Origin: Brienomyrus brachyistius
Taxonomy: Eukaryota > Chordata > Actinopteri > Osteoglossiformes > Mormyridae
NCBI RefSeq assembly: GCF_023856365.1
Contig: NC_064554.1
Coordinates: forward strand, 5,137,001-5,201,000
Length of the DNA stretch: 64,000 nucleotides
Reading direction: 5' to 3'
The translations under genes and the position numbers were made by a program. How positions within the stretch are numbered: position 1 is the stretch's first letter; the number at the start of each line of letters is the position of its first letter. Below are positions 1-64,000 of the stretch, piece by piece. The notes under the pieces are model-generated. The model was not told the DNA's origin and searched no databases. It was given only the letters and a program-made list of their open reading frames with translations.

Positions 1-1369
1 CATCAGCGATGAAAAAACAAAATACTTCAGTGCGGGAGGGGCTCGCCAACTCAATAAATCTCAGAGTGGAACCTAGTAGCTTTAGAGCCCCCACACAGAA
101 AATGCCCCCGAGGATGGAAACCCACCCATGCCTAGCCCTCAGCTCCAGGGCCAGACGCTCTTAACTAATCCTAGGAGGCCTGGAAACCCCCTCACACTCC
201 CCAGCACTGCCTCAAAACGGCCCCCGCCCACTTTCCTGCTCCTCGCTAAGCTTGCAGTGACACCAGGGGTCAGACACTGGTCCGCTTCCAGGATGATGAG
301 GCTCAGGAGGAGGGAAAATCCAGCATGGGCAGGAAACAGCCAGCAGGGCGGCCATATTACAGGAAGTGGCTCTCACCACAGCAGTAGACCTTTAGGGAAC
401 GGTGACAAACACACAAAATCTCCCCTAAATAAAGGGGAGGCTGAGGAACAGCCATACTGGGCTTCAAAACATGAGCACGATGCCTGGCCTGGGTCGCTGG
501 CAGCAGCCACTGCAGGGAAAAGGCATGAGACAGGAGAGGAGGAGTCCAATAAGACAGGAAGTAGCATTATTGGGGAAAGGGACCCCACTCCTCGGGACCA
601 TTCCTATCTCAGCTGCTGAAACAGAACCATAAAAAGACTCAACTGCCCAAAGAGCTGAGATTATTACTGGAGGTTAAATATGGATTATGACTCTGCAGTG
701 GATCTCAAAGCCAGCATTGGGTTCAAGGGGCTAACTTTACAGCCAGCACCCAGCGACCAGCGGCTGGGACATGACCGGAGCAGAACCGCTCCTGATGAAC
801 AGTTGGCTTCGTGTGCCCAGAAGCAGCTTGCTACTCTCGCAGCGTGGATGCAGAAGTGGAACGCCTTCAATCTCCGAGAAGGTGACTTCATCAATGAGCC
901 CAGAGACCGTTAACAGCGTATTCTGTCAACTTGCTATGTTTGAATGACTCAAAATGCATTGATAAAACACGCAGCAGATATGCGGTGTGGAGCGAACACC
1001 GGCCTTACGCCACAGCAGAAGCAGCAGCCCCACCTCTGAAAGGGTCACGGACACACAGTGGCACAGGAGTGGTAAGGAACAGCACGGCTGTCATGGAAAC
1101 GCAAGCCACACGACAGCCACATCACACGCTGGTGGTCTGACCACAAGCATGTGCAGAGCAATCAGACGCGATGCTTCCACTAAGTATTTAAGAACTTCCG
1201 GTTATTCAGGAGCAGAACAGAAATCTTTATCCTAACCCAACTCCTTTGCATTTTCATCTTTTCGCAAATTCCGTTGTATTTTTTTCCAAACTTTGTTTTT
1301 TCAGATTTATTTCAGATCTGCTTCAGATTTTAAGTGTTTATAAGCTGCCGAACTGAAAAAAGAGCACAG
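1..1369. other. gene-free stretch, nothing recognised
   Basis: Neither strand shows a protein family I recognise. The longest open frame (163 aa, + strand) is low-complexity and rich in Ser, Pro and Gly, with no domain pattern. No splice-bounded exon with recognisable similarity was found. Confidence 0.5.
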
Positions 1370-1373
1370 AGCT

Positions 1374-2278
1374 TTGCTCGGGAGTGGTGTGAGTGCATTT
1401 GCACGCACAGTGAGGCGAAGCCTTTTGGAGGATGGCCTGGTGTCAAGAAGGGCAGCAAAGAAGCCACTTCTGCCCACGAAAAACATCAGGGACAGACTGA
1501 TATTCTGCAAAAGGCACAGGGATCGGACTACTGAGTCATTCTCTCTGATGGATCCCCCTTCCAATTCTTTGGGGAATCCGGAAAAAACATTATCCAGAGT
1601 AGAAAAGATGAGCGCTACCATCAGTCCTGTCACGCCAACAGTAAAGCATCCTGAGACCATTCATGTGTGGGGTTACTTCTCAGCCAAGGGAGTGGGCTCA
1701 CTCACCATCATGCCTAAGAAACAGAGCCGTGAATAAAGAATGGTACCAAAACATCCTCCGAGAGCAGCTTCTCCCAACCGTCCAAGAACAGTTTGGTGAG
1801 GAATAATGCCTCTTCCAGCGTGACGGGAGCACCGTGCCATACGGCAGAGGTGATAACTAAGTGGCTCACGAAACATTCTGGGCCAGGAAACTCCCCAGAC
1901 CTTAATCTCACTGAGAACTTGTGGTCGATCCTCAAGAGGCGGGGGGGACAAACAAAAGCCCACAAATTCTGACAAACTCCAAGCATCGATTATGCAATAT
2001 GGGCGGCCCATCAGTCAGGCTTCGGACCCTGATGTTGATTGACAGCATGTCAGGGCGAATCGCAGAGGTCTTGGAAAAAAAAGGTCTAACACTGCAAATA
2101 TTGACTCTTTGTATAAATTTAATGTAATTGTCAACGGAAGCCATTGACACGGATGAAATGCTTGCACTTCAGTATACCACAGAAACATCTGACAAAAAAG
2201 ATCTACAAACATTGTAGCAGCCAAACTTTAGAAAACCGATACTTGTTTCATTGTGAAAACCCGTGGCCACGACTGTAC
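1374..2278 (+). mobile_element. Decayed Tc1-type DNA transposon (transposase pseudogene)
   Basis: The + strand reads as a Tc1/mariner transposase broken by frameshifts and stops. The first frame has a helix-turn-helix-like stretch with 'AAKKPLL' and 'RLIFCKRH', then 'VWGYFSAKGVGSL'. After frameshifts another frame gives 'CHTAEVITKWL' and 'SPDLNLTENLWSILKR', which match the conserved catalytic region of Tc1 elements (…DNAPCHTA…PDLNPIENLW…). The 3' end closes with 'GGCCACGACTGTA', like the terminal repeat of some fish Tc1 families, directly against the next repeat. The 5' terminal repeat is not recognisable, so the left border is approximate. It encodes no working enzyme. The Tc1 assignment is firm; the subfamily is not determined. 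Confidence 0.85.
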
Positions 2279-2281
2279 TAC

Positions 2282-3420
2282 AGTACAGTGGCCGAGAAAG
2301 CCCAATACAAATAAGAAATGCACGTCTACTAGAAAAATCGGGCTGAAAGCATTAGTATATTATTCAAGTTCATAATGAACCTGCAAACACACTGCAAATT
2401 CATAGATGCTACACGAATTCAGAAAACACTTTCATCAATAAGACAACGCATGCGAATCACATTTTACAACCTGCGCTGCACATTCACGGACGCGCAGCAA
2501 ATGCAGAAAACAACTGAAACTTAGGAACCGCGCTGTAAATAGCCCACAACACAACGGAAGTGTTTCCGGGGGACACTTATGAGACGGTCACATGTTTGTA
2601 ATACTGTTTTTAACGTAAATGTTTTAAATTTTCTATTAATCTGCATGGTTTTAAGTTACAATTAATCAGTGGCAGCTGTGTTCATGATTAACCTGTGTAG
2701 TTCCCTGAGCAATTATAGGCTATAGTGCAGCAGTTATCAGTCACATCTAATCTACCATTTAACACAGATTACCATCTAAATGACATTTGTATTTTGGACA
2801 GCGTCGCTTGTAGTTTCGCTAGTTTTGGGGGGTTTATCATAAGCTTTGCTGAGTCTGTATTCCTCACTAGAGAGAATTTCCTTACATACCACCATTAGCC
2901 TCAAGTAGCTATAGCCAGAAGCAGACGGGTTTACCGCAAGGCAAAGTAGGGTGATTAAAATAAAGTAAAAAAAAATGTTGTTTACAAAGACCCCAAAATT
3001 AACACTGCACGCTGACCTACTTGGTTACTATAAGCGAATTATTTTAACAGTGCCTATTTGTACAGGAAATGGTTTTTTATCCCAAGCTTTTTGATCCATA
3101 TATGCAGTTAATCGCTATAACCATGATCACTATAAACCCGTTTATACCGTAACTTTACTTGTAACGTACATTTTCGCCATTGGCTCCATTGAAAAGTGTG
3201 CCCTGAAATTTGCAGTTGCATTTGCAGCCCGCGTTTCCAAAGTTGCAGTTTTCGGTTATTTGCAGCGCGTCTGTGAATGTTTGTAAAGTGTGGTTCGCAT
3301 GTGTTATTTTGATGAAAGTGTTTTTCTGAATTTGTGAAGCGTCTGTGAATTTTCAGTGTGTTTGCACATGTGAACTTGAATAATATCTTTTGTTGCTTTT
3401 GGGCTTTCTCATTTTTATTT
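2282..3420. mobile_element. Non-autonomous element with long terminal inverted repeats
   Basis: Bases about 2340-2520 reappear inverted at about 3215-3390. Shared blocks include 'TATTATTCAAGTTCA', 'GCAAACACACTG', 'AATTCAGAAAA' and 'CACTTTCATCAA'. Nearer the ends both sides carry 'GAGAAAGCCCAA'. About 680 bp of AT-rich, non-coding sequence separates the arms. This is the shape of a foldback or long-TIR DNA transposon without transposase. The arms have diverged, so it is old. Exact ends and target duplication were not determined; it abuts the Tc1 relic. Confidence 0.65.
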
Positions 3421-3449
3421 TGAATTGCAGCCACTTATACCCCATTTTT

Positions 3450-4430
3450 TGGATTCAGTACAAAATACCCCACCTCGTTTTGTGATGTCATTCAATGCCG
3501 GTCCCAGTTTTTACGGAAGTGGAAAAACACTTTGAAGTACCTTTCTTAAAGTGCCAAAAGTGAGGTACCTGGTGTGATTTAAAGAGAATGCACCCTTTAA
3601 AGAGAATGCAGAATTATGGGACGCTTGAAACTCTGGGGAAAAGCGGGAGTGCCTGTTTTGCTCCAGCGGATGTAATACAATGCAGAAGAACCATTGAAAT
3701 TTAGAAATGAGATCGCAAAGAGGTATGAATCGAGATCGAGGTATTTTTTACAATGAATTGTGTAGTCGAACTTAAAGGCTATTTTTTTTCAGTTTGGCAG
3801 CACATAAACTAAGTTCTGGGTTCTTTTGCCTTATTGGTAGTAGGGTTGTTTCAGTCTTTTTTTTAGCAGACGAAAGTGATACGAAGATGCAAATACAAAG
3901 TCGATGGAGAGCGATGAGGCATATGAAGCATATAAGTATAATTTAAGCATAAAGTGGGCATTGTTTTGCCTTTATTAATATTAACGATTCAAGTCGCAGT
4001 CGGATTGAATAAAAGCATCGGGTGAGTTTTGGTTTCTCGTGAATGAAACTGCATTGCTGGTTCCCTGCACTACAATTGAGACACAAAAATCAGAAAGGGC
4101 TGATTAGGGGCAGTTCCTGTAAACGTCTGAGCTACCTGGGAAGTGCCCTAAGTTCCTGTAACAGAGCCTTATGGTTACTAGGCAACATCCCTGCACTCAT
4201 TTGGCCAGATCTGGCTCCGACAGAGTCCTTGCTGGTCAAAAAGTCCCAGGCTATGCCTTCTGCGAGGGTATTTTACGCTATCTGGACAAAATGCAAAATG
4301 TGGAGAAATTCATAGATTTAAAATGTAAATGCAATATCTGCAAAATTTCACGCAATTCTGTGTTTATGAGTAAATACTGTTTTCATGCCTCGATTCCATA
4401 ATTCTGTCCACGTTTTCTGCATCCTGAAAA
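3450..4430. other. gene-free AT-rich stretch
   Basis: No coding exon, RNA gene or clear repeat recognised. Short open frames here show no protein similarity. Confidence 0.4.
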
Positions 4431-4442
4431 TTATAGGGCCTT

Positions 4443-4777
4443 AGTGCCCCCTCCGCTGAAACCTAAACCCGGTTCCTTTGACGGGCACCCTCCACAGAAA
4501 CCCAAACCCGGTTTCCTTTGACAGGCACCCCCCCACAGAAACCCAAACCCGGTTCCTTTGACGGGCACCCCCCACAGAAACCCAAACCCGGTTCCTTTGA
4601 CGGGCACCCTCCACAGAAACCCAAACCCCGGTTCCTTTGACGGACACCCCCCACTGAAACCCAAACCTGGTTCCTTTGACCAACACCCCCCAGTGAAACC
4701 CTAACCTGGTTCCTTTGACCGGCGTCCCCCCACCGAAATCCTAACCCGGTTCCTTTAATGGCACCCCCACTGAAACC
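4443..4777. repeat. 39-bp minisatellite, about 8-9 copies
   Basis: The unit 'CCCAAACCCGGTTCCTTTGA' followed by 'CGGGCACCCCCCACAGAA' repeats with a period of about 39 bp. Small length changes occur in the C-run, and divergence grows toward the right end (CCTAACC, GGCGTCC). Because 39 is a multiple of three, the minus strand stays open as a 13-residue peptide repeat (GTGFGFLWGVPVK-like). This is a by-product of the repeat, not evidence of a gene. Confidence 0.95.
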
Positions 4778-4789
4778 ACAATGCCTGCC

Positions 4790-7700
4790 AGCTGAGCCAC
4801 CAGATCTCCAAACCACGTGCCTTAATGTCTGAGTCCACAGGACCCCCCCCATCTGCAGCTCTATTAATAAACTCACAATACACACATTCAGTACGAGAAG
4901 CAGCCCCGCCCAACAGCATGCGGGAAAAAAGCACACAGCCGGCTGTTTCAAATGTAAGTGTTTCTGCTTACACCCCAGCCTGCCCATGCTAGTCTCTGGG
5001 CTTACGGTTTCACGAAACCTGGCAGTATTTGGTTATTCTGGTGAATCTTGCCCGATAATCACATACCTCTGATCGTATCTTGCCTGGAAGTGTCATACTG
5101 AGAGCTGTTTTTAGGAGAGTTAGCGTGCTAATTCCACCAAAAGTTGTCGTTTTCCCCTCATTGATCCACAATGCTTTTTTTATTATGCACAATTTCTTCA
5201 CCGCCTATAATGCCAAAATCCATTAATAATCAAGTGATCCCAAAGAAAATAAAATCCAAAAGAATATGAAATGTTTAGTCTTTAAAAAGGGTTCGGAGAT
5301 AATCTGACTGTATCCTGTTATTCAGCTTCAGACGCCAGCGAACTGCATGGTGACCAAAAACACCTGCTAGCAGGATCTGGTTTGAAGACCTTGCACTGTA
5401 CCCCCAGTCTGACCCTCCAGCAATAGAAAGTGGAAACTGTGGCCAGGGGGACGCTCCCTGACCCCTGGAGCGTCACACCAAAAAGGAGCCAAAATGCTCC
5501 TGAGCTCAGAAGCGCCCCTTCTGGTCCGTCGCCTGAACACACACGCTGTGCTAAGGCCAAAATGAGTGCAGAGAATGAGAGAGAAGGCTCTGATGTGCCA
5601 AGTGGTAATTTATTTATGGTTTGCCTGTTGTATTAAGCTCATGCCGCTGAAGATGGAAAACGCCAAAGTACACAAACTCACGAACTGACACGACACTGTA
5701 AACAAGGTGTAAAAAAAGCACACAAATTTAAACACAGATTCTGGGTAACCCCACAGACGAAAGACTTAAGGGCGCTGTACAGGTGGAAAATATCCACAAA
5801 TAAACACACAGCAGCTAATTCTGGACAGCAGGGGTCACAGTGGTTAAAATCACAAACCACGAACATTCCCTGCAGGTGTCTTACAGCATCAAAACATTGT
5901 CCTGGATAAAAGGGCCGGAAGTCTCTGGGGATTCGAGCTCCGGGAGAAGTCTGATCACGAGCACGTCTGCAAGGCACGACACACTGTAACACGCTGCCCC
6001 CGTGACCCACGAGTCCCCAGGGCGGCTGCTGGGCCAAAGATAGCATGAGAATGGCTGGCTGCCCTATTTAAGGTGGTGACCCGATCCCCTCGGCCAACCC
6101 AGGGTATTATATCACCCACCCTGTCCCGCGGCTCGGCCCGTGAGAGCGCGTGTCCTCTGGGAGCTGGGGGCGTGCTGAAGCAGCCTGGCTGTGGAAGGCT
6201 AATGCTAAAGCTAATGCTAAAGCTAATGCTACATTGTCAGGAACCATGAAGAGGAAGCAAGCAACTGGGGCTAGAATGCCACTCCCAGAATGCCGAGTGT
6301 TTAAACTGGACTATGGTTACCAGGACAACGCAACAGTAGCCCCCAATATGCAGGACGCGGCCTGTTACGTGCTCAGCTGCGCACAATCCAAGGCGCGGAT
6401 GCTAGGTGAGTGGCCACAGACCCAACTGCATGTGGTTGACCTCCACGGGAAGCCACATGTCCTGAGACAGTGACAATGGCCTTCCTGCTAATGTGAGGAC
6501 TTCCAGGAACCCAAGAGCTCAGCCTTCACCCCGAACGATCACAGGGAATAACAGGATGCCCCGAGCTGCCAAGAAATTCCCACAAAAATCCCGTCTTCGG
6601 ACACAAATCAGCAGCTGTCCCCTTCCCCACTGTACAAGCCTACTGCATGTCCAGTCACTCCGCAGGCTTTTCCCAGAACTCCATGCTAAACCATGCAACA
6701 CAACAGGGACACACGGGAAAAAACTATGGGGGGTGTGCATGTGTGCGACCCAAAATAGAATAGCTGGATTATGTCATGTCTGATGCACTTATGAAGGCAT
6801 GTCTAGGCCTGCCCTCATGGGGGGGTCAGCACATGGAAGGGATGGGGGGTGGGTGACTGTAATCAGACAGCAGGAAGTGCATGACCATGCTCCAGAGACC
6901 GGGGGGGGGCGAAAGAGGTGAGGATGTGAATGCTGAGGCTGTATCCAGACACGCCCCCACAGGTACCACATCCTATTGTAAACACCACTCAAGTCTTGCA
7001 TTTTTGCTGGGCCCCTGAGGTTTGGGGTCCCCCTGTTGGCCACAAACAGTCGTTACACCAAACACTAAATACACACGTTCTTTATTTAGAAGATGCTGAG
7101 GCAACATGTTCTGCTAACCAGCCAGCTACAGTCTCCCCACTCTACTTGGCAACTATTTATTTCAATTTTTGTACACCTGGAGAGGGGTGGTGGCAAAAGT
7201 GACTTTCAAATGTGGCCTAAGAAACAACGACCCCCACTGACTGTAGCACATGGCCCTGTTCACGGAGGTGGCTGCTTTAACACTCCCCTCCCCAGCCCCC
7301 CAACCCCTGGAGAACTTTCCCCAGGAAGGCATTTAATCATTCCCTTTTGTGGAGACAATATGGGGAAACACCCTACATCCTGGCTGCAAGATAGGCCGCT
7401 TTCCTCTCGGACCCCATGACGTGGCACAAATCGACGGGGGCGTCCAGCATCCAGGCGAGAAACAGGGACCAGAGTGGGTCACAGCTTCCGGCAAGACAGC
7501 TCCGCCCCAGCACACCAGCCCACCAATCAGAATACCTGACCCGCTCCTACCAAAAGTGTCTGAGCGCCACAGCAAAGACAGATGGAATTATTAGTAATGC
7601 AGTCAGACAGGTTTGGACTTCATATGGAAATACCTGCAGGCTAATCCGCAAAGGGCACCGCAGGCCAGCTCACCACAGCTAGGAAATAACCTGAGCGCAT

Positions 7701-8030
7701 CTGCTTAGCATTTAGCTTCTCACTGGCCGGGGCGGCAGGAAAAGAAAAGCCTTTATTAACGGGCGTTAAGTACAGCCAGCTTAACGGAGTGTAACTCAGC
7801 TCGGAAAAAAAAACGCGTGTTTATGCTGTGAGTACAGCCACTGTAGGGAGTCTGTGTGATAGCAGGCAGGCCCAGTGTCTGTCCCACCCCCATCCTTCCA
7901 GGACTGAACTGGAAAAAAAATCCCGGAAGGGACAAATGGAAAACCAGATCCGCAGAAGGCATCAGACTGTTCCAGGAAACAGCCGACGAAGTATTTTCAT
8001 TTTTCCATAAAATGAAGCAAGGTTAGGATC
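4790..8030. other. gene-free stretch with short repeats
   Basis: No supported gene. An open frame of 107 codons at 6150-6473 (+) contains a short 'GCTAATGCTAAA' repeat and has no recognisable similarity. At about 7013-7055 lies one copy of a dispersed motif (TTTGGGG..CCCTGTTGGCC) that also occurs at about 14325 and, inverted, at about 41900-41945. Confidence 0.4.
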
Positions 8031-8037
8031 ACTCTGC

Positions 8038-9775
8038 AGGGGGCGTGTCTGTTACCAATAGGGTGTGGTGCCGGTGGGGGCGTGTCTGTTACCAATAGGT
8101 TGTAGTGCCAGTGGGGGCGTGTCTGTTACCAATAGGGTGTGGTGTCGGTGGGGGCGTGTCTGTTACCAATAGGGTGTGGTGCCGGTGGGGGCGTGTCTGT
8201 TACCAATAGGGTGTGGTGCCGGTGGGGGCGTGTCTGTTACCAATAGGTTGTGGTGCCAGTGGGGGCGTGTCTGTTACCAATAGGGTGTGGTGCCGGTGGG
8301 GGGCGTGTCTGTTACCAATAGGGTGTGGTGCTGGTGGGGGCGTGTCTGTTACCAATAGGGTGTGGTGCCAGTGGGGGCGTGTCTGTTACCAATAGGGTGT
8401 GGTGCCGGTGGGGACGTGTCTGTTACCAATAGGGTGTGGTGCCGGTGGGGGCGTGTCTGTTACCAATAGGTTGTGGTGCCGGTGGGGGCGTGTCTGTTAC
8501 CAATAGGTTGTGGTGCCGGTGGGGGCGTGTCTGTTACCAATAGGGTGTGGTGCCGGTGGGGGCGTGTCTGTTACCAATAGGGTGTGGTGCCGGTGGGGGC
8601 GTGTCTGTTACCAATAGGTTGTGGTGCCGGTGGGGGCGTGTCTGTTACCAATAGGTTGTGGTGCCGGTGGGGGCGTGTCTGTTACCAATAGGGTGTGGTG
8701 CCGGTGGGGGCGTGTCTGTTACCAATAGGGTGTGGTGCCGGTGGGGGCGTGTCTGTTACCAATAGGGTGTGGTGCCGGTGGGGGGCGTGTCTGTTACCAA
8801 TAGGGTGTGGTGCCGGTGGGGGGCGTGTCTGTTACCAATAGGTTGTGGTGCCGGTGGGGGCGTGTCTGTTACCAATAGGTTGTGGTGCCGGTGGGGGCGT
8901 GTCTGTTACCAATAGGGTGTGTCCCTGTGGGAGGGTTCGGGAGGTATATCTCTTACCAATAGGTTGTGGTGCCGGTGGGGGTGTGTCTGTTACCAATAGG
9001 GTGTGGTGCCTGTGGGGGCGTGTCTGTTACCAATAGGGTGTGTCCCTGTGGGAGGGTTCGGGAGGTATATCTCTTACCAATAGGTTGTGGTGCCGGTGGG
9101 GGCGTGTCTGTTACCAATAGGTTGTGGTGCCGGTGGGGGCGTGTCTGTTACCAATAGGGTGTGTCCCTGTGGGAGGGTTCGGGAGGTATATCTCTTACCA
9201 ATAGGTTGTGGTGCCGGTGGGGGCGTGTCTGTTACCAATAGGGTGTGGTGCCTGTGGGGGCGTGTCTGTTACCAATAGGGTGTGTCCCTGTGGGAGGGTT
9301 CGGGAGGTATATCTCTTACCAATAGGGTGTGGTGCCTGTGGGGGGGCGGGGGCATGTCTGTTACCAATAGGGTGTGTTCCTGTGGGGGGGGGCAGAAGGC
9401 ATATCTCTTACCAATAGGGTGTGGTGCCTGTGGGGGCGTATCTGTTACCAATAGGGTGTGTCCCTGTGGGGGGGGGCAGGGGGCGTATCTCTTACCAATA
9501 GGGTTTGGTGCCTGTGGGGGCGTATCTCTTACCAATAGGGTTTGGTGCCTGTGGGGGCGTATCTGTTACCAATAGGGTGTGTCCCTGTGGGGGAGGCAGG
9601 GGGCGTATCTCTTACCAATAGGGTTTGGTGCCTGTGGGGGTATGTCTTTTACCAATTATGTGTGTCCCTGTGGGGTGGGGGGGGTGTCTCTTACCAATAG
9701 TGTGTGTCCCTGTGAGGGGGATGCCTGTGTACAATAGGGTGTGGTACCAGTAGAGGCGTGTCTCTTGCCAATAAG
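8038..9775. repeat. 37-bp minisatellite with 121-bp higher-order repeat
   Basis: The 37-bp unit (core 'CGTGTCTGTTACCAATAGG' plus 'GTGTGGTGCCGGTGGGGG') runs head to tail for about 1.74 kb, roughly 40 copies. From 8040 to about 8900 units are nearly identical, with G/T variants in the GGGTG/GGTTG stretch. From about 8900 to 9310 a 47-bp variant (GTGTGTCCCTGTGGGAGGGT…) alternates with two 37-bp units, giving a 121-bp higher-order period. After 9310 the units decay (longer G-runs, CGTATCTCTT variants). Minus-strand and plus-strand open frames here reflect the repeat only. Confidence 0.97.
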
Positions 9776-9799
9776 GTGTATAACTCCAGGGGCGTGTGT

Positions 9800-11620
9800 C
9801 TAAGCTTTTGGATTGTGTCCTGTGCACTGCCGATACTCACAAAGCATTCATGCCTTCCCTTTCACAGAGCGCAGGGCCCTAAGGCAGACCGACTCAGCCA
9901 GACTGCCGGGTCCCCAAGCCGTGCCAGCACTGACGGCATCGGCTGAAATGGGCAGCTGAGGTCACACGACCAGGGCTCGCTTTAAGCAAGCCGTTACATC
10001 ACCATGAGCCAGGGGTGGTTTTCAAGAACTAGAGGCTGCCAAGGAGCCACCACGTGCACACTGTACCTGCTGCAGTAGCCAACTCATGGGGTCTAAAATG
10101 GGCTACCAGGTTCTTTAATAGCCAGATCAAAATGACAGCCTGAAAAAGGCCACCCAACCTGCTCAGCTTTATTTATGTAAGTTATTTTAATTGCTTGTGT
10201 CACTTGTACAAAGAGGTCTGGTGGTCTTGTTTTGCCCACGGCGTCGAAAACTGTATTGCATTTCCTGAGATTGCAATAACAGCCCCATCCGAACTTCCAT
10301 TCATTCATCTTGAAGAAAGATCTTCCTGCCCACGCGCACAAACCAGCTAAACAATGGAGAGGGGCAGTCTGCACCAAACTGCACAAAGATCGCTGTTACT
10401 GGCGAACCACGGCTGATCGCGTCCCTGCGGTGGCTCCCGGCAGGGAAAAGTGAAACCTGGCCGGTCAGATATCGCTTTAGGCTCGCAGAGCGTCTGCTCC
10501 ACCACCGATCGCCCGGCTTCTTTTGACTTTGCACAGCTGCGCAAGAACATTAAACAGTCTATAACGGACTTCACTACCTGTCGTTTCTCCAAGTTTCCTT
10601 AACCACAAAGCTAAACACAAGTAACTGGGAAGCAACCTGACAGGTGACCGTAGAGTTAAAGGGCCAGTAAAATCGTGTCTTGAGACGGGAAGTCGACATA
10701 CTGCAATATGTGGTTTCAGTCCTGAGCACGACGAAAGTCCTAATATAGATTTAATGTACATGTACCGCTGCGCGAGTGCAGCAATACGTCGCATCACAGA
10801 TCAAACGCGCTAAGCTCCTGGACCGGAGCGCTAGAAACTTAACCGTACTGTACGGCGCACATGTACAGTCGGGATCCTTCCCAAATGACATAACCAAGAA
10901 GCAATTCTTCGTCTACGAATGCTTCCTAACAAACCACAAAAACATAAATGGGAAGAAGCAGCCCTGGCAATACACATGGTCAGCCATTCCCGACATGATG
11001 TTGCTCATAACGGCTTCACCAACTACCACTACCTAGAAGCGTAACCCAGCACAGTTCCCAGGAGTGGGCATTTCACACAAGCTCCGTGTGAACGTTGGAC
11101 ACTGATTCCTCTGCCAAATCAATATATCAGCATTGCAGACAAGCCACCGGGCAAAAGAAAGATTTTCAAATTAAACACAAGACACCTCCTTCTTTTTTCA
11201 GTCTACAAATCTAAAAAAAAGGGTCGATACTGACCACTTTATCACGCCACACCACCATATATATACATGAAATCTACGCTTCCATTATTTTCTAGAAGAG
11301 TTGTCGATCCGCCGCTTAATTAAGATCAGAGTGAGATGAAAAGCGGAATCCCCGTGTGAACAGCCGATGAATCATAAAAACACTGCACAGTGTGCAAAGT
11401 TCACAGTGCTCATCCTTTATAGTTCATATTATTATTACTATTATTTAAAAAAAAAAAACACCGATCATATCAATCGAAATAAAACGCCATACAAACTTAC
11501 CGCCGTTACAAATTTTTCCGCTGTGGGCTGTAAACACACGCCGTGTATAATATCCTGAGATCTTGCCTTCTGTATCACTTCCTTAGAAAGCGCAAAAACA
11601 AAAAATTAAATAAATCAGGG
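9800..11620. other. gene-free stretch left of the CpG-rich segment
   Basis: No protein family recognised in any frame. The open frames at 10.1-10.8 kb on the minus strand overlap one another in different frames and lack similarity. If the CpG-rich segment at 11.64-11.93 kb is a minus-strand promoter, non-coding first exons could lie here; the sequence alone does not show this. Confidence 0.35.
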
Positions 11621-11639
11621 TGTGTGTATTATCCACGTC

Positions 11640-11930
11640 CCGCACTCTCCGAGCCAGAGCCCTAGTTTGGAGCCGCTGGGGTACTGCGATCCAGGAGAGT
11701 GCTGGTCGAGTCCCGCTTTTCGCAGCGCGTCCGGCACATTCCCGCACACGAGTCCGGCCGCTGCCAGAGGAGCGCTCACTCAGCCCGCTCGGGAACGCGG
11801 AGCGGGGCCCCGCCCACCGCAGATTTTGGCGGAGGCGGGGCATTCGAACGTTGAGGCCAATCAGCGCGGCCCGAGTGGGTCTCGAGGCAGGAGGCGGGGC
11901 AAAACCAAGTGGTTGCACTCGAGGTCCTGA
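11640..11930. promoter_or_regulatory. CpG-rich promoter-like segment
   Basis: A local GC- and CpG-rich island in otherwise AT-rich DNA. It holds several GC boxes ('GGGGCCCCGCCC' near 11798, 'GGAGGCGGGGC' near 11831 and again near 11890), a CCAAT box in good context (GGCCAATCAGCG, CCAAT at 11857-11861) and an E2F-like TTTTGGCGG at 11824-11832. This combination is typical of TATA-less housekeeping promoters. No coding exon was found on either side, so the transcript and its direction are unknown. Confidence 0.55.
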
Positions 11931-11949
11931 GTCATGGATGTGGCACGCG

Positions 11950-14900
11950 GTTTAAAAATGATTAATCCATTCGCTATAAGAAAACTGAGGCAGCGAAAAA
12001 GAGTGAATTACGCCTACTTACTATCAGTGAGACATGACATGCGATAAGCAAAGTTTTTAACCAAGCACTAATAATAAAATGCATCTCTTTCGGACGCCGT
12101 ACGTGGGAAGAGTTAACTGCACATACTGATGGCACCCCGTGTCAGGTAGGCCTATAATTGTCCGTACCTGAATTCCATTTCCCGAGGCAGTAAATTAGAG
12201 ACCAAAGCCTACAAAAACTACTTAAGACTGCAGAAATATTAGTCAAAAACACACACAGGGTTTATGGCTGAATCGTTCCTTAGATTATACACTAACGCTC
12301 GCATTAAGATAAGACGAAATCACAGCAGGCCTACAGTAGCCTTAATTAATTTGATTAATTCTTAAGGTATGATAAAACTTAAGGTATTCCCACATATATA
12401 CTACATATGAAACTTAAGCATTTAAAAATAAAACACCGTTTCTTGTTATGAAATGCCCTTAAACTTGCAATATTATGTGACACAGTTGTTGAACAGCACA
12501 ATATGACGATAAGATAAGATTTACTTATAATAAATGAGTGAACATGGCGATACGATGCTAAAATAACCGACGAGTTTCACAAACACGGCGGCACTCTCAA
12601 GGGCAGTAATGCCCGGTTCCCTTCAGGCGGCTCTGCCGCTGTGACACGTCCAGCCTGACGAGGGACAGTTACTGAGGCGGTCGGCCTGGTCCCTTCGGCT
12701 CGCTGCTGACCGGAGTTAATGTCCAACAGAATTCAGACTCCCGCTGAAAAGTCGATGGTTATACCCATGTGATCCTGCTGGCGTTTGTACAATCATACCG
12801 TGCTTTGCCTAATGGCCGTTTCCTCCAGAACATGAAAGCGACTCTTTGTTACTGAAAAAACTACCCTCTTTACAATATGACTAATTATGATAAAGACGGA
12901 CTCTTGATATGAGATATCCAAAACCGACGGGGAAACTTGCGGAACAACTATTCTGCCCATTCATTTGATTGCTAGCTTTCCTGGCACCGGCACCTTTTGT
13001 CATTTCAACCTGATCCCTGAAAAAGGAGCTTCCACTGACGAATAGTCAGTGTCGTAAGAGATTAATGGCCTTTAATCGGCGCACATTATGCGTATCATAG
13101 GCTACATTTTGTGCCAGATTTCTTATCTGGTGCCCACAGTAGTTAAAACCCAAATTTCTCCCTTGTGTCCTAATTAATTTGCTGATTTTTCGTTGTTATT
13201 TTTTAGCAATTACCCATGTTGCGGATATGCCTCAAATCTCCTGTGTAGTTTATTAACAGAAGCTTAACAGAGTTTGCTGTATAAGTAACCCCGTAAATTT
13301 GTACAACTAGACACTTTACAGAAGTCATTAAAATTGACGTCCTGAATTAACAGCACAAAATCTAATGGCTGAACCAGCAACACAATATATATATGCAGAG
13401 GCAAGCAAACCCATGTAGACCATGTGTACACACTTCCTCTTCCTTCAATAACAGCTTTAAATGTCCTCCCTAATCACCGTGGCTTTTGCGATGCTTCCTG
13501 ACCACACTAACGTCGGCACGATTTCGGTGCTGACACACAGTAATTTCAGACTGCTGATACTGTACAGGCTTCCTTCTCAAACAATAACAGAAAGAAAAGA
13601 AAAAAAAAAAGTTGTTTCTCCAGGGGAATGAAACCATTGGGTGATTTGTTTCTGAGGAATGCGGTAATCACAGTTCAGTCCCCACCCAGGGGCCCTCAGC
13701 CGATCATTTGGTGCGTCCTGCAGCATCAAAGAGTTTCAGTGGAGACGCCGGGCCAGGTTTCGGTTATTCCTGAGCTGACATCACTCACACGCCCCTGACC
13801 AGACTGGCCTTTGAGGGGGTTTCATGGGACTTTTTTTGGTCTTGAGATACGAAAGAGGCCGTGACGAATGGCCAAGGGGCCTTAGTCATGCCGCCTGTCA
13901 GAACACAGAGACGATGACACCTGCAGACCAGCCAGAAGGTGGAGAGATCCAGACAGTTGGTGCCCCGCTTGTAGACAGTGGGCCCTGAATTCTATACAGA
14001 AAAACTCTCTGTTTACCGAGGGCTACAGGAAGACGATGAGCGACACAACGCTGGTTAAGGCACACGGAGTGCCTGGCACTAGCAGATTAATGGCCAGCGA
14101 TAATTGTCGCTTAATGGCTGAAAGCGTAAGTCTCTCCCAGAGGCTGTGGGGGCCAAGGCAGCAACCACGCAAACAGGAGCATCTCATAACGGCGTTTTGG
14201 GTCGACCTCAGCTTCTGGGCTTTCTGGCACATTTGCAGTGCGCTGCTTTATTATAAATAGATCTGGCTGGCCATATACAGGGGCAGCGGCGGTGTTTGCT
14301 ACCGTTCAATGAATTTGCGTTGACTCCCCAAAGTTTGGGGACGCCCTGTTGGCCACAAACAGTCACTTTGGGGGGTGGGGGTGGGGGGGGGGGGCATCCA
14401 GCCTGGCCGTGTGTGGCTGGACACCCTCCCCTCGCCGATTTGATCTTGCGTGTAGTCTATAATTCCAGGACGTGCTGTGGCTGGAATGATTCGCCATTTA
14501 CAGGTCTAATATTTCACACACACATGTGACATACACATCAGCATGATATATGGGGCAGACTGGCAGGGGCTTTTCATTAATATTCCATAAAGAAGTATTA
14601 ATTATTAAAGCCCCCCCCCCCCCCCCCCCCCCCCCCAAGGTCAGGTACAGGGACTGTCATCGGCCCGGTGACAGCTGTGTACGCTGTCTGAGTCCCCTTT
14701 CATCCTCTCTGACCTCATTAATAAATGACGCCCGTCTCTCTCAGGCCAGGAAATGTTTATTTTTTTCCTGGTGATTACTGACAAGATAAAGCCATGAAAA
14801 CGGCCCTGTGTTGTCTGTCGTCTGCCCACCACAGACACAAACACACACCCAGTCACCTTCACCGCACCTGGTATCTGGATACAGGTAGAGGGACATCCGG

Positions 14901-17900
14901 AACGTTCCACCTCTGATTCACTCCGGTGACATTAACTGGTCGAGCCGCATTTCAGAATCGGGTTTCTGCTCTGATACATTCCCGCTGTCACATTCATTCA
15001 TGGGATCCAGGGCAAGAAAATCATATCGAAGAATTCGAGTGAAACTCCAGACCAGACGCATGAACTTTGTGGGGGCGCCGCGTGTGATAGCTACATGATA
15101 ATCACCTACACACTCCCCGACAGGCGATCAGCCGGGCCCCTGGAGGCGAGCCCCCTTGGAGACAAGCAGCTGTCAGATGGCTGGGAGGGGGGTGCTGTGG
15201 CACATGCTGGTGGGCGGAGCCAAAGCAGACAGTAGCCATGTCCCCTACGATTAGGAACGTGGAAGTCAGCTGACAGCCGTATCAGGTTCAAATTAGCCTG
15301 ACACAGCTGTGTGGGGGTGTGGGGGGTTCCCGACCACACGTGGTGGGGGGGCGGGGGGCAGGCTGTTCCTTTCCGCACGTCTATTTACTCTTTCTCCATC
15401 TTTCATTCCTCGTCATGCTGTTCACACCTCTGCTTCGCGGCCGTCACAGGAAAGCCCCGGGGGCGCCTCCCAACTCCCGCCTGTGCGTGTGGTGCCAGCG
15501 TCACCATGGTTACCTTCTCACCGGACGGCCCACGTCTCAGACTATGCCGGGACAGCCCTGTGACTGGCATTCCAGCTGGCCACCCACAGGACCAGGATCA
15601 CACTTCAAAGCAGCCTTACAAGTGACAGCCAAGTTTCTGTGGGGGGGGGGGGGGGGGGGGGTGAATGGCAGCCCATAACAGAAGAGGGACACTCTGATAA
15701 ATACCTTCTAAGAGCCTTTTTCACGGCCACACATATTTCCAGCCTAAACTACACGCCTGTGCGTCCAATATCTAAAATATATTTGCATTCTGTTTAACCG
15801 CTTAGCAGGAATTTTACCACTGCAAAACGTGATCCACACCTCCGCCCAAGTACAGCCGGTCTTGTGTATTTGTCCCAGTCCTAGCCGGCCTGCGGTTACA
15901 TGTGGGAGGTCTACCAGATGGCAGGCAGTGTGCCGAACGCCGGCGCAGGCCTTCGGGATGCATGACGTTTGTGCCTGCGCGATATTCCGTCTGCAGGTCA
16001 CATGTGACACAGGAGCATGGCTGCAGTAGCTCATACGGGTCCCTTCTGTGTCCCCATGAGCCGTAAGTGAGTCACACCTCCTAGCAGCTAGGGGGCAGCT
16101 GTGGGCAGGATGTCACATGGGTCCCCTGGAGACTCAGACTCAACGTCCAGGCTGTTCTTCATTTGATCGCTGCCTTTCCTGTCTAGCCTAATCCCTGAAA
16201 AAGGCGCTTCCACTGTGGAACAACTTACAGAACCAAGTAGCAAGGAAATAAGCATGAAACAAAGGAACCAAGGAACAGGAACCAGCACCACAAGTTTGAA
16301 GCCCTTGAAGTGCCCTTGGTTTCTCCACTGGCACTCCCCCCCCCCCCCCCCCATCTGAGGCTAAGTGAAATTGGCTTGCTAAGTCTGCGGCCCCAAGTTG
16401 ACCAGCACTGCTGCACCCCTTAGTTAGCAAATCCTCCACAGCTCAAAGGAGAAAGCCCATTCGTGGCTGCCCTGAAAATTGTTACCATGTTGAATGCCAT
16501 GATGTCACAGGCAGCTAACAAAAGGTGCAGGACAACCAGCATGACATCACAAACACCAGCCCCGCAAACACCAGAGGGAAGAGAGAGCTGGCCATCCCAT
16601 AATACTGCAAGGTGTCAGTTTCCCCAGCAATGGGCCCCTGTGCGCACCTATTAATGTCATCGTTACACATGAGAGGAGCATTCCCGCTGTCCTCTGTGGC
16701 AAGCCTCCAGGGCCCTCGCCATCACAGGCCCAGTGCATTCTGGGAAAACCTTGCAGGGGAGCAGAGAGCAGGACGGTCTTTATGCCTTCCAGGGAGAAGG
16801 TGATCTTGTTGCTGTAACCTGGTAACAATGAGTTTCTTTGTTTTTGTGGTATTTGTGGAAAGAAAAATCACACAGACAGAAAAACAAAGAAAAAGCTGGA
16901 CCAAGGAACGCAGGCAGGAGTGTGAAAAAGTACAATGAACTCACACAGAGGGAGGTAAACACCTCCTAGCTGAACTCCCACTACATCTTAACGTGCTAAG
17001 CAGGCCGAGGATGGACTGACCTGAGGCAGAGTGAAAGTAAGTACGACATACCTCCGCGCTTCTTACAGCCAGGTAGTGTGCCGCCCCGCCCCGTTCAAAT
17101 CAACACATCTGCAGTTTAACACAGGACATTCACAAGTACTATGCTGAAACAAGGAGGAAGTAAGTACATGTGATTACCAGTGACCAGTTAAAGCAGATTG
17201 TCCTTCCAAATCCCAGCGTAAACACCCAGTAAATGACCATCCCGTGTTTGTTTTAATAATCGCCTTGATGGACCTCCTGTGTCCTGAGTCCGTGTCTCAG
17301 TGTCTCTGTGTCTGCCGCACGTTACACCTCAGGGCCAAGCAGAGCAGAATGTTGACCATCTCCTACACAGCTGTCCCTCACCACCTTCTCATAGAGCTTC
17401 ACGTAGCAGGTCAGGGGACGTTTCGGTCCTGTAGTGAATCTCCTCACCAAAGCGCCGAGTGAGCAGAGAGTGGGACAGCGAGGTGTAGGGAGGCAACATC
17501 CCGGCTGACTGATTTCTGCTTCTCACCTAATCCTCATTGTTAACTGCGCATAGTCTGCCACCAGTCAGATGTCACTATGAAGCGCGGTGCCCGAGTCCGA
17601 AACGCGGAGCTGAAAACACAGATGATCAGTGTGATGAGAGTTCGTCGGCAGAGACACAGAGCAGGTTAAACGCTGGCTGAGAACCGTTAACACTTAACTG
17701 AGCCTAGAATAAGGTCCAGCTTCCACACTTCACAGCAGAATGAATTTCCCAGAATCTCCCAGTCTGCAGTGCAGGGATGTACTGTAAGAGGCAAAGATAT
17801 CTGTCATGTGGGCCAGCGGCCAAGCGGGGAAGTTATCGGCACCACAGACAGAACATGTGGAAGCTGTTTGTTTTATGCACTTAATTATAACATTAAGCAA

Positions 17901-20900
17901 TCTGAGTAATAAAACAATCCCACAAGTGCCTCAAAAATGCATCTGCTAACGTCAAAAAAAATCCGAGCGATCGTTTTTCAAAATTATGTCATTTTATGCC
18001 CTGCAGGGTCGTTGTTAAAATCTTCCCGCATTACAGACTTTACAGTCATGAGTGCTGAGTGCCACCCCAGCGGAGATAGGTATTCATAACCAAGGGCAGT
18101 TTGGGGGATTTGAAGGAGCGAGAGCAAGTCGGGTTGTTAAATATGCTCTAATGAGCGGTTGCTTTAAGTATCATTATAAATAAAAGAGAGGATAGGGACA
18201 CTGATGTTTTCACCATCGAATCCCTCTACACAACTGTGTCAACCGCAGCCTCCCCCCACCTGCCCAACACTAAGCTTTTCCAGCAACGTTCCCCGGAACG
18301 CTGCCAGGAACTGACGAGGTCGATAGCGGGAAGAAGAGAAAAACAACAACCTCAGGCATGGAATTACACCTGGAAATATTCGGATCCTGACCTTCTGGTC
18401 TCGTCTTCAGACGCTGGACTTCAGGGAATGTGGCGTGGGTCAAATTGTCTCGGCTCGTATCTGAGATTTTAAAGTTTTGACGATGACGACTTGTGTTCAC
18501 GGTTAAGTCAGTCTACACATCACCCACGTTAGACAAAATAAAATGTAATGAATGTGACATTGCGATTTGATTACCAAGTTCTGCTGAAAAAGACATACAA
18601 TGGCATTGCTTGTTCAGTACGTGGCAAATTAAATTGGTTATTTGTTAAGTTTTACCGTCTCCATCTTTTTCCAGATACAGAACATGTATATCGTTTAAAA
18701 AGTGCGCTGCAGACTAGTACTTGGAGTTGAGAACTGTGAGAAGTGTGAGTCGTTTATGTAAAATAAAAATGAAAATTATAGGACATTGTAGCTCCTACCG
18801 TATTTGCTGCTTTTCGATTCAAGAAAAAAAAACTTTATAAAATTAATTACAAATGCCCCTCACTTAACGACCTACCTGTTTAATATTTTCCGGGACTTAC
18901 AACCACCTCTCCGATTAGTCGGTATAGTACGCTGTACAGCACGCAAACCTAAGTAATATTGGAATTGATTTTATTCTTTTATTCTGTTTATTGCCGTATA
19001 CAACACACTCATTTATTGACATATATAAACATACTAAAATGTTATAAATGGTGCAAAGGTGACACTAACACAATATCTAAAGATGGCTGACATAAACCGG
19101 CTTCCAGTACAGTACGCTTGAAATTTCATTAAGGTACGGCTCCTTGCTTATCGACCGTCGCTAATTGGCGTCTTAGTTGTAGGAATGGAACTCATCATTA
19201 AATGAGGAGTGTCTGTAATTAAAGAAAAAGTAATTGAATGCGCTCCTGTGACTGTATGATAGTATTAATCATATAAATGAGCCGCTGATTTAAATATAAT
19301 GTGTTTTTCTAATTTATTCACTCTGAATAGTGTTCCCACCATCAACTAGCATTCAGAGCATTCTGGAAAACCATGAATAACTACATAATTTGAAAATCAC
19401 TAGATAATAACCTTGCTCAGCCGTGGACTGGCATCAGGCCCAGGGTGTTCCACAGGCTTGTGCCCTGTGCTGCCCGTAAACTCTGACCAGAATAAGCTGT
19501 TTGAAGATGAATGGACAGATAATTATCTATCTTACAAGGCTGCTTGTCAACTAAATCGTGTTTTTAATATCATGGTGTATGAGTTTTTACAGCATGAAGG
19601 ACTTATTTTTAAAGTGCCCATAGTTTAAGCGCAACTATTAAAACATTTTTAACCATTAAATAAATTTCATGAGCAACAAACAAGATGTTTGTTCACATTG
19701 ATACCGTCTCAGGTTGCTGCCACCTTGTGGACAATAATGGATACTAAATGTAAAAATAGTTTTCAGTGTGTACAGAATTGCGCATAGATTTGGCTATGGA
19801 CAGTAGGGACATGTCCCTACCAATACTGTGGGCGTACCATGTTTTGGGGGCTGATTGGGTCCCTACCAATGTCAAAACCAAACATTCAAGCTTGAATTCC
19901 TTAAACTGAAGTCAGGGGCGTCTCTTCTGAAAGCTACAAAATGTTCCTGCCATTTGTTGGAGGTAGTTTTGAAATGAATCAGTTTACAGGCCTGTGCTCA
20001 GAGGACGCTGGTATTTTACATTTCAGGAAATCTGTTTTACACCAATATACTGTAACCTACAGTCATTACTAATGTTTGCTTAGCTGCTTGTTTTCTTTTT
20101 TGTTAATTATTGCTACACAAATCATGAACAGACTGCTTGGTAGACAAGTGATGTTATTAATAAGGTAGAATCCAAGGTATTTGAGGCAATAAGACTAAAG
20201 AGAAATACAAACAACATACAAAATAATTTACGTTAAACTTCAGTCAGGAAGCAGTGAGTTAACTGTAGGGAGTATTTAGGCCCACTTACACCAACACTCT
20301 GCGCCGACAGTGTGCTGGATCACACCTCTCCTTGGTGTGAACATAGCGACAGTCCTGGGGAAAGATTTCGGTGAAAAATGGGAACGTCCACAAACCTGCC
20401 CGTCGTTTCCCAAAACACACTTCGAAAAGCCGATATTTCCATGGTGATCACGCAGGAAGGGAGGATCTTTCTGAAAGACGCATCCGGGACAGAAGTTCAG
20501 AAAACAATGTCACCAGAATACAATCTTAAATGAAATTCGATAAACATGGAGTACACATAAGCCGGCTGGGCGGGTTCAGCTAGGAAGCGGGATACAGGTG
20601 ATGAGTTTGGGTCATCGTAAGTACTGTCAGGCGGCACACACAGGAAATGTTACAGTACAGGAGTACAAGCTGTGCTATGGGATATGCTGTCAGCCTACTC
20701 ATCTCCGCTGGTAAAGGACTCTTCATATATTCCTCAATAGCAAATCATCGTGAAGTTTGTGCTGATAGCCAGGCCTTCAAGCAAGAAGCCAGCACATTAT
20801 TTCAGGGATAATAATCAAGTTTCCTTCAACCGCAGGAATGTACCTAATAGCACAAGATCATTTTATCAGCGAATCATTTAGTCATGTCTAGCCCATTAAA

Positions 20901-21490
20901 GTTCATTCCATTAGAATAAGAACACGGTTCCAGCTTGTGATATTCATCTTGCGCAGCAGCAGTGTAAACGCTAAGGACCACCTCCCCCACAAAATGGGGT
21001 GTTTGGCCGGGGGGGGGGGGGGGTCCCTCCTCCTCCTGGAGGCTCGATAACATAGATCATCAAAGCAGGAGGAGATGCGAGCTGGTGGCCTCTCTCCACA
21101 ACATCAGAATGCAGGATCGATCTCCACATGGTCACCGCAACAACAGATTCTGTGCCAGAGCGAGGGGGTGGGGTGGGGGGGGGACTGTAGGGCTGGGCGA
21201 TATGGACCAAATGCCACATATTGATATTTTTAGGCAGAATAATGATTGTCACACATGGGTTAGATGCAGAGTACACTACAGTGCACTATGTGCTGTGTCA
21301 ACAATGACAATTAATCACTAAATTAAAATTAATATAGGTGTGTGTGTGTATAAACAACAGCATTTTTAAAATCAGTTTATAACATTGCTCTTAAAACAGA
21401 AGGTAAATGTGAATATAATGAACAAAAAAACTAAAATCTAATTCTAAAAATTATTTGGCAAATTACTCTAAAAACAGAAGCCTGAAAATG
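11950..21490. other. 9.5-kb gene-free stretch
   Basis: No protein gene recognised on either strand; open frames are short and overlap with no similarity. There are many mononucleotide runs (C-run at 14610, G-runs at 14380, 15640 and 21010, C-run at 16337). A shared motif 'ATCCCTGAAAAAGG(A/C)GCTTCCACTG' occurs near 13012 and 16191, suggesting a dispersed repeat family. A copy of the TTTGGGG…CCCTGTTGGCC repeat lies near 14325. A second CpG-richer patch is at 12.6-12.7 kb. Confidence 0.4.
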
Positions 21491-21499
21491 TGCTTGATG

Positions 21500-21815
21500 A
21501 TTGGAAAGACTCTCATTTTAACACACACACACAAACACACAGACCTGTACTCAAATCTTTATGGGGACTGTCCATTCACTTCTATGGGCATAACCCTAAT
21601 CCCTTAACCCCCACCCAGCCCTAATCTTAACCAAAAGTAACCAAACAAAATACATTTGGCATTAAAAAAGTTTTTGATTGCAATCACAGATTTTTATAAA
21701 ATTGATTTTCCCCTTGTGGGGACCGAAAAAATAGACCCCCAATATCAAAATGATAGGTTTTTGTCACATTATTACATTTGTTCCTCATAATGTAATGTAC
21801 ACCACACAAACAATC
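21500..21815. repeat. Interspersed repeat, probable non-autonomous DNA element
   Basis: The sequence 'ATGGGGACTGTCCATTCACT' with following 'AACCCTAATCCCTTAACCC' and a right part with 'CCCCTTGTGGGGACCG' matches the layout of a widespread fish repeat with GTCCCCA-type ends and a telomere-like CCCTAA-rich middle. No coding capacity. Borders are approximate and classification uncertain. Confidence 0.5.
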
Positions 21816-21819
21816 GCAA

Positions 21820-23610
21820 TTTTACACATCATTCTAAAGCAAAAACTTCATTTAATGGATAAAATTGATTTGTCTCTCAGCTCGAGTGTGTGCAAGTAAA
21901 AAAATGATTAGGCAAGTAACACCGCAAACTCCATGTTAATAAATTTAAGTAATGCGTGCAGTCGTGCTGCTCCTGTCACGGGAGAGAGGTCACCTACTAA
22001 TATATACCTACTAAATTACGTTTTAGGGACGTGCCTGCTAAATTATCATATTTATGGAAATCAATGCCGATCTGTTTCACTGTGTAATAACACACTATAT
22101 ATAATTTACGACACAGGTTAAGCAACGTCTATTTCTAAGCGGAACAATCTAATGTAACATAACACTCGGAATAACAATCGGAATATTCCACGGTTTGTCA
22201 TATCAGGTGATCTAGTGGCAAAACAAATAACGCGCTGTTTTTTGATACCGCCTGGCGTCACGCTTCTCCGCCTCCAGTTCCTATGCTCGGTGCAGAGTCG
22301 CACATCGTAATTTGTTTAATGCCTTTACGGTTTTGGGAGTGTTTGACGCTCAATCCTTCGCATGTGTAGAAATTTCAACAGAGATTTAAGGCTCTTATTG
22401 TTAATGAGCCAGACTGGGGGCATTCTGGCTGCTGGGATGAGAAGGGTTTCCCAGGATCGCTGCCCTTTTTAAAGCAGTTTCAGTTTTGTCAGCATTTGGT
22501 AGATAATCCTTTCAGTTTCAACTGACATGGACTAATAAAAGTCTGTGCTGAGCTCCAGGGATTTTGTGTCAGAGTCAATGGGGCTTAGTGAAATTCTCAA
22601 AGAACAAAGGGCAGTGAAAGTACAAAAACACGCCCAATTAATGCGTATTGAAAGACAGGTAATTGGTGAGTCATACATTGACGCAAAATGACATCCAACC
22701 ACTTACATAGATGCTTAACAAGGTGAACAGAAGAATAGTTACCCTTACCTTCTTGGTTTTGGTGTTTTTAGTTTAAATAAACCATCACTGCTCATCCAGC
22801 AGTATTTAAACACGTAAAATCATAACTTATAGGTGCAGCTTCCAGGGGGAGTCCGACATGAACGTAGCAAGTAACGGCACGTAACGCTGATTCGAAAGGA
22901 TGGCTGGTGGGTGACCCCCTGTTTGGCGTGACAGAAGGATCTCACCGCACTCCGGACCTGGGATCAAGAACTGACATCACCCACAGATACCAAGGGCTGT
23001 GCTGCCTTCTGATTTAAAAGGGCGACGCTGGTATGCGTGGTGGGGCGCGATGTCGATAGGAGCCTCCTAAAAGGTTACAGAAAGGTGGTCGCTGTTAAGT
23101 ACAACTCAAGGCGCTTTGCAGACGCCCTGCTCCACCCCATCCTCTGCTTCATATCCCATCGGCATGTTTCGCATTAGGAGCCGCGGTAACGCCTCTCACT
23201 GACTCAGAATGCTGGACCTCACCAGGCCAGTGGCAATGGATCCCTTGTCTGTGACCCCAGAGAGCACATTTTAGATCAGGGAGTGGTTTTTGTGTGTTAA
23301 GCAAGATATGAACTTGGAAAGACATTTGGGTCATGGTTTGCAGATTTGAAGGATCTTATTATGAATAAGAGAACTCTGGTGAACTTCAGCAGAAGATTGT
23401 TTCCTCAAAATCCATTTGCACTACGTAAGGTCAATCCCGCAAAGAAAAGGGGTGAGACTTTAAACATCGTTAGTGCGCAGAATAACAGAAAATAATGGTT
23501 AGCAGGGAAGTAATAATCTGTTCGCTTAATTTTCTCATTCAAAAGTGACAAATTGCCTATGGTATGTCACTGTGACGTAGTTAAACTCTTCCTACTTGTA
23601 TTTAGTCACT
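21820..23610. other. gene-free stretch
   Basis: No gene recognised. AT-rich with short open frames only. Confidence 0.4.
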
Positions 23611-23612
23611 GT

Positions 23613-23614
<2 letters not shown>

Positions 23615-23666
<52 letters not shown>
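23615..23666. repeat. (TTA)n microsatellite
   Basis: About 17 copies of ATT/TTA immediately left of the inverted-repeat composite. It ends two or three bases before the TATGGCG terminus of that structure. Confidence 0.97.
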
Positions 23667-23669
<3 letters not shown>

Positions 23670-23699
23670 ATGGCGTCAAATTAGTGCCAAATGTCGTAC

Positions 23700-23930
23700 G
23701 CATAAAAACCACGCGCGCATGCACTTGCGAGCAGAAAATCCATGTTCTCTACGCGCTCGCGATTGCGCAGCACTCACTCTCTCGGCGTTAAATTAGTGCC
23801 AAAAGTCGAACCACTCGCGTGTGTGCGCTCGCGTGCTGAAAACCCATCCCCTCTAAGCGCTCGCGTTCGCTGGACCCTATCTACGCGCTCGCGTCTGCAC
23901 AGCACTCGCTCGCTCGACAGGAAGAATTTT
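23700..23930. repeat. GCGCTCGCG-rich subterminal repeat region
   Basis: The motif 'CGCGCTCGCG' or 'GCGCTCGCG' recurs several times between about 23745 and 23910, and 'AAATTAGTGCCAAA' occurs twice (near 23678 and 23790). The element terminus therefore appears duplicated here. The right arm keeps only one such motif next to its terminus. Subterminal repeats of this kind often serve as transposase binding sites; that role is inference. Confidence 0.6.
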
Positions 23931-24421
23931 GACACTTTGGAGGCGGGAACAGTGGCTAATGGCTCTGCTTCTTTGATTATTTTTTTTAATATTGATTACG
24001 ATTGGCTATTTGCTTTGGTAGAAGATGAAGATAATTGACCAGTGGATGTGGGATTCACACTGTCATGATGTCGGAGCAAATAGGTCTTACACTGAGTTCA
24101 CATCTTTTAGAGATTCTGTTTTCATATTCCACGTTAAGGATTGGAATCGTGTGTGTCTTAATTAAAGCAGAGCTTGAAATTCAATACGGTATAGCTGGTA
24201 TCTCGTGCAATATTATTTATTCACAGTCTGCTATCATAATTTGGGAATTACCCGCTTCGTCTTACCGTATACAAAAGAATTGGCAAATGTACGGTAAATT
24301 GCATTGTGAATAACATTTCTTAATACAACATCACAAAGCCAATTTAATAAATTCAAATCCTGGGAAGAGCGCTCCTCAGATATTAGTTCTCGGGTTAGTG
24401 TTAGCAGACTATAGGCGAAAC

Positions 24422-27400
24422 TATTATTGAAGTTTATTAAACTATTACTTGATTTGATCATTAGTCATGGCATCCTGGTAGAACATGTGTCTATTATGCC
24501 ACAGAGTCCTCTGCTCTCAGATCATTACTTGTTAACATTTGAAATCCAGTATAGCCTCCTGTTGACCACCACTCCAAAGTATAGAATCAGACGTTCTATT
24601 AAGGCACTAACTACAACAACATTTATGAAACAACTTCCACAGTCCTTTAGCCTTACATCTGAAGCATCGTGTGTAAATGAACTTGAACAGGCAACTTCAA
24701 ACATGGAAAAATCCCTTCGCAGCACTCTAGATCTTGTGGCTCCACTTAGGAGTATAAAGCATAGCAATAACAAACCTGCCCCCTGGTACTCTGATAATAC
24801 ACGTGAACTCAAACAGGCATCACGCAAGCTAGAGCGAAAATGGCGCTCAACTAAACTGGAAGTTTTCAAATCTGCCTGGAAAGAGAGCCTCTCTAAATAC
24901 AGACAAGCACTAGTAACTGCTCGGTCTGTGTATCTCTCCAGATTAATAGACATGAACAAAACCAATCCTAAATTCCTATTTGAATCCGTGGCTAGGATAA
25001 CACAGAATTCCTCATTAAACTTGCAAATCCCACAAGCTCTTAAGAGTGATGACTTTCTTACATTTTTTAATGGTAAGATAACTACAATTAGACAGACTAT
25101 ACAGTGCACACCTTTACCTACTTACGGCTGCCTGCCTCCTGCTAGTCTTATGCCTACCAATAATGAGACCTTTGAATCATTCATTCCTATTACACACTCA
25201 GAACTTTTGAGCTTAATTTTCTCCTGTAAATCCTCTACTAGCCTTGTAGACCCAATTCCTACAAAATTCTTCAAGGAAATTGCACCACAGATTGGCACTA
25301 CCGTGTTAAATGTGTTAAACTCTTCTCTTAGGCTTGGATATGTTCCAAAACCTTTTAAAATGGCTGTTATCAGACCCGTCCTAAAGAAACCAAATCTTGA
25401 ACCCAGTGTTTTAGGAAACTATAGACCTATCTCAAATCTTCCTTTCATTTCAAAGATCATGGAAAAGGTTGTAGTTCGTCAGTTGTCCTCTTTCCTACAA
25501 AAAACTAATGCCAATGAATTATATCAGTCTGGCTTTAGACCAAACCATAGCACAGAAACTGCTCTAGTCAAAGTAATGAATGATCTACTTGTGGCTTCTG
25601 ACCGTGGCTGTGTATCTCTGTTGGTATTGCTAGATTTAACTGCAGCGTTCGATACTGTGGACCATAATATCCTCTTGGACCGGTTAGAAGGTGTAGTTGG
25701 CATTACAGGGACAGCGCTCTCTTGGTTCCGCTCATATTTGTCTGATCGCTATCAGTATGCCCATGTGAACAATGAATCATCCAAGGCCATTAAAGTTGAA
25801 TATGGTGTCCCACAGGGATCAGTCCTGGGCCCGCTACTGTTTACCCTATACATGCTACCTCTTGGTAACATTATTAGAAATCATGGTATTGGGTTTCATT
25901 GTTATGCAGATGATACACAGTTGTACATATCTGTTAACCCTGATGATATATCACTGCTATCTCGGTTAGAAGACTGTCTATTAGATATCCAGTGCTGGAT
26001 GGCAAAAAATTTCCTTATGTTAAACACAGAAAAAACAGAAGTTCTGGTAATTGGTCCCAAGGCTGCTAGAAATAAGTTCCACCACCTCAACGTTGGTAAC
26101 CTTCCTACACAACCTAACATGGTAGTTAGAAATCTTGGCGTTCTTGTCGATTCAGATCTATGCTTTGATGCTCACATAAGAAGTATTACTAGAACTGCAT
26201 TTTATCATCTACGGAACATAGCCAAGCTTCGTAAGATGCTCTCACTTAATGATGCAGAAAAACTAATACATGCCTTCGTAAGTTCCAGACTGGATTACTG
26301 TAATGCCCTCCTATCGGGTTGCCCGTCTGGATCCTTGCATAAACTTCAGATGGTACAGAATGCTGCAGCCAGAGTTCTAACAAACACTAAAAAATTTGAT
26401 CATATTACACCGGTCTTATCCTCTCTTCATTGGCTGCCAGTTAAGTCTCGAATTGACTATAAAATACTGCTATTAACTTATAAAGCACTAAATGGCCTTG
26501 CACCAGAATACCTTAGTGAACTGCTGACCACATACAACCCTCCACGCTTGCTTCGCTCTCAAGCCATGGGATATCTGTTAGTGCCTAGGGTAGAAAGAGC
26601 TACGGCAGGCTGCAGAGCTTTCTCCTACAAAGCTCCTCTGCTGTGGAATGGTCTTCCACCGGATGTGCGGGTTTCAGGTTCACTCTCAATATTCAAGTCC
26701 AGACTAAAAACACACCTGTTTAGTTTAGCGTATAGGGACACTAGTTCTAGCCCTAGCTAACTCTTCACTCCCAGGCAGACCTGTAGTGTGAGGTGTAGAG
26801 CTGGGTGGGGATCGGTGCCATTGGCTTTGGATGAACTGGATTGTCAGTGCTGTCACTCTAGCTTTGCAATCTCTTGTGGAACTGGAGTGCTGACATTTCA
26901 GGGACTCCCCATGCCGGCATTCCCACTTGCCTCTCCCTCCTACTGATGCTGCCATAGCCATATCTGCCGGAGCTTGCAGATTGCACTTCATATTGTACTC
27001 ACCTAGCTTTTAGCACTGCCAATAGCCTCCTCTACTATGCCTAATTGTACATTTTATTTCCCCTACTCCTCCTGGGGGTGATGCCTGGAGACCTCAATCT
27101 ATCAAGATATCCAGCACACCCGACCACCACCAGTGACGTCCCTGCATCCAGCTCGCCGTTCTGATCTTCCATGTATGACCCGCTGCCTTACCTCTGGTTG
27201 CCTGGCAATTGGAAGAAGACTCGGCTTCGGCATTGGCTTATCTTCCTTGCTCTCCTCTCTCTATTTGACTATCCCTGCCGGCCCCTGGAGGATGGGCTTC
27301 CCCTTTGAGTCTGGTCCCTCTCAAGGTTTCTTCCTTCTAGGGAGTTTTTCCTTGCCACTGTCGCCTATGGCTTACTCACTGGGGGCTTTGGGTGAGGATA

Positions 27401-27477
27401 CTGTAAAGCGCTTTGAGACAATGTAATGTTGTGATAATGCGCTATATAAAAATAAATTTGTTGTTGTTGTTGTTGTT
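24422..27477 (+). mobile_element. 5'-truncated L2-like non-LTR retrotransposon with target duplication
   Basis: The insert is bounded by GAAAC at 24417-24421 and 27478-27482. The right arm of the composite has the single uninterrupted site (33132-33136, reverse strand), which fixes both borders. It begins inside the C-terminal part of the endonuclease domain, so it is 5' truncated. It carries a full reverse transcriptase region and a 3' UTR ending in 'AAGCGC'-type sequence, 'GCGCTATATAAA' and a (TTG)n tail. That tail layout is typical of fish L2 elements in the CR1/L2 group. The open frame and intact duplication indicate a recent insertion. Confidence 0.9.
24427..26760 (+). CDS. L2-type ORF2 fragment: reverse transcriptase (endonuclease mostly lost)
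   Basis: A 777-codon open frame without internal stops. Residues about 15-45 are the tail of an apurinic-like endonuclease domain (motif LLSDHYLLTFEI). The reverse transcriptase domain follows from about residue 270, with 'NYRPISNLPFISKIMEKVV', 'QSGFRPNHSTETAL', 'LLDLTAAFDTVDH', 'GVPQGSVLGPLLF' and the catalytic 'YADDTQLY'. The C-terminal part (HSLHW/LPV-type 'HWLPVKSRIDYKILLLTYKAL') is the usual L2 tail. The enzyme would copy LINE RNA at a nicked target. Without the full endonuclease and 5' promoter, autonomous activity is unlikely. The first Met is only the first ATG inside the truncated frame. Confidence 0.93.
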   Translation: MKFIKLLLDLIISHGILVEHVSIMPQSPLLSDHYLLTFEIQYSLLLTTTPKYRIRRSIKALTTTTFMKQLPQSFSLTSEASCVNELEQATSNMEKSLRSTLDLVAPLRSIKHSNNKPAPWYSDNTRELKQASRKLERKWRSTKLEVFKSAWKESLSKYRQALVTARSVYLSRLIDMNKTNPKFLFESVARITQNSSLNLQIPQALKSDDFLTFFNGKITTIRQTIQCTPLPTYGCLPPASLMPTNNETFESFIPITHSELLSLIFSCKSSTSLVDPIPTKFFKEIAPQIGTTVLNVLNSSLRLGYVPKPFKMAVIRPVLKKPNLEPSVLGNYRPISNLPFISKIMEKVVVRQLSSFLQKTNANELYQSGFRPNHSTETALVKVMNDLLVASDRGCVSLLVLLDLTAAFDTVDHNILLDRLEGVVGITGTALSWFRSYLSDRYQYAHVNNESSKAIKVEYGVPQGSVLGPLLFTLYMLPLGNIIRNHGIGFHCYADDTQLYISVNPDDISLLSRLEDCLLDIQCWMAKNFLMLNTEKTEVLVIGPKAARNKFHHLNVGNLPTQPNMVVRNLGVLVDSDLCFDAHIRSITRTAFYHLRNIAKLRKMLSLNDAEKLIHAFVSSRLDYCNALLSGCPSGSLHKLQMVQNAAARVLTNTKKFDHITPVLSSLHWLPVKSRIDYKILLLTYKALNGLAPEYLSELLTTYNPPRLLRSQAMGYLLVPRVERATAGCRAFSYKAPLLWNGLPPDVRVSGSLSIFKSRLKTHLFSLAYRDTSSSPS

Positions 27478-27858
27478 GAAACCACCTCACGTGCTATCTG
27501 TTAATGTTTATTAAATTAGCATTAAAATGGAGAGGTTTTTAATATCTTTTGGCCTTGTAGCTGCTAAATACACTCATTATTAAAGCCATAAAGTTGTCTG
27601 CCTGTTACATTGGAATCTCCACTGAGTAAGTGTTTTTGATGGATTTTATTTAACTTTATTTGACTCTGGTCCTTAGATCTAATGTCATACTTCTTCACTT
27701 ATATTGTTTGTGAAAAGGTTTACCACAATCAAACAGAGCAGCCACTACATCATCATACATGAACAAGCACCTTACAAAACAAAAACATTTCATTTTCATG
27801 ATTAAAACTTTTGAATGGTAGGCCTAGTGTGTGGATCAGAGACAAGATCTTGACATCT

Positions 27859-28226
27859 CCATCCATCCATCCATCCATCCATTTTCCAAACCGCTTATCC
27901 TTACTGGGTCGCGGGGGGTCCGGAGCCTATCCCGGAAGCAATGGGCACGAGGCTGGGAACAACCCAGGGTGGGGGGCCAGCCCATCGCAGGGCACACTCA
28001 CACACCATTCACTCTCACATGCATTCCTACGGGCATTTTAGTAAGCCCAATTAGCCTCAGCATGTTTTTGGACTGTGGGGGGAAACCGGAGTACCCGGAG
28101 GAAACCCCACGACGACATGGGGAGAACATGCAAACTCCACACCCATGTGACCCAGGCGGAGACTCGAACCCGGGTCCCAGAGGTGTGAGGCGACAGTGCT
28201 AACCACAGCACCACCATGCCGCCCCC
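27859..28226 (-). mobile_element. Full-length tRNA-derived SINE with 12-bp target duplication
   Basis: Read on the minus strand it begins with a tRNA-like head: A-box region 'TGGTTAGCACTG' and B box 'GGGTTCGAGTC'. A conserved body with 'TTTGCATGTTCTCCCCATG' follows, and it ends in (ATGG)n, seen as (CCAT)n on the plus strand. It is flanked by ATCTTGACATCT at 27847-27858 and 28227-28238. The right arm of the composite lacks it, giving an empty-site control. It resembles the V-SINE/Mermaid type of fish SINEs; that name is tentative. Truncated relatives occur at 51464, 54741 and around 56640-57045. Confidence 0.88.
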
Positions 28227-28251
28227 ATCTTGACATCTCATTAGCTATAAT

Positions 28252-28975
28252 TTGTTCTGTGAACAGCTCAGATTCCACCTTCTCGAAAGTCTTCTGCATA
28301 AAATAGAAATGGGATTCAGTGCGACTCCACTAAATTTGGATTACGTGGAGTTCCTTTGTCATCAGGAGCTGTATCTTCTGCAGGCCCTGTCTAATCACAC
28401 TGAAGTACCTTCTGCTATCACCCTGGCTTTGCAAGAGCTCTTTGACCTTGTGAGGGCATATCTGGAACGTCCAGCCCCATGTGTCACACAGGAAGTCACT
28501 GCCACCAATGGACGACCCAAGAATTTGATTGAAGAACAACGTTTGAAAGAAATGCTCCATACTCAACTTCCTGTGCCTTACATAGCCACACTGATGGGTG
28601 TTTCAAGAAGAACAATCTTAAGAAGAATGAAAGAGTATGAGCTCTGTGTTAGGGACACATATAACTCCATCAGTGATGAGGAACTTGACAATTTGGTTTT
28701 TTCTGTCAAGAATGATCTACCAAATGCAGGCTACAGGATGGTCAGAGGGAGGCTGCAGTCAAATGGGCTACAGGGCTCGGTGGAGAAGCGTTGCAGCCTC
28801 CATGCATAGGGTTGATTCCATGCGCATCATATCAAGGTTGTCAAGTCTTGGCTGTGTTGTACGCAGAATGTACTCTGTACCAGGGCCCTTGTCTCTGGTA
28901 CACGTGGACACAAACCACAAGTTGATCCGGTTTGTATTAACAGCAAATTTATTTGAAGCAAATTTATTGAACATC
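28252..28975 (+). pseudogene. Integrase-like element gene, left copy (frameshifted, truncated)
   Basis: The first frame (28252-28809, 185 codons) contains an alpha-helical N-terminus, a GRP…EEQRLKEML segment and a helix-turn-helix-like 'IATLMGVSRRTILRRMKEY'. A +1 shift near 28757-28763 moves the reading to 'MGYRARWRSVAASMHRVDSM' and then 'RRMYSVPGPLSLVHVDTNHK', the start of an integrase-type catalytic core (DTNHKLIR). After 'LIR' the sequence looks like a weak splice donor and the rest of the core is missing. I recall similar 'integrase core' proteins scattered through fish genomes, often next to repeats, but cannot place the superfamily securely. The same frameshift occurs in the right copy. 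Confidence 0.7.
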
Positions 28976-29890
28976 TAAAAGCTGCTAGTAGACCGTGGGA
29001 AAATAATTTTTCAATTTTCTTGCTGCCATCTCGTGGCCAAAAGTAGGTACTGCAGTTTGAAAACAAATGATTTCTTGTCGAAATTGCAATACCTACTTTT
29101 GGCCACGAGATGGCAGCAAGAAAATAGAAAAATTATTTTCCCACGGTCTACTAGCAGCTTTTAGATGTTAATTCTTCATTAAAATAATTTGACTTGGTCC
29201 AATGTATTTTTAATACAAACAATTACCACACAAAGCTGCTAGTAGACCGTGGGAAAATAATTTTTCTATTTTCTTGCTGCCATCTCGTGGCCAAAAGTAG
29301 GTACTGCAGTTTGAAAACAAATGATTTCTTGTCGAAATTGCAATACCTACTTTTGGCCACGAGATGGCAGCAAGAAAATAGAAAAATTATTTTCCCACGG
29401 TCTACTAGCAGCTTTTAGATGTTAATTCTTCATTAAAATAATTTGACTTGGTCCAATGTATTTTTAATACAAACAATTACCACACAAAGCTGCTAGTAGA
29501 CCGTGGGAAAATAATTTTTCTATTTTCTTGCTGCCATCTCGTGGCCAAAAGTAGGTACTGCAGTTTGAAAACAAATGATTTCTTGCCGAAATTGCAATAC
29601 CTACTTTTGGCCACGAGATGGCAGCAAGAAAATAGAAAAATTATTTTCCCACGGTCTATTAGCAGCTTTTAGATGTTAATTCTTCATTAAAATAATTTGA
29701 CTTGGTCCAATGTATTTTTAATACAAACAATTACCACACAAAGTTGCTAATAGACCGTGGGAAAATAATTTTTCAATTTTCTTGCTACCATCTCGTGGCC
29801 AAACGTAGGTACTGCAATTTTGGGGCGAAATCATTTAATTATTTTCAAACTGCAGTACTTAAATTTTGCCACAAGACGGCAGTATAAAGA
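28975..29890. repeat. Tandem array of 254-bp units, each an ~85-bp-arm palindrome
   Basis: Three full 254-bp units plus a diverged fourth. Within each unit 'AAAGCTGCTAGTAGACCGTG' through 'GGCCAAAAGTAGGTACTGCA' is followed, after about 30 bp, by its near-perfect reverse complement. A linker with 'TTAATTCTTCATTAAAATAA' and 'CAAACAATTACCACAC' joins it to the next unit. Unit spacing is exactly 254 bp between 29194, 29448 and 29702. The last unit has diverged, including its right arm (AAATTTTGCCACAAGACGGC). Each unit could fold into a strong hairpin. The motif GCCATCTCGTGGCC occurs in opposite orientation in the two arms. Confidence 0.95.
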
Positions 29891-30103
29891 GCGAAAAAAC
29901 ATAATTTTACTAAACAAAAACAGTTTTTTTTACGCAATAAAGCAATTTTAATATTGTTTCACTTTCCAAAAAAGTTTTCATCAATAATTACCATATAAAG
30001 CGGCCACAGGACCATGGGAAAATCATAAATTTAATGTTATAATAATAATATCTGTAACACTGCCCACCACATACCTGCTTCATTTATTGTTTTATACTTG
30101 CAG

Positions 30104-30797
30104 CTGCTTATTCAGACAGCTCGTCTACCTGTCTGTCCATGTTGCCGTCCCATGACAACTGGTCCAGCCTCCAGGTGCCGTCCCATTCAGGCATGTTACC
30201 CATGAGTCATAGCGGCACCTCCGGGAGCAGCTCCAGGTGAGCCCGTAGCCTCCCCTCCCCCACCTGCCCCCATGCTGAGTCTCGGGCCCCCGTCTTCCCT
30301 CTTGTTCTCGCCTATACCCACATCCTGGCCTGTGTCTGCATCGTCTCACCTCGTTAACAGGTCTTTCACCTTCTTTCCTAATCCATTCAGGCCCATCACT
30401 GCATTCTGGGACATGCTTTGATTTATTTCGCCATAGTTACTCTTTGTTTTCCTTTGTACTTTGCACTCTACAAGTAAAATGAATAAAAAATAGGCATTAT
30501 TTTGATATTGTTTTAGTACAGTGACACTGTAGTATATTTGTTGTTGTTTCCAGGCAACACTGCCTGCTGATTTAACGTCTTTCCTTAATCTCCACCCCAT
30601 TGCTCACACACAGCCAGTATCCCAGTTTGTGGTCAATGAGCTCCTCCTCGCTCACCCCAGTCTCCCAGTCCAGTGGAATGTCCAACAGCTTGGGCTCTCA
30701 GTTCCTGCGCAGCTCTACAACTCATTACCCAGGGCTCTCGCACCTGGCCACAGTGCCCCTCTCAGGCTCCCCGCTGTATGACAGCACTGCCCCATCG
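30104..30797 (+). pseudogene. tbxt: Captured two-exon fragment of Brachyury/T-box gene
   Basis: Exon A (30104-30236), preceded by an acceptor (TTTATACTTGCAG), reads 'AYSDSSSTCLSMLPSHDNWS'. Exon B (30614-about 30797), preceded by 'CACACACAG', reads 'QYPSLWSMSSSSLTPVSQSS', then 'GMSNSLGSQFLR' and 'SGSPLYDS'. These match the C-terminal transactivation region of vertebrate Brachyury proteins in order. The join (…SSS|S QYPSLW) works at canonical GTGAGC…CAG sites, so the intron (30237-30613) was carried along. This points to a DNA-level copy rather than a retrocopy. The T-box DNA-binding domain is absent and the last part of the C-terminus is replaced by unrelated sequence ('HRNFSLF'). It cannot encode a working factor. 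Identification rests on recalled family similarity. Confidence 0.85.
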
Positions 30798-31174
30798 GAA
30801 GTTCATCGGAATTTTTCCCTTTTTCTTTATGTCTGGCAGTTTACCATCTAATAGGCATTTTTTTTTCTTTTTATGCACTTTGAGATGTGTCTAGGTCAGA
30901 TACGACCAAAATATTTTTCTTATTTCAGAAGTGGAAAAAAAATATTGCTCTCAGATTCTGTTCAGTTGTAGCTTTTTAAAATAATGTACCTTGATTTGTG
31001 TTTGTTTAAAATGCCATTACCTGCTGCTTACTGGGCCCCTGAAAATGTCTGGCCCAGCTAAATTTCTTGGTTTGAAAATCTGGCCCAACTACTTTCCAGA
31101 CCTGGACTAGCCCTACTGAATCATACACTAATGTTATTCTCTTATGTGGGCTGTTGTGATAGGGAGATTTGCAG

Positions 31175-31240
31175 GATGCTGCACGACGGGTGGTGTCCCT
31201 GCTGCAGAATGCCCTGTCTGAACCAGCACCTAGAGACAGT
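31175..31240 (+). other. Possible exon-like fragment of unknown gene
   Basis: After 'GGGAGATTTGCAG' the frame reads 'DAARRVVSLLQNALSEPAPR' followed by 'DSEG'. It has protein-like composition but no match I can name. It may be another captured exon or chance. Confidence 0.25.
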
Positions 31241-32024
31241 GAGGGTTGTTGTTATAACCTTAATATTGTATATAAGCCATCTGTTATTTCTTAACTAATT
31301 TAATTGTAATGTATTCTTCTGATATGTTGTGCACAGCTAACAAACAAGAGAAAAATGCAAAACCAAAGGAAGGCTTTCTTTTCTCTTAAAAGTCTTTTTT
31401 CTAAACCAACTGAGAGTCCGTTAGAGGGGTGTTCATTATCACTATTGTTGCTGGCATTTCTGAAAATGTGCCAATTTTAGTCAAGTGGCTACTTTTCAAA
31501 TGCAGTCCCTGGCCAAGATGAAGAAAGCCATTAAGTCGGGTTAAAACAAAGTTCATGAAGACTACATGATAATATTAAGCACTGACATAACAAACAACAT
31601 TTTTTACATGCAAAATATACAGGAAATATACACTGCAACAGGCTAGGATAGACAAATAACCAAATACACTTGCAAGCCTGACCACTTTAGACCCCAGATT
31701 AGAAAATTGGTGAATGAATATATTTTTTTTCCAAGTTTTGTTTAATTTGCTTTCAAGTTCTCACAAATAATAATAAAAAAAAAAGATTTCCCACTATAGC
31801 CAGATCCAGTTTCTGTGGGGGGCGGGGGGGGGGTGACAATTTGTAGTAATAACTATTTCCTGCTGAAAAACACTGGTAAACTATCCACATGTCTCTGAAT
31901 ATCTGTGAGTCCCGAGACCTCCATGACACATAGATATAAGTTGCCAGCGTTGATCGGCAGGAAATCTTCTCCAAAGCCCCACCACCACCTCACACCAATC
32001 CACCCAGGGCTGTAGATGAACAAA

Positions 32025-33394
32025 CTTCAAATAAATTTGCTGTTAATACAAACCGGATCAACTTGTGGTTTGTGTCCACGTGTACCAGAGACAAGGGCCC
32101 TGGTACAGAGTACATTCTGCGTACAACACAGCCAAGACTTGACAACCTTGATATGATGCGCATGGAATCAACCCTATGCATGGAGGCTGCAACTCTTCTC
32201 CACCGAACCCTGTAGCCCATTTGACTGCAGCCTCCCTCTGACCATCCTGTAGCCTGCATTTGGTAGATCATTCTTGACAGAAGAAACCAAATTGTCAAGT
32301 TCCTCATCACTGATGGAATTATATGTGTCCCTAACACAGAGCTCATACTCTTTCATTCTTCTTAAGATTGTTCTTCTTGAAACACCCATCAGTGTGGCTA
32401 TGCAAGTCACAGGAAGTTGAGTATGGAGCATTTCTTTCAAACGTTGTTCTTCAATCAAATTCTTGGGTCGTCCATTGGTGGCAGTGACTTCCTGTGTGAC
32501 ACATGGGGCTGGACGTTCCAGATATGCCCTCACAAGGTCAAAGAGCTCTTGCAAAGCCAGGGTGATAGCAGGAGGTACTTCAATGTGATTAGACAGGGCC
32601 TGCAGAAGATACAGCTCCTGATGACAAAGGAACTCCAGGTAATCCAAATTTAGTGGAGTCGCACTGAATCCCATTTCTATTTTATGCAGAAGACTTTCGA
32701 GAAGGTGGTATCTGAGCTGTTCACAGAACAAATTATAGTTAATGAGGTGTCAAGATCTTGTCTCTGATCCACACACTAGGCCTACCATTCAAAAGTTTTA
32801 ATCATGAAAATGAAATGTTTTTGTTTTGTAAGGTGCTTGTTCATGTATGATGATGTAGTGGCTGCTCTGTTTGACCGTGGTAAACCTTTTCACAAACAAT
32901 ATAAGTGAAGAAGTATGACATTAGATCTAAGGACCAGAGTCAAATAAAGTTAAATAAAATCCATCAAAAACACTTACTCAGTGGAGATTCCAATGTAGCA
33001 GGCAGACAACTTTATGGCTTTAATAATGAGTGTATTTAGCAGCTACAAGATATTAAAAAGGCCAAAAGATATTAAAAACCTCTCCATTTTAATGCTAATT
33101 TAATAAACATTAACAGATAGCACGTGAGGTGGTTTCGCCTATAGTCTGCTAACACTAACCCGAGAACTAATATCTGAGGAGCGCTTTTCCCAGGATTTGA
33201 ATTTATTAAATAGGCTTTGTGATGTTGTATTAAGAAATGTTATTCACAATGCAATTTGCCGTACATTGGCCCATTCTTTTATATACGGTAAGACGAAGCG
33301 GGAAATTCCCAAATTATGATAGCAGACTGTGAATAAATACATACGCTCGCGTGGTTTTTATGCGCGCGACTTTTGGCACTAATTTAACGCCATA
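32025..33394 (-). mobile_element. Right arm of composite inverted repeat
   Basis: This is the reverse complement of the left arm's shared sequence. It runs from the terminus (33394, reading TATGGCGTTAAATTAGTGCC on the minus strand) through the single GAAAC site and the undisturbed SINE target, and ends at CTTCAAATAAATTTGC. The two integrase frames are about 95% alike in protein by eye. It lacks the subterminal GCGCTCGCG block, the LINE and the SINE. It ends about 350 bp upstream of the mpg start codon. Confidence 0.8.
32031..32731 (-). pseudogene. Integrase-like element gene, right copy (frameshifted, truncated)
   Basis: The minus-strand frame from 32731 parallels the left copy: 'MGFSATPLNLDY', 'IATLMGVSRRTILRRMKEY', then a shift to 'MGYRVRWRRVAASMHRVDSM' and 'SLVHVDTNHKLIR'. 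The shift lies at the same place (about 32218-32225) as in the left copy, so the progenitor was already defective when the two copies formed. The catalytic core is cut after 'LIR', and the following sequence differs from the left copy. Confidence 0.7.
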
Positions 33395-33742
33395 ATTAAA
33401 TATCTTCCAGAAAAGAGTCTGATTTCTCTGCTGTTAAGCTGTACCTTTAAGCGCGGTCACGAGATCCCAGAATCCTTTGGGGGATGAAACCTGGAAGCGA
33501 AGCACATGCGCCTCTTATGCCGATAAATAGCATAATTAGTGGACTTTCCTTCTTTGGTTTATTATTTATATCAATTATTGATTTCTTCTACTGCAGCGAT
33601 ACTTAATGCTGTCTCCATAAAACCTTAATTATAACGTTTTACTTTATTTGCTGGTGTAATTGTCCTGATCGATGTTATTTGGGCAGATGTGGTGTAGTTA
33701 CCTTGCGTTCTGCCTCCTGTCGTATCTTTCTTATGCACATAG

Positions 33743-36145
33743 ATGTCTGCACGGAAGAGGAAGCATTCTGGCGGCGGTGCGGCGCCCGTGCCGATGCTGC
33801 CTGCCCCCCTGGCTCCGGCCCCGGCCCCGGCCGACAGCGCCCTCTTACAGACAGTACTGAGCCCCTACTTTTCAGATGCGCCCAAGCTTGACCTAAGGCT
33901 GGGAGAAGATTTTTTCAACCAGCCGTGCGTCGCCTTGGCCAAAGCCTTCCTCGGTAAGGTGAGGACACTTACGTCATTTCACGCTTCTACACGAAACAAC
34001 ATTTTCAGAGAAAATATAACTTTAATTAGCAGCATTTAGTGGAGATAAAAGTTTTCATCCAGAAACTGCCTCGGCGACAGATGAGCGGACATACAGTTGT
34101 GTTAGAGAGCTAGATATATACGGTTTTAAGACTTTGAAGATCACTGCAGTGTGATGCCTGCAGAAATTATTTCTCTGGACAGACACGTCACCTTGGCTGT
34201 CAGTGTCCTCCCCCCCTGCACAGTCCCTAGATGTACAAAATTCATCCCCCCTTCATTTTGAACCACTGATCCCCACTGATCCACTGATCTGTATAAGCCA
34301 CATGCAGGGTGTGACCAAAATAAATGGAAAACCTAAGTATATATTGATACGATGGGGCATCATAAGGATTAGGGCTGTTGTACAAGTCCTGAGTCCTTTA
34401 GAGAGAGTAGACCATTCTCCAAGAAGCCTTCATTTCTTTCAGAGATGGAGGTAGAACTTTACTTCACACTCTGGTCTCCAGAACTTCCCATAAAGGTTGG
34501 ATGATGTTTGGTTTCATCCTGGTGTCCATGAAAGCACTCTTGAATTTCTTTATCAATGTAAATGAGAAGATTATCATCTCGGAATATGGGAATATTGTGA
34601 AGGAACAGCGTTGGCTCCATAGACCTGCTCCTACTTCTGTAAAACAGGATCTCAGGACCCTTGGTCCGTACACGACCATGCAGAAGAGTCACTAGACCCA
34701 GTGTCTCCCCTGCGAGGGCATTACGGATCCCCAACATTGGGGCTTGAAGGCATCCTTTATCTTTCTCCAAAATGTAACCCTGTCCAGCTGTAGGACGATG
34801 GGTGAAAAGATGACTGATCAGAGTATATTACTTCCTATATTGCTCAGGGCTTCAGCTTCTATGCTCGTTTTTGAGGCTGTCCCGTTAAGTATCGGTGAGC
34901 TTTCACTAGCAGCCACCATCCCCCAGTCCTCGTGCAGTTTATCCCAGATGCCACTACGATCGGGACGGCTCCCCTAAACACATGAAATGATCTTGCAGTT
35001 CCTGAGAGCAACGCACCTGCCATTCACAGACACAGACTCCGTCGGCTCTTTGCAGCTCTGCTAGTTGCCTCATTTGTCAATTGGAAAAAAAATCTCGCAT
35101 ATCAAAGTGCTGAATGTCAGACCTCTTTTATAGCTGACACACATACTGCCGACTGGCATTCAGCCTGAGTGACCTTTGTAGCTGCGTTTGCAACAACCTT
35201 TAAAAAGTCCCTAGTAGCTTTTAATCTGTATTTAATATGTACAGACACTGTTCTGTTAGCACAATCCTTTTACTCAATTAAAACCCAAATGTAATCCTTA
35301 ATACACACTGCTTCCCTCTGCTGGACACCTACCGAAATACAGCCAGTCTCAGGCACTTGTACTCTGTCAGGTGTTGGTGCGTCGCCGTGCCGACGGGACA
35401 GCGCTGCGGGGGAGGGTAGTGGAGACTGAGGCCTACCTGGGCGGCGAGGACAAGGCGTCGCACTCGGCTGGCGGCAGGCGAACGGAGAGGAACACGGCCA
35501 TGTTCATGAAACCGGGGACCATCTACGTGTACCAGATCTACGGGATCTACTTGTGCATGAACGTCTCTAGCCAAGGTGAGACCCCCCACCCCCCGAGAGC
35601 CTCCGCTGCATTTAGCTGTTGTTTTAGCAGCAGATTAGCACACAAGCGTTTTCCTGAGGGATAATATTCACATCTTTTTGCTCACTTCAGATTGGGCCTG
35701 CGATGTCAGGTGGTTTCTGTCTGACCTCACGCCATGCCTTTTCTATCCAGGAGAGGGCGCTGCAGTGCTGCTCCGTTCCCTGGAGCCCCTAGAGGGCCAG
35801 GAGGCCATGCGGGAGCTACGGTCGGTCCGGCGGGGGGCGGCCGCTCGTCCCCTGCGGGACAAGGACCTCTGCAATGGGCCCTCCAAGCTGTGTCAGGCGC
35901 TGGATGTGCTGCGCAGCTTCGACCGGCGTGACCTGGCTACCGACACCAACGTCTGGCTGGAGAGGGACCCACAGGAGGGGCCCGCAGGGCCAGGTCAGGT
36001 GGTAGCGGCCGCCCGTATAGGCGTGGAGTCCTACGAGGAGTGGGCTCGCAAACCGCTGCGCTTCTACCTGCGGGGGCACCCGTGTGTGAGTGTGGTGAAC
36101 CGTGAGGCAGAGAGGCAGGCGGAGCAGCCTGGGCTGAAGGCCTAG
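33743..36145 (+). CDS. mpg: N-methylpurine-DNA glycosylase (alkyladenine glycosylase)
   Basis: Joined exons 33743-33958, 35371-35575 and 35751-36145 give 816 nt, 271 aa; splice sites are GT/AG and phases match. The enzyme removes 3-methyladenine, hypoxanthine and other damaged purines in the nucleus to start base-excision repair. Visible motifs are 'RLGEDFFNQPCVALAKAFLG', the catalytic-glutamate motif 'VVETEAYLG', 'DKASHSAGGRRTERN', 'GTIYVYQIYGIYLCMN' with the intercalating Tyr region, 'GPSKLCQAL' and 'ARKPLRFYLRG'. Residues 1-35 are basic, then Pro/Ala-rich, as in other vertebrates' variable N-termini. The start codon directly follows a pyrimidine-rich acceptor-like 'TTATGCACATAG', so a non-coding first exon upstream is likely. 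Intron 1 (1.4 kb) includes an unclassified repeat-like stretch at about 34.3-34.8 kb. Its 3' end faces the 3' end of nprl3, the conserved order of this locus. Confidence 0.97.
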
Positions 36146-37547
36146 GAGTGGCAGGGAGGAACATCCACCCATCTGCATACTTCCCTGATGAGACCAGCCG
36201 TGCTTGTAGGAAGAACATCTCCAGCCATCAGCACCCTGAGCACCAGGCCTAATCTGACCCCCTCGACGCTGCTCCTGCCCTGAAATGTGTCACCAGCTTG
36301 GGATTCTCTCGGCTGGGTTTCACCTTGCAGACAATTGGGATGTGGAATTCTGCAGCGTCCTCATCCGTCTTCCCAGCCTATAGCAGGTCTGGGCACAGAC
36401 TGATAGGGTCCGTTGTCAATCTCTGCAGCATGTATTTCTATCAGCAGTCATCCATCACACTGGGGAACAGCGGTACACGCCTGCCATGTCTGAGTCATAG
36501 TGTTTAGATGCCATAAATATGTCAGGTGATGCCTCAAACATGGAAAAAAGAGACTGCAGAATCAGCCATGATGTCATTTATTTGACATTTACTTATTAGC
36601 GCTTTACGACCTTGCCAGCTGTCAGGGTTGGGTGCCTATCCATAAGGAACGAGCTTTCACTTTAAGTGCTGGCCACCGTGTTCTCCTCACGGTCCAGAGG
36701 ATGAGGAACACGCCGAGGTGAAAGGAGATCCAACTACTGAAGGTCAGCCAGACCCTCCTTTACTTGGGGGGGGGGGGGGGGGGTCGTGTGACGATAAACA
36801 GCTTGAATCTCCAACACTGCACCCTCTCCCCCATCTCAGAACAGCAGTGGCCAGCTGGGTTTGGCTCTTGCACACCAAAATATTTGGTATAACCTTGGAG
36901 ATGTGCAGTGGCCAGTATCAGCCAGATGATTCAAATGGTGAAAGACCAGCAAAGAGAAGAGAAACGCTGTTGTTTAGCACCCAAAAATGGATCTTAAGCT
37001 GAATTTCTCTGGTGAAATCCCCTGTGATATTAGTAGCATAAATAAAACCATGATGTTTCTGATAATGTTGGTTCTTCAAAACTGAAATACTTGCTGGTTG
37101 GGGAGTGGGATGGGCTCTGACTGGATCTAAGTGTAGAAGGTCATACAAAACACAGACGTTCTCACACTGAAATTAGTGACCGCGGTAAATGCACAAACGC
37201 AACTTCTCAGAGCCTTGAGTTTAGGCTGTCTGTAGTCAGACCTGAAACCATCTCAACCCTTCAGTTCAACGTGTGAATTTTCTTCCCAAACGTCTGTAGA
37301 TTCGATCAGTTTAGCAGCATGGATGAATCTCCAAGTCTGAAGCTAGAGCTGAGTTTTTGGTGGTACTGCCTTCATTTTGAGAATTCTGGGCTCCCGTAGC
37401 TAGAACGAGTCAGCAGAACCCACTCTTGGTCCGAGACCAGCAGAGGCGCCTCGTTCTCTCAGCGTCCGAGGAAATCCCTCGGTCGTCTCGAATCAGATCC
37501 GCAGGTGCAGTCTGTGGAGCTGGAGAGTCCTGACCAGCCGGCAGCTC
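36146..37547. other. mpg–nprl3 convergent intergenic region with 3' UTRs
   Basis: No further coding sequence. It should hold both 3' UTRs. A minus-strand AATAAA (TTTATT near 36577) could end nprl3, though that implies a long UTR. No strong canonical signal for mpg was found close to its stop codon. A G-run lies at about 36766-36783. Confidence 0.4.
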
Positions 37548-47071
<9,524 letters not shown>

Positions 47072-47240
47072 GCTGTAGCTTATCCAGTGTTTACCTCCGG
47101 CGCCGGCATTTCTCCTGAAATTAAAGTATTTGGTCCGGCTAACAGGGTCCGCGTCCGCTCGGCGCCACTCGCCCCGTTATATGTCCAGGCGCAAATGACT
47201 CCTCTTTAGCGTGATCGCGCTTTATTACCTCTGTAAAAGT
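47072..47240 (-). promoter_or_regulatory. nprl3 promoter, CpG-rich and TATA-less
   Basis: The 5' flank and first exon (about 46860-47240) are GC- and CpG-rich (CTCCGGCGCCGGCATT, CGCGTCCGCTCGGCGCC), as expected for a housekeeping promoter. No TATA box is seen close to the start codon. Confidence 0.5.
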
Positions 47241-47399
47241 TTACTTTGGTCTGTTTACTAGTTACTAGGCTCCACGGCGGTACGAAGAAACGTGCGTTTC
47301 GCTTTTAATGTCCGTAGATTCCGTGGTAGCAGCAGAAAGGTTCCTCTTATAGAGGAAACGCCCCTTCGGTGGCTGTCGGTCCTCAGTGGATAAATGGTT

Positions 47400-47559
47400 A
47401 GAAAGTGCCTATGCCTTTACTGTGCTTCTTTGATTTGTTGAGTAACCCGCTGATAGAAGTGTCTGCATTAATTGATGTAGTACATTAATGTCAATCCAAT
47501 TTATATACCATTAATTCAATAGAAACATTTTTACACGCAAGACGCTCTCGCGTGTAAAA

Positions 47560-47594
<35 letters not shown>

Positions 47595-48790
47595 CATAAT
47601 AATGTTGACTATAAATTAGTGCATAAGGAGCTCGTTGTTTTAACGATTGTATACAATATGAGTACAAAACAGGGTTGTGTGCCATTCGGAATTAAATTGA
47701 AAATGAACTTGAAATTCAAATTTAGTTAATAAAATTTGTTGAAAACAGGGTGCAGAAGAGTAGTTCGAATTTTAATATAAGGAGGAAGAATTAAAATGGA
47801 GGTGATGTCACGAAAATTCATATACATTAATATTTCAATATGAATTATACAGCAACTTAACATAAACAGCGTACGTTGACCCCCCCCCCCCCCCCCCCCA
47901 TCCACAACCGGCGGCAAAGAGTCTGTGCATGTCTCTGTTATTCAGGAAAGAATGCTACATTTGAGTTGTTACCTTTACTATAAATAATTTAACTGTGATT
48001 TTGTGCACCATGGTAAAGGAGCATTTCATACAGTCATAAAAGGAACGCTATTACAACCCTATCCATCTGTCAGTCACAAGACTAAACTACTGCATGCAGA
48101 CTCCTCACATACGGTAACACACATGAACAGTTAAATATGCAAAAACAATAAATGTGTGCACATGGAAAAGGACTTAGAAGGCTGGCAAAAATCAAATGCA
48201 TATTGTTAGAATGGGTTAAAACAACTACACAATTTATATCTTACAATCATGCAAATATAAAGTACATTTAATTATCTAGTACATATATACAAGGTCAATA
48301 TATACATCTACCGTCTAGAAAGTAAATGTGTTTTATAATTATTGATGCTTGGCAAGAGTAAATCACATTCAATTCAAATTGCGATTAATGCATGTAATGG
48401 GACACAATCAATAAATTGTGAACAATGCCATGATACATAACGATACCATCCAGGAAGCCAAGTAGTTTGTCTAGATGTTGTTTTATGGTTGGACATGAAG
48501 CCTTTGGATCATCTCAGTAATATACATTTCATGGAGAAAAACAGCCTGGCCTGGGTGAAATAATAAGCCGCCTTTGTCTGGTGCAGGATAAATTGAAAAG
48601 AGGAACACAACATAATTTTACCTTTGGTCACACAGAGCAGTTTCTGGCAGCAGTTTCTATGCCACCAGTGGATTCCTGCAGCCTGTCAGTGATACACATA
48701 AACTTAGCAAGGCTGTTGTATCCGAATCTCTGCGTGCATTGGTTATATTTTTATTGCACTATGCACACAACTGCATACAATGTCCAGCAG
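47400..48790. other. intergenic, nprl3 to globins, left part
   Basis: No gene. AT-rich, with a (TGA)n microsatellite at about 47560-47594 and a C-run at about 47881-47899. Confidence 0.5.
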
Positions 48791-48799
48791 GAGTGGAGG

Positions 48800-49235
48800 T
48801 CAATCATGACATTAATATTTGTTTGAATGCCATTGCAGGCATAGCTGGAACTGCAGGTGCAGTGGATGGAACCCTCAACCCTATCCCAGACATGGCCAGG
48901 GAGTCCACATGACGCTTATATTTGGCCCATGCAGCTCGGGAGTGAGTCAGATGGCGGAGGATGATGCTTTTGCTGGTGGCTGGATTTTGGGAGACAGCAG
49001 GCATCTTCTTAGCAAATACCTGCTGACTCAAGTGTTGAATCGCCAATGGGTGGCGGAGGAGGCGTATAACACCACACAGCAAAGACACACTGCTGTAGAG
49101 GGGGCTTTGGGCACGTGGAGGATGTGATTCTGGTGCCTACACAGGTCCTTGGGAGCTCTAAGGTTTCCCCCTCAAAGCTGCTGTGCCGTTTTTGTTTTGT
49201 GCAGTATGCTGCATAACATTGCAGTAATTATTTTA
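48800..49235 (+). mobile_element. PIF/Harbinger-type transposase relic
   Basis: Conceptual reading of the + strand, allowing a frame change, gives 'GIAGTAGAVDGTLNPIPD', then 'WILGDSRHLLSKYLLT', 'AEEAYNTTQQRHTAVEGALG' and a final 'CSMLHNIAVI'. This follows the Harbinger transposase/HARBI1 pattern (IGAIDGTH…GDSGYPL…E..YN..H..TR..VE..FG…LHN). Frameshifts and stops are present and one central part is missing. It is a dead fragment between nprl3 and the globins. Confidence 0.75.
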
Positions 49236-49249
49236 TTAAACTATATTTT

Positions 49250-50485
49250 TGGCCACCACCTCAATAACTTATTTAAAGACTTCTTTTGAGAAGTGTTGCT
49301 TAAGGAATTGCTTTTCCTAAAGCTAATTGCCATTGTTCTTTCTACAAAGAAGCAACATCACATTTTGAATCCATTTATATATTTTCGATAAATATGTTAA
49401 TTTATTTTAATCTTATTTTTTGTGCTTAATTTTTGAAGCGCTTAAATTTTAAAGTGCTTAATTTGTGTGTGAGTGTGTGTGCGTGTTATTTATTTATTTA
49501 TTTTACACATCTGTACTATATGACAGTAACATAACGTTGAAGTTCGTGCGACCGATATTCTGCTATCGACAGTCTGCGCTTTTCTCACGCGGAGGCCGAG
49601 AAATAGCCGACAAAGTCCTATTTTAAGTTTGTTTGTTAATTCTGGAATAACGAAGGCTTTTGAGTAACACTAGCAAATCAAACTCGTTCTTTGTTTACGT
49701 AGTTTATCTTGTTCGTTGCTCGATCGTTCGTTATCGGGAATGCATCCCTTTCCAACAATGGTAACGCAATCGTGTCATCATTTAATTAATATACTAATAT
49801 AGGTGCGGTTTCAACATTATAAGAACCAAAGGAGCCCGAACCCCCCCCCCACACACACACACACACACGGTACTCCGTGCAATACTGGTAGAGGCACATA
49901 TCATCCATGTGCAAATCTAATATACACAAATATAAATTAACATTTAGATCGAGCCTCAGGAGAATATGCTGACATTAACCTCCTTCTCAATAAATAAATT
50001 ATATTAGTGGGATATTTCATATAAATCATTGTTTTTAGGCTCTCCAATATTATATTTTACATACGCCTATGAAGATCATGAAGCTGAGCGTTTAGCTCAG
50101 CTTCTCCTATAACCTGGCTTTGCAATAGTCAAAAAGACACGGATCTATACTTCCGCTGTTAATTCCACATAAGCTGAATACGTCTAATTCGTTAATTTTT
50201 GGCTCAAGTGTGCAAAGTGGGGTTTCTCGGGCATTGTCAATGGGGTTTTAATGCACAGGTTTACCCAGACTGAAACCCAAGGGCCTCCGCTAAAAAGGGT
50301 CTTTGGTTAGCCTCGTCAATATAAAACTTAATCCTATAGTTGCCGCTCCTCCCCTATTGAAAAATTAAATGCTGCTTCTCATTTTGATCAGTATTTTTGT
50401 CACAGACCCAAGACAATATAATCGGGTCTGTGTGATAGATGACCCCATAATTATTTTAAAAACATGTTTTAAGTCTTTTTCCAAA

Positions 50486-50516
<31 letters not shown>

Positions 50517-50765
50517 ACACACACATTCCCCCAGGCCAAAAGTTACATCATCATACAAACTGACAGCTGAAATAGCCCAGGGACCTCAGATCATGTTAAT
50601 GGACCTCTGCACGTGACTTCTGCATTTGAGACGTTTCAGTGTCTCTTTTAAGTGTGCATTACCTCAATGTCTGTCCCAAATACGCCACCTGCAGCCTCTC
50701 TACTCAGACAAAACATGTCCCAGTTACCAGCTGCATGGGCAGCAGGTCTTTACAAAGTCAGCTTC
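49250..50765. other. intergenic, nprl3 to globins, right part
   Basis: No gene. C-runs followed by (CA)n occur at about 49843-49868 and 50487-50524. No erythroid motif cluster comparable to the nprl3 intron was noticed. Confidence 0.4.
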
Positions 50766-50771
50766 CACACA

Positions 50772-50960
50772 GTGGTGGCCTAATGGTTAGGGAAGCGCAC
50801 TTGTAATTGAATAACTGCTCGTTCGACTCCCCTACCGGCAAGATACCGCCCCAAGCACTGCTCCCCGGGTGCTGAATTAGCTGCCCTCTGCTATGTCACA
50901 TATGGGATAAATGCAGCGGACACATTTCGTTGTTGTGTGCTGTGGCGTTTCATCACTGAT
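50772..50960 (+). mobile_element. tRNA-derived SINE
   Basis: Starts 'GTGGTGGCCTAATGGTTAGG' (A-box-like), has a B-box-like 'GTTCGACTCCC' and a body with 'CACTGCTCCCCGGGTGCTGA', ending 'GGACACATTTCGTTGTTGTG'. The layout matches a common fish SINE family. A 3' fragment of the same family appears near 21245-21310 (GGGTTAGATGCAGAG…ACAATGACAATTAATCAC). Confidence 0.75.
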
Positions 50961-51065
50961 CTCTAAATTCATTATGGAGTTTAAAAACAGACACCAAGTG
51001 GCTACAAGTGCTTTACCTGTGACTTTTTAATTAATTTGTCTCAGAAATAAAACACATTATTGAGT

Positions 51066-52302
51066 TTAATAGTACTGTCTTGACAAGGCATAGACAACCA
51101 CCGCAAGAAACTTCTGGAAGGTGTTCTGGACATCACAGTTGAAAGCGGAGCCAAACTTGAGCGCGAGGACAATGGTGACGCAGTCACCCAAGAGCTAAAC
51201 GGGACAAAAGACAGAATATGAGCATCGAAATCTTCCCATGCTATAATTTACTTATAGGCAGTTAACGATTTATTAATTTATTTATTCAATTTATTTATGC
51301 AGACATAAAAGTCGCCCTTCCAGAATGAGTTTGACATGCATTCGCGGTTTTGGTTATTCGCCAACTGGCTGCAGTGGCAGCGTAACTCAAAAATATATGA
51401 ACAATACTGAAAATGATTTAGATCACATGAAATCATTTAATATATAAATATTAGTGTTAGGCTGCAATGGGCTGGCCCCCCATCCTGGGTTGTTTCCTGC
51501 CTCGTGCCCATTGCTTCCGGGATATAGGCTCCGGACCCCCCCGCGACCCAGTAGGATAAGCGGTTTGGAAAATGGATGGATGGATATTAGTGTTAGGCTA
51601 CTTAATATTTGTCATTGTAACAACATGCAATATTTTAAATATTACTATTATTCAAGAATTTTCGCGTTCGCGGGGATCATCTGCTCTTAACCTTAGCGAA
51701 TGTGAAGGGGTGATATTAGGCGTCCTGTTTCCTTTTTGTAAGGAATCCTGTATTGCTGTTGTTGTTGAATTTTTTTTTTTACAGTGATAGCTTCCACACA
51801 TGCTGCAGTATTATAACTGCAGTGAGACCTACCCTGAAGTTCTCAGGATCCACATGTAATTTCTCGTTGTGCAGCTCGCTCAGTTCGGCATAAAGGTTCT
51901 TGATGCCATCCAAGTTCTTCACGGCTTTATCCAGGGACTTCAGCACAATCTTGCCGTGGGCGGCCACTTTGGGATTTCCTAAAATGGCAGCCGTGCTGGA
52001 CAGGTCTCCGAAGGACCCGAAATACCGCTGAGTCCACGGATAGACGATCAGCAGTCTGTATTACAGATATCACAACACAGATTTTTTTCATTGCAGAAAT
52101 TTCTTATCAAAATTGTATAGAGTAGATGTAAACTAACTCTCTCTCTCTCTCTCTCTCTCTCTGAATCTCTCTCTCTTTGTGTGTGTGTGCGTGTGTGTGT
52201 AAATATATACCTTGCCAAAGCCTGGGGTCCGACTTCATTTATATTGACTTTTTCCCAGACCTTCTTCATTGTAGCACGCTCAGCATCCGTCCATTTAACC
52301 AT
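51066..52302 (-). CDS. hbb: Beta-type haemoglobin chain 1 (C-terminal Tyr)
   Basis: Exons 52211-52302 (92 nt), 51833-52055 (223 nt) and 51066-51194 (129 nt) give 147 aa; sizes and phases are the classic beta-globin ones. The protein binds haem and pairs with alpha chains to carry oxygen in red cells. Visible features are '[18 protein letters not shown]', '[15 protein letters not shown]', distal His in 'KVAAHGKIV' and proximal His in '[17 protein letters not shown]'. Residue F9, next to the proximal His, is Asn. The C-terminus is 'ALSRQYY', so HC3 is Tyr instead of the usual His. NA2 is Lys, where fish beta chains usually have an acidic residue. These changes are expected to weaken the Bohr/Root effects, as in cathodic fish haemoglobins. 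Intron 2 contains a SINE fragment and intron 1 a (CT)n run. An ATTAAA at 51026-51031 (minus strand) may be the polyadenylation signal. It is divergently paired with alpha 1. Confidence 0.97.
51464..51583 (+). mobile_element. 5'-truncated SINE in beta 1 intron 2
   Basis: Contains only the 3' part of the SINE seen whole at 27859-28226 (GCAATGGGCTGGCCCCCCAT … GCGACCCAGTAGGATAAGCG … ATGGATGG). It is flanked by a 16-bp duplication ATATTAGTGTTAGGCT at 51448-51463 and 51584-51599. The clean duplication indicates a fairly recent insertion. Confidence 0.9.
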
Positions 52303-52396
52303 GATGGCTGTGTTTTGTTTCTTATGCTCTTTGCAAAATAAGAAAAACTTTCCCCAAACCAGTGATTCTCCGGGTTACGCCTAAACGTCGTTAGCG

Positions 52397-52455
52397 CCTT
52401 TTATTCTTGCTTACTTCTCCACCCAGTGGATCGCGTCCCCTGTGATTGGCTATTT
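52397..52455 (-). promoter_or_regulatory. Beta 1 core promoter
   Basis: On the minus strand: a CCAAT box (52445-52449, in AGCCAATCACAG), a GGGTGG (CACCC on the plus strand) at about 52418-52424 and a TATA-like AATAAAAGG at 52397-52405. These lie about 95-150 bp upstream of the start codon, the standard globin arrangement. Confidence 0.75.
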
Positions 52456-52499
52456 GATTAATGCATAGTTGACAGGCATGATTACAACTGAAAAGTATA

Positions 52500-53690
52500 A
52501 CACAATATTACAGCTAAATTCTGTATGTAATAATTGTACGATTAAAAACAAACAAAAAATAAAATTAATTGCATACGAAAATATACCAAGATATAGTTTA
52601 GCAATTTATATAATGTAAGCCGAAGTTTAGTTTCAAATGTACGACATATTTTGTATTATATTATAATATTATATTTTAAGCTTAAGGATTTATAGCACGA
52701 CTTAATTGTTCATTTGAAACTTCGCGGCGTTCAAGATCAGAGGAAAATGGTATAATTTCATTTTTATTAAAATATAAGTTTCAACCTTATGACCAATGAA
52801 AATATTGTAACTGCAACTGGAAGGGCGGTATTTTTAGAATTATCGAACAATAATCTACATATTATTAGCTTCTTAAATCGTTAAAAAAAACTCAAAGGAC
52901 GACGTGCGTTTCTTACACGTTATTATATTATGTAGAAGTGCGCAAATTAAAGGTTTTGTGTAATATGGTCGGTTAGTAGAACGTGCCTAGAAAATACGTT
53001 TCTGAGAGTAAAGTGTTTGTTATAATTTTTTACTGCTAAAAAAATTTAACCAATGAAAATGCCAACATTAAATGCGCGTTATCTATGTCAAAAACACTCT
53101 ATTTTTTATCGGTATGTTCAGATAGGTTACGCCCCATTTAATGTGCCTACCTCGCAGTAATTTTATTTGATAACCAAGTCTGACCTGTTTTTCTTTCTAA
53201 AACACGAATCAAATTTTGTACTCGGTCAACCCGTTACAAGACAATACTCCTCCGTCCAGATATGTTTAAAGTATACATTAAACATAAGCTTTGTCTACAA
53301 ACCACAATCCCAATAGCTGTATATAATACAATGGGTAATCAGTCGTTATATTTGAGTTTCCAATGCGTAATCCCCTTTAAAGCATATTATACAGTTGGAA
53401 AAGCTTAGCAAATTTAAATATAATTTTAATTTAAATATCATTTAATATTTAACTGAAATAACATTTTAATTCAGGAACTTAGAAAATGAATCCAGTGATA
53501 AAAGACAAGTTAGATCCAGAGTGAAATTAACCGATTTACGAATTCTGCAATTCGTAAAATGTATAATATCAATATACAATTGCTCTATTTAAAGCCATAC
53601 GGACGGGTAATTGATTCCTAAATTGGATTACATCCAAGGTGGGTAAAAATGTAGGTGGGGTTGTCTGCGATCTGGGTGTGTCTGCTCTCC
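52500..53690. other. beta 1/alpha 1 divergent intergenic region
   Basis: About 1.2 kb of very AT-rich DNA between the two promoters. No gene or clear repeat seen. Confidence 0.5.
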
Positions 53691-53704
53691 TTTCTCAATA
53701 TAAG
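53652..53704 (+). promoter_or_regulatory. Alpha 1 core promoter
   Basis: GTAGGTGGGGTT and TGGGTGTG (CACCC-type on the minus strand) lie just upstream of a TATA box (TATAAG, 53699-53704), about 80 bp before the start codon. Confidence 0.7.
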
Positions 53705-53784
53705 ACGACACCGTTATTTCTGGTTTTCCAGCTCCGTCATAATTAGGGATATCTATCACCTGAAAAGACGAACAAGGAAACACG

Positions 53785-54590
53785 ATGTCTCTGACCGACT
53801 CAGACAAGGCCATTGTGAAGAAATTATGGGCCAAGATCGCTAGCAAAGCTGATGAAATCGGTGCTGATGCCTTGGGCAGGTGGGATTTCTCAGATTAATC
53901 GGCTAAAAGCACATTTTCAAAACCTAAGCAATGTGATCCCTGTTAAAAACTTAACTTGCGTTGTGGACATTACTCCTGTTGTTTTTTTATGTTTCATGTG
54001 TGCAGAAATAATGAGTGTCCTAACATTATTTTTTTCCCTGACAGAATGCTTTACGTCTACCCCCAGACCAGGACATACTTTGCTCACTGGCCCGACATGA
54101 GCCCCGGATCCGCTCCTGTTAAAAACCATGGGAAGATTGTCATGAAAGGTGTCGGTGACGCTGTCAGCAAAATAGACGACCTCATCGGTGGACTAAGCGC
54201 ACTTAGTGACTTGCATGCTTCCAAACTGCGAGTCGATCCTAGTAACTTCAGGGTAAGTCAGAATAATTAAACTGATGACGCCTGTTTTCCCAAACAGCAT
54301 GAGCTGTGCAATAGATGAACTTTACACATCTGTACTATATGCTCAGCAGCACCGTCTATTCAAACCGTCTGCGTTATATGTACTACGTAACTCATGCCAT
54401 CAGGTCGTTTATGCTGACACTTTTCTTATATGTAACCCGGTCAACACCTCCACTTTTGCAGATCCTGGCCCACAATCTTCTTGTATCCATCGCTGTGTTT
54501 TTCCCGGCTGACTTCACGCCTGAAGCTCACGTCACGATGGACAAGTTCCTGGGCGCGGTGGCTGCAGCCCTCTCATCTAAATACAGATAA
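53785..54590 (+). CDS. hba: Alpha-type haemoglobin chain 1
   Basis: Exons 53785-53879 (95 nt), 54045-54252 (208 nt) and 54462-54590 (129 nt) give 143 aa, the usual fish alpha length. It is the haem-binding alpha subunit of the tetramer. Motifs are '[18 protein letters not shown]', '[18 protein letters not shown]', distal His in 'VKNHGKIVM', proximal His in '[13 protein letters not shown]' and the end 'LSSKYR'. The start MSL and overall pattern recall fish embryonic-type alpha chains; stage cannot be told from sequence alone. Polyadenylation signal AATAAA at 54639-54644. It faces away from beta 1, with 1.48 kb between start codons. Confidence 0.97.
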
Positions 54591-54740
54591 ATTCTGTAGC
54601 CAGTCCTTCCCAGTGCTGACATGCCGCAAGCTTCTTTCAATAAATAAAATTATTCAAACATGTTTTGTCCTTGTTTTAATTTAAAGCGTTTCATTTTTAT
54701 TATGCTATACTCATGTATGAAAATGAACATGAATGTTTCG

Positions 54741-55075
54741 ATACACGTGGTGCAGTGGTTAGCACTGTTGCCTAACGCCCCTGGGACCCGGGTTCGAGTC
54801 ATTCATTGACACTTTATTGATCCCCGTAGGGAAATTATCTTTACGCCTCCCACAACTTGCTCTTTTTTTTCATAGAGGACGTTGTCTGCGAAGGGCTGCC
54901 ACCCGTAGCGGCGCCCAAGGAGCTGGGTTCAAGGAGCCACAGGCTGAGGCTGGGTTTGAACCTGCGACCTTCTCATTACAGGCACACAGGCTTAGCCCAC
55001 AGAGCCACACGCTGCCCCGGATTCTCTACCTGGGTCACGTGTGTCTGGGGTTTGCAGGTCTCCGGGGTGTTTCAT
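54741..55075 (+). mobile_element. SINE fragment interrupted by a second SINE
   Basis: The tRNA-like head (GTGGTGCAGTGGTTAGCACT … GACCCGGGTTCGAGTC, 54741-54800) and its continuation (CTACCTGGGTCACG…, from 55021) belong to one SINE of the same family as that at 27859. They are separated by about 220 bp of another element, with ATTC at both junctions (54801-54804, 55021-55024). Confidence 0.75.
54805..55020 (-). mobile_element. Nested tRNA-derived SINE
   Basis: On the minus strand it begins 'GGCAGCGTGTGGCTCTGTGG', with 'GGGCTAAGCC' (A-box-like) and 'CGCAGGTTCAAACCC' (B box). It ends in 'CCCTACGGGGATCAATAAAG', a LINE-like SINE tail. It is inserted within the preceding SINE. Confidence 0.75.
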
Positions 55076-55079
55076 TGAT

Positions 55080-56630
55080 TCTATATAGGTCTAGTTTATC
55101 CACATAGATAAAAAAAATAAATAAAAGTCCCAATAGCGGGTGTTATGCCGAAAAGGCATGTCGTTCTCGGGAGCGCGCACAACCCAAAACAGCGAAAGGA
55201 AAGCTATTGTAAGGCTTTTGTAAGGTGTGAAAATAATAATTTCTGTTTAAGTAATCGTGTTTTGTTAAAACAACAGGCACGAATATAACTCTTATTATTT
55301 GTCATTTTTATGTATTATTATGTGTGTTTGTATGTCTAAGCGATGTTTTGCTCTATGTTATTTAAGGCTCCTGAGACAAATTCCCCCTTGGGGCAATAAA
55401 GGTTTCATTCATTCACATCCTATTAGCTGGTTGTGTGGTGATGGCATAGTCAAATTCTAGGCTGTCCTTTAACTTAAAACTTAAGCTTTAAACGCACTAA
55501 TTAACTGTTTCATCCCCAGAAACACAGCAGTAATTAATGTCCATTGTAAGAAGAATGACTCGAATTTTCTCTGCTGTTATACCTGTTAGAGGAGGTTACT
55601 TTGATGAATCAAAGATATAACATGCATTATCTTGCTAATAAAGGTACTCAAATGGGGAACATACTGTAAATTTATTTGTTAGCAAAGAAAATTCCGTGTA
55701 TTTTTTAAGTAAAAGTTAAGTAGCATGCAAATGTGTGCGCAAAAACGTTTGACTGGTAGTGTGTGCATGCATCAGATGTACAGTAACACTTGTCACGAAG
55801 AAAAACATAAATTTGTGGTTCAAGTTTTTAAAATGTCGAGGTCTTTGTTATAATGTATGGCTAAAATAGTGTTGCACCACACAGCTCGGATAACACTTAC
55901 TTATCCCCAAACTGTATTAAAAAAACATGCTTGATGTTGGGGGTCAGTGCAAATATAATGTAACAAAATACTAGTATTTAAAATATTTAAAACACTTAAA
56001 CTACGTAAATGTACTACTTTCTGTCTTTTTAAGAATCTTCATTACCAGGCTTACTGACTTCTAAATGTGGCATATCACTGGCTTTGGCTAGATGCAAGTA
56101 AATCACGTGACACAAAATGTTGGGCTCAGTTTTCTCGTTGTGAATTAACATTATTTTCCCGTGACCAGTAATCCAATGAAAGTAGCTGCTTTGATGCGCG
56201 GTACAAATTGCCTTAAGGTAAAGTATGCAGTAAGATATACTATCAGATATTGCTCACTAAATACGACAGAAAAAAATAGAGCGAACATATTCTTACTATA
56301 AGGTTTACTTATAACTTAATTCTATAACTAGTACAAATGCAATCTTTACTAGTAAGAATATGAATTCAAGATATCTACAATGCAGTTCTTGTAAAATTGA
56401 TCATCTTTAATAGTAAGAACTCCATTTTTACAAGTAAGAATTCGTATTATAGAACTCTATAATTCATTTTTTACTAATAATATATTCCCATTGTATTTCG
56501 GCCTCACATATTCCAAATTAAATTTTCACTAGTAATAAGTCGTATTGTGGAGCTCTGTAATTCAGTTCTTACTAGTAAGAATTCCAAGCCCACATTCCAT
56601 AAGTAGCCTAAGTAATGGGTAACAAGGTGT
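55080..56630. other. intergenic between alpha 1 and beta 2
   Basis: No gene. AT-rich. A SINE-tail-like 'CTTGGGGCAATAAAGG' lies near 55388-55403. A stretch at 56290-56600 repeats TAGTAAGAAT/TTCTTACT motifs in both orientations, so it may be a decayed palindromic repeat. Confidence 0.4.
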
Positions 56631-56636
56631 TTTCAA

Positions 56637-57045
56637 GATCCATCCATCCATTTATTGAAACTGTCATGCCCGGCTCGTCCGCTCCTCCTGTGTGCCACGC
56701 CCCCTGATTACCCACGTGTTTTCTCCCGATTGTACCCAGCTGTATCTAGTTCATTTGCTCAGTCCTGTGTATTTCAGTCCGTGTCTTACCTGAGTCCTTC
56801 GTCCGTCATTGATGTTAGTCTGCGTCCAATGTTCCCCGGCTCCCCGAAGCCCGATTAAACCCTCGTTTACCCCGATTCCTGCCTGCCTGCCTATTTTGGA
56901 TCGCTCGCGCTCCCTGAGCGATCTTCAGTCCAGCCCGTCCTGCACTTCGCGTGACAGAAACCGCTTATGCTGTTCAGTATCGCGAGGGTACGGAACCCAT
57001 CCCTGAGGCTACGGGCGCGAGGCGGATCCGGAGAGCGCCCTACCA
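56637..57045. mobile_element. SINE 3' fragment split by a solo LTR
   Basis: 'CCATCCATCCATTTATTGAAAC' left of the LTR and 'GAAACCGCTTATGC' … 'GGGCGCGAGGCGG' right of it together give the 3' part of the same SINE family, on the minus strand. The LTR interrupts it. Confidence 0.7.
56662..56956. mobile_element. Solo LTR with 5-bp target duplication
   Basis: A 295-bp insert beginning TGTCATGCC and ending GCGTGACA, so the termini are TG…CA with TGTCA/TGACA inverted ends. It is flanked by GAAAC at 56657-56661 and 56957-56961. No internal coding region, primer site or second LTR is present, so it is a recombination remnant of an LTR retrotransposon or endogenous retroelement. The host SINE is recognisable on both sides. 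The family is not determined. Confidence 0.85.
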
Positions 57046-57049
57046 AGCA

Positions 57050-57705
57050 AAAGTACTTAAATTTTACCAAATGTTGGTCGAAATTAGAAGCATTTAGACG
57101 CATTGTTTTCACAAAGCTGAAAATTTTATACCGTGCAAGTCCGCTAATTGATGCTCTCCGGTGTTTTATAGTTTCATTATTATTTTCTGTATGTATATTA
57201 CAGTACTGTACTTAATGTCTTGCCTCTCCCCTATAACTACCGAGATCCGTTCACTTTGTCCCAAATGCAATTCGACGGATATATGTATATTTAAATTTAT
57301 TTGCAAATACGATGCTTTATTATTTTTTTTGTTAGTTTAGTGTAAATTTGCAATAAAATAGCGCTCTTCATTATGAATTTTTTACTTTCTTACTTATGTG
57401 CCATGTTTAGAGTTTACTCATTACTTACTTCTCAATTTTTAATTTTCGTAATGATATTTTAGAATTGTGTCGGTTATTTTAATTCCGGGTAGAAGAACTA
57501 TTATGCCTACTATAATCGGACGTTAGTATTTATGTATGATCACATAAAGACATCTACACCATCACCACTGCACATATACACCACGTATTAAATCGTGACG
57601 AAAGTTGCTTTTGATGTAATTTTTATTTTTCAAATCCAGTCACACAGTGATCCATCAGAACATGTGGCCGGCTGTATTCTGCATTTTCGGTGAGGAGAGC
57701 AGTTG
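57050..57705. other. intergenic, downstream of beta 2
   Basis: No gene. A minus-strand AATAAA (TTTATT at 57622-57627) is placed to end the beta 2 transcript. Confidence 0.5.
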
Positions 57706-57710
57706 TGCTT

Positions 57711-58438
57711 TTAGTGGTACTGCCTGCCGAGGGCGGAAACGACCACAGCAAGGAACTTCTGGAAGGCTTCCTGCACATCAGCGTTGAATACAGAGGGTCC
57801 CAACTTGGCAGCCACGCACACGGTGATGCAATCGGACAGAAGCTGAAGGAGGAAAAAGATACACGTTTTAAAAACTAGTAAAGACCTTTATAATACACTG
57901 TGCAGTCAGTGGTGTTTAACGGGATGCTTGCGCGTTATCAATATCAAGATACACTGGTCAAGCATACACCAGCTTGCATTGCACTTACCCTGAAGTTATC
58001 AGGGTCGACATGGAGTTTATCGGAGTGCATCACACTCAGATCATTGTAGACTGCCTTGATGTTATCCATGTTCTTCACAGCTTTGTCCAATGCACCCATT
58101 ACGACCCTTCCATGCGCGGCTACTTTGGCATTGCCCAAGATGGCAGCGGGACTGGAAAGATTACCGAAGGAACTGAAGTACCTCTGAGTCCAGGGGTACA
58201 CGATCAGGGTCCTGAATGACACAGGGAATCACAGTAAGCACGCATGTACAATTACGGAAGTCATGCAGTCACATGGAGTAATTCGAGCCACAACTGTCTG
58301 AGAACGTATATTTAAGATTAATCGCGTTTTTCACTGAATACAGTACCTGGATAAAGCCTGGGGTCCGATTTCGTCGGGGCTCAATTTTCCCCACAGGGAG
58401 ACGATGGCAGCACGCTCAGCTTCAGTCCATTGCACCAT
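57711..58438 (-). CDS. hbb: Beta-type haemoglobin chain 2 (Root-effect-type residues)
   Basis: Exons 58347-58438 (92 nt), 57989-58211 (223 nt) and 57711-57842 (132 nt) give 148 aa. Motifs are '[18 protein letters not shown]', '[15 protein letters not shown]', distal His in 'KVAAHGRVV' and proximal His in '[17 protein letters not shown]'. F9 is Ser and the C-terminus is 'ALGRQYH', keeping His HC3. In fish beta chains Ser F9 plus His HC3 are the classical residues linked to strong pH-dependent oxygen release (Bohr and Root effects). Exon 3 is one codon longer than in beta 1 ([10 protein letters not shown]), a known fish variant. AATAAA at 57622-57627 on the minus strand. It pairs divergently with alpha 2, 2.08 kb between start codons. 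Confidence 0.97.
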
Positions 58439-58520
58439 CTTGAAATTTTTAGATTTCTGGAAATTCTTATAAAAAGCTCTCCAAAAAAGATTGTCTTATT
58501 AACTGGGCTCGGAGATGCAC

Positions 58521-58573
58521 TTTATATTTATTCTGCTTACTCCGCCCTACGAAAAATCCGACGAAACGATTGG
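58521..58573 (-). promoter_or_regulatory. Beta 2 core promoter
   Basis: On the minus strand a CCAAT box (58569-58573, ATCCAATCG) and a TATA-like AATATAAA (58521-58528) lie about 85-135 bp upstream of the start codon. A GGGCGG GC/CACC-type box (near 58544) sits between them. Confidence 0.7.
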
Positions 58574-58679
58574 ATGAATTACACGAGGCAGCAAGTTTTG
58601 GTCACCTGTTACGAGATCGGCGCCGTGCCAATTGATAGAGCATTCGGGAAACACCTAAATATATGAATTTGAAAATATG

Positions 58680-60355
58680 TTATTTAAAAGTAAATAAAAT
58701 CGTACATTTATTAACAAATATAAAAACTGTATTTTATAAAGTTCAGAATTTAACTGCAATTGAGGTTACGACAATAAAATTCGAACATTTACAAATAGGC
58801 TTATATATATGTGCGCTGGTTTAAAAGAAAAACTCTCTCAAAAAACCTGTTTGGATACAAGCCCATTAAAATTATTATGCTTAATGAAAACTCTTTATCT
58901 TTAAATTCAGAGAGGTTCCACCCTGTGTATGTTTTACAATTTCTGGGATTTTAATGATTAACAGTAATGTCAGTTGGCCACTGTTTGTTAATGTTGTCAG
59001 AAATTGATAAGCAATTTTTAATTTCACGTTGCACACTCCCTTTAATTTCTACGCCATGCATGTTTTATTTATATACATTCTCTCATATATTTTTGCAGTT
59101 TTAAAACACATTTAATTCGCCTATTTTAGTAACTCAATAAAAATTAAATATTCTTGAATATTTTCAAAAATATTTTTAACTGCTTTATATAAGCAGTCCT
59201 TGTAGGGGGCTGCTTAACAACGTTGATTTTACTTTTGTTTTAAATTAACAAATGTCTTCACGTCACAAAAGATACGGATGTTGGGTTTTTCTTGTTTCTT
59301 GTTTTCTGGACAATCTAAGCACCGAACCTTATATTGTAGCAAAAATAAATATTCTTTAATTTAATTCATGCACACTCACTCCGCACACTGCATTTTGACA
59401 TTTACACGTCCATTTATATATTTTTATGTTAATTTATGCATGCATGCATTTTTTCATCGGTACACAAATCTATGCTTTCTGTACTGTAACATCGCTATTT
59501 TATATATATATTTATGTATCCTTCATATGCTTGTCTACTGTTAAATTGTTTTTCTTTTTGCAGCATCTCTCGATGAAATTATTAATTTCATCGTGTATAT
59601 GGACATATGACAAGGAATTCTTTGAATTTTGAGTCTTGTTTTTTATCTGCAACTTTGTTTCGTGAGTATTTCATGTTCAGAGTTTACGCATTCGACTGAA
59701 TTCGACTTGCGGAATCCTGAAACGTGCCGAATTTCGATATTTCTATGCATTGTTTCAGGCGTAGACACACATGCTGAAGAAACATGATTCAAAAGTTTAA
59801 TAACATGTTTTTCAAAGCAAATTGTTACAAACATATGAACTCCAAACAACACATTTTAAGCACAAGAAGAAGAATGGTAATTCTTTCTAATTAAAAACTT
59901 TAAGCATACATAGCAATACATATCTAGGCTACACATAATTACATTTGGCAGTTATTATTTCTAGCAACGGCGCAGGAGATAATTTGATATTGTCGCGGGG
60001 GGCACATAAACTAATATAGTTTAAATACAAAGGTATATTTATTAGGGGGATGAATGAATCCCAGTTCCTATGCTTTAGATTGTTACACATTTTTACAAGA
60101 CTTTTTGTTATTTTTGTCACGTTTGTTTTTGCTGTCCATGAAATACAGAGAAATATTTTTTTTATCTTTATTTGTACTATTATATTATAAATTATATACA
60201 TTTTTTAAATGATTAGTCCTTTTATTGGTGGCCTTTCGCAACATTGTTCTACCGAAATTATTAACATTTAAGGCATTCGTACTTAAGTAAAATATTTTTG
60301 AAAGTTACATTAGATTTAAGATGATAAGCAAATTAACGAATAGTTGAAGTACCGC
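58680..60355. other. beta 2/alpha 2 divergent intergenic region
   Basis: AT-rich, with no coding sequence or clear repeat recognised. Confidence 0.5.
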
Positions 60356-60369
60356 CTCATTCTCCTGAT

Positions 60370-60434
60370 ATGCAAATTAGGGGCGTGATTTGGACCCAAC
60401 ATCTGGGTGTGCATGTATTCGGTGAGTATAAAGG
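60370..60434 (+). promoter_or_regulatory. Alpha 2 core promoter with octamer
   Basis: A perfect octamer ATGCAAAT (60370-60377) lies upstream of CACCC-type TGGGTGTG and a strong TATA box (TATAAAGG, 60427-60434). The start codon is 87 bp downstream. Confidence 0.75.
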
Positions 60435-60520
60435 AAGGGGCTCCGTCTGCGACACCACCAAAAATTGTTATTCTTCTAATTCTATCCGAGCGCTTTTGAA
60501 ATATCTAAGAAGACGCGACA

Positions 60521-61342
60521 ATGAGTCTCTCAGCCAAAGACAAGTCCACAGTTAAGGCTTTCTGGAGCAAAGCCAGCGGAAAGGCCGACGAAATCGGTGC
60601 TGAGGCACTGGGCAGGTGAGCTTAATTGCGTCTGCAATTTGCAAAGATTCTCATGCGTTTTATTATTCGGTATTATTTTTGGTAACCGTCTTAGGCGACG
60701 ACTAGGTCACGTGTTTACTTATATAGCTAATATATACATAATAATTACATAATATGTCCCACTGACGTATGCAGGAAATAATCTAAATTAAGAATGATGA
60801 TTAAAAAAATAAATCTGTAGCAAACGGGGGTAATCGCAATAGAAGAAGGGTCCACTGTTACTAGAAATAACTCATCTTTCTTATTTTTGCTTTTTGTTTC
60901 CCCCAACCAGAATGCTTTCCGCCTACCCCCAGACGAAGACTTACTTCGCCCACTGGGCTGACCTGAGCCCCGGATCCCCTCAGGTGAAGAACCATGGAAA
61001 GACCATCATAGCAGCAGTCTCCGATGCCGTCGCTAAAATAGACGACCTGCAAGGTGCCTTGAGCAGCCTCAGCGAGCTGCACGCTTTCAAACTGCGGATC
61101 GATCCGGCCAACTTCAAGGTAAGCGAAGGACAAATTATGTCGTAAGAATGAGAACTTGACCGTCCGCAAACATGGGCAGTCTCATACATTTCGCTGTGTT
61201 TACTTTCTTACAGATCCTGAACCACAACCTCATCGTATGCTTCGCCTTGTTCTTCCCGGCTGACTTCACTCCTGAGGTTCACGTGTCAGTTGACAAGTTC
61301 TTGGCGAATGTGGCTCTGGGTCTTTCTGAGAGATACCGCTAA
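60521..61342 (+). CDS. hba: Alpha-type haemoglobin chain 2
   Basis: Exons 60521-60615 (95 nt), 60911-61118 (208 nt) and 61214-61342 (129 nt) give 143 aa with matching phases. Motifs are '[18 protein letters not shown]', '[18 protein letters not shown]', distal His in 'VKNHGKTII', proximal His in '[14 protein letters not shown]' and the end 'LSERYR'. It is the haem-binding alpha subunit, expected partner of a beta chain in red cells. Exon structure is identical to alpha 1 but the proteins differ at many sites, so the duplication is not recent or they evolved under different demands. AATAAA at 61391-61396. Confidence 0.97.
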
Positions 61343-61399
61343 ATTTCTTTGGATGTCACTCCAGCGCAGCAAAGCGCATGAATAAGAATCAATAAAACT

Positions 61400-62235
61400 C
61401 ACAGAGAATCAATTGCAGTATTGTCTTTTGTCTGTGTAATTCCACAATTCATCATATATTTAACGTACTTACAGTTACATGACAGTGTAATGCCTGTGTT
61501 TATTATAGACTTAGAAAAGTAAACTAAAATATTGGACAAATATATCTAAATAATAAAAAACAAAAGCAAAGTAGCGAACAACAGTAAGTTGATTTCGAAT
61601 AAGATGAATAAAGAACAAGTTCAAACACACTACATATAAATCCAGGGTAAAGTAGCACGAGTGTATTACCTTCATGCTAGAAACGAGAAAGAAGCTGCAT
61701 TTATGAAACACTTTTGTCATGGATAGCCCACTCTGACGTATCTGGCGTGACACTCATGGCACGTGCACGCTATCAGACTCTTCTTACGGCAAGTTTATTA
61801 TTCCATTATAAACCTAAAATTAGCTACATCCAAAGCGCGGGAAGGGATAGTTTGCAAACCTATATAGACTGTTTACAAGGTAATGAAACTCCTACATAAC
61901 ACGTCAATGCGTGTGCAGACTTGCCTATAGAATTGGAAATCTCATGCCAGCCAGCTGCCAAAAGTTGGCAACCCGAGGTATGCAGCATTTTAAAATATAA
62001 ATTTAAGTTGAGTTCCCCACGAGCGAGTTTAAGTTAAACGTGTAAATAAGAATAAAATCATTTTCTTGCAGTCTTCTTTATCGAAGGATTGAAAGACAGC
62101 GCCTGATAAAGCACAACGCCCCCCTCCCGAGGGGCGGCGGTTTGAGGTCTTCACCCATTTAAGGGGATCCAGGGGGTTGTATTGGTCGGCTTTGGTTATG
62201 GGGGGGGAGGGGAATCTGAAACATAAATAAGAATT
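61400..62235. other. gene-free stretch downstream of alpha 2
   Basis: No gene recognised. A small CpG-richer patch (CCTCCCGAGGGGCGGCGG) lies near 62122. Confidence 0.4.
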
Positions 62236-62242
62236 TGCAATA

Positions 62243-62622
62243 TACTGTCATATGAAAAAAAATGTACAACTCATCGAATATTTAGTTCTTTCTTAAGAAA
62301 TATCAACATATTGGACATCCTCACATCCATTACTGCATGTTTAAAATGCCTAGAATTAGATCGTCTTGCAGCGCATCAGGTGAAAATGATTAGAACATCG
62401 TTACAGAGCTTTTTGCTGGAGCCTGTCTTATTTAAACCACAGCCATTTAGTTAGATTTGCTCTTGATTGTTGAAGCGAGTGGTATCACCACGGTGAAATC
62501 CAGAAAGCTCTCCGAGGCCATCTGAAAGAAGATTGTAGGTGCATATGAGTTGATATGTTGATATTTCAAAATAAAGCACTAAATATTTAATGGGTGTCCT
62601 ATTTTTTTCCACATGACTGTAC
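62243..62622 (+). mobile_element. Internally deleted Tc1-type element (MITE-like)
   Basis: TACTGTCATATGAAAAAAA at the left pairs with the right end TTTTTTCCACATGACTGTA (inverted), flanked by TA. The interior near 62490-62550 keeps the start of a Tc1 transposase (…KALRG-type 'KLSEAI*KKIVGAYE' with the ATG mutated to ACG), then skips to the far end. Most of the gene is deleted. Size is about 380 bp. Confidence 0.8.
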
Positions 62623-62639
62623 ATATAGCGAAATTACAG

Positions 62640-64000
62640 AGCCAATACTTCCCAGCACCAATCATCTACATAGACGAGTCATTCGACGTGCTTTAGAAAG
62701 AAAGGCGATATGAAAAAGTGCATGAAGTGAAACATGTAAGAACATATATCGAAACTGACAATGAGCCAGTAACATCAATTATGTGAAATCGGTAGAGATT
62801 AAAATAGTTTTAGGGACATAAACGTAGTGACAATTGGCTGGAGAATCCACCCGCATCCATGACACAAATCACGTCCTGGTGAGGGCGGGAGGGCCTGGGG
62901 CTAGAGCCTATCCCTGGCAGTTAAATCACAAGACAGGGGAACGTCCGTGTACTAATATCTAATACAATTACAATTATAGTAAGATCTCAGTCAACATGGT
63001 CAAAATCAAGTACAGATCGCAAAGTCGCATCGAGCAGGATTAGGGGATAAAGTTCATTCGCAAAGGTCCCAGCAACAGCAGTCAATCTATGTGAAGAAAA
63101 ACCAAGAATAAGAAGCTTAATGCTTTGAAATGAAATGAACAGGTGTTGATCATTGTTTCTTTTCCGAATATGCAGGCAATAAAATCCATGCATGTTCAAC
63201 GCTTTGATTGGCGCATCATCAAAAGTCCGCCAAACAGTAAAATTTTGAAAAAACATGGCCACCGCCAGGTGGCGCTATTCATTCAGGAACGACCCACGTC
63301 CTTCTTGGGCTTTGGATCTTACTGTATCTTTGAAGACATTTACATTACACTCGCTCCAGGAAGTCTCAGAAATTATACAAAATAAATTATGAAGCCTCCA
63401 TAACAGCCACATTTAAGTCTTATGATTTCCTTGCTTCGGGCAATACGACGGGAAGAATGGATTATTTCTTTGCTACGTGAACCTTCATGTTGAAATCTCA
63501 GCTCTGTTCTCCATATTATGGAAATATCACATAGAGGACTACTTCAGAAAAGGTGGTTTGTATTCTCTGCTTCCTCGTCTTGCTTTTACTCACAGCACAG
63601 ACAACAGGGTAGATTTTGTTTAATAAGCATATATACAAGACTCACTCTACCGCTTACTCAAACGAAAACGTCACTTAAAACAGAAAACGCACTGTAGGTA
63701 ATAAACTCACACACAAAGATCATGGTCGTAAAGTCAAATATATAAGGGCATGTTATTTTTGGTACATTACACCTTACAGGTTAACAAATCAATATAATCA
63801 TATAATGTAAAATATTATGACGGATGAGGACATATAATTCAACATTTCATTTTACGTTTACAAACATTTGTTTATCATCCGATTTTGTCCAAAGCGACGT
63901 ATAGGGTCCGACATCACAAGCACGCAGCTGCCAGAGAGACGACTTCAGTCCAAGCTCAGATGGGCGGGATTTGATGGTGTTATGCCGTGCCCACTTTGTA
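62640..64000. other. gene-free right end
   Basis: No coding exon recognised. Further globin genes, if present, lie beyond the window. Confidence 0.4.
63262..63277 (+). promoter_or_regulatory. Strong CTCF-like motif right of the globin genes
   Basis: CCGCCAGGTGGCGCTA is an almost ideal CTCF core. It lies 1.9 kb downstream of the alpha 2 stop codon and could bound the globin domain. Confidence 0.55.

Follow-up and report, generated by a model that had tools for sequence, protein, structure and literature searches.

The window analysed here is a stretch of 64,000 nucleotides from the African electric fish Brienomyrus brachyistius (Mormyridae; contig NC_064554.1, positions 5,137,001 to 5,201,000), and all coordinates below are counted from its first letter. 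It contains the gene mpg, recognised through PDB matches to 3-methyladenine DNA glycosylase, the gene nprl3, and globin-like exons at 51782–52060 (−), 53947–54267 (+) and 57947–58228 (−). The latter were recognised by motif alone, and we assign the + strand exon to the alpha type and the two − strand exons, which lie on either side of it, to the beta type. Adjoining mpg is a 9.7-kb fold-back DNA transposon (23669–33394), the loop of which holds a piece of the gene for the T-box transcription factor Brachyury (T), which acts in patterning the embryo. The right end of the element (33394) is located 348 bp upstream of the mpg ATG (33743), i.e., in or beside the promoter region of that gene.

The two arms of the element were defined by blastn comparison of arm against arm and by inverted-repeat analysis. 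The left arm spans 23669–28958 (+) and is interrupted by later insertions, and the right arm spans 32025–33394 (−). Alignment by blastn yields four collinear pieces with 1349 identical bases out of 1377 (∼98%); the segment 28227–28958 pairs with 32025–32756, and the remaining pieces pair further out. A region of ∼495 bp in the left arm (23716–24210) is missing from the right arm. The ends of the element read TATGGCG...CGCCATA, i.e., it has TA..TA termini, and they are flanked by an imperfect target-site duplication, ATTAAC on the left (23663–23668) and ATTAAA on the right (33395–33400), in which five of six bases are equal. The left flank contains TTAA and overlaps an (ATT)n tract. An alternative reading of the flanks is an exact TTAA on both sides (23664–23667 and 33396–33399), which would suit other superfamilies.

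Both arms contain the same 5′ part of an IS3EU/GingerRoot-like transposase gene. In the left arm this part extends over 28252–28929 (+) and ends with the residues HVDTNHKLIR, directly before a GT at 28930; the equivalent GT in the right arm is at 32053. The coding sequence stops after HVDTNHKLIR, and the integrase-type core is cut at this point; the aspartate in this motif is presumably the first catalytic D of the transposase. Relative to three related proteins (P0002, P0006 and P0007), the same frameshift is present in both arms, at 28748–28767 and 32216–32235. Since it is common to both, the frameshift is older than the fold-back, and the arms are copies of a transposase gene that was already broken. 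The open reading frame of the arm shares 92% identity with a Brienomyrus protein over 93% of its length, and 17 related proteins were found, five of which carry a species name, in each case that of a fish. Three relatives were scanned for domains: the integrase core rva_4 reaches the Pfam cut-off in P0006 (E = 5.3e-27) and in P0015 and stays below it in P0002, and helix-turn-helix matches in the arm itself are below the Pfam cut-offs. From its sequence, the element is classified as non-autonomous and IS3EU/GingerRoot-like. The published marks of IS3EU/GingerRoot elements are TA..TA termini and, usually, 6-bp target duplications (PMC10045372); the present element shares the termini, its imperfect flanks may be a duplication of about 6 bp, and some relatives of its transposase have an integrase-type core, but it differs in that this copy keeps the 5′ part of the transposase alone, inverted on both sides.

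Two insertions in the left arm postdate the formation of the arms, because the right arm continues without a break at the two corresponding sites. The first is of LINE type (24422–27477, +), is bounded at both ends by the direct repeat GAAAC, and contains a 777-codon reverse transcriptase open reading frame at 24427–26760 (RVT_1, E = 2.2e-34). The second (27860–28226) starts with (TCCA)n and has the 13-bp repeat ATCTTGACATCTC at both ends; a part of it, 27928–27990, is found again in inverted orientation at 51462–51524 (94%).

The T piece in the loop consists of two exons and the intron between them, all on the + strand. Exon A (30104–30236) comprises the end of codon 300, T residues 301–343 and two bases of codon 344, and is flanked by ttgcag upstream and gtgagc downstream. 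The intron (30237–30613) has been kept at a length of 377 nt with GT...AG boundaries. Exon B, preceded by cacacag, is represented by its 5′ part (30614–30806), which completes codon 344, extends to T residue 408 and is broken within the coding sequence. Spliced together, exons A and B encode 108 residues free of stop codons, and the fragment lacks both a start codon and the stop codon of T.

A 105-residue piece of these exons was used as query against 5.77 billion proteins and returned 179 matches. The best match is P0019, a T-box transcription factor T-like protein from Brienomyrus brachyistius itself (E = 6.0e-52, 99% identity), which shows that a full-length T protein is on record for this species. 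Among the matches listed, i.e., the best 120 of the 179, the next highest identities are those of Scleropages (78%) and Arapaima (77%), and gar T is second by E-value with 69% identity. All of these 120 are vertebrate proteins, and nearly all are named T or brachyury, with a few entered as "hypothetical" or "unnamed". Pairwise alignment with P0019 is gapless over residues 301–408 and identical at 107 of 108 positions, the sole change being L in the window versus P in P0019; the sequence specific to the C-terminus of T is thus present. The T exons gave no match in Pfam or PDB; since the T C-terminus is possibly missing from both, this result does not weigh against T. When the whole 433-residue P0019 was compared with the 64-kb window by tblastn, matches were obtained at residues 301–333 and 344–409, which correspond to the two captured exons; two other rows had E-values of 1.1 and 8.6, and the rest of T was not found in the window by this search. 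Hence residues 301–408 of T alone are present and the T-box DNA-binding domain is absent from the window, and the captured piece is, by its sequence, a fragment of the T gene and not a T gene. These results are in agreement with the first-pass annotation of the window, which had proposed a pair of T-box exons with canonical splice sites and an intact intron, placed between inverted arms and away from any T-box gene context; the window contains no complete T gene, and the suggestion of a DNA-level origin is likewise supported by the kept intron.

On the right of the T piece, similarity to T stops at 30806 (...APSEVH), inside a coding exon and nine bases beyond 30797, the end originally assigned to the feature. 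Past this point, RNFSLF stands in the window in place of the EASQYD of the T protein, and exon B continues in the T frame for 14 residues, RNFSLFLYVWQFTI, before a stop codon. On the left, the boundary is bracketed between 30027 and 30104 by a tandem array of palindromic 254-bp units (28978–29820; 3.3 copies, 98% alike, each unit a long and nearly perfect palindrome, detected by TRF and as inverted repeats), followed by a diverged further unit of the same type that is 71% identical over 293 aligned columns and reaches 30026 (blastn). At most 77 bases separate this last trace of the array from exon A, and the T piece measures at least 703 and at most about 780 nt.

To the right of the T piece, the sequence 30807–31136 has no match elsewhere in the 64-kb window. 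It is followed by a loop segment (31137–31229, −) that corresponds by sequence match to the C-terminal tails of P0002 (LOC125745333) and P0007 (LOC125709117), two predicted Brienomyrus proteins. An overlapping stretch on the opposite strand, 31163–31238 (+), was considered as a second captured host exon, as it is preceded by AG and followed by GT and reads GDLQDAARRVVSLLQNALSEPAPRD; this candidate was rejected. It found nothing in PDB or Pfam, and nothing in a padded protein search that covered about the last 16–17 of its 25 residues and proteins of 0.55 to 1.75 times 647 residues. The stretch is treated as loop sequence of the element because its minus strand matches the tails of the two predicted transposase-like proteins.

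In P0002 and P0007 the transposase exon of the arm comes first and the loop-encoded tail last. The tail of P0002 matches 31137–31229 (−) at 22 of 25 residues (E = 3.4e-09), and that of P0007 gives an overlapping match in another frame (E = 2.5e-13). In both proteins the switch from ...HKLIR to the tail coincides with the GT at 32053 and with an AG just before 31229 in the window, and the P0002 tail shows a frame change relative to the window after CWFR. The two loci lie on two Brienomyrus contigs, of 32.3 and 24.3 Mb. Both proteins differ from the copy in the window, being about 95% identical to its right arm, and no more than one of the two could correspond to the present locus. That the element is multicopy, with arm and loop piece 31137–31229 standing together at two Brienomyrus loci, is partly shown by these predicted proteins.

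We consider it probable that the feature is a Pack-TIR, i.e., a fold-back IS3EU/GingerRoot-like transposon whose loop carries a genomic piece copied from the Brachyury gene. The captured stretch lies between the two terminal inverted repeats of one DNA transposon, it derives from a non-transposon host gene, and its retained intron distinguishes it from a retrocopy. For the capture itself, we infer a DNA-level template-switch origin of the T copy. Repair or replication would have passed through the loop beside the 254-bp array and stalled or broken there, with the palindromes perhaps acting as the trigger; synthesis would then have jumped to the T gene, used it as template for ∼0.7 kb and returned. 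The palindromic array is, by the same reasoning, a likely place of fork stalling or breakage. The T fragment is probably passive cargo of the element, and the single amino-acid difference in 108 residues, together with the divergence of ∼2% between the arms, is compatible with a young event.

With respect to the order of events, the chances are about evenly balanced that a fold-back element without T inserted first, and that T sequence served as filler when its palindromic loop later broke and was repaired. The position of the palindromic array right next to the T piece fits such gap filling, which according to PMC8277862 lies behind most single-copy animal Pack-TIRs; however, the same source finds the donors to be preferentially close (56.9% within 15 kb), and the 64-kb window contains no other T sequence. 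The reverse order, in which the T piece was already part of a mobile multicopy element that jumped upstream of mpg as one unit, is possible and is put forward tentatively. It would explain why the TA..TA termini and the near-perfect target duplication flank the unit as a whole, and the recurrence of the arm and one loop segment in two predicted Brienomyrus proteins speaks for it, but neither P0002 nor P0007 contains T residues. Furthermore, PMC8277862 attributes multicopy Pack-TIRs to fork switching followed by transposition and reports few of them in animals, four in the reference genomes.

Both orders of events assign the T piece to the transposon. It is improbable that part of T was segmentally duplicated or translocated and came by chance to lie between two inverted insertions: DNA-level duplication does not require a transposon, and T and its source are indeed unlinked in the window, but a bare piece of ∼0.7 kb is enclosed here in a transposon loop, and the arms, with their TA..TA termini and flanks that nearly agree, look like both ends of a single element. 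That the piece is a retrocopy, or processed pseudogene, is for practical purposes excluded by the retention of the 377-nt GT..AG intron, and the break is not accompanied by a poly(A) tract.

Capture of gene fragments by DNA transposons is known from animals. In a survey of 100 animal genomes, Tan et al. 2021 catalogued 370 Pack-TIRs (PMC8277862), and with this kind of event already described, the first-pass annotation went too far in calling the T exons unexpected; the Pack-TIR reading makes them a good new case of a known process. As in the animal Pack-TIRs of PMC8277862, genomic DNA of non-transposon origin is enclosed by a TIR DNA transposon, the introns of multi-exon parents are kept and the parental gene would lie elsewhere. 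A difference concerns the carrier, which is IS3EU/GingerRoot-like here, whereas the terms "IS3EU" and "Ginger" are absent from the main text of PMC8277862. Compared with Ssk-FB4 of Drosophila, the present element is similar in that long (∼700 bp), repetitive TIRs are associated with a host gene taken up at the DNA level; however, Ssk-FB4 took up nearly all of Ssk, exists in multiple copies and has been described as a young protein family (PMC8277862), whereas the present capture comprises two C-terminal exons with neither start nor stop and is known from sequence alone. Turmoil-1 of C. elegans likewise combines host coding sequence with an animal inverted-repeat transposon, but carries it inside the terminal repeats (PMC2572040) and not in the loop. 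No description of the present case was found in the titles and abstract beginnings of the open-licence literature searched. In this vertebrate locus, the capture of a gene fragment by a cut-and-paste transposon is well preserved. The intron is intact and the parent protein almost the same, and for these two reasons the event may be young enough that sister species still reveal its breakpoints and template switches.

A broader possibility is that the T-carrying form itself moves as a multicopy fold-back family and has spread two C-terminal Brachyury exons through mormyrid genomes. We regard this as unlikely. If true, the usable splice sites would feed T-derived exons, or antisense or hairpin RNA, into host transcripts of mormyrids, a group known for rapid speciation.

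At the present locus, a T-like function is unlikely, because the fragment lacks the T-box and because an arm exon spliced to it would not enter the T frame. When the left-arm donor at 28930 is joined to exon A, the T frame is lost and the reading continues as CLFRQLVYLSVHVAVP to a stop codon, 16 residues beyond the common R. The T exons may be included in transcripts, and the chimeric transcripts envisaged in the first-pass annotation are a possible but weak prediction. Compared with any T-related effect, an effect of the insertion on the expression of mpg would be no less plausible. With the end of the element so close to the start of mpg, and near globin genes, an influence on local transcription is amenable to testing.

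Elsewhere in the window, 7928–9719 is occupied by a long minisatellite with a period of 37 bp; from 8781 on, it also includes repeats of another family, spaced by 37, 84, 121 and 176 bp.
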